From an uncultured Sulfolobales archaeon (lineage in GTDB: Archaea > Thermoproteota > Thermoprotei_A > Sulfolobales > NBVN01), in contig CALKCU010000046.1 in the NCBI GenBank assembly GCA_938083005.1, positions 1-32,956 of the forward strand: DNA of 32,956 nt. The letters are read 5' to 3'. Below are positions 1-32,956 of this stretch, in pieces. Position numbers and translations under genes: made by a program. Each line of letters begins with the position of its first letter. Position 1 is the stretch's first letter. Under the pieces are notes generated by a model. That model ran no database searches. It saw nothing but the letters and a program-made list of their open reading frames with translations, and had not been told where the DNA came from.

Positions 1-1316
1 ATCGCGAGCACTGCTAGCAGTAGGACGTTCCTCGCGGCGGCGAGCCACTGCACCGGCGAGTCGATGGTCCACGGGCTGAACCTCACGCTCACGGGAACCC
101 CGATCCCCCTGAGGAGGAGCCTGAGCTCGCGGTCGCGGAAGAAGGAGAACATTATGAGGAAGTTCGCCACGTCGGACACCACGTAGAATGAGCGGCTGGT
201 CCTTCCAGCAAATGCTAGCACCAGCGGGGAGAATAGCAGGACCATCTGCGGGGAGAAGACGTAGTTGAAGAGGACGGCTCCCAGCGCCGAGATCGTCGAG
301 AGTCTGTAGGGCGCGAGGCGGTCCCCCGAGCCCCTTCCCTTAGCCGCGAGGAGGGCCACGGTTAGAGCTAGCGCGGAGACCGACGCCGTCGCCAGCAGCC
401 TGTGGGCGGGGCTGAATATGTCGTGGACGAAGAGGATGTAGAGACAGTTCTCGCAGTACCAGGTGTAGTGGTGGGTCACGAAGTCGTAGAAGCCCCTGGG
501 GGATAGGGTCAGCAGGGTCGCGTACGGGAGGACCCCGGTCAGGACGAGACCCGCCAGGAGGGTAGCGGTATCGCGCAGCACGCGGTTGCCGCGCTGCCCC
601 AGGAGCAGATGGAGGAGTAGAGCGTAAGCCACGGAGGCCGTCATGAGCTTCGCGGACACCGATGCCCCGAGCAGGAGCCCCGAAGCGAGGTACCTCCTCC
701 TCGCGAACGCGACCAGGGACCCGAGAGCCAGGGCGGCGCAGATAGCGTCCCAGTTGTAGACCGAATAGAGAACGGTCGATGGGAGAACGAGCCAGAGAGC
801 TACGACCCGCGGGCCGAAGGTCCAGCCTAGGGATCTCGCGAGCTCCCACAGGAAGAGCACCGAGAGCGCCGTGAAAACGGAGATGAGCGCGGCGTTGAGC
901 GCGAAGTGGAGCTCGGCAGCGCGGTCCACTCGGGCTCTCGGCTCGCTCTCTCCAGCCGTCGCCAGCATCGAAAGGCACGTAGTGGAGTACCACAGAAGCC
1001 CGACGAGCGGAGGGTACTCGAACGAGTAGTCGACGTAGGGGGCTGGGCACCGGGGCTCTCCCCTCAGCAGGGACTCGAAGGCCTCCCCGCTGTACCAGTA
1101 CCTAGACGAGACGGCGCGGTCTGCGGAGAAGCGCGGGTAGAAGACGCCGTGCACTATGTCGCTGTACTTCAGCCCGGGGTTCCCCAAGAGCACCGGGGTC
1201 GAGGGCGAGTGGAGGTAGGTAGAAGCCCCGCTCACGGCTGCGGAGAGGAGGAGAAGGAGAGCAAGGACGCGGAAGCTGCTGTAAGCCTCACCGCCGATTA
1301 CTCCCCTCGTTTGCAA
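1..1316 (-). CDS. GT-C type polytopic membrane glycosyltransferase, partial (C-terminus off the left edge)
   Basis: One uninterrupted minus-strand frame runs from a TTG at 1316 to the window edge (438 codons, no stop). A TAA lies in frame just upstream of the TTG. The protein is strongly hydrophobic, with many predicted membrane helices starting at about residue 15. An acidic residue in the first outer loop (YSDI, residues 51-54), the motif FEYPPL (99-104) and YNWD (186-189) resemble the DUF2029/GT87 group of polyprenyl-phosphate-dependent mannosyl or arabinosyl transferases, which act on the outer membrane face. A TATA-like element at 1328-1337 lies close upstream. It stands divergent from the unknown membrane protein at 1674. 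The fold class is fairly secure; the sugar and acceptor cannot be told. Confidence 0.8.
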   Translation of the reverse strand, partial: MQTRGVIGGEAYSSFRVLALLLLLSAAVSGASTYLHSPSTPVLLGNPGLKYSDIVHGVFYPRFSADRAVSSRYWYSGEAFESLLRGEPRCPAPYVDYSFEYPPLVGLLWYSTTCLSMLATAGESEPRARVDRAAELHFALNAALISVFTALSVLFLWELARSLGWTFGPRVVALWLVLPSTVLYSVYNWDAICAALALGSLVAFARRRYLASGLLLGASVSAKLMTASVAYALLLHLLLGQRGNRVLRDTATLLAGLVLTGVLPYATLLTLSPRGFYDFVTHHYTWYCENCLYILFVHDIFSPAHRLLATASVSALALTVALLAAKGRGSGDRLAPYRLSTISALGAVLFNYVFSPQMVLLFSPLVLAFAGRTSRSFYVVSDVANFLIMFSFFRDRELRLLLRGIGVPVSVRFSPWTIDSPVQWLAAARNVLLLAVLA

Positions 1317-1673
1317 CCGAGCCGGTGCCTTTTAAGCGGGTCAACGCCGGCCGAGAGTCGCGTCGAGACCAAGCTCACCGCCGCGCTCTAGCGGAAAGGT
1401 CCGGAGCGGCAGGCCCGGGCGCGCGGCTCGGACCACCCGTGAGAACCCGAGAGGCTAGCGCCCCTTCCAAGGAGCAGCGGACGTCTCGGCCTCCGCTGCG
1501 CAGCTGTCCTCCCGGTTCGGTTAACAGCGTTGCCAGGCGAGCGAGGCCCGCGCGTCGCTCGTGGAGGTCCGGCAAAGCTCCCGCTCTTTACGTGACGGCG
1601 CGGGACGGGGCTCGTAAAAGAGAAAGCTTGGTACTAAAATTTTAGCAGCGCCGCACACCTGGGGTTCACGACC
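1317..1673. other. Intergenic region between divergent genes
   Basis: This 357-bp GC-rich stretch has no coding-like frame. Small frames in it have shuffled arginine- and alanine-rich composition. It holds a TATA-like element at each end (1328-1337 for the minus gene, 1632-1646 for the plus gene). I see nothing else. Confidence 0.5.
1632..1646 (+). promoter_or_regulatory. TATA box for the gene at 1674
   Basis: The AT-rich palindromic run TACTAAAATTTTAGC stands in a GC-rich background. Its centre is about 35 nt before the GTG at 1674, the spacing seen at many genes in this window. Confidence 0.55.
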
Positions 1674-2522
1674 GTGGGTAAGTACAGGAAGTACAGGAAA
1701 CCGAAGAGGGTCCCCGGAAGGAGGCTTAGGGGGCTGCTACCCGCTCTGGGGATCGCCTTGTCCCTCCTCTACGCGCTCCTCGCGGTTTACGGCTACGTCC
1801 CGGTCGAGGGAGAGTTCTTCGACCTCCGCGTGGACGGCGCGAGGGTCCTGAACGCTACGCTCTACCGCGTGACGTACGTAGCCCCCACCGAGAACAGGAG
1901 CTACGTGGTCAGGCTCCAGGTCGACGGACATACCGAGGACTTCGTCGTACCCGCGGGGGAGGAGAACAGGAGGCTAGTGCTCGGGGAGAGCAGGTTGATA
2001 GAGGTCGAGCGCGAGGTCGTCCAGACCAGGGTAGTGGTCCTCGACGGCGCGAGCACTCAGTACCCCGGTCCCCCCGTAAACATGTCCCGCGTCGGGCGAT
2101 ACGAGGACTTCATCCTAACTCACTACCCCCTGGAGCTGTACTTCGTGTATACGGTTCAGCTGTGCAACGTGAGCTTCCGTGTTAAGCCTGCCGGAGCCTC
2201 CATCGCTGGAGCTAGGGTCGCCTACCGAGACAGGGAGGGCGGAGACGAGAAGGAGGTCCCACTTTCGTGCGCGGGGGGCTCGTGCGAGGGGTCTCTCGAG
2301 AGAGTGTGCGCCCACTCTTACAGGGTGGACCTGGATCTAGTGCTCTTGGGCGTCCTCAGACTCAGACGCGAAGGCGGGAGAACTGTGCTTAGATTCTCCG
2401 ATAACCTGTGGATACCGGCTACAGCGCTCGCAGCAACCATAGCCTCGCTCTACCTGGTGAGCAGGAGGTCTCGCCGGAGGAGCGGTCCGCGCAAGGCCGC
2501 GGTACAAGCAGTACGAGCCTGA
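1674..2522 (+). CDS. Unrecognised bitopic membrane protein with a large outer domain
   Basis: I do not recognise this 282-aa protein. The first 20 residues are very basic (many Lys and Arg), followed by a hydrophobic helix at about 22-43, an outer domain of about 200 residues, a second helix at about 246-264 and a basic tail. By the positive-inside rule both ends are cytoplasmic. The outer part has several N-x-S/T sequons (NATL, NRSY, NMSR, NVSF) and four cysteines (one near 164, two in SCAGGSC, one in VCAHSY) that could form disulfides. The GTG start fits the TATA box 35 nt upstream. It is divergent from a membrane glycosyltransferase, so a cell-surface role is conceivable but unproven. Confidence 0.75.
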   Translation: MGKYRKYRKPKRVPGRRLRGLLPALGIALSLLYALLAVYGYVPVEGEFFDLRVDGARVLNATLYRVTYVAPTENRSYVVRLQVDGHTEDFVVPAGEENRRLVLGESRLIEVEREVVQTRVVVLDGASTQYPGPPVNMSRVGRYEDFILTHYPLELYFVYTVQLCNVSFRVKPAGASIAGARVAYRDREGGDEKEVPLSCAGGSCEGSLERVCAHSYRVDLDLVLLGVLRLRREGGRTVLRFSDNLWIPATALAATIASLYLVSRRSRRRSGPRKAAVQAVRA

Positions 2523-2730
2523 ATACCCGCGCGTGCTCTTGAAAAAGCATGGAGAGGGCGTTCGGGAGCCGATAAGGCTGCGGCGAGGTCGGGGTCACCA
2601 AACGGTTTCCGAACGGAGGACCCCGGTATCGCCCTCCTAGAGCACGAGATCCTCGTACGGAGCGGGCAACTGCGCAGGTAAGGCTGGGCCCGGCGGCGTT
2701 TGCGAACGTACGCTCACTATTGGGGGAACG

Positions 2731-3672
2731 CTAGACGTAGAGCCAGCACCTAACCCTCCTCGAGCTACCCACCTCGGTGAGTAGAGGCAGTTCCCGGCAC
2801 CTCTCCTCAAGCCTCCGGGGACAGTGCGCGTAGAACGGGCACGCGCTCGGGTCGGTGATGAAGACCTCTCCCACCTCCTTCAACTTCATCGAGTCCACGA
2901 GCTCTCGAGTGTACGGGTGGAGAGGGCTCTCCAGGACTTCGGAAGTCGGGCCCTCCTCAAGTATGAGGCCAGCCATCATTATCGCTAGCCTGTTCGCCAG
3001 GTGGGAAACCACCTTGAGGTCGTGAGAGACCAGTATGCTCGTGTAGCCGAAGAGCTCCTTCAGCTCTCCCAGGAGCGACACGATATGCGACTGCGTAACC
3101 GTGTCGAGGGCCGACGTAGGCTCGTCAAGCAGGAGAACCCTCGGCTTCACCGCTATGGCTCTAGCTATGACGACCCTCTGGAGCATGCCTAGGCTGAGCT
3201 CGTGCGGTAGCAAGTCGATCACGTCTGGGTCCAGATCCACCATCTCGAGCAGAGCGGGTAATATCCTGGACACCTCCCTCTTCGGCACACCGCTAGCCCT
3301 CAGGGGCTCCGCTATTATGTCCCTTACCCTGTAGCGGGGATCTACGGCCGCCAGGGGGTTCTGAGAGACGTACCCCAGCCTCTTCACGATGTTCTTCCTG
3401 GTCCTCCCATCCGCGTTGTACAAGTCTATCCCGTCGATCTCCACGCTTCCTTTGGAAGGTCTTACGAACCCCATGACGACTTTGAGGAGTGTGGACTTGC
3501 CGCTCCCGCTGGCCCCGACGATCCCGTACGTCTCCTTCTCCAGGACGTCAAAGCTCGCGCCCCGTAGCGCGTGGATCCTCTTCCTAGATCTGAGGGGGCT
3601 CGCGGCTAGGCTGTACTCCACCCACACATCGCGCACGCGGACTACAGGCCTCACCGGGCCAGCCTCCAGCAC
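2731..3672 (-). CDS. Peptide ABC importer ATPase, OppF/DppF type
   Basis: This cytoplasmic ATPase is the last gene of the peptide-importer operon (313 aa). Walker A is GASGSGKST (53-61), the Q-loop is SQNP, Walker B with the catalytic Glu is VLLLDEPTSALD (179-190), and SHD is the H-loop. The signature motif reads LSLGM (159-163) instead of LSGGQ. The C-terminal oligopeptide-transporter extension carries four cysteines (CPFYAHC, ERC and RCW at the end); in Dpp ATPases such a set binds a [4Fe-4S] cluster. The start overlaps the end of the upstream ATPase gene by 22 nt, so the two are probably translationally coupled. The family is certain; the transported peptide is unknown. Confidence 0.95.
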   Translation of the reverse strand: MLEAGPVRPVVRVRDVWVEYSLAASPLRSRKRIHALRGASFDVLEKETYGIVGASGSGKSTLLKVVMGFVRPSKGSVEIDGIDLYNADGRTRKNIVKRLGYVSQNPLAAVDPRYRVRDIIAEPLRASGVPKREVSRILPALLEMVDLDPDVIDLLPHELSLGMLQRVVIARAIAVKPRVLLLDEPTSALDTVTQSHIVSLLGELKELFGYTSILVSHDLKVVSHLANRLAIMMAGLILEEGPTSEVLESPLHPYTRELVDSMKLKEVGEVFITDPSACPFYAHCPRRLEERCRELPLLTEVGSSRRVRCWLYV

Positions 3673-4604
3673 CTCACTTCCCTCCCGCCGCCTAGCCTAG
3701 CTGGGGGAGGAGGTCTGAGGCACTCCTCATCACCGTAGGGGCACCTAGCGTAGTACGCACATCCGCTCGTTTGCTCTCCGTACCTCAGCCCGGCCCTTTT
3801 GAGGGTGGTGGCTTCGATAAGCTCGCTGGTGTAGGGGTGGAGAGGCTTCCCGAGCACGTCTCTCACCGGACCGCGCTCCACTATCTCTCCGAAGAACATG
3901 ACCGCCATATCCTCGCACGCTATCTCGACGATCGAAATATCGTGAGTTATGGTTACCAAGGATACTCCGAGCTTCCTGTTTAAGTTCCCTATCAGCCGGA
4001 CTATGTAGCCCCTCAGGTACGCGTCCAGGTTGCTGGTCGGCTCGTCAGCCACTATGATGGAAGGCCTGGGGGCTAGAGCTAGGGCTATGGCCACTCTCTG
4101 GCTCATGCCTCCACTCAGCTCGTGGGGGTACATGTGCAGGACGCCCTCGTCCAGACCCACCAGAGAGAGTAACTTCACGGCCTCCTCCCGCGCTTCACCC
4201 CTGCTCTTAATCTCGCGAGAGTCTCTAAGGACGTCGTAGAACATCTCTTCGATGCGAAGGTACGGGTTGAGAGACGCCGCCGGGTTCTGAGGTATTCTAG
4301 TTACTACTCTCCCCCTAATCTTGCTAGCTCCCGCGATCCTAGAACCTCTGACCACCTCCACGCCCTCTACAACGAGCCTGCCGGCCGTCCGAACGTAGGG
4401 AGGTATCAGTCCCGCCAAGGCATTGCCCAGAGTCGTCTTTCCGCTGCCACTCTCACCGACGATGCAAAGAGAGCCTCCTCTCGGTAGCTCGAGGTCGACC
4501 TCTCTCACGGCCCAGAAGACCGCTCCTAGATCCTCGTAGCCTAGGCTAAGGGCCTCAGCCAGCACGGCGGTCCGGTTCCCAGGGGCTAGAACCACAGCCT
4601 CCAC
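3651..4604 (-). CDS. Peptide ABC importer ATPase, OppD/DppD type
   Basis: This is the second ATPase of the importer (317 aa). Motifs are Walker A GESGSGKTT (50-58), signature LSGGM (163-167), Walker B IIVADEPTSNLD and H-loop THD. The C-terminal extension has four cysteines (CAYYARC, EEC, RCW), again the pattern of an iron-sulfur site known in Dpp ATPases. Its start overlaps the permease gene at 4586 by 19 nt. It would pair with the OppF-type subunit. This subunit has a canonical-like signature while its partner does not, so the two nucleotide sites of the heterodimer are not equivalent. Confidence 0.95.
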   Translation of the reverse strand: MEAVVLAPGNRTAVLAEALSLGYEDLGAVFWAVREVDLELPRGGSLCIVGESGSGKTTLGNALAGLIPPYVRTAGRLVVEGVEVVRGSRIAGASKIRGRVVTRIPQNPAASLNPYLRIEEMFYDVLRDSREIKSRGEAREEAVKLLSLVGLDEGVLHMYPHELSGGMSQRVAIALALAPRPSIIVADEPTSNLDAYLRGYIVRLIGNLNRKLGVSLVTITHDISIVEIACEDMAVMFFGEIVERGPVRDVLGKPLHPYTSELIEATTLKRAGLRYGEQTSGCAYYARCPYGDEECLRPPPPARLGGGREVRCWRLAR

Positions 4605-5482
4605 CTCCTCCTCAGGCTCGGGCTGCTCTCCTCGCTAACCGCGTCTCCTATGAGGATGAACCCGAAGGCGGTGAGGACTAGGAAGAGTCCCGGGAAGAAG
4701 CTCATCCACCAGTACGTGGTTATGTACCTGAACCCGTACCCCACCATCGTCCCCCAGTCCGGAGCGTCGAACGGTGCCACCACGCTACCTATGAGGAAGT
4801 TTATGGAGGATACCTCGAGTAAGACGGAAGCCGAGTCCAGGACCGACTGGACCACCACCGGGGAGGCCACGTTGGGGAGTATGTGGTGGAGCGCCACGTA
4901 GATCCTTCTAAAGCCGAGCGCCTCGCTCACCTTGACGAAGTCTAGGTCGCGCAGCTGCCTGCTGTGGACGTAGGCTATCCTAGCGTACCAGGCCCACCAG
5001 GTCAGCACGAGAGATAGCACGACCGTGGACATTCCGGGCCCGATTAAGACCGAGAGCGCGGCCGCTACCACCACCGGGGGTAGGGGTAGGAAGAGCTCGA
5101 TGAAGTAGTTTATCAAGGCCTCAGCTATCCCACCGAGGTATCCCGCTAGAGCCCCCAGGAGGACTCCGACGGTCAGGCTACCGAGGATCACGAGGGCCGT
5201 CTGGAGGAGGGAGTACCTGGAGCCTATTAGGACCCTGCTGAGGACATCGCGGCCGACCGCGTCAGTCCCGAAGGGGTGCCCCGCGGAGGGAGGCAGAGGA
5301 CCGCGCTGCTTGGCGGCCTCGGTTACGAGGCCCTCCCCCTCCTCCGGGTACGGCGCTACCACGGGGCTTAGAGCGGCTATCAAGGCGAGGACGATCACTA
5401 TCATTAACCCCACCTTGAAGTCCCTCCTCCGCCAGCAGCGCCAGAGCGTTGGCCGCCCCCTAACAGCTCTCGCGTAGCTCAT
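4586..5482 (-). CDS. Peptide ABC importer permease, DppC/OppC type
   Basis: Inner subunit of the importer channel (298 aa). An N-terminal helix at about 24-46 is followed by the short loop with the family motif FGTDAVGRDVLSR, then the BPD_transp_1 domain with five further helices. The EAA coupling loop that contacts the ATPases reads EALGFRRIYVALHHILPN. It overlaps the DppB-type gene by 4 nt and the following ATPase gene by 19 nt, as expected for an operon. Confidence 0.95.
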   Translation of the reverse strand: MSYARAVRGRPTLWRCWRRRDFKVGLMIVIVLALIAALSPVVAPYPEEGEGLVTEAAKQRGPLPPSAGHPFGTDAVGRDVLSRVLIGSRYSLLQTALVILGSLTVGVLLGALAGYLGGIAEALINYFIELFLPLPPVVVAAALSVLIGPGMSTVVLSLVLTWWAWYARIAYVHSRQLRDLDFVKVSEALGFRRIYVALHHILPNVASPVVVQSVLDSASVLLEVSSINFLIGSVVAPFDAPDWGTMVGYGFRYITTYWWMSFFPGLFLVLTAFGFILIGDAVSEESSPSLRRRWRLWF

Positions 5483-6489
5483 ATCCTAACCCTGGGGTCC
5501 AGTCTCTTTTGTACTACGTCAACAGCGCTGTTCACCGCTATGAGGACCAGCGACACTACGAAGAACGTCGCTACGATGAGGGGGTAGTCGCTCCTCAACA
5601 GCCCCTCGACGAGGACCCTTCCGATCCCCTCCCTCATGAAGACTATCTCGACTACCGCGGCGTCCACGAAGCTGTAGACGAAGTTTACGCCGGCCAGCTG
5701 GAGCACTGCTGGGATCACTCCTCTCAGAGCGTACCTGGTCACGAGGGTCCCCCTCGACACACCGAGGGATACGGCCTCCATGACGTAGTCTTCGTAGAGA
5801 CGCTCCGATAGGGTAAACCTCACGTACTTCGCTATGTAGAAGGTCGGGTACGCAGCGACGATTAGCGCTGGGGGAACGAGCCTGGCCAGAGAGTCTAGGA
5901 AGACGTCCGGTCTCAGCATCAGGAGGGAGTCGAGGAGGTAGAAGCCCGTCACCTCTCTGAGCTCGACTAAGTAGCGCGGATCTACTCTCCCAAAGGGCTG
6001 AAGCCCGAGGATGTAAAGCGCGAGGACTGCTATGATGGCGAGCCAGAACCTGGGGACGCTTATCAGCAAGGACGACGAGAGCTTCAGTGCGAGATCGATT
6101 CCGCTCCCCCTTCTCAAAGCCATGAATACGCCGATGGACAGCCCCAGCGGAACCGAGACTAGGTAGGAGAACAGCAGGAGCTCGGCCGTGGCCTTGAAGG
6201 ACCTGAGCACGATTTCAGCGACGGGCCGCTTGAATGCTATCGACGTCCCCCAGGACCCGCTCAGGAACCTGTGGACGAACGACGCCACCTGGACGTACAG
6301 CGGCTGGTCTAGACCTAGCTCCCTCGCGGCTAGCTCTATAGCTTCCGCAGCCCTAGGCCCTCTCGGCCTGCCGGCCCAGACGTACGCGGGGTCCCCCGGG
6401 GCTACGTACACCAGCAGGTACGCGACTACGGTCAGGCCCAAGACGAGGGAGAGCCCGAGCAGAGCCCTCCTAGCGTAGTAGCCTGCCAT
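5479..6489 (-). CDS. Peptide ABC importer permease, DppB/OppB type
   Basis: Channel subunit of 336 aa. The N-terminus (YYARRALLGLSLVLGLTVVA) is the typical first helix of DppB proteins, followed by the APGDP motif and an outer loop of about 60 residues. The BPD_transp_1 domain carries the EAA loop MEAVSLGVSRGTLVTRYALR. It starts 16 nt after the binding-protein gene ends and overlaps the next permease gene by 4 nt. Confidence 0.95.
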   Translation of the reverse strand: MAGYYARRALLGLSLVLGLTVVAYLLVYVAPGDPAYVWAGRPRGPRAAEAIELAARELGLDQPLYVQVASFVHRFLSGSWGTSIAFKRPVAEIVLRSFKATAELLLFSYLVSVPLGLSIGVFMALRRGSGIDLALKLSSSLLISVPRFWLAIIAVLALYILGLQPFGRVDPRYLVELREVTGFYLLDSLLMLRPDVFLDSLARLVPPALIVAAYPTFYIAKYVRFTLSERLYEDYVMEAVSLGVSRGTLVTRYALRGVIPAVLQLAGVNFVYSFVDAAVVEIVFMREGIGRVLVEGLLRSDYPLIVATFFVVSLVLIAVNSAVDVVQKRLDPRVRI

Positions 6490-6505
6490 CGCTCAGCCTC
6501 GCCGG

Positions 6506-8119
6506 CTATGGCACTTCAACGTGCTGGAACCGGATCACGTACATGTACAGCGGGTTCAGGGCCTCCTCCCTAATCCTTACCCTTGGCGAAACAACGTAAG
6601 GCTGGACAACGGTCCAGAGGGCTGCCGCCACTCCCTCTCTAAACACGAGGCGCTGAGCCTCCTCGTAGAGCCTAAGGGCTCTCTCGTAGTCCTGCCCCTC
6701 TAGCTCGAAGGCCGTGTCCAGGAGGTAATCCAGCTCTTCATTACAATAGCCGGCCCAGTTCCACTCTCTCGATTCGCAGTGGAGAAGGTAGAGGTAGTCG
6801 TACGGGGTCGGGTACGTGGGCCACCAGTCGTTTATTATTAAGTGGGGAGCCTCCTCGGGGTTCCTCCACACGGCTGCTCCGCACTCCCTAACCACTTCCC
6901 ACGGGTAGGAGCGAATCTCCAGCTCGATGCCCAGCTTCCTCAGCTCGGACTCTAGCAGCTTCGCGAACACCTCCTCCTCCTCGTAACCCACCGTTATCAC
7001 TATCTCGATTCTCACCCTCGCTCCCTCGAGGCCGGCCCTCCTCAAGAGCTCGCGCGCGGCGGTCAGGTTGTACTCGAACCTCAGGTCGTCCACGTAGCCC
7101 GGGTACCCGTAGGGCACTATGCCGCTCCCGGGGATGCCGAACCCTCGAAGGGCGCGGTCTACCAACTCGCCCCACGGTATGGCGTGGAGGACCGCTAGCC
7201 TGAACTCGGTCACGTTGGTGGGCCACCTCCTGGTGTTGAACATCAGGATGTAGCTGTAGTACGTGTGCTGCTCTACTACCTTAAAGCCCTCGTCGATTAG
7301 CGACCGCACCTCTGCTCTGGGGACCGCCATCGCTATGTGGATGCCACCGCCCCTCAGCCCGACGACCTGCGTTACTGGGTCGCTGACGATCTTTATGATT
7401 ACAAGCTCCGGAGCAAGAGGGTTGTTCACTCTAGCCCAGCCCCACCACTTGTCGAACCTCCTTAGTCTGACCTCGTTAAGCGGGTCGTAGTAGTCGATGT
7501 AGTAGGGACCGCTCCCCAGGCTCCGCCCCTCCTCGAACCAGAGCCTCACAGACTCGTCCGTAGGATCCGCGGCCCCCGCGTATCGGAGAACCCTGGGACT
7601 GTAGATGTAGGCGCCGTAGGCGGACGAGGCTATCAGGTCCAGGGGTGCCGGGTACTTGAGCTTGAACCCGACGGCGGTGTCGTTGAGTACAACTATGTCC
7701 TCTACGGAGTCCCATATATAACCCGGACCCACGCCCTTCTCTTCGTAGATAGTCTTGGTCCTAAGTATGCTAAACCTCACAGCCTCGGAGGTCATCGGCG
7801 TGCCGTCGTGGAAGACCACTCCCTCCCTCAACTTAAAGATCCAGCACGTCTCGTTAACCCTGAGCCAGTTCTCGGCCAGCGCGGGCTCGAACTGCTTGGT
7901 CAGAGGGTTATAGTATAGGAGGGGCTCGTAGACAGCCCCGAGGACCACCAGCCCGGTGTCGAACTCTACGCTCGGGTCGATCCCGGTTATGGCGTCTCTG
8001 TACGCGTAGACGAGGAGCCTGACCTGAGGAGCCGGGGGTCTCCACAGCGTGAAGACGGCGAGGGTACCCGCAGCTACCAGCAGAACCGCGGCTAGCACGA
8101 GTGACCTGGTGAGCCTCAT
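6506..8119 (-). CDS. Peptide-binding protein, extracellular solute-binding family 5
   Basis: First gene of the importer operon (537 aa). A hydrophobic segment at about residues 6-28 is a signal peptide or membrane anchor; no lipobox cysteine is seen, so retention by the helix is likely. SBP_bac_5 hallmarks include YEPLLYYNP, the LREGVVFHDGTPMTSEAVRFS block and a C-terminal lobe ending near the stop. It captures peptides outside the cell and delivers them to the two permeases. A TATA-like box at 8150-8163, centred about 36 nt before the ATG, probably drives all five genes. Confidence 0.95.
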   Translation of the reverse strand: MRLTRSLVLAAVLLVAAGTLAVFTLWRPPAPQVRLLVYAYRDAITGIDPSVEFDTGLVVLGAVYEPLLYYNPLTKQFEPALAENWLRVNETCWIFKLREGVVFHDGTPMTSEAVRFSILRTKTIYEEKGVGPGYIWDSVEDIVVLNDTAVGFKLKYPAPLDLIASSAYGAYIYSPRVLRYAGAADPTDESVRLWFEEGRSLGSGPYYIDYYDPLNEVRLRRFDKWWGWARVNNPLAPELVIIKIVSDPVTQVVGLRGGGIHIAMAVPRAEVRSLIDEGFKVVEQHTYYSYILMFNTRRWPTNVTEFRLAVLHAIPWGELVDRALRGFGIPGSGIVPYGYPGYVDDLRFEYNLTAARELLRRAGLEGARVRIEIVITVGYEEEEVFAKLLESELRKLGIELEIRSYPWEVVRECGAAVWRNPEEAPHLIINDWWPTYPTPYDYLYLLHCESREWNWAGYCNEELDYLLDTAFELEGQDYERALRLYEEAQRLVFREGVAAALWTVVQPYVVSPRVRIREEALNPLYMYVIRFQHVEVP

Positions 8120-8149
8120 TTAAGGTTCCATGAAACCGTCGGAGTGGCT

Positions 8150-8163
8150 CTTAAAAGCTTTAT
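8150..8163 (-). promoter_or_regulatory. TATA box of the peptide ABC importer operon
   Basis: The minus strand reads ATAAAGCTTTTAAG here, centred about 36 nt upstream of the ATG at 8119. No other clear promoter is seen inside the operon. Confidence 0.6.
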
Positions 8164-8208
8164 GCTCCGAGCATCAGAAGCTGTGCCCGGGGGAGGCCGG
8201 GGAGCGGG

Positions 8209-8373
8209 TCATCCGGTCGAAGAGCTTAGGAGATCCCTAACGCATAGCTCGACGCACTTACGGAAGGACTCCCCGGAGAAGCCCGCCTCGGCACACCTCT
8301 CTCTGCACACCCTAACCACGTGGCCTCTAACGTATGAGTCGGAGCACGTACGCAACACCAACAGCTCTCCCAC
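8209..8373 (-). CDS. Twin-CX3C mini-protein (54 codons or shorter), unrecognised
   Basis: A short open frame in the gap upstream of the importer operon reads MGELLVLRTCSDSYVRG, then VVRVCRERCAEAGF and ESFRKCVELCVRDLL, and stops with TGA. Its last four cysteines form CX3C-X12-CX3C (residues 23, 27, 40, 44), with one more at 10. The twin CX3C spacing suggests a disulfide- or metal-stabilised helical hairpin; I know no archaeal family with it. GGAGG lies 2 nt before the GTG at 8373. A TATA-like run at 8381-8390 would instead favour a start at TTG 8361, GTG 8358 or TTG 8355, all in frame and all keeping the five cysteines. Function unknown. Confidence 0.5.
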   Translation of the reverse strand: MGELLVLRTCSDSYVRGHVVRVCRERCAEAGFSGESFRKCVELCVRDLLSSSTG

Positions 8374-8380
8374 TCCCTCC

Positions 8381-8390
8381 TAAAATACAA
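8381..8390 (-). promoter_or_regulatory. TATA-like element before the twin-CX3C mini-gene
   Basis: The minus strand reads TTGTATTTTA in GC-rich DNA. It predicts a transcript start near 8360, inside the longest version of the mini-gene but just before its downstream in-frame starts. Confidence 0.4.
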
Positions 8391-8445
8391 GGGCCCCCGC
8401 GCCGTCGAGGGGGCGAGCGCGCTCCCGGAAGGGCGTGCTCAGCAC

Positions 8446-9300
8446 TTACCCCAGTTTGCGGACTCTCCAAGAGATCCGGCCGGTCTCGAGCTCGAGTTTG
8501 ATCGCCCTGGCTCTTCGCAGCTTTAGCTCCTTCGCCCTCGCGCTCCCGAGGTGCTCTGCTACAGAGGAGGAGAAGAAGGCGTGAGAGCCGTTCGAGCTCT
8601 CTGTGTATAGCTCGTAATACCTGAGAGCTCGTTGGACAGCCAGGGACCCTCGCTCTTTCTCGATTCTAGACAAGTACGAGTCGGATAAGTACGAGGTCGC
8701 GGAGACCAGCAGCCTCCTGCCGTCGTAGAGGGCGATGAGGGTGTTCATGGCGGTCTTGGTGTACTCGGCTGCCCCTCTCAGGGCCTCGACAAGCTCACCG
8801 ATGCTTAGGTCTCTCAGACGTCTGTACACGTACTCGCCGAGGTAGTAGGTGTCGGTGGTGTCTGCCAGCTTGCTCACTCCGAGCTCTTTGGAGAGCTCCT
8901 CAGAATCCATGAGGCCGTTGTGCGCTATCCACATTTCGAAGCCCTTCCAGCTGTAGTGGATCGGGTGAGTGTTCCACGTCCTGGCGGACCCCTCGGCAGC
9001 CCTCCTCGAGTGAACTATGAGCGCTCCAACCGCGACGTCCCGGGCGAGGTCCTCGAGGCTGTTCACCCCCTTCGGATCCTCGTAAACTGGCAGAGTCGTC
9101 CTGTAGTGCGCTGAGAGAGCTCTTCCGCTGCTTCTAACACCGATAAGGACATAGCCCCACCCATCACCATGCCCTTCGCACCTGCTACCCCCCCGCAGCT
9201 CCGTGAGTAGGGGGTCGCACCTACTGACCTCCACGAAGGCGTCGAGATACCTGGGGAGATCGGGCAAGTTCCTGCCCACCAGGGCCAGGAGTCTGCACAT
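8446..9300 (-). CDS. Class II glutamine amidotransferase (GATase_4, YafJ/EgtC-like)
   Basis: The protein (284 aa) begins MCRLLALVG, so removal of Met exposes Cys2 as the N-terminal nucleophile of an Ntn amidotransferase. Further family features are the GHGDGWGY block near 43-50, HSRRAAEG with the glutamine-site Arg, NTHPIHY and AHNGLMD, followed by TDTYYLGEYVYRRL. Such stand-alone proteins hydrolyse glutamine or a gamma-glutamyl compound; the acceptor is unknown. No synthetase or kinase partner is adjacent. A TATA box at 9331-9340 lies 35 nt upstream of the ATG. Confidence 0.9.
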   Translation of the reverse strand: MCRLLALVGRNLPDLPRYLDAFVEVSRCDPLLTELRGGSRCEGHGDGWGYVLIGVRSSGRALSAHYRTTLPVYEDPKGVNSLEDLARDVAVGALIVHSRRAAEGSARTWNTHPIHYSWKGFEMWIAHNGLMDSEELSKELGVSKLADTTDTYYLGEYVYRRLRDLSIGELVEALRGAAEYTKTAMNTLIALYDGRRLLVSATSYLSDSYLSRIEKERGSLAVQRALRYYELYTESSNGSHAFFSSSVAEHLGSARAKELKLRRARAIKLELETGRISWRVRKLG

Positions 9301-9330
9301 AGCGTCGCACCGAGTAAACAGTCCGCACTG

Positions 9331-9340
9331 CTATAAGACC
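9331..9340 (-). promoter_or_regulatory. TATA box for the glutamine amidotransferase gene
   Basis: The minus strand reads GGTCTTATAG, centred 35 nt before the ATG at 9300. Confidence 0.55.
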
Positions 9341-9367
9341 GCGCGGTAGCGTAGGCCGAGGAGAAGG

Positions 9368-9388
9368 AAAAACGAAGTTAGTTAAAAA
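9368..9388 (-). terminator. Poly-T terminator after the DUF5679 gene
   Basis: On the minus strand two T5 runs (9388-9384 and 9372-9368) follow the stop of the DUF5679 gene within 40 nt. T-rich tracts are the usual archaeal termination signal. Confidence 0.5.
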
Positions 9389-9404
9389 CGGGGTCTACTC
9401 TCTC

Positions 9405-9590
9405 TTAGGCCCTCTTCTTGCTCCCCATGAAGACGTATACCGTGGTGGCGCAGGCCGGGCAGGTGCCCCTAATAGCCCTCCTGCCGTTCTTCAGTATTAC
9501 CTCCTCGGGGCTCTTCAGCTCCTTCTTCGCTCTGCACTTCACGCAGAAGCCGGTTACAACTCCCTTGACGGGTCCCACGACTTGCGCCAT
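9405..9590 (-). CDS. DUF5679 zinc-ribbon protein
   Basis: This 61-aa protein has two CxxC knuckles (GFCVKC at about 15-19 and GTCPAC at about 43-47) separated by the typical DUF5679 centre SPEEVILKNGRRAIRG. The cysteines should hold one zinc. The domain is small and uncharacterised, and resembles zinc-binding repeats of topoisomerase I tails; DNA or RNA binding is a guess. It has its own TATA box at 9621-9630, 36 nt before the ATG, and terminator-like T runs after the stop, so it looks monocistronic. Confidence 0.88.
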   Translation of the reverse strand: MAQVVGPVKGVVTGFCVKCRAKKELKSPEEVILKNGRRAIRGTCPACATTVYVFMGSKKRA

Positions 9591-9620
9591 GGGTTTCTCC
9601 CGCGCGCTGATCCCATGGGA

Positions 9621-9630
9621 GCTTAAAAGG
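9621..9630 (-). promoter_or_regulatory. TATA box for the DUF5679 gene
   Basis: The minus strand reads CCTTTTAAGC, centred 36 nt before the ATG at 9590. Confidence 0.6.
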
Positions 9631-9680
9631 TTTCTTCTACGCGTGAGACGCTAAGCCTCGGTGGGTCCCAGCCGGCACGT

Positions 9681-9690
9681 TATATTTATA
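9681..9690 (+). promoter_or_regulatory. TATA box for the S-adenosylhomocysteinase gene
   Basis: TATATTTATA is centred about 38 nt before the GTG at 9724. It lies inside the longest possible reading frame (GTG at 9661), which argues that the real start is the later GTG. Confidence 0.7.
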
Positions 9691-9723
9691 CAGCTAGTCC
9701 CGGAGGTAGCTGGGGCAGATGGA

Positions 9724-10965
9724 GTGTTTAAGGTGAAGGACGCTACCCTCGCTCCCCAGGGGAGAGTTGCGATAGAGTGGGCCGAGAGAAACATGCCCGT
9801 CCTGGCTAGGATAGCGAGGGAGTTTAGAGAGACCAGGCCGCTGACCGGGGTTAGAGTGGGGGCCGTTCTCCACGTGACGAAGGAGACCGCCGTGCTCGTC
9901 AGGGCTCTGATGGCCAGCGGTGCCGATGTCTGGCTAGCAGCTTCGAACCCCCTCTCGACGCAGGACGATGTGGCGGCAGCCCTCGTCGAAGAGGGCGTCA
10001 ACGTCTTCGCCTGGCGGGGCGAGACCGAGGAGGAGTACTTCTGGTGCATAGAGCGGGTGGCGCGATCGGGTCCGGACGTGGTCATAGACGACGGAGGAGA
10101 CCTCCACGTCTTCCTCCACGAGAGGGCGCCCGAGATCGCTGAGAGGGTAGTTGGCGGGACTGAAGAGACTACTACCGGGGTCCTGAGGCTCAGAGCTCTC
10201 GAGAGAGCCGGGAGGCTCAGGTACCCGGTGATAGCGGTGAACGACTCTATGACCAAGTATCTCTTCGACAACAGGTACGGGACCGGCCAGTCTACGCTAG
10301 ACGGGATAATGAGGGCCACGAACGTGCTCATTGCGGGGAAGGTCGCCGTCGTGGCTGGCTACGGGTGGGTCGGCAGAGGGATAGCCGTGCGCGCCAAGGG
10401 CTTGGGTGCGAGGGTGGTCGTTACCGAGGTGGACCCTGTGAGGGCCCTCGAGGCGGTGATGGACGGCTTCGATGTGATGCCCATGTCCGAGGCAGCGAAG
10501 ATCGGGGACATATTCATCACGGCGACCGGAAACATAGACGTCATAAGGGCCGAGCACGTCCTCGCGATGAAGGACGGAGCCATACTCGCGAACGCCGGTC
10601 ACTTCAACGTAGAGATCAGCGTCCAGGAGGTGGAGAGCGTTGCGGTGTCGAAGAGGGTCGTTAGGAGCAACGTGACTGAGTACCTGCTTCCCAACGGGAG
10701 GAGGGTCTATCTCCTGGCCGAGGGTCGGCTGGTGAACCTGGTGGCCGCCGAGGGGCACCCCAGCGAGGTCATGGACCTGAGCTTCGCGAACCAGGCCCTA
10801 GCCGTGAAGCACTTGGTGGAGAACCGGGGCAAGCTGGGGGTGGGAGTCTACAAGCTGCCCGACGAGATAGACCGCGCTATAGCTAGAGTGAAGCTGGAGA
10901 CTATGGGCATAAGGATAGACTCTCTGACCGAGAAGCAGATCGAGTACTTAAGGTCTTGGAAGTAG
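9724..10965 (+). CDS. ahcY: S-adenosyl-L-homocysteine hydrolase (adenosylhomocysteinase)
   Basis: This cytosolic enzyme splits S-adenosylhomocysteine to adenosine and homocysteine, keeping methyltransferases free of product inhibition. Seen motifs: [58 protein letters not shown] (catalytic Lys and Asp region), then the NAD-binding GYGWVGRG, and a C-terminal block [16 protein letters not shown] start it at GTG 9724 (413 aa, protein [14 protein letters not shown]), because archaeal homologues begin at this point and a strong TATA box sits at 9681-9690. Methyltransferases in the window, such as the NOL1-type enzyme at 20420, would supply its substrate. Confidence 0.96.
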
Positions 10966-10976
10966 GCAAGGGAGAT

Positions 10977-10988
10977 AAGAATATAACC
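10977..10988 (+). promoter_or_regulatory. TATA-like element before the DUF2070 gene
   Basis: AAGAATATAACC lies about 57 nt before the TTG start, further away than usual here. It implies a leader of about 30 nt, long enough to hold the AGGTGG ribosome-binding site at 11027-11032. Confidence 0.4.
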
Positions 10989-11038
10989 CGTAACCTCTAC
11001 AAAGAGGGTATAGCGAGACGACGGGCAGGTGGCTGCGG

Positions 11039-12751
11039 TTGGACGCTGAGGGCACGGTAAGCAGATACTACCGGCTGCTGACGCTCGCTCCGGGCAAGAG
11101 GGTCACCTCGCTGCTCTTGCTAGCGACGGTCCTGGCTACGCGCGCGCTGGCCACCTCCCTCCCGACCGGGGACGTCGGGGTGTACGTCAGCAACGCCGCT
11201 CTCTACATGCTGGAAGCCCTCCTCCTCGTGCTCCTGCTGACGCCCCTCAGGAGCACGCGAGTGTTCAACATCAAGAGGACCATCAACTTCGCAGCGAGCC
11301 TCCTCCTAATGACCCTGCCGGCTGAGGTGCTTTTGAGCAGGCTCGGGAGCTTAAGGGGAGTGGGGCTCTCGGCGGGCTCCGGCATAGCCCTCTTCGTGCT
11401 CTCAGGCCTCTACGAGCTCAGGGTCGCGGTTCCGTTCTCGATCCTCCCAGTTATGGCGGTGCCGCTAATCGGAGGGCTGGCTATAGGCTACGGCCTCCAC
11501 GAGCTTCTCGTTTCGGTGGCCTTCCTGGGGTTAGCGTCGCTAGCGATAGGCTCTCTAGTCCTCCACTCGGTCGAGCGCTTGGGGAGAAGCAAGGGGGTGT
11601 CCCCCCTCGGTTCCGCCAAGGCCTTCCTGAGGACCTGGCTCACGGGAGATCGGGGGCACCTCGAGGAGGCGGTACGGAGTCTCGGCGTGACCGATAGAGT
11701 GAGGATCAGGGCCCTAGTCTTTAGGAGAGAGCAGGACAAGCCGATAGCCCTGGTCTTCCCCGATATACACTTCGGTCCGTTCAGAGACGTGGGCTCGGCC
11801 CGCTTTCCGTATCTCCTGGAGGAGAGCCTGGGGCCCACCGTGGAGGCGTTCGTGTTCCACACTCCGGGGTCTCACGAGAGGAACCTAGCAACGTTCTCCG
11901 AGAGCTACGAGAAGGCCAAGGCCGTCGCCTCCTCCATCGCGAGCTACTACGGTCAGCTAGTGGGCTACGGCATGTGCAAACCGAGAGTCCTGAGGAACGG
12001 GGAGTGGGAGGCGTTCGTTCTCAGGGGTCCTACAGCCGCCGTCTTCTTCCTGACAAACACTCTGCGCGGGAGCGACGACCTGCCCTACGGCGTTTGGAAG
12101 ATGGTCGAGGAAGCTCTCGGAGGGGAGCGCGGGCTGAACCTGGTGGCCGTGGTGGATACGCACTCCGCCAAGGGCCCCCGCGTTGACAGCGAGGAAGAGC
12201 TCTCCGGCTTGGTGAAGAAGCTCGGGGGCGTCGGTGAGTGCGTTGAAGAGGAGATCTACGTAGGCTACGGCGAAGCCGTGGGGACGGGTTGTCGCGAGCT
12301 CTGCTACGATAAGGTGAAGGCGTTGGCGATACGCTTCAGCGACGGCGAGAGGTACGCTATCGTGTACCTCTACGGCAACAACGTGGACGCGCAAGCGAGG
12401 AGAGAGATAGTGAGCAGGCTAGAGCGCTTAGGCTATAGGAACCCAATCGTGGTTACCCCGGACGACCACAGCTGTGCTGCGTCGTTTAAGGAGAGACCCT
12501 ACTACGTAGTGTCCGGTTGTCCCGGTCTCTATGAGGCCGTAAACAGGGCGGTCGAGAGGGCCTCCGAGAGTGAAGCGAGGACCGACTACGTCACGATAGA
12601 GCACGTCTTTCACGATGCGGAGCTAGCCGGGTGGAACATCTGGAAGCTCGCGTCGCTCGTCGATGACCTGGGCAGAGTAGCTCTGCGCCTCTTCCTCGCG
12701 ATCGTGGTCTCGGTAAACCTCCTGGCGCTACCGCTAGTTTTAAGCTCCTAG
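11039..12751 (+). CDS. DUF2070 family membrane protein
   Basis: This 570-aa protein has about six membrane helices in residues 20-178, a soluble domain at about 200-540 and one last helix at 551-568. It matches the archaeal DUF2070 family, which has no assigned function. The soluble part carries conserved-looking acid/histidine motifs: FPDIHFGP (240-247), HTPGSHERN (274-282), VDTHSAKG (372-379), PDDHS (474-478) and EHVFHD (521-526). These look like metal ligands of a hydrolase active site (inference). The TTG start is supported by AGGTGG 6 nt upstream. It ends 26 nt before an HD phosphohydrolase gene in the same direction. Confidence 0.88.
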   Translation: MDAEGTVSRYYRLLTLAPGKRVTSLLLLATVLATRALATSLPTGDVGVYVSNAALYMLEALLLVLLLTPLRSTRVFNIKRTINFAASLLLMTLPAEVLLSRLGSLRGVGLSAGSGIALFVLSGLYELRVAVPFSILPVMAVPLIGGLAIGYGLHELLVSVAFLGLASLAIGSLVLHSVERLGRSKGVSPLGSAKAFLRTWLTGDRGHLEEAVRSLGVTDRVRIRALVFRREQDKPIALVFPDIHFGPFRDVGSARFPYLLEESLGPTVEAFVFHTPGSHERNLATFSESYEKAKAVASSIASYYGQLVGYGMCKPRVLRNGEWEAFVLRGPTAAVFFLTNTLRGSDDLPYGVWKMVEEALGGERGLNLVAVVDTHSAKGPRVDSEEELSGLVKKLGGVGECVEEEIYVGYGEAVGTGCRELCYDKVKALAIRFSDGERYAIVYLYGNNVDAQARREIVSRLERLGYRNPIVVTPDDHSCAASFKERPYYVVSGCPGLYEAVNRAVERASESEARTDYVTIEHVFHDAELAGWNIWKLASLVDDLGRVALRLFLAIVVSVNLLALPLVLSS

Positions 12752-12777
12752 ACCAAACGACTAACCGACGTGGGAGG

Positions 12778-14100
12778 ATGAGGCACTCGGTTATAATCAA
12801 GGACCCCATCTACGACTACATCAAGGTGTACGAACACGAGAGGTGCCTGATAGACACCGCCCCGCTCCAGAGGCTCAGGAGGATACTGCAGCTCCCGACG
12901 TCTCAGTTCGTCTACCCTTCGGCAACCCACTCGCGCTTCTCCCACTCGCTGGGCGTGATGCACGTAGCCGGAGTCTTCGCTGAGAGTCTCTACTCTGAAG
13001 ACATTGAGAAGTCGGAGGCTTTCAGGCTGTACGCCATCGCTCGATTGCTGGGGCTCCTCCACGACATCGGGCACGGGCCTTTCTCGCACACCTTCGAGGA
13101 CCACGTTCTCCTCCGCTACGGCCTGAACCACGAGGTGGTCGGGAGCAGGCTCCTCAGGGAGCACCCGGACACCGTTAGGTGCTTCGAGAGGGGCATCGAG
13201 AAGGGGTTCAACGTGACGGTGGAGCAGATCTCGAAAGCCCTGGAGGCCCCGGTGATGGAGGTGTGGCCCCTCCGCTCTAAGGTGGGTAGCTACAGCGAGA
13301 GCTCCCTGTACTACATCACCAAGGGGCCCTACAGCGCCGATATAATCGATTACCTACTCAGGGACTCCTACCACACCGGTGCGAACTACGGGCTCGGGCT
13401 CGACTGGACCAGACTCGCGTACCACTCCAGGGTAGTGGGCGACGCCGTGGCGCTGGAGTATAAGGCTCGCGACGTCCTGGACCACCTTCTCATAGCCAGG
13501 CTGTACATGTTCAAGACGGTCTACTACCACAAGACCTCCAGGGCCTTCGACAAGGTCTTAGGAGATATACTGCTAAAGGCCGAGCAGGCCCTCAGGATAC
13601 CCGAGGCTCTGGAGAACCTGGAGCTCTACGCCGAGCTGGACGACAGCTACGTCCTGGCGAACCCGGAGGTCAGGAAGCTGGAGGAGACGAGGTACGTGCT
13701 GCGGCGCGAGGTCCCCTACAAGCTGGTGTACGAGGTCATACAGCCCCTGGAGAAGATCTCCGCGGCCTTGATAAAGGTCGGGAAGAGCCTGCTCGAGAAC
13801 GTGGTCGGAGAGGTGTTCGCCAAGCTGACGGGCATCTCGGATTCCAGCGCCGTCTTCGTGGACAGCCCGAGGCTGCCGACCAACCCCATGTTCGAGGAGA
13901 CCGAGATAAGCATACTCAGGCCCGACGGGACCGTCGCGAGGACCCCCATAAGGGAGACTATCGCCGGGCTCATGCCCCACGAGGTGAGCTTCTTCCGCGT
14001 TTACCTCCACAGGAGGTACTCCGACTACCTAGAGAAGCTGAGAGCCCAGGTAGAGTCCCTCTTCGGCGAGTCGCCGATCTCCCTGCGACCGTTCTACTGA
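12778..14100 (+). CDS. HD-domain phosphohydrolase (COG1078, dGTPase/SAMHD1-like)
   Basis: This 440-aa protein shows the metal-binding H...HD...D pattern: His56 in RFSHSLG, His95-Asp96 in LLHDIGHG and an Asp in SADIIDYLLRD. Members of this group hydrolyse deoxynucleoside triphosphates or related phosphate esters and often assemble as tetramers; its own substrate is unknown. It follows the DUF2070 gene by 26 nt with GGAGG directly abutting the ATG, so the two are probably co-transcribed. A paralogue lies at 15839-17092. Confidence 0.93.
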   Translation: MRHSVIIKDPIYDYIKVYEHERCLIDTAPLQRLRRILQLPTSQFVYPSATHSRFSHSLGVMHVAGVFAESLYSEDIEKSEAFRLYAIARLLGLLHDIGHGPFSHTFEDHVLLRYGLNHEVVGSRLLREHPDTVRCFERGIEKGFNVTVEQISKALEAPVMEVWPLRSKVGSYSESSLYYITKGPYSADIIDYLLRDSYHTGANYGLGLDWTRLAYHSRVVGDAVALEYKARDVLDHLLIARLYMFKTVYYHKTSRAFDKVLGDILLKAEQALRIPEALENLELYAELDDSYVLANPEVRKLEETRYVLRREVPYKLVYEVIQPLEKISAALIKVGKSLLENVVGEVFAKLTGISDSSAVFVDSPRLPTNPMFEETEISILRPDGTVARTPIRETIAGLMPHEVSFFRVYLHRRYSDYLEKLRAQVESLFGESPISLRPFY

Positions 14101-14213
14101 GCGTCTCTACGCCGCACCTATCGGGACGACCTCCCGGGGGTGCCGTGACCGGGCTCCATCCAACGTTGAACGGCTATAGCGGTCCCGTGCGTAGCTAGAC
14201 GGAGTACCGACGG

Positions 14214-15302
14214 TCAGCTCACGTCCTCGAAGTCTAGCCTGAGCTTGCTTGCCATCTCGTACGCTCTCCTCAGCTCATCGCTACTCGGCCTACGCGCTAT
14301 GTCCGGGTACTTCTCCGGGTGCCTCAGGACCAGGTACTCGGGCCTGTACTGACCCATGACGTTGACCAGAGCCGCGGGGCAGTTCTCGGAGATCCACCTC
14401 AGGACGGGCTCGGTGCAGCAGTCGAGGTGGTTCGGCAGCACCAGGTGCCTTATCATTATGGGGTCGCCCCTCTCGCAGACCATTCTCAGGTTCCTCGAGA
14501 CGATGCTGAAGTAGTTTTTAACTAGGGAGAGGCGCGACGCGCACTGGTCGCTGCCGTACTTGAAGTCCGGGAGCCATATGTCTATCACGTCTAGGAGGAG
14601 CCTCATGGACTCCTCGGAGAGGTACATGTTGCTGTTCCAGAGCTGGGGCACGTTGCTCTTCACGTACTTGAGGGAGGAGAGTATCGTGTAGATGTTCGGC
14701 GTGGGCTCCCCCCCGACGTGGTTTATGTTCCTCGCTCCCTCGGACCTCAGGTAGTCCTGTATCGACGCTAGCTCCTCGGGGGTCGCCCTGATCCCGCTGA
14801 ACGGGTGCTCCTGGGATATGTCGTGGTTCTGGCAGAAAACGCACCTGAAGTTGCAGGAGCCGTAGAATATCGTCCCGCTCGGAACCAGGGGAGGCTCCTC
14901 CCCTATGTGGAGGAAGTAGGATGAAACGTACGCGTCGTCTGCTAGGCGGCAGAAGCCCCTAGAGCCCCGCAGCCTGTTGACCCCGCACCTCCACTCGCAG
15001 AAGCGGCACTGCTCCATGATTCTCTTGGCGATCTCTATCTTGACGTCGAGGTAGCTTACCGCCGGTCTATCGAGCTTCCTGAGTTCGTTGAGGGAGATCT
15101 TTAAGTTCCTGGCCTGGAGGAACAGCTTGTCGAACTCCCTCGAGAGACTCTCGTGGAGCTCCCAGAGCTCCCCCAGGCTCATCCTGTCCAGGTCGCCCGA
15201 GGCGCCCACGTACCCGGCCAGGAGGAACTTGGCTGGGGCCTTATTCACCATCACGTTGTAGTACCAGGAGAGCTTCTTCCTGACGACCTCGCTTCTCCAC
15301 AC
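14214..15302 (-). CDS. Radical SAM protein, PflX/PflA-like (COG1313)
   Basis: The 362-aa product has the radical SAM cluster motif CNFRCVFC (Cys150, 154, 157), which binds [4Fe-4S] and AdoMet, and glycine-rich VGGEPTP. An upstream set of cysteines (99, 102, 106, 118 in CRFCEWRC and GFC) suggests a second metal site, as in COG1313 proteins resembling pyruvate-formate-lyase activases. The glycyl-radical partner, if any, is not in the window. GTG 15302 is the first canonical start, but 13 further in-frame codons upstream (encoding IKYWEVFRPDSVT) look coding. They are preceded by GGTGG and a TATA box, so the true start may be ATC at 15341. Confidence 0.92.
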   Translation of the reverse strand: MWRSEVVRKKLSWYYNVMVNKAPAKFLLAGYVGASGDLDRMSLGELWELHESLSREFDKLFLQARNLKISLNELRKLDRPAVSYLDVKIEIAKRIMEQCRFCEWRCGVNRLRGSRGFCRLADDAYVSSYFLHIGEEPPLVPSGTIFYGSCNFRCVFCQNHDISQEHPFSGIRATPEELASIQDYLRSEGARNINHVGGEPTPNIYTILSSLKYVKSNVPQLWNSNMYLSEESMRLLLDVIDIWLPDFKYGSDQCASRLSLVKNYFSIVSRNLRMVCERGDPIMIRHLVLPNHLDCCTEPVLRWISENCPAALVNVMGQYRPEYLVLRHPEKYPDIARRPSSDELRRAYEMASKLRLDFEDVS

Positions 15303-15372
15303 GGTTACGGAATCGGGTCTGAAGACCTCCCAGTACTTGATCTACCCCACCAACACGGAGTGTTAGGGAGCC

Positions 15373-15386
15373 TCTTAAGCTTTAAG
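15373..15386. promoter_or_regulatory. Bidirectional TATA element (radical SAM gene / rimI)
   Basis: CTTAAGCTTTAAGC reads as a TATA-like box on both strands. It lies about 36 nt before the ATG at 15416 (plus) and about 38 nt before the putative ATC start at 15341 (minus). One symmetric element could serve both genes. Confidence 0.55.
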
Positions 15387-15415
15387 CTGCGAGTCCACCA
15401 CCGAGTCGGCGCTCG

Positions 15416-15868
15416 ATGTCTGCCTGCTCGATAAGGGAGTTCAGGAGGGAGGATCTCGAGAGGGTATGCGAGATAGAACTCAGGTCCTTCCCGGATCCCT
15501 ATCCGTGTCAGCTATTCCTCGTTTACCACTACCTCGCCCCGGATCTGTTCCTCGTAGCGGAGTGCGAGGGCAGAGTCGTTGGCTACTCCGTGGGCGTGGT
15601 AGAGGGAAGAGAGAAGGGCCACCTTATGTCCATTGCTGTGGACGAGGCCTATAGGGGTAGGGGGTTGGGCAGGGCCCTCATTAGGGAGTTCGAGTCCAGG
15701 GTCAGGGCGGCCGGAGCCTCCAAGGTGATCCTCGAGGTCTCGGTCAAGAACAGGGTGGCAATCTCTCTATACAAAAAGCTGAACTACAAGGTGGTCGGGA
15801 TCCTGCCCAACTACTACCCGAGTGGGGAGGACGCCTACCTAATGCTTAAAGAACTTAGCCAGGGCTGA
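15416..15868 (+). CDS. rimI: Protein N-terminal acetyltransferase, RimI/Ard1-like (GNAT)
   Basis: This 150-aa cytosolic GNAT enzyme transfers acetyl from acetyl-CoA to protein N-termini. The acetyl-CoA loop is RGRGLG (about 81-86), preceded by the strand GHLMSIAVDEAYRG. The C-terminal block NRVAISLYKKLNYKVVG and the tail NYYPSGEDAYLM are typical of archaeal RimI/Ard1. The last 30 nt overlap the 3' end of the convergent HD gene. It shares a promoter region with the divergent radical SAM gene. Confidence 0.93.
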   Translation: MSACSIREFRREDLERVCEIELRSFPDPYPCQLFLVYHYLAPDLFLVAECEGRVVGYSVGVVEGREKGHLMSIAVDEAYRGRGLGRALIREFESRVRAAGASKVILEVSVKNRVAISLYKKLNYKVVGILPNYYPSGEDAYLMLKELSQG

Positions 15869-17092
15869 CCTGACTTCCTCCTCGTATTCCGGGAGCGCGT
15901 AGAGCCTAACGAAGCAGACGCAGGGAGGCATGTACCTCATTATGCTCTCCTCCACCTCGACCACTCCGCGCTCCTCTCCCCCCACTAGCACTCTCGCTGG
16001 TCTCTCCGTGCTGTAGACTGGCAGCGTTTCGACGAAGAGAGCGACCTTGGGGGGGACCAGGGAAACCTCGGATTCCACGAATGCCTCGAGCTCGCGGGCT
16101 CGCGTGACGATCTCTCTCTCGCTCCAGCACATTCTGACATCGTTTACCACTGCCTTGTAGCCCCTCCTGCTGAGCAACTTCGACGCAAGGTCCTCGACGG
16201 CGGGCGAAAGCACTCTCCTCGCTAACGCGACGTTCAGTAGCCCGGACACTAGAGAGTCGTCCCACAGGTGATACACACCCTCCCGGATCGCTTTGAGTAT
16301 GCCGCTGAAGTTCATGTAGGTCTCCAGGAGGTCCCCCAGCTCCCGGTACTTCATGAGCTCAGAGTATACGTTCCTAAGCAGTATCTGGTACCCGGTGATC
16401 GTCTTGTGATAGTACACGGCTTTGTACATGTGTAGCCTGGCTACGTAGAAGCTCTCGAGGGCGTTCAAAGCCTTGAGAGGCACTACGATCCCCGAGCTGC
16501 CCGGGGACAGGAACGACACCAGCCTGTGGAGGTCTATCCTTCCGTACGCTACCCCGGTGTGGTACGCGTCCCTCGGTAGGTAGTCGAGCCTGTCGACGTC
16601 TATGTCGCTGGAGACCATATCGTTCAGCAGACTGGAGCCGCTCTTCCCTCGGAGTATCGAGACGACCTCGTTGGCGTCGATCCCGTGCTTCCTCATGACC
16701 TCGTTCAGCTCCGGGTCCTGGGTTACCACCGCCTCGACGAGATCCCCCCACTCCCTACCCCACAGCTCCATGAGGAGGGGCTCCAGGGAGTGGGAGTAGG
16801 GAGCGTGGGCTATGTCGTGGAGCAGCGCGCTCACCTTGACCAGCAGTACGTCGTCCTTGGTCATGAAGCCCTCCTCGCTCAGCCTTTGAGCGATAAGGCC
16901 CGCTATGTACATGGACCCGAGAGAGTGCGAGAACCTGGTGTGGGTAGCGCCCGGGTAGACGTACCACGCGAAGGGGAGCTGCCTGATCCTCCTCAGCCTC
17001 TGGAAGACCCTGGTGGATACGATGTCGCTGAAGACCCCGGCGAGCTTGACGTACCCGTGAAGCTCATCATAGACGTAGGCTATCTTCTCCAA
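15839..17092 (-). CDS. HD-domain phosphohydrolase (COG1078), second copy
   Basis: The 417-aa protein is a paralogue of the one at 12778: both share QRLRRI-QLP, YVYP-ATH-RFSHSLG and the HD motif. Ligands are His56, His92-Asp93 (LLHDIAHAP) and an Asp in DIDVDRLDYLPRDAYHTG. This one keeps the DVDRLDYL form found in typical bacterial relatives, whereas the other reads ADIIDYL. Predicted nucleotide phosphohydrolase of unknown substrate. The TTG start follows GGTGAG, and a TATA box at 17123-17132 lies 35 nt upstream. Its 3' end overlaps rimI by 30 nt. Confidence 0.92.
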   Translation of the reverse strand: MEKIAYVYDELHGYVKLAGVFSDIVSTRVFQRLRRIRQLPFAWYVYPGATHTRFSHSLGSMYIAGLIAQRLSEEGFMTKDDVLLVKVSALLHDIAHAPYSHSLEPLLMELWGREWGDLVEAVVTQDPELNEVMRKHGIDANEVVSILRGKSGSSLLNDMVSSDIDVDRLDYLPRDAYHTGVAYGRIDLHRLVSFLSPGSSGIVVPLKALNALESFYVARLHMYKAVYYHKTITGYQILLRNVYSELMKYRELGDLLETYMNFSGILKAIREGVYHLWDDSLVSGLLNVALARRVLSPAVEDLASKLLSRRGYKAVVNDVRMCWSEREIVTRARELEAFVESEVSLVPPKVALFVETLPVYSTERPARVLVGGEERGVVEVEESIMRYMPPCVCFVRLYALPEYEEEVRSALAKFFKH

Positions 17093-17122
17093 CTCACCGG
17101 CCCAGATTATTCTACGGGGAAG

Positions 17123-17132
17123 CCTATATACG
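17123..17132 (-). promoter_or_regulatory. TATA box for the second HD phosphohydrolase gene
   Basis: The minus strand reads CGTATATAGG, centred 35 nt before the TTG at 17092. Confidence 0.55.
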
Positions 17133-17368
17133 CTCGACCGACGCTCCTGGGGCGCGCGAGCCGCGCCGGAGTGGCGGGAGTGCGACGGGAGGGCTTCGGT
17201 ACTGGATAGCGTCCTGCCGCGCTCCGGGCCACTCCCCTATAAACCTCCTTCATTGGGACATCAAACCGGGGCCGCGCTCTCACTGGAACCAGCGGGTCCT
17301 TAATACTACCGGGAGCGGTTAATCCCGGCCTCAAGACCGAGAAAACCTATCAGCAAACGCGGTACTAG

Positions 17369-17386
17369 GACCCCCGGTTCGGGGGG
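17369..17386 (-). terminator. GC-rich hairpin after the two-TM mini-protein gene
   Basis: A perfect C5/G5 stem (CCCCCG and CGGGGG around GAAC-type loop bases) lies directly after the stop at 17394. No long T run follows, so terminator function is uncertain; it may act as an RNA 3'-end stabiliser. Confidence 0.35.
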
Positions 17387-17393
17387 CCTCGGT

Positions 17394-17648
17394 TTATGGC
17401 AGCAGTACGGCTATGACTATTAGGGCTATACCGAGTATGGTCAGCCCCAGCGTGAGCCTCTTTATCTTGAGATTCCACATGAGCTTCCCGAGCTTCGCCA
17501 GCCCGTAGGCGGCGTAGACGGCGGCGATGAAGAGCAGTATCGCCAGCCCGGCGGTAGCGGCCGCTTTAGCTGGATCGCTCCCCGAGAATATCCTAGCGAA
17601 CGGCTCGAGGATACTCCTGGAGGCCTCTATTACGGTCTCGACGCCCAT
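17394..17648 (-). CDS. Small two-TM membrane protein, unrecognised
   Basis: From the ATG at 17648 the product has 84 residues: an amphipathic start (MGVETVIEASRSILEPFARI), a helix at about 32-51 (AGLAILLFIAAVYAAYGLA), a basic loop with WNLKIKR and a second helix to the C-terminus. An earlier GTG at 17672 lies only about 13 nt from the TATA box at 17681-17690, so it is unlikely to be in the transcript. The spacing from the TATA box to the ATG is 37 nt. Archaea have many such small helical-hairpin proteins, including secretion and respiratory accessory subunits. No function can be assigned. Confidence 0.75.
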   Translation of the reverse strand: MGVETVIEASRSILEPFARIFSGSDPAKAAATAGLAILLFIAAVYAAYGLAKLGKLMWNLKIKRLTLGLTILGIALIVIAVLLP

Positions 17649-17680
17649 CGTACCCTGTCTATTGCTAGGCACCGGCTTTA

Positions 17681-17690
17681 CTTATAAAGC
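17681..17690 (-). promoter_or_regulatory. TATA box for the two-TM mini-protein gene
   Basis: The minus strand reads GCTTTATAAG, centred 37 nt before the ATG at 17648. Confidence 0.6.
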
Positions 17691-17711
17691 GGTAGGCGCA
17701 ACGGAACCCCG

Positions 17712-19004
17712 TTACGACCTCCTGAACGCTCCTGCGCCGGCGTACCTCGAGTCGCCCGAGAGGTAGTCCTCTATCCTGAGCAGCTCGTTATACTTAGACG
17801 TCCTCTCGCCTCTAGCGGGGGCCCCGCTCTTTATCAGTCCGGTGCCGTAGGCCACGGCTATGTGCGCTATAGAGACGTCCTCGGTCTCTCCACTTCTGTG
17901 ACTTACTATGGCCTTGCCCCCCAGCCTCCTGAGGAGCTCTACGGACTCCTCGGCCTCGGTAAGGGTCCCAATCTGGTTGACCTTTATTATAGCGCCGTCT
18001 ATCGCTCCCCCGGAGAAGTACTCAGAGACGAGCCTGGCGCTAGTCACGGTCAGGTCGTCTCCTATGATCAGCGCCCTACCCCTGAGAGCCGACTTCAGCT
18101 CCCGGAAGTAGTGGGGCTGGTCCTCAGCGAACGGGTCCTCTATGCTGACTACGGGGAACTCCGCGACGAGATCCACGTAGAGCTCCAGTAGCCTGTCCCC
18201 CCCGAGCCTCCTGCCGTCAACGAGGTAAGCCCCGCCGCTGTAGAACTGAGACGCCGCCGCATCGACGGCTAGCAAGAAGTCCTCGCCAGCTCTATAGCCA
18301 GCCTCTGAGATAGCCTTCACGAGAGCCTCCAGAGCCTCCCTGGTCTCCTTCATCGGTGGAGCGAAGCCCCCCTCGTCCCCGACGTTGATGGCCGCCGGTC
18401 CGTAGGTCCTCTTGAGGAGCTCCTTCAGGGTCTTGTAGACCTCCACAGCTATCCTGAGGGCCTCGGAGAACGTCGACGCTCCCACGGGAGCTATCATGAA
18501 CTCCTGGAACGAGAGCTCGTTGCCCGCGTGCGCACCGCCGTTGATTACGTTCATTAGCGGTACGGGGAGGACCCTCGCCAGCCTTCCCCCCAGGAACTCG
18601 AAGAGGGGGAGCCCGGCGGTGTCCGCCGCAGCGTTGACCACAGCTAGGGAGGTGGCGGTGGTCGCGTTGGCGCCTAGCCTAGACTTGTTCGGCGTTCCGT
18701 CGATCTCTATAATCCTCCTGTCCACATCCCTGAACCTATACGAGCTCATCCCGGTGATGGCCGGTGCTATGTACTTGTTCACGGCCTCCACAGCCTTCCC
18801 GACGCCTCTGCCCAGATACCTCTTGTCTCCATCCCTAAGCTCGACCGCCTCCCTGAGGCCCCGAGACGCTCCAGCCGGGGCTATCCCCCTGCCGCAGCCT
18901 CCGCCCCTCGTTACCACGCTGACCTCGACGGTCGGGTCTCCTCTAGAGTCCAGCACCTGCAGGGCTCTCACATGCTCTATTACGAACTCGGACACCCGCG
19001 TCAC
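17712..19004 (-). CDS. eno: Enolase (phosphopyruvate hydratase)
   Basis: Glycolytic and gluconeogenic enzyme interconverting 2-phosphoglycerate and phosphoenolpyruvate. Seen: LDSRGDPTVEV at the N-terminus, NGGAHAGNELSFQEFMIAP, the catalytic-acid motif GDEGGFAPP, Mg ligands in SIEDP and GDDLTVT, the catalytic Lys in IKVNQIGTL, and SHRSGETED. The mobile loop is PAGASRG instead of PSGASTG: the Mg-binding second Ser is kept, but Ser36 and Thr40 (yeast numbering) are Ala and Arg. I start it at GTG 19004 (430 aa; 18995 also possible), because longer frames reach back into the translin gene and exceed family length. Its TATA-like element (19026-19038) overlaps the translin stop codon. Confidence 0.95.
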   Translation of the reverse strand: MTRVSEFVIEHVRALQVLDSRGDPTVEVSVVTRGGGCGRGIAPAGASRGLREAVELRDGDKRYLGRGVGKAVEAVNKYIAPAITGMSSYRFRDVDRRIIEIDGTPNKSRLGANATTATSLAVVNAAADTAGLPLFEFLGGRLARVLPVPLMNVINGGAHAGNELSFQEFMIAPVGASTFSEALRIAVEVYKTLKELLKRTYGPAAINVGDEGGFAPPMKETREALEALVKAISEAGYRAGEDFLLAVDAAASQFYSGGAYLVDGRRLGGDRLLELYVDLVAEFPVVSIEDPFAEDQPHYFRELKSALRGRALIIGDDLTVTSARLVSEYFSGGAIDGAIIKVNQIGTLTEAEESVELLRRLGGKAIVSHRSGETEDVSIAHIAVAYGTGLIKSGAPARGERTSKYNELLRIEDYLSGDSRYAGAGAFRRS

Positions 19005-19025
19005 CCCCGCTCCAGGACCCGGCCT

Positions 19026-19038
19026 CACTATTAAGACC
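19026..19038 (-). promoter_or_regulatory. TATA-like element for enolase, overlapping the translin stop codon
   Basis: The minus strand reads GGTCTTAATAGTG; its TAA is the translin stop. Centred about 28 nt before GTG 19004 and 37 nt before GTG 18995. Enolase may be expressed both from here and by read-through. Confidence 0.4.
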
Positions 19039-19663
19039 CCGATCCGAGCGCCCTCCCGGCCTGCTCGCACGCTCTCTCTAGCTTTACCCTGGACTCTATA
19101 TCGATCAGGAGGACCCTCCAATCGTCGATAACTTTCCGGTACACGTCGAGCTTCCTCCTCAGTCCCGGGACCACCGCGTCGGCGAAGTCCAGTTCCGAGA
19201 GCTCCTCGTATATCCCCTCGGCGAGCTCGAAGTACCTGTAGCTCTCCTCGTAGTCCCCGCTCCTTAGGAGCTCCAGTGAGAGTCTCTTCAGCTCCCCTAT
19301 GAGGTCCGCGCTGCCCAGGACGTAGGGCACCGGGTGAGCGCGGAGCTCTTCGGGACCCTTGAGGCCCCCTCCGAAAACCGTGGAGTAGAGCTGTATCGCC
19401 TCGACATACTCGGCGGCTATAGAGTAGAACAGACCCGAGTAGTAGAGCTCGGGGTGGGATGAGACGCTCTCCACCAAGGACTCGAAGGCTCTGCTGAGCT
19501 CGCGTGCGAGCTCGTGCGCGCCAGCTTGGTCCCTTCTCAGGACGCTTGAAACCAGTCTCCTGGAGAGGCGGGAGAGCTCTCTCCCAGCGTTAACGAGCCT
19601 CTCTCGAGCGGCTTCCATTTCCACCAGCTTCTCCCTGAGGGCCTCAACGCGCAAACCTCCCAA
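19031..19663 (-). CDS. Translin-family RNA-binding protein
   Basis: An all-helical protein of about 210 residues matching archaeal translin homologues. The diagnostic C-terminal half is present: VPYVLGSADLIGELKRL, then a GDYEESYRYFELAEGIYEEL helix and VPGLRRKLDVYRKVIDD. Eukaryotic translin forms octameric barrels with TRAX and trims RNA; the archaeal role is less clear. I prefer TTG 19663, which follows the TATA-like run at 19694-19703 by about 35 nt; the longest frame (TTG 19696) begins inside that box. Enolase begins 27 nt after the stop on the same strand. Confidence 0.88.
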   Translation of the reverse strand: MGGLRVEALREKLVEMEAARERLVNAGRELSRLSRRLVSSVLRRDQAGAHELARELSRAFESLVESVSSHPELYYSGLFYSIAAEYVEAIQLYSTVFGGGLKGPEELRAHPVPYVLGSADLIGELKRLSLELLRSGDYEESYRYFELAEGIYEELSELDFADAVVPGLRRKLDVYRKVIDDWRVLLIDIESRVKLERACEQAGRALGSGS

Positions 19664-19693
19664 CGCGCCACCCGCACTAGTCCGCGAGGAGCG

Positions 19694-19703
19694 CAAATTT
19701 ACG
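19694..19703 (-). promoter_or_regulatory. TATA-like element for the translin gene
   Basis: The minus strand reads CGTAAATTTG, about 35 nt before TTG 19663. Confidence 0.45.
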
Positions 19704-19737
19704 CGACCCGGGTACAGCTCCCGCCCGCTGGGACGCT

Positions 19738-19747
19738 GTTTTTATGC
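19738..19747 (+). promoter_or_regulatory. TATA box for tRNA-Gly
   Basis: GTTTTTATGC is centred 26 nt before the first base of the tRNA, the standard archaeal TATA-to-start distance. Confidence 0.65.
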
Positions 19748-19768
19748 TCTAGAGTCCCGGAAATAGCG

Positions 19769-19844
19769 GCGGCGGTCGTCCAGCCTGGTCTAGGACGCCG
19801 GCCTTCCACGCCGGAGATCCCGGGTTCGAATCCCGGCCGCCGCA
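19769..19844 (+). tRNA. tRNA-Gly (anticodon TCC)
   Basis: The cloverleaf folds completely: acceptor GCGGCGG/CCGCCGC, D-stem GTCC/GGAC, anticodon stem CCGGC/GCCGG with loop CTTCCAC (anticodon TCC at 19805-19807), variable AGATC, T-arm CCGGG-TTCGAAT-CCCGG and discriminator A. There is no intron and no encoded CCA. It reads GGA and probably GGG codons. Confidence 0.96.
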
Positions 19845-20419
19845 CTGCCCCGCGGGGGTGAGGGCTCGAGGACCGCCGCCATCGACCCTCCCGGTTAGCG
19901 TTCCCCGGGCCCCGGTCGAGTCCGGCCTGAGGGAGCGGGCCAGCGCCGGGAGCATCATGGACGAGGATCTCCCGGGCCGGCCGAGCCCATGCCATAACCG
20001 CGAGTGGGCGCCCGGGGGAGGGCGGCAGACACTTCGAGCTCTCTCGAAGGGCTGAGTTGCCCTACTAGAGGGTTTCGCCGCCAGTCGTCCGAGGGTGCCG
20101 GACGCTCGCTCGTAATCCTGGGCGCGCTTCCTGAGAGTTTGCGTTTTACGGTGCTGAGGCGAGGGGTACCCCGAGAGCCCCATGGAAATGCTGATAGAAA
20201 TGCCGCAGGAACAGGCGTGCCGGTCGTCCTAGCGGTCAACCCGGGGCAGCCCCTCCTGGCACTAGCCCTCCGGATGGCCGGGGAGAGGGTACCAAGCCCG
20301 CAGGAGGAGGGAGTGCGCGCTGCTGACCGGAGCCCGGCGGAGCTCTCCGCGGGTGAAGCGTTGCGGAGCCGAGCGAGGCCCGAGGGTATATAGCGTCTCA
20401 CTAACATAGTCTGTGGAAG
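19845..20419. other. 575-bp stretch without a recognisable gene
   Basis: GC-rich DNA between tRNA-Gly and the RNA methyltransferase gene. Overlapping frames on both strands have arginine-, alanine- and proline-rich shuffled composition and no domain. I looked for conserved words of 7S RNA, RNase P RNA and 5S RNA and did not find them. Several inverted GC blocks are present, so a structured RNA is possible. The methyltransferase promoter is at 20384-20394. Confidence 0.45.
20384..20394 (+). promoter_or_regulatory. TATA box for the RNA m5C methyltransferase gene
   Basis: GGGTATATAGC is centred 30 nt before the ATG at 20420, predicting an almost leaderless mRNA. Confidence 0.65.
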
Positions 20420-21781
20420 ATGGGGGAACCCTACAGGATTAGCTGGCGGGACGTGGCCGCACTGATCGAGGCCGTACTTAGAGCGGAGGCTGTCAAACCC
20501 GCTCAGCAGGCCAAGAGGGACGCCTTCAAGAAGTTCGGGATACTGGGGACCAGGAGGGACTCGCCGCTAACGGCCATCTTCTACGGCATCATGCTCAGGT
20601 TGGGAGTGATAGACAGGGCGATAGAGGACCTGACAGGCTCCAGGAGCCCCCTGCTGCTCGACCCGCGGCTTAGGGCCGCGCTTAGGGTCTTCATCTACCT
20701 GGAGCTCTTCGCCAAGGAAGGTGTGACCTACGAGAGGAAGCTCGAGTGCCTGAAGAGGACCGCGGCATGGCTCTCGTCCAGAGTCCACCCGTACGTCGGT
20801 ATGTGGTTCGTGGACGCTGTCGAAGGGCTCTCTACCTACAAGCTGACCCCCAAGTCTCCAGACGACGAGCTGATGCTCAGGTATCTTCTCCCACCGTGGT
20901 ACGTTAGGAGAATAATCGAGCTCGCGGGCCCCGAGGAAGCCGACAGGCTACTAAGGTCCTTCATGGAGAGGCCCAAGATAAGCGTGAGGGTGAACCTCCT
21001 CAAGGCCACAGTCGAGGAGGTCTTGGAGAGACTTAAGGCTGAGGGGAAGGACCCTGAAGTCTCGGCGGTGGTCCCGACCGTCGTGAGGTTCGAAGGCCCG
21101 TACAACTTCGACAGGTCGGAGCTCTTCAGGAGCGGCAAGATAGTAATACAGGAGGAGCCGGCGGCTCTAGCTTCTATAATCCTTGACCCGAGGCCCGGCG
21201 AAACGGTCGTGGACCTAGCGGCAGCGCCCGGGGGTAAGACGGAGCACATGGGGGAGCTGATGAGGAACCGAGGCACCATCTACGCTTTCGACGTCGACGA
21301 GACCAGGATGAGGAGGCTCGAGGAGCTGGTCAGGAGGGCTGGGATAACGATAGTCAAGACTTTTGTCCGCGACGGAAGGGAGGCTCCCAGAGTGCTCGGA
21401 GAGGGGGTAGCGGACAGAGTCCTCGTCGACGCTCCGTGTAGCTCCGACGGCACTCTAGCTAAGAACCCGGATCTGAGGTGGAGACTGGTGGAGAGCGACG
21501 TGGCCAAGCTAGCCCAGCTCCAGTACGAGCTCCTGAAGGCCGCGCTCAAGCTGGTTAAGCCGGGCGGGCGCATACTCTACACTACCTGCTCTCTACTCAA
21601 GGAGGAAAACGAGGAGGTCGTCGAGAGGCTCCTCAGGAGGGAGGGCAGGAAGGTGAGGCTAGTCCCCCTCGAGGGTCCCTACTCCCCCGGCTTTCTGCCT
21701 GGCACCATGAGGGTGTGGCCGCACGTCCACAAGACCATAGGCTTCTTCTACGCGCTATTGGAGAAGACCGGCGGGGGCTGA
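20420..21781 (+). CDS. RNA cytosine-C5 methyltransferase, NOL1/NOP2/Sun family with NusB-like domain
   Basis: This 453-aa enzyme uses S-adenosylmethionine to form 5-methylcytosine in rRNA or tRNA. Residues 1-150 form a helical NusB-like domain; the ferredoxin-like segment with RVNLLKATVEEV follows; the Rossmann domain starts at EEPAALASIILDPRPGE. Motif I is DLAAAPGGKT. The two catalytic cysteines are in DAPCSSDGT (motif IV) and TTCSLL (motif VI). The layout is that of RsmB. The target nucleotide is not predictable. The ATG fits a near-leaderless transcript from the TATA box at 20384-20394. Confidence 0.94.
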   Translation: MGEPYRISWRDVAALIEAVLRAEAVKPAQQAKRDAFKKFGILGTRRDSPLTAIFYGIMLRLGVIDRAIEDLTGSRSPLLLDPRLRAALRVFIYLELFAKEGVTYERKLECLKRTAAWLSSRVHPYVGMWFVDAVEGLSTYKLTPKSPDDELMLRYLLPPWYVRRIIELAGPEEADRLLRSFMERPKISVRVNLLKATVEEVLERLKAEGKDPEVSAVVPTVVRFEGPYNFDRSELFRSGKIVIQEEPAALASIILDPRPGETVVDLAAAPGGKTEHMGELMRNRGTIYAFDVDETRMRRLEELVRRAGITIVKTFVRDGREAPRVLGEGVADRVLVDAPCSSDGTLAKNPDLRWRLVESDVAKLAQLQYELLKAALKLVKPGGRILYTTCSLLKEENEEVVERLLRREGRKVRLVPLEGPYSPGFLPGTMRVWPHVHKTIGFFYALLEKTGGG

Positions 21782-21815
21782 GCGATCGGGCGGGGGCGAG
21801 GACCTACCCAGAATG

Positions 21816-22022
21816 CTAGCTGGGCGCCGCCTTAGCTTTCCTGGGAACGGACGACGGGGGCACTACCGTCGGCACCGGCAAACCGGCTTCCTTTCTCTTC
21901 CTGACCCAGTACTCTCTCCTGTTCCTCTGCCTCGGGGGTAGGTTCCTCCTGGGCCTCGAGGGTATCTTAGGCGTGGCACTCCTCACCTTCCCGGCCTTCG
22001 TCATGGAGCCGTGAGTGGGCAC
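21816..22022 (-). CDS. Small ribosomal subunit protein eS30
   Basis: The N-terminus MPTHGSMTKAGKVRSATPKI and the block RQRNRREYWVRKRKEAG identify eS30, a small basic protein of the 30S subunit. At 68 aa it is somewhat longer than usual; the extra is a Pro/Ala/Lys tail after KEAGLP. Start GTG 22022 lies 7 nt after the Nop10 stop. A TATA-like run GCTTATAATT (22064-22055) inside the Nop10 coding end gives it a possible own promoter. Confidence 0.88.
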   Translation of the reverse strand: MPTHGSMTKAGKVRSATPKIPSRPRRNLPPRQRNRREYWVRKRKEAGLPVPTVVPPSSVPRKAKAAPS

Positions 22023-22028
22023 TACTGC

Positions 22029-22277
22029 TCACCAGACTCTACTTGCACACAGAGAATTATAAGCCGAGCTGTTTCGCCTAGGCGTATCCCTGTCCGCGGT
22101 TTTCTCAGCTTCGGTCTGGACCCCCTCTTTGGCCATCACTCTATACTTGACGTACCTGTCGAGCGGGGAGAACCTGGGCGGGCTGGCGACGACGGTGTCG
22201 CTCCCGCATTTGGGGCAGATCTCCTTCAGAGTGTAGGCTCCGCATCTGGGGCACTTCCTTATGAAGAACCTAACCAA
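22029..22277 (-). CDS. nop10: H/ACA RNP protein Nop10, with an extended C-terminus
   Basis: Residues 1-50 are standard archaeal Nop10: MVRFFIRKCPRCGAYTL, then KEICPKCG (zinc knuckles CPRC and CPKC) and the Cbf5-binding stretch PPRFSPLDRYVKYR. Nop10 works with Cbf5, Gar1 and L7Ae in guide-RNA pseudouridylation. Most archaeal versions end soon after this; here the frame runs on to 82 aa with a polar tail. The tail codons coincide with the promoter of eS30. TTG start 22277 overlaps the aIF2alpha stop by 8 nt, so translation is probably coupled. Confidence 0.9.
   Translation of the reverse strand: MVRFFIRKCPRCGAYTLKEICPKCGSDTVVASPPRFSPLDRYVKYRVMAKEGVQTEAEKTADRDTPRRNSSAYNSLCASRVW
22055..22064 (-). 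promoter_or_regulatory. TATA-like element for eS30 inside the Nop10 tail
   Basis: The minus strand reads GCTTATAATT, about 37 nt before the GTG of eS30, in otherwise GC-rich coding DNA. Confidence 0.45.
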
Positions 22278-23064
22278 GCTTCACCCTCTCGAAGCTGAAG
22301 CTTATGCCGAGCTTCTTGCTTAGGCTCTCGGCCATTTTTACCACCTCCGCCAGTCTACCCTCTAGCACCTTGTAGTCCGTGCCGATGAGCTCGATCCTGT
22401 ACCTCGGCGCTCCCTCGGTGTACACTCTGACCCTGACGTCGCCTCCGGGGGCGGCGCTCGCGGAGCTGAGCAGCTCCCTGATCCTGTAAACGCCGTCCGG
22501 CTCGAAGCTAGTTAGGGTGAACACGCCCCCGATCTTGACCTGCTTGAGCTTCGCCACGTGCTTGGGTATCTCCTCCATGAGCTCCGCAACCCACTCGTCC
22601 GGAACCCCAGCGCTTCTGAGGACCTCCTCCCCCCTGAGTAGCGCGTCCTCGAAGGCTGTCAGGACGTCCCCGTACGCCTCCTCCAGCTTCCGCCACACGC
22701 TCAGGTAAGCCTCATCGAGGCTCCTGCCGAGCCTCTTGGCGACGAGCTCCAGGATCTTCTCAGCCTTCCTCGCGCGCTTCCACTCCTTCAGCTTCCTCTT
22801 GCGCTCGGTCTCGACGACTCTCTTCAGGGATACGTCGACCTGCCCCTTCCGCCTGTCCACCCTTACGACCTTCACGACGATCTTCTGCCCCTCCTTGACG
22901 ACCTCCCTTATGTTCTTGACCCACTTGCTGCTCACCTCGTTCCACGGGAGGTAGGCTTCGATACCGTACTCGTCCAGCTTGACGTAGGCCCCCAAGTCGA
23001 ATATTCTATCCACGGTCGCTACGCAGAGCTCGTTTATAGAAGGAAGACCCTCCCTCCTAATCAA
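22270..23064 (-). CDS. Translation initiation factor aIF2 alpha subunit
   Basis: The 264-aa protein has an N-terminal S1 OB-fold (about 10-85: ATVDRIFDLGAYVKLDEYG, with VDVSLKRV at its end), a helical middle domain and the C-terminal alpha/beta domain that binds the gamma subunit (YRIELIGTDYKVLEGRL). As part of the aIF2 trimer it helps deliver initiator tRNA to the ribosome. TTG start at 23064, 6 nt after the eS27 stop. The eL42-eS27-aIF2alpha-Nop10 order is conserved in archaea. Confidence 0.96.
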   Translation of the reverse strand: MIRREGLPSINELCVATVDRIFDLGAYVKLDEYGIEAYLPWNEVSSKWVKNIREVVKEGQKIVVKVVRVDRRKGQVDVSLKRVVETERKRKLKEWKRARKAEKILELVAKRLGRSLDEAYLSVWRKLEEAYGDVLTAFEDALLRGEEVLRSAGVPDEWVAELMEEIPKHVAKLKQVKIGGVFTLTSFEPDGVYRIRELLSSASAAPGGDVRVRVYTEGAPRYRIELIGTDYKVLEGRLAEVVKMAESLSKKLGISFSFERVKLG

Positions 23065-23070
23065 GGCTTC

Positions 23071-23268
23071 CTACCCCAGAACTCTGACGATTTCGCCTAG
23101 AATCTTAGCCTTCCCCCCGGTCGGCACAGCTAGCAGGGATCCGCAGACGAAGCACTTCACCGGGAAGGTGGCGTGGTCGAAGACTACCTGCTCGTTGCCG
23201 CAAGAAGGGCACTTAACCCTCAGGAAGGAGCTCCTCGGCATCGGGATGAGGATCCTCTTCTTCTTCAT
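23071..23268 (-). CDS. Small ribosomal subunit protein eS27
   Basis: A 65-aa zinc-ribbon ribosomal protein: [20 protein letters not shown] gives the first knuckle (CPSC) and [18 protein letters not shown] the second (CFVC). Its ATG overlaps the eL42 stop by 4 nt. Confidence 0.96.
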
Positions 23269-23552
23269 TTAACCACCTCGACTAGCTCGACCTTTTTCAG
23301 CCTTACGCCCTCTCTGTGCTGTATGTAGCCGCACTTGCCGCATTTCAGCTTTAGCACGACTTTCTTGGTTACCTTGGCGAATCTCTTCTGCTCGGGCTTC
23401 CGCTTGCTCCCGTAGCCCTCCTGCTTGCGCCTGTACCTGCGCTCGCCCTCCGCTAGAGCCCTCCTCCTGCCGTGCTTATACATGGTTACGCTGTGCTCCA
23501 CATGCGTCCCGCACCTGGGACAGTACGTCCTAATCACCCTGGGTACTCTCAA
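23265..23552 (-). CDS. Large ribosomal subunit protein eL42 (L44e)
   Basis: The 95-aa protein shows the eL42 zinc site [14 protein letters not shown] at the start and [12 protein letters not shown] near the end, with the signature loop [17 protein letters not shown] between. It lies near the E site of the 50S subunit. The TTG start follows a GAGG, and the TATA box at 23582-23595 is 36 nt upstream; this is probably the promoter of the whole five-gene cluster. Confidence 0.96.
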
Positions 23553-23581
23553 CTCCCGCTCCTCTCGAACTATTAGCCGAA

Positions 23582-23595
23582 GAGCTTAAAAGCTA
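23582..23595 (-). promoter_or_regulatory. TATA box of the eL42-eS27-aIF2alpha-Nop10 cluster
   Basis: The minus strand reads TAGCTTTTAAGCTC, centred 36 nt before the TTG of eL42. Confidence 0.6.
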
Positions 23596-23661
23596 AGCCG
23601 TGTCCTCGAGCACGGCCAAAGCTGTCCAACGGGCACCGCGAATAGGCATCAACCGCCAAGG

Positions 23662-23673
23662 CTCTTTTAAGGA
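23662..23673 (+). promoter_or_regulatory. TATA box for the phosphate transporter gene
   Basis: CTCTTTTAAGGA is centred about 40 nt before the GTG at 23707. Confidence 0.5.
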
Positions 23674-23706
23674 TCGCCCTCAGGATACCTGAGCTGGGGA
23701 AGGATC

Positions 23707-24753
23707 GTGGACGTAGCCATAGCGCTAGGGTTCGCGCTGATGGTATACATAGCGTGGTGCATAGGAGCTAACGACGCATCCAACCCCACGGAGTGCGCCG
23801 TTGGTGCTGGAGCGCTGAACCTCAGGAGGGCGCTGGTGCTCTTCTCGGTCTTCGTCGCGGCGGGCTCCCTGCTCCAGGGCTGGATGGTAATGAAGACTTT
23901 CGGAGGGGGCGTAAGCGACCTGAAGAGCATCTACGACGCGCTAACGGCGTCGCTGGCTACTGGGACTTGGATAACCGCGGCGAGCCTCCTAGGCATGCCG
24001 ATATCGACCACACACAGCGCTGTCGGGAGCGTGCTGGGAGTGGGTTTAGCACACTTCTTCATCTACGGGAGCGCGAGCGTAAGATACGAGGTGGTGCTCA
24101 GGGTAGTGATCAGCTGGATCACATCGCCGCTGGGCTCCATAGCCCTCGCGGCCCTGCTCTACGTAGCCCTGAGAAAGCTTTACGGCTACAGTACGACGAA
24201 GATGGGTATACCCCCGGACAGAGTGGACAGAGTGCTGAGGTACGTGTTGATAGGCGCGCTGGCCTTCTCGGCCTACAGCTTTGGAGCCAACGATGTGGGG
24301 AACGCCACTGGGGTTTACGTGGCGTTCGTGAGGCTCGGCGGGGCTCCCGCGAGGGGTATAGACGTGGCGACGGCGATGGTGCTCGCCGCCGTAGGAGCAT
24401 TTGGGATAGCGCTGGGGGGCTTCACGGTGGGTAGGAGAGTAATCGCGACAGTAGCGTACAGGATAACCAGGCTAGACCTCGTCAGCGGTGTTGCCGGGGA
24501 GCTCGCCAACGCGCTAGTCGTTTGGCTGTTTACTACTGTGCCATACGTTCTGTTCGGGTACGGCATGCCCGTATCGACAACTCACGCGAGCGTATCGGCG
24601 ATCATCGGGATCGGCTTAGTTAAGGGCGGCCCGAGGGGCATCAGCGCGTCGACGGTCCTGAAGATCCTCGCGTCGTGGCTGTTAACGGTACCGCTCTGCA
24701 GCGGTATAGCGTTAGGATTGAGGGTTCTAGTGTACGGCGTACTCCGCGTCTGA
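23707..24753 (+). CDS. PiT-family inorganic phosphate transporter
   Basis: This 348-aa polytopic membrane protein has the internal duplication of the PHO4 family: the first half carries GANDASNPTE and MPISTTHSAVGSVLG, the second GANDVGNATG and MPVSTTHASVSAIIG. PiT carriers import phosphate with H+ or Na+. GTG start with GGGGAAGG upstream. No PhoU-like gene is adjacent, and the right-hand neighbour is a tRNA. Confidence 0.95.
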   Translation: MDVAIALGFALMVYIAWCIGANDASNPTECAVGAGALNLRRALVLFSVFVAAGSLLQGWMVMKTFGGGVSDLKSIYDALTASLATGTWITAASLLGMPISTTHSAVGSVLGVGLAHFFIYGSASVRYEVVLRVVISWITSPLGSIALAALLYVALRKLYGYSTTKMGIPPDRVDRVLRYVLIGALAFSAYSFGANDVGNATGVYVAFVRLGGAPARGIDVATAMVLAAVGAFGIALGGFTVGRRVIATVAYRITRLDLVSGVAGELANALVVWLFTTVPYVLFGYGMPVSTTHASVSAIIGIGLVKGGPRGISASTVLKILASWLLTVPLCSGIALGLRVLVYGVLRV

Positions 24754-24885
24754 CGCGCTCCGCGTTTGATCGGCGGATTCGCGGCCGGGCACACGGTTAC
24801 AAGATGACGTGAGCCGGAGACCCTGGAGTTGCTGGTAAGCTGCGTGTGGGGTGAGCGAGCAAACCGGGAGAGAGCCGTGTACAAA

Positions 24886-24899
24886 GGCTTAAAAGCCTT
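24886..24899 (+). promoter_or_regulatory. TATA box for tRNA-Lys
   Basis: The palindromic GGCTTAAAAGCCTT is centred 28 nt before the tRNA. Confidence 0.65.
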
Positions 24900-24919
24900 A
24901 AGCTGACAGGAATGTGAGA

Positions 24920-25006
24920 GGGCCCGTAGCTCAGCCAGGTGGAGCGGCGGACGCGAGGCCGAGGCTCTTAACCCGTAGGTCCCGGGTTCAAATCCCGGCG
25001 GGCCCG
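24920..25006 (+). tRNA. tRNA-Lys (anticodon CTT) with a 13-nt intron
   Basis: Acceptor GGGCCCG/CGGGCCC, D-stem GCTC/GAGC, T-arm CCGGG-TTCAAAT-CCCGG and discriminator G are all intact. The anticodon loop CTCTTAA (24965-24971, anticodon CTT at 24967-24969) has 3' stem CCCGT, but the 5' stem is interrupted. Removing 13 nt (24951-24963, or 24950-24962) restores GCGGG paired with CCCGT, five pairs including one G-T. The intron thus lies at position 30/31 or 29/30, not at the canonical 37/38. No CCA is encoded. Confidence 0.9.
24951..24963 (+). other. Non-canonical 13-nt tRNA-Lys intron
   Basis: ACGCGAGGCCGAG separates tRNA positions 30 and 31; the borders could shift by one base. I cannot draw a convincing full bulge-helix-bulge motif by eye, but the mature tRNA is perfect without these bases. 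Confidence 0.75.
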
Positions 25007-25106
25007 CTGCGCAACAACTATAGCCTCCGCAGAGCCTTGTTCTAGCGCCTCTATTCTAACCCGCGGCCGTGCTCAGCGCGGTCCCGGGCTCTCCGCGTTG
25101 CGGAGG

Positions 25107-26618
25107 TTAGGGCAAGGCTAAGGCCGTCCCCTCGCTCCTGGGGTCCGCGGCTACCTCCGCTACGCGCCTGGGGACGTCCACCGCGGCCGCGTGGACTAGG
25201 CCCGTGGGTCCGTACCATTCCACGAGGTCTACGGTGAGGTCCCCGGGCTTGACGCTCTTGTACCTAGACTCCACCACCACTCTCTTCTTCCCGGAGTACT
25301 CTACGAAGATGAACCTCGGCGCGTCCAGAGCGCGCGGCAGGTCGAGCCCGTAGACGAAGATGTTCTCGTAGATCCTCGCGTGTATCTGGGGCCTCATATC
25401 GCCTCCGGCGCACCCTATCACGTACCTCCTCTTCCCGTCGTCTATCCCCAGCACCGATAGAGTGTGCAGAGGCCTCTTCCCGGGAGCCGGGCTGTTGGGC
25501 AGTCCCCCCTTCTTGGCGAAGCCGTAGCCCCTGTTCTGCACGGGGAACCCTAGAGCCATCAGCCCGGACCCGAAGGGGTGGAAGAGGCTCTGGATGAGCC
25601 CCACGACCGCCTCGGAGTCCGAGACCACGAGGAACGTCGTGTCTCCGCTCCCGTAGCCTGAGCCTCCGCTGGTCCCCCTGCTCAGCAGGAGCTCGCGAGC
25701 TTTCCCGTACTCCAGGTAGTAGCTCACGTCCACCTCCATGTAGTCCGGGTCCCCTAAGAACGAATCGCGGAACCCGTACGCGACCTCGACCACCTCAGCC
25801 CAGGCCTCGACCCTCCTCGGGTCGTCGAACGCTGAGCTGCGTAGGTCCAGCTCGTGGATCGCCGAGATCATGTGTAGCGTGGTCACGCCCTGCGTGTTCG
25901 GGGGCAGCTCGTAGAGCTCCCTGCCGTCTATCGCCATCCTGAGGGGCTTCGCCTCGTAGCCCTCGTGGTCCATCATGTCGTCGAGCCCTATGTCCACTCC
26001 CTGCTCGTTCAGCTCCTCGACGAACCTCTCGGCGAGCCTCCCGTAGTAGAACTCGTCCCAACCGCGCGTAGCCAAGATCCTCAGGGTCCTAGCCATCTCC
26101 TTGTTCGATATATACGCTCCAGGCCTCACGCCCCTGTAGTACCTCGACCACCTGTACTCCCCGAGCTCCCCCTCAGAGAGCTCCGAGGCTCTCGCTAGGT
26201 AGTAGCTCGCGTAGAAGCCGTTGTAGGCTAGGGAGGTGGCGGGGCGGAGCAGCCTCTCCAGGGGGAGTCTGCAGAACTCCTCGCTGAGGAAGCCCCACAG
26301 GTTGACCAGGCCCGGCACGGTCACCGTGAGCGGACCCCTCTTGGGTAGTCGCCTGAGGTACTCGTCCGCCCTGAACCCTGACGGAGACCTCCCGCTCGAC
26401 GCGTAGGCCGCTACCTCGTCGCCTACGAACGCTAACATGAAGCCGTCTCCACCCGGTCCACCGGCATGCGGTAGCACGACGGAGAGGACGGCGCTGGCGG
26501 CTATCGCCGCGTCGAAAGCGTTGCCCCCCTCCTCTAGGATTTCTAGAGCGGCTTTGGAGGCTAGCTGGGAATCCGAGGAAACGGCCCTGGTTCCGTGCGC
26601 CGCCTTTATTACAACCAC
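25107..26618 (-). CDS. Gamma-glutamyltransferase family protein (YwrD/cephalosporin-acylase-like)
   Basis: Ntn hydrolase of 503 aa that should self-cleave before Thr327 in SGDTTFLVVSD. The large-subunit hallmark GGNAFDAAIAASAVLSVVLP and GGPGGDGFM are present, and the small subunit ends with GGDMRPQIHARI. It has no signal peptide, so it should be cytoplasmic, unlike bacterial GGT. The glutamyl-carboxylate Arg of classical GGT (in the RE-AP motif) is not at its usual place; the site reads SSGRSPSG. Another change is Phe at the usual His after the TT pair. A gamma-glutamyl hydrolase or acylase role is more likely than glutathione breakdown (inference). GTG start 9 nt after the predicted transcript start. 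Confidence 0.9.
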   Translation of the reverse strand: MVVIKAAHGTRAVSSDSQLASKAALEILEEGGNAFDAAIAASAVLSVVLPHAGGPGGDGFMLAFVGDEVAAYASSGRSPSGFRADEYLRRLPKRGPLTVTVPGLVNLWGFLSEEFCRLPLERLLRPATSLAYNGFYASYYLARASELSEGELGEYRWSRYYRGVRPGAYISNKEMARTLRILATRGWDEFYYGRLAERFVEELNEQGVDIGLDDMMDHEGYEAKPLRMAIDGRELYELPPNTQGVTTLHMISAIHELDLRSSAFDDPRRVEAWAEVVEVAYGFRDSFLGDPDYMEVDVSYYLEYGKARELLLSRGTSGGSGYGSGDTTFLVVSDSEAVVGLIQSLFHPFGSGLMALGFPVQNRGYGFAKKGGLPNSPAPGKRPLHTLSVLGIDDGKRRYVIGCAGGDMRPQIHARIYENIFVYGLDLPRALDAPRFIFVEYSGKKRVVVESRYKSVKPGDLTVDLVEWYGPTGLVHAAAVDVPRRVAEVAADPRSEGTALALP

Positions 26619-26647
26619 GGATCTCGCCGGAGGGAACTCCCCAGTAG

Positions 26648-26657
26648 CAATATAACC
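26648..26657 (-). promoter_or_regulatory. TATA box for the gamma-glutamyltransferase gene
   Basis: The minus strand reads GGTTATATTG, centred 35 nt before the GTG at 26618. Confidence 0.6.
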
Positions 26658-26793
26658 ACCAAAGGAGTAGGGACCCCGCCCCTCACCTACCTCAGCCTCT
26701 CCTCGGGCCGGAGGCTGTTGGAACGTCCCGCTACATGCGAGGGGTCGACCGTCCCTATGAGGCGTAGGCCTGCGCGAGAACTCTCGTCCTCAG

Positions 26794-26807
26794 GCATTTT
26801 ATCTTGG
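26794..26807 (+). promoter_or_regulatory. TATA-like element for the DUF354-TIM barrel-RNase HII genes
   Basis: GCATTTTATCTTGG is centred about 37 nt before the in-frame ATC at 26838, and 67 nt before the first canonical start at 26868. Confidence 0.45.
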
Positions 26808-26867
26808 AGACGCGGTACACGTAGTAGGTGAAGGTGGATCGATCGAGAAGCGAGGGTATGGATCGAC

Positions 26868-27932
26868 GTGCTGACGTCTAAGCAGGGGGCCCTCCTGGGG
26901 ACCCTCGCCAGGGAGCTTACCGAGAGGGGCTACGAGGTTCTCGTCACGTGCCGCGATTATGAGTATACGTGCAAGGTCCTCGAAGTCCTCGGAGTCCCGT
27001 ACGAGGTCGTGGGCAGGTACGTGGAGGGCGACCCGTACTCCAAGGTCCGCGAGGACGGTCTGAGAGTCTCGGCTCTAGCGGATCTGGTGCGGAGGTTCTC
27101 GCCGGAGTACCTGGTAGCCTATCCTAACCCCCCTGCCGCTAGAGTAGCCTTCGGTGCCGGCATCAAATACGTAGCGTTAACCGATTCGCCCCACGCACTC
27201 GTACCGAGTAGGCTGTCCCTCCCGCTAGCGGACTTCGTGATCTTCTCCGAGTGCGTCCCGGTGGCGGAGATAGAACCTTACGTTAGTAGGAAGTTTACAA
27301 GGCTCTTGACCTACCGCGGGGTTGACGAGGTCGGGTGGATAAAGAGGCTTGAACCTAGGGAGGAGGACGTGAGGATGCTGGGGCTCGAGCCGTGGGGCTA
27401 CGTAGTCTTCAGACCGGCCGAGGAGATGGCCACGTATTACAGAGGGCTGAGCCTCGTGCCGACTCGCGATGTCCTCCGGGTCCTCGTTGAGCTCGGCTAC
27501 GAGGTCGTCCTCCTCCCCCGCTACTCGGGACACAGGGAGCTTAGGGAGAGGGGGGTGGTGGTCCTAGAGAGAGGGTTCGTCGGCCCCTCGCTAACGTACT
27601 ATGCGAGGTTCGTGGTGACGGGCGGAGCCTCTATCGCTAGGGAGGCCGCGCTGCTCGGGACCCCGGCCGTAACGTACACGCCCCTCGATCTCCACGTCAA
27701 CTCCTGCGTCGAGAGGTGGGGCTACCCCCTCAAGAGGGCCGGATCCCTGCGAGAAGTAGAGAGGCTAGCGAGAGAGTTTGCCGAAGTCCCACCGCAGGAC
27801 AGGAGGCCGTACCTCGAGAGAGCTAAGTCTATGGAGGACCCCCTCACGGTGGTTGAGCGAATACTCGGAAGAAGCAACGCCGGGGAGCGCGGTAGCGGGA
27901 GTTCGCCCGGGACTCCGGGGGCGGGTAGTTGA
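26868..27932 (+). CDS. DUF354 family protein, GT-B-like predicted glycosyltransferase
   Basis: The protein (354 aa from GTG 26868) has the two-Rossmann layout of COG1817/DUF354: an N-terminal half with AYPNPPAARVAFGAGIKYV and LTDSPHA, and a C-terminal half with FVVTGGASIAREAALLGTPA, the usual nucleotide-sugar site. The family's first beta strand (here VWIDVL) is encoded upstream of the GTG, in frame, where no ATG, GTG or TTG exists back to the TGA at 26829. The true start is therefore non-canonical (ATC 26838 fits the TATA spacing) or the sequence has an indel. The C-terminus is a Gly/Ser-rich tail. The stop overlaps the next gene by 4 nt. Confidence 0.85.
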   Translation: MLTSKQGALLGTLARELTERGYEVLVTCRDYEYTCKVLEVLGVPYEVVGRYVEGDPYSKVREDGLRVSALADLVRRFSPEYLVAYPNPPAARVAFGAGIKYVALTDSPHALVPSRLSLPLADFVIFSECVPVAEIEPYVSRKFTRLLTYRGVDEVGWIKRLEPREEDVRMLGLEPWGYVVFRPAEEMATYYRGLSLVPTRDVLRVLVELGYEVVLLPRYSGHRELRERGVVVLERGFVGPSLTYYARFVVTGGASIAREAALLGTPAVTYTPLDLHVNSCVERWGYPLKRAGSLREVERLAREFAEVPPQDRRPYLERAKSMEDPLTVVERILGRSNAGERGSGSSPGTPGAGS

Positions 27933-28768
27933 AGGTCTACGTGACGCTCTGGTTCAAGGACTTCAGGAGGAGCGATTTAGTGAGCGAGGTTACCGGGGGA
28001 GGCTTCGACGGGTTCGAGCTGAGCCTGGACTACCCCCTCTGCGGCCCCACGAGGCTGGAGGAGGTTCCGCAACTCGGGGATCTCCTGAGGTCCGGTCTCA
28101 GAGTGGCGGTGCACCTGCCGTGGCGTGAGATATACCTCGCTTCGCCCGTAGAGGAGGTCAGGAGGGTCTCCCTAGACTACACCACCAGGTGTCTGGAGGA
28201 AGTTCGGAGGATCGAGCCGGATTACGGGCTCCTGCACGTGATAACGGACCAGGCCGTGTGCTCCGACAGCGTAGAGGAGTGCGTATCCGCCGCCGCTAGG
28301 TCTCTCGAGATGCTCTCCAGAATTGCCGATGAAATGGGAATACCGCTCTACGTCGAGACGACCAGGAACTACTGCTGCGGAGGCCTCGAGCAGTCCGTGA
28401 GCTACCTCGAGCGTAACGTAATGCTGTGCCTCGACGTCCCGCACGCCGTCGAGAGGCACAGCAGGCTCCGCAAGAGGCCCCTAGGGTTGAGCGACGTGCT
28501 GCGGGATGCTCCCCCCAGGGCCCTCGAGGCTATAGAGTGCGTTCACCTCCACGGGTACTCGATGAGCGGGTATCACGTCGTCGAGTCTCACCTCGAGCCC
28601 GATAGGGGGTTGCTGAGCGAGTACCTGGAGGTTCTGAGGAGGGGGACCCTGAGACCCAGATACACCGTCCTGGAGGCCTTTTACTCCTCCGAGAGGAGAC
28701 CGCTACGGTTCGACGAGCTGAGGTGGTGCGTCGATGAGCTCAAGAAGGGTCACGCTAGGGGTAGATGA
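27929..28768 (+). CDS. Sugar phosphate isomerase/epimerase-like TIM-barrel protein
   Basis: The 279-aa protein matches the xylose-isomerase-like/AP-endonuclease-2 fold: GFDGFELSLD near the N-terminus, VAVHLPW, LLHVITDQ, PLYVETTRN, LCLDVPHA, CVHLHGY and VLEAFYS mark successive strands carrying His, Glu and Asp metal ligands. The substrate is unknown. The TTG start overlaps the DUF354 stop as TTGA, and RNase HII starts within its 3' end, so the three genes are coupled. Confidence 0.85.
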   Translation: MKVYVTLWFKDFRRSDLVSEVTGGGFDGFELSLDYPLCGPTRLEEVPQLGDLLRSGLRVAVHLPWREIYLASPVEEVRRVSLDYTTRCLEEVRRIEPDYGLLHVITDQAVCSDSVEECVSAAARSLEMLSRIADEMGIPLYVETTRNYCCGGLEQSVSYLERNVMLCLDVPHAVERHSRLRKRPLGLSDVLRDAPPRALEAIECVHLHGYSMSGYHVVESHLEPDRGLLSEYLEVLRRGTLRPRYTVLEAFYSSERRPLRFDELRWCVDELKKGHARGR

Positions 28769-29393
28769 AGCCGGCAGGGGCTCTCTGGTAGGGGACATGT
28801 TCGTCGCCGGTGTAGCGTTAGCGGACGGGCTGGAGGAGGCTTTACTGGAGGCCGGAGTCAGGGACAGCAAGTCCCTCGGGAGGTCGAGGAGGCGCGAGCT
28901 CCTCCTGGACGTGATAAGGTTGTCGGACCTGATAGTCGTCTCCCGGGTCGTACCCGAGGATATTGATAGGGGGAACCTCAACGACCTGGAACTCAGGGCC
29001 GTCGAGAGGATTTTGAAGCACGCCAGGTCGAGGCGGGTCGCCCTCTCTAGGATAGTCGTGGACGAGATCGCGGGACGGAAGGAGGCCCTGGAGAGGTTCG
29101 CCAGGAAACTCTTCCCCGATGCCGAGGTAGTGATGAAGCCCAAGGCCGATAGAGAGTTCGTCCAGGTCTCAGCAGCGTCTATAGTGGCAAAGTGCTTGAG
29201 AGACGAGTTCGCCAGGATCCTGAGCTCGTGGTATGGAGAGTTCGGGAGCGGCTACCCGTCAGATCCCAGGACCGTGAGGTGGCTCGAGGCGACGCTGTCA
29301 GCGGGAACCCTCCCCGGCTGCGTCAGGAGGTCGTGGAGGACCCTCAGGAGAGCTCGGTCAAGGGCCCTGGACGAGTTCGCGAAAAAGAAGTAG
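28734..29393 (+). CDS. rnhB: Ribonuclease HII
   Basis: This 219-aa nuclease removes RNA from RNA-DNA hybrids and misinserted ribonucleotides. The acidic site is visible: GVDEAGRG (about 9-16), RDSKSL, IVVDEI and the KADREFVQVSAASIVAKCLRD block. In the first motif the usual Pro after GRG is Ser (GRGSLVGDMF). The ATG lies 35 nt inside the end of the TIM-barrel gene. Confidence 0.95.
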   Translation: MSSRRVTLGVDEAGRGSLVGDMFVAGVALADGLEEALLEAGVRDSKSLGRSRRRELLLDVIRLSDLIVVSRVVPEDIDRGNLNDLELRAVERILKHARSRRVALSRIVVDEIAGRKEALERFARKLFPDAEVVMKPKADREFVQVSAASIVAKCLRDEFARILSSWYGEFGSGYPSDPRTVRWLEATLSAGTLPGCVRRSWRTLRRARSRALDEFAKKK

Positions 29394-29420
29394 AGCCCTG
29401 GGCTGGCCCTGGAGATTCGC

Positions 29421-29431
29421 CCATTTTAGGG
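29421..29431 (+). promoter_or_regulatory. TATA-like element for the ferritin-like/VIT1 gene
   Basis: CCATTTTAGGG is centred 36 nt before the GTG at 29462, just after the RNase HII stop. Confidence 0.5.
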
Positions 29432-29461
29432 TACCGCGTCATCTACGCCGGTGTCGCAGGA

Positions 29462-30325
29462 GTGATCCCTCCCGACTACGCCAAGAGGATGTGTAGGTCG
29501 GAGTACGTCGCGCACAGGGTCTACCTGTACGCAAGTAGGTACCTGGCTGGGGGGAAGCTGCGGAAGGCCCTATCCAAGGCCTCCGGGGATGAGCTCAGGC
29601 ACTACGAGTTCTGGAGGAGAGTGGGCGGGGAGTGCGGAGGGCCCTCAGCGCTCGTCGAGGTCCTGGCCCTCTTGGCGTTCTCCGCTCTCTTCGGTATAAC
29701 GGTGCTGGTCAGAACCCTCGAGCGCATGGAGGGAGATGCCAGCAGAGCGTACGAGGAGCTCTCCAGAGGCGTGCCCGAGCACTCGGAGGAGCTGAAGTCG
29801 ATGGCCGAGGAGGAGAGGGTGCACGAGGAGGAGTTCGCCAGCAGCATCGATGAGGCCAGGGTCAGGTACCTGGGCTCCATAGTCCTCGGGGTCTCGGACG
29901 CACTGATCGAACTCACCGGAGTGTACGCCGGGGCCCTGGGAGTACTGGAGTCGGCGAGGACCGCCGGGACCGTAGGGCTTCTAGCGGGGCTCTCGGCCTC
30001 CATATCCATGGCCGCGGCGTCCTACGCTCAGGCGAAGCACGAAGCCGGCAGGAGGCCTGGCACCGCCGCCCTCTTCACCGGTCTATCGTACCTGGCCGTG
30101 GTGCTCGCTCTGGCCGCGCCCTACTTCCTCGCGGACGCGCTGCTGCTAGCGTTCGTCTTCATGGTGATCAGCGCGATCCTGATCGTCGCTTACGTCTCGG
30201 TGTACAGCTCGGTGCTGTTCGGAAGGAGCTACCTCAGAGAGCTCGCTTCGAACGCGGCGATGCTCCTCGGCGTCTCGGCGGCCCTCTACGCTCTGGGCAG
30301 AGCGCTGGGGTCGCTCGCGGGCTAG
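29462..30325 (+). CDS. Ferritin-like domain fused to a VIT1/CCC1 iron transporter
   Basis: From GTG 29462 the protein has 287 aa. A long earlier frame (back to 29192) overlaps RNase HII in another phase and is not coding-like. Residues about 5-130 form a rubrerythrin-like helical bundle with metal-ligand pairs in SEYVAHRVY, DELRHYEFW and EEERVHEEEF, interrupted by one hydrophobic helix. The C-terminal part is the VIT1 membrane domain (LGVSDALIELTGVYAGALG, then ASYAQAKHE). The layout recalls MbfA-type proteins that oxidise and export Fe2+ or Mn2+. A TATA box 36 nt upstream supports the start. Confidence 0.88.
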   Translation: MIPPDYAKRMCRSEYVAHRVYLYASRYLAGGKLRKALSKASGDELRHYEFWRRVGGECGGPSALVEVLALLAFSALFGITVLVRTLERMEGDASRAYEELSRGVPEHSEELKSMAEEERVHEEEFASSIDEARVRYLGSIVLGVSDALIELTGVYAGALGVLESARTAGTVGLLAGLSASISMAAASYAQAKHEAGRRPGTAALFTGLSYLAVVLALAAPYFLADALLLAFVFMVISAILIVAYVSVYSSVLFGRSYLRELASNAAMLLGVSAALYALGRALGSLAG

Positions 30326-30334
30326 AGACCGATC

Positions 30335-31315
30335 TCAGTAGGGCAGAGGCGGAAAGCCCTCGCCCAGCGGGTCGTCCGACTCCAGGATCGCCGTCGAGTA
30401 CCCCGTTACGTAGCACGCTCGGGTCGCGGTGGATATCTCCGGGACCACCGCTTTGCGGTTCTCGACCACCGCCTCTTCGACGACTCTGCCCACGAACACC
30501 GTCCCTATAGCGCTCACGAACTCCGCGGGCTCGTAGGTTCCAATCTCGCCTAGGTAGTGGAGGTAGGCTAGGTGAGCCGAGGAGCCGGTACCGGAGGGGG
30601 ACCTGTCGAGGAGGGGCCTCCCCTGGCTACCGAAGACCAGTATGCCGTAGTACCTCGGCGGGCTCCGCGAGATCCTCTTTGAGAACCTAAACCCGTAGAA
30701 CTCGTGGGCGGACGCGCTCCGGGCCGCCTCGGAGACCCTGTCCCAGAGCTCTCGGGAGAGCTCGAAGAGCTCGGATAGCAGCTCGGGGCTCCACTCAACC
30801 CCCAGCTCGTCGAGATCTACGAGGCCGTAGAGGTTTCCCCCGTACGCTAGGCGCACCGTCACGTCCCCGAACTTCGCGGATCCGGCTCTGACGTCGCCCA
30901 GGACGAAGGACGGCACATTTACCATGGACACTTTACCCTCCTCGTCCACGGTCAGCTTCACGAGGCCGGCCGGAGTATCTTGGACGACCTCTCGGACGAC
31001 CTCATGTAGCAGACCGCTCCTGGCTAGGTAGCACGCCAGACCCATGGACGCGTGGCCGCACATGTCGTGCCACCCGGTAGGATCGAAGAACAGGGCCCCG
31101 TAGTGAGCTCCGCTGCTAGACGGGCTAGTGACGAGCACTCCGTAGGAGCTGCTGAATCCCCTGGGCTCGTAGGTGAGCAGCTTGCGGATCCAGTCGAGAT
31201 TCCTCTCGCAGTAGACCTTCTTCTCTTTCATATCGTTCCCGGGAATCCTGGGAGCGAACACTATCCTGACGGGCATCCCGGCGTTGTGAACCTCGATGAA
31301 GCTTAGAGTCCTCAA
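30335..31315 (-). CDS. Proline racemase family enzyme (proline racemase / hydroxyproline epimerase / 3-hydroxyproline dehydratase)
   Basis: The 326-aa protein begins at TTG 31315 (MRTLSFIEVHNAG), 37 nt after a TATA box. The longest frame adds 36 non-family residues and starts upstream of that box. The first catalytic Cys is in DMCGHASMG (Cys86). The second catalytic position, DRSPSGTGSSA, is Ser241 where racemases have Cys and 3-hydroxyproline dehydratases have Thr. The exact reaction is therefore open. Its 3' end lies 9 nt from that of the ferritin-VIT1 gene (convergent). Confidence 0.88.
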   Translation of the reverse strand: MRTLSFIEVHNAGMPVRIVFAPRIPGNDMKEKKVYCERNLDWIRKLLTYEPRGFSSSYGVLVTSPSSSGAHYGALFFDPTGWHDMCGHASMGLACYLARSGLLHEVVREVVQDTPAGLVKLTVDEEGKVSMVNVPSFVLGDVRAGSAKFGDVTVRLAYGGNLYGLVDLDELGVEWSPELLSELFELSRELWDRVSEAARSASAHEFYGFRFSKRISRSPPRYYGILVFGSQGRPLLDRSPSGTGSSAHLAYLHYLGEIGTYEPAEFVSAIGTVFVGRVVEEAVVENRKAVVPEISTATRACYVTGYSTAILESDDPLGEGFPPLPY

Positions 31316-31345
31316 AGCAGGTCCCGGTGGGGTATCGCGCGAGGG

Positions 31346-31358
31346 TAAGATAAAAGAG
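31346..31358 (-). promoter_or_regulatory. TATA box for the proline racemase-family gene
   Basis: The minus strand reads CTCTTTTATCTTA, centred 37 nt before TTG 31315. Confidence 0.55.
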
Positions 31359-31382
31359 AACCGCGCGGAATGCCGGTAAGAG

Positions 31383-31387
31383 AAAAA
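31383..31387 (-). terminator. T5 tract after the NSS transporter operon
   Basis: On the minus strand TTTTT follows the stop of the last mini-gene (31398) by about 10 nt, a plausible archaeal terminator. Confidence 0.4.
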
Positions 31388-31397
31388 GCTGTCGCCG

Positions 31398-31520
31398 CTA
31401 AGAGGAGGATTCGGGCTTCGCACCTTTGGATGCCGCGTAGTAGAGCGGCGCTAGCCAGAGCACCGTCGTTACCAGCGCTATGATCAGTACGAGCCAGTCG
31501 TGGAACGGGAACGAGGACAT
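31398..31520 (-). CDS. One-TM mini-protein 40 aa, probable NSS transporter accessory peptide
   Basis: ATG at 31520 to TAG. The peptide is MSSFPFHDW, a hydrophobic helix (about 10-29, VLIIALVTTVLWLAPLYYAA) and a short polar tail ending ESSS. It lies 4 nt after the 37-aa peptide gene, itself 4 nt after the NSS transporter, on the same strand. NSS carriers in bacteria are often followed by a tiny one-helix subunit (MetS type); this matches in size and position, but I did not recognise the sequence itself. Confidence 0.7.
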   Translation of the reverse strand: MSSFPFHDWLVLIIALVTTVLWLAPLYYAASKGAKPESSS

Positions 31521-31524
31521 GCTA

Positions 31525-31638
31525 TCACCTCTCCTCCAGCTCTCTCATCCTCTTCTCATTCTCGACGGCTCTGTACCACGTGTAGAACGACGCTATCACG
31601 AAGAGCCACGCGATTATGAAGAACAGCACCCAGGCCAT
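31525..31638 (-). CDS. One-TM mini-protein 37 aa, probable NSS transporter accessory peptide
   Basis: ATG at 31638 to TGA. It has a hydrophobic helix at about 2-21 (AWVLFFIIAWLFVIASFYTW) followed by a charged amphipathic tail, YRAVENEKRMRELEER. GGGTGA 5 nt before the ATG overlaps the transporter stop codon and can act as ribosome-binding site. The pattern helix plus charged tail is that of small NSS subunits such as MetS (established for bacterial methionine/alanine carriers). Confidence 0.72.
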   Translation of the reverse strand: MAWVLFFIIAWLFVIASFYTWYRAVENEKRMRELEER

Positions 31639-31642
31639 GTTC

Positions 31643-32956
31643 TCACCCGGAGCTCCCCACGTGTTTCTCGATGGACTTGCTTACGATGTAGTACATTATC
31701 AAGCCCCCGACGACCAGTATCACCATCCCCGGGTAGGTGTAGTACGTGTGTAGTCCAGCGCCCCAGCCCTCGATCCACTCGCGGTAGGCTATCCACCAGG
31801 CGAAGAATATCGCTGGGACGACTATGTTTACCTTCACCAGGACGTCCCACCACCTCCCGAGCCTCACGAGGGGCTTTATGTCCATGTCCATGAGCCCCCT
31901 CCTCACCTCGGCCGCGCTAGTTAGGAACGCCGTTATCAGGGCTATGAATATCAAGCCCACGCTGAGGCCCACGACGCCCCAAACGGTATCGTAGTAGTCG
32001 AGCCAGGTGCCGCTGAGGGCGGGAGGGATCCCGCAGACCAGCGCGAGTATCCCGGTTATCAGGGCGGCGTGCGGAGTCTTGAGCCCAAAGTCCTTCAGGG
32101 GTCTCATGGCCACCTCGTGGATGGTGATGAGGCTAGTGAATGCTGCGAACCAGAACGCTATGAAGAAGAACGCAGCGTAAGCGTGGCCCCGCTGGACCCA
32201 TCCTCCTGAAGAGCTGTGGCAGGACTATAAACGCTAGCCCCTCCCCAGCTGCCTCTATGTCCTTGTAGGGGGTGGCCGAGATCGCGAAGATCAGGGGTAT
32301 GATTGCCGTCCCCGCCATCCAGGCTACCGCCGAGTCGTTGACTACGTTACCGAAGGCCGTGAGCGTCGGATCGTCGTTCCTCCTCATCCACGCGCCCGCG
32401 CATATCAGGAAGCCCCAGGCTATCCCAATGCTCCATATCACCTGGGACAGCGACTGCACCCAGGTCGCGGGATCGCCCAGCGCCTCAAGCCTGGGCACCA
32501 TGTAGAACTCCAGCCCCTTCTCTGCCCCCGGCAGCGTCAAAGTGAATATAGCTAGTCCCACCGTGAAGATGAAGAGCAGCGGGAACATGAACCTGGCCAC
32601 CTGCCCTATCCCCCTGATCCCGAACGCTGTAACGATTATGCTCAGGACCATCATGAGGATCCCGACGCCCAGGGACTCCCAAGAGTAGCCGAAGCCCTTC
32701 CAGAAGGCGGCAGCGTCAAAGCCGGGAGCGAAGAAGGTCCCGGCTATAGCGTGGAGCATGTAGTAGAATATCCAGCCGGTGACGACCCAGTAGTAGCACA
32801 TTATCATGAAGTCCGCCCACGCCATCCACATGCCCCCGAACGCGGCCAGCTTCTTGTGCCTGGCGGCCAGGTTGTAGGGCCCGTGTACCGGGCCTCCTCG
32901 ACCGAGCTTCCCGATCGCGTACTCTGCTACGGCCAGCGGGAACGCGACTATCACCA
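31643..32956 (-). pseudogene. Neurotransmitter:sodium symporter (NSS) family amino-acid transporter, frameshifted and partial at the right edge
   Basis: The window holds helices 2 to 12 of a LeuT-fold sodium-coupled transporter; helix 1 lies beyond the edge. Landmarks are VAFPLAVAEYAIGKLGRGG at the edge, the QVIWSIGIAWGFLICAGAW region (helix 6), FAISATP and EGLAFIVLPQLFRRMGPAG. After that the frame continues only in another phase, as HAYAAFFFIAFWFAAFTSL and then HEVAMRPLKDFGLK to a TGA at 31643. One extra base in the GGGGCC run at 32185-32192 explains it. Both sides stay fully open, so this is a recent mutation or a sequencing error rather than an old pseudogene. Two tiny membrane peptides follow on the same strand. 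Confidence 0.9.

Follow-up and report, generated by a model that had tools for sequence, protein, structure and literature searches.

A four-cysteine mini-protein gene and its boundaries

The window, a 32,956-nucleotide stretch of DNA from an uncultured Sulfolobales archaeon, carries on its reverse strand a very short gene of a four-cysteine family, referred to here as family 1 (Table 1). The frame at 8209-8373 (-), which translates as MGELLVLRTCSDSYVRGHVVRVCRERCAEAGFSGESFRKCVELCVRDLLSSSTG, encodes five cysteines, four of them arranged as CX3C-X12-CX3C, just as a sequence-only reading of this DNA had noted. That reading called the motif very unusual for an archaeal intracellular peptide. It is indeed the sole CX3C-X10-16-CX3C match across the six frames of the window, and it is conserved, but 4 of 100 first-order Markov shuffles also contain one, and the motif by itself is only moderately unusual. 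It is conservation, not the motif alone, that marks the frame as real, far beyond chance. The fifth cysteine (C10) is peculiar to the window's species among the aligned members of its genus.

Translation probably begins at GTG 8358, giving a 49-amino-acid product, rather than at the listed GTG 8373. The GGAGG sequence, taken earlier for a Shine-Dalgarno-like element, sits only ~2 nt from GTG 8373, which makes it a poor one. In a relative from the same genus (L003, genome G005), a TATA-like box lies 29 nt before a GTG that aligns with 8358, and in two other relatives (L002 and L007) such boxes precede the start by 30 and 27 nt. These distances lead us to infer a leaderless transcript for the window gene. 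Many other relatives, which use TTG or GTG, have no box so placed relative to the start chosen for them. One family 1 frame (L006, G004) has no ATG, GTG, or TTG before its core, reflecting an unusual start or a sequence error, and a second copy in another genome (L093, G066) lacks one CX3C through a small in-frame deletion and is probably degenerate.

Table 1. Coordinates of the mini-protein gene and its features in the window.
Feature	Position	Strand	Basis and remarks
Family 1 (four-cysteine) mini-protein gene, 49 aa, probable start	8209..8358	-	GTG start 8358, TGA stop 8209-8211; ORF and homologues; start from L003/L002 alignment and TATA distance
TATA-like box TATTTTA, putative leaderless promoter	8381..8387	-	29 nt upstream of GTG 8358; read in sequence
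Predicted helix 1, residues 12-30, with His18, first CX3C, and Arg24	8284..8340	-	AlphaFold2 model
Predicted helix 2, residues 35-52, with second CX3C	8218..8271	-	AlphaFold2 model
His18, invariant	8320..8322	-	Alignment of 54 homologues
First CX3C: Cys23 (8305-8307), Arg24, Cys27 (8293-8295)	8293..8307	-	Alignment; codons read in sequence
Second CX3C: Cys40 (8254-8256), Cys44 (8242-8244)	8242..8256	-	Alignment of 54 homologues

The neighborhood of the gene changes between genera, and no part of it is universal. A class-II amidotransferase gene lies upstream in all seven genomes of the window's genus. An oligopeptide importer follows the mini-protein gene in four of these seven, window included, and one other contig ends within ~2 kb; with the importer after the gene in just 3 of 6 genus relatives, the peptide-importer setting named in the sequence-only reading is incidental. 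In other genera of the family, genes for DNA polymerase B and a DnaG-like protein (named by eye from sequence) are close by, and outside these genera the neighbors are different again. Elsewhere in the window, a small gene at 9407-9592 (-) encodes a zinc-ribbon-like sequence, read by eye, that begins MAQVVGPVKGVVTGFCVKCRAK.

Conservation of family 1 and a six-cysteine sister family

A search of 60 relatives gave matches in 43 at E values up to 1, mostly strong and most at 1e-8 or better. A profile search over 214 genomes of the order recovered 55 clear family 1 members, all with the frame kept; tallied from the table of this search, they occur in 29 of the 31 genomes of the window's own family, with 16 more in family f2, 4 in f3, 2 in f4, and 4 in f5. 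Outside the order, 398 sampled genomes from the phylum yielded no convincing member. A DNA pattern scan of genomes from 84,980 species found 32 loci, all in archaeal records labeled Desulfurococcales, Desulfurococcaceae, Sulfolobales, Zestosphaera, Ignisphaera, Pyrodictiaceae, or Thermoprotei/Thermoproteota. The same pattern found no locus in viral contigs; a phage or plasmid origin was rejected, as viral contigs, phages, and plasmids were all without a match.

Across 54 aligned family 1 sequences, H18, C23, R24, C27, C40, and C44 are invariant, and the spacer between the two CX3C pairs is X12 in 49 and X13 in 5. Among homologues, the cysteine codon is freely TGT or TGC, with the residue itself unchanged. 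In pairs with unsaturated synonymous change, omega ranges from 0.11 (L020/L021) to 0.25 (window/L004), indicative of purifying selection; deeper pairs are saturated and uninformative for omega. The proposal of a real mini-protein, for which frameshifts or cysteine loss in relatives would have been damaging, is thus upheld by homologues that keep both the frame and the four cysteines. Family 1 is a real, strongly conserved gene in heat-loving archaea. Its product has a neutral or negative net charge in most members, which argues against a nucleic-acid-binding or antimicrobial role.

A second family, CX3CX3C-X~10-CX3CX3C, was reached through weak profile matches of family 1; profile searches took the place of a raw six-cysteine DNA pattern, whose matches were dominated by low-complexity sequence. 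All six cysteines are invariant in 16 aligned sequences, and the full pattern is kept in 44 of 46 inspected, most with an X10 loop. Of the 31 genomes in the window's family, 30 carry this sister family, which is also present in other families of the order; some of the matches to its profile are cross-hits to family 1. The window's genome has such a gene (L197, G000:C56:6428-6547 +), located outside the window. A profile-profile comparison (hhalign) of the two families gave 91% probability (E = 1.1e-6), which suggests common ancestry. They share genomes, a related profile, and a predicted hairpin fold (core pLDDT 93 to 94 in AlphaFold2 models of the sister family), but the six-cysteine proteins have a third CX3C rung, a shorter loop (~10), and no invariant His or Arg.

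Members of the sister family either stand alone or are fused to a ~70-amino-acid N-terminal domain. The hairpin, with six cysteines or nearly so, sits C-terminal to such a domain at L176, L178, L203, L206, L239, L253, and L258; these fused loci come from relatives of Ignisphaera and from several other families, and the domain has no significant Pfam match. At L184, L190, L191, and L199, in several genera, the six-cysteine gene has a neighbor resembling S-adenosylhomocysteine hydrolase; the window has a gene of this kind (9661-10965) ~1.3 kb from the four-cysteine gene.

Family 1 has no match above the curated cutoff in Pfam or NCBIfam and no convincing match in PADLOC, PHROGs, or PDB sequences; the best PHROG match for these proteins (4e-4) is to families without function. 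No description of such archaeal proteins was found in the literature searched. With no convincing match in these databases, both families look undescribed, and annotation easily misses such tiny genes.

A predicted hairpin and the state of its cysteines

An AlphaFold2 model built from 29 sequences predicts a helical hairpin, with a mean pLDDT of 76 and values above 90 in most of the core. Foldseek matches of this model in the PDB were not significant (all E values 0.68 or more); they were led by vicilin-buried peptide 8 (VBP-8), cashew and walnut vicilin leader peptides, Luffin P1, and BWI-2c, with Tim9-Tim10 lower among them.

How would the cysteines be used in such a hairpin? Additional cysteines in the 54 family 1 members provide one clue: 36 members have none before or after the core, 13 have one on both sides, 4 have only the first, and 1 has only the second, meaning that a C-terminal extra cysteine is accompanied by an N-terminal one in 13 of 14 cases. 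The total is even in 49 of the 54. In f4 members, the N-terminal extra cysteine is found at -7 rather than -12, with no change in the position of the C-terminal one (+8). The six-cysteine state of family 1 needs two changes on the tree, indicating at least two paired gains and not 13 independent ones; the co-occurrence therefore rests on as few as two gains, and a Fisher p value overstates its independence. The window's genome also encodes a protein disulfide oxidoreductase, above the curated cutoff, and disulfides are reported to abound universally in Crenarchaea (PMC3177088). Together, these observations favor disulfides over metal.

Metal binding is nevertheless the leading alternative, possible although unlikely: Zn(II) or Cu(I) would be bound by the four thiolates, perhaps with His18, and a pair of hairpins might assemble into a four-helix bundle like that of copper storage proteins. 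Helical CX3C pairs are able to bind Cu(I) or Zn. In Csp3, Cu(I) sites of choice are CXXXC pairs on helices (PMC5519932), the invariance of His18 alongside all four cysteines is expected of a metal site too, and the six-cysteine sister family offers more thiols per hairpin. Against this, no Pfam metal-storage family was matched at E values up to 1, extra cysteines come as one-before, one-after pairs with even totals, as disulfides would give, and the genome has the oxidoreductase. Moreover, the spacing equals that of BWI-2c, a CX3C-X12-CX3C peptide with disulfides Cys11-Cys32 and Cys15-Cys28 (PMC7191063).

We favor, with moderate confidence, a cytosolic two-helix hairpin stapled by disulfides, expressed from a probably leaderless gene and docking on a partner through a face marked by His18 and Arg24. 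In this proposal, the conserved gene would yield, probably from a leaderless transcript, a 49-amino-acid cytosolic protein that folds as an antiparallel hairpin with its CX3C pairs facing each other. The protein disulfide oxidoreductase would presumably oxidize Cys23-Cys44 and Cys27-Cys40, and the two staples would hold the hairpin rigid and keep it stable at high temperature. On helix 1, the invariant His18 and Arg24 may mark a binding face for a partner protein, so that the hairpin would act as a small adaptor or regulator and not as an enzyme. Family 1 would be one branch of a superfamily that includes the six-cysteine hairpin. Disulfides, cytosolic location, and partner binding are all inferred. 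Since no gene context is universal, only a general mechanism is proposed, that of a rigid stapled binding module.

One gene context might point to a more specific role. In eight genomes outside the window's genus (L037, L038, and L041-L046), a gene for an XRE-type HTH protein lies 31 to 60 nt downstream on the same strand, and its product has a conserved N-terminal Cys and a C-terminal CxxC. The hairpin could then be a redox switch whose disulfides open and close with the redox state of the cytosol, controlling the HTH protein, whose gene lies immediately downstream in most of the family's genera. This link, however, is missing from the window's genus and from other families, so a redox switch cannot be the general function, and two facing staples are better suited to stability than to switching. 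We consider this role improbable.

A CCCC zinc finger that binds DNA or RNA is less probable still. C-X3-C-X12-C-X3-C follows the spacing of a C2H2 finger, Cys replacing His, and conserved aromatic positions add to the resemblance. The classical C2H2-type zinc finger has a beta-beta-alpha fold around its metal, whereas the family 1 model consists of two long helices and no strand. The mostly neutral or negative charge, the X13 spacer in five members, and the lack of any classical zinc-finger family above its cutoff also speak against it.

Comparison with known hairpin proteins

The predicted hairpin is a familiar type of fold found in a new context. If the models hold, the alpha-hairpin of plant peptides and mitochondrial Tims is also found in hyperthermophilic archaea, where it is widely kept and without a signal peptide. 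It offers a compact, testable case for cytosolic disulfide use at high temperature, and such hairpins could serve as heat-stable stapled scaffolds.

The mitochondrial small Tims (Tim8/9/10/12/13) also carry a twin CX3C on a helical hairpin. We see almost no chance that family 1 is a distant homologue or forerunner of these chaperones, even though Tim10 chains are the sole PDB sequence-profile matches (E values of 1.3 to 1.4) and zf-Tim10_DDP draws more members than any other Pfam family (7 of 29, with a best E value of 0.0064). Profile-profile comparison, made with four human small Tims, gave only 2 to 3% probability, compared with the 91% for the archaeal sister family, and on this comparison homology was rejected despite Tim10 being the weak best sequence match; the caution that the likeness is one of spacing, not descent, was justified. 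Even the spacing differs, with loops of X14-16 in the four human Tims versus X12 here. Long helices flank the Tim motif, whereas the archaeal protein, of ~49 amino acids with predicted helices of 19 and 18 residues, has none on either side of it, and family 1 was found only in a few hyperthermophile families. Four-cysteine and six-cysteine hairpins do occur together in nearly every genome of the window's family. They might be partner subunits of a small-Tim-like, ATP-independent cytosolic chaperone, folded by the protein disulfide oxidoreductase as a convergent prokaryotic counterpart of Tim9-Tim10, but we regard this as very unlikely.

The bacterial copper storage proteins Csp1 and Csp3 resemble the archaeal proteins in having CXXXC pairs on helices. 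Csps have 13 to 18 cysteines and form a four-helix bundle, whereas the archaeal proteins have 4 to 6 cysteines and two predicted helices; family 1 showed neither a Pfam match to Csps nor a four-helix bundle with 13 or more cysteines.

The closest likeness in motif is to the plant alpha-hairpinins, defined by the motifs CX3CX4-20CX3C (4C) and CX3CX3CX4-20CX3CX3C (6C) (PMC11591084). Both are matched by the archaeal families, 4C as in BWI-2c, Luffin P1, VBP-8, and EcAMP1, and 6C as in nigellin-1.1; BWI-2c shares even the X12 spacing of family 1. The helix-loop-helix hairpin of these peptides is predicted for both archaeal families, and alpha-hairpinins are among the top fold matches. Their C1-C4 and C2-C3 disulfide pairing may apply to family 1 as well, as the paired extra cysteines indirectly suggest. 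By sequence, family 1 matches none of them in the PDB; the sister family has nigellin-1.1 as its best match (E = 0.042 only), and by fold it comes second. The settings also differ: alpha-hairpinins are seed or defense peptides of plants, whereas the archaeal proteins are encoded by stand-alone genes, have an invariant His and Arg, lack a conserved loop Arg, and are near neutral in charge. As there is no significant similarity to alpha-hairpinins, convergence is the simplest reading, and the likeness of the archaeal hairpins to both plant alpha-hairpinins and mitochondrial Tims is probably convergent.
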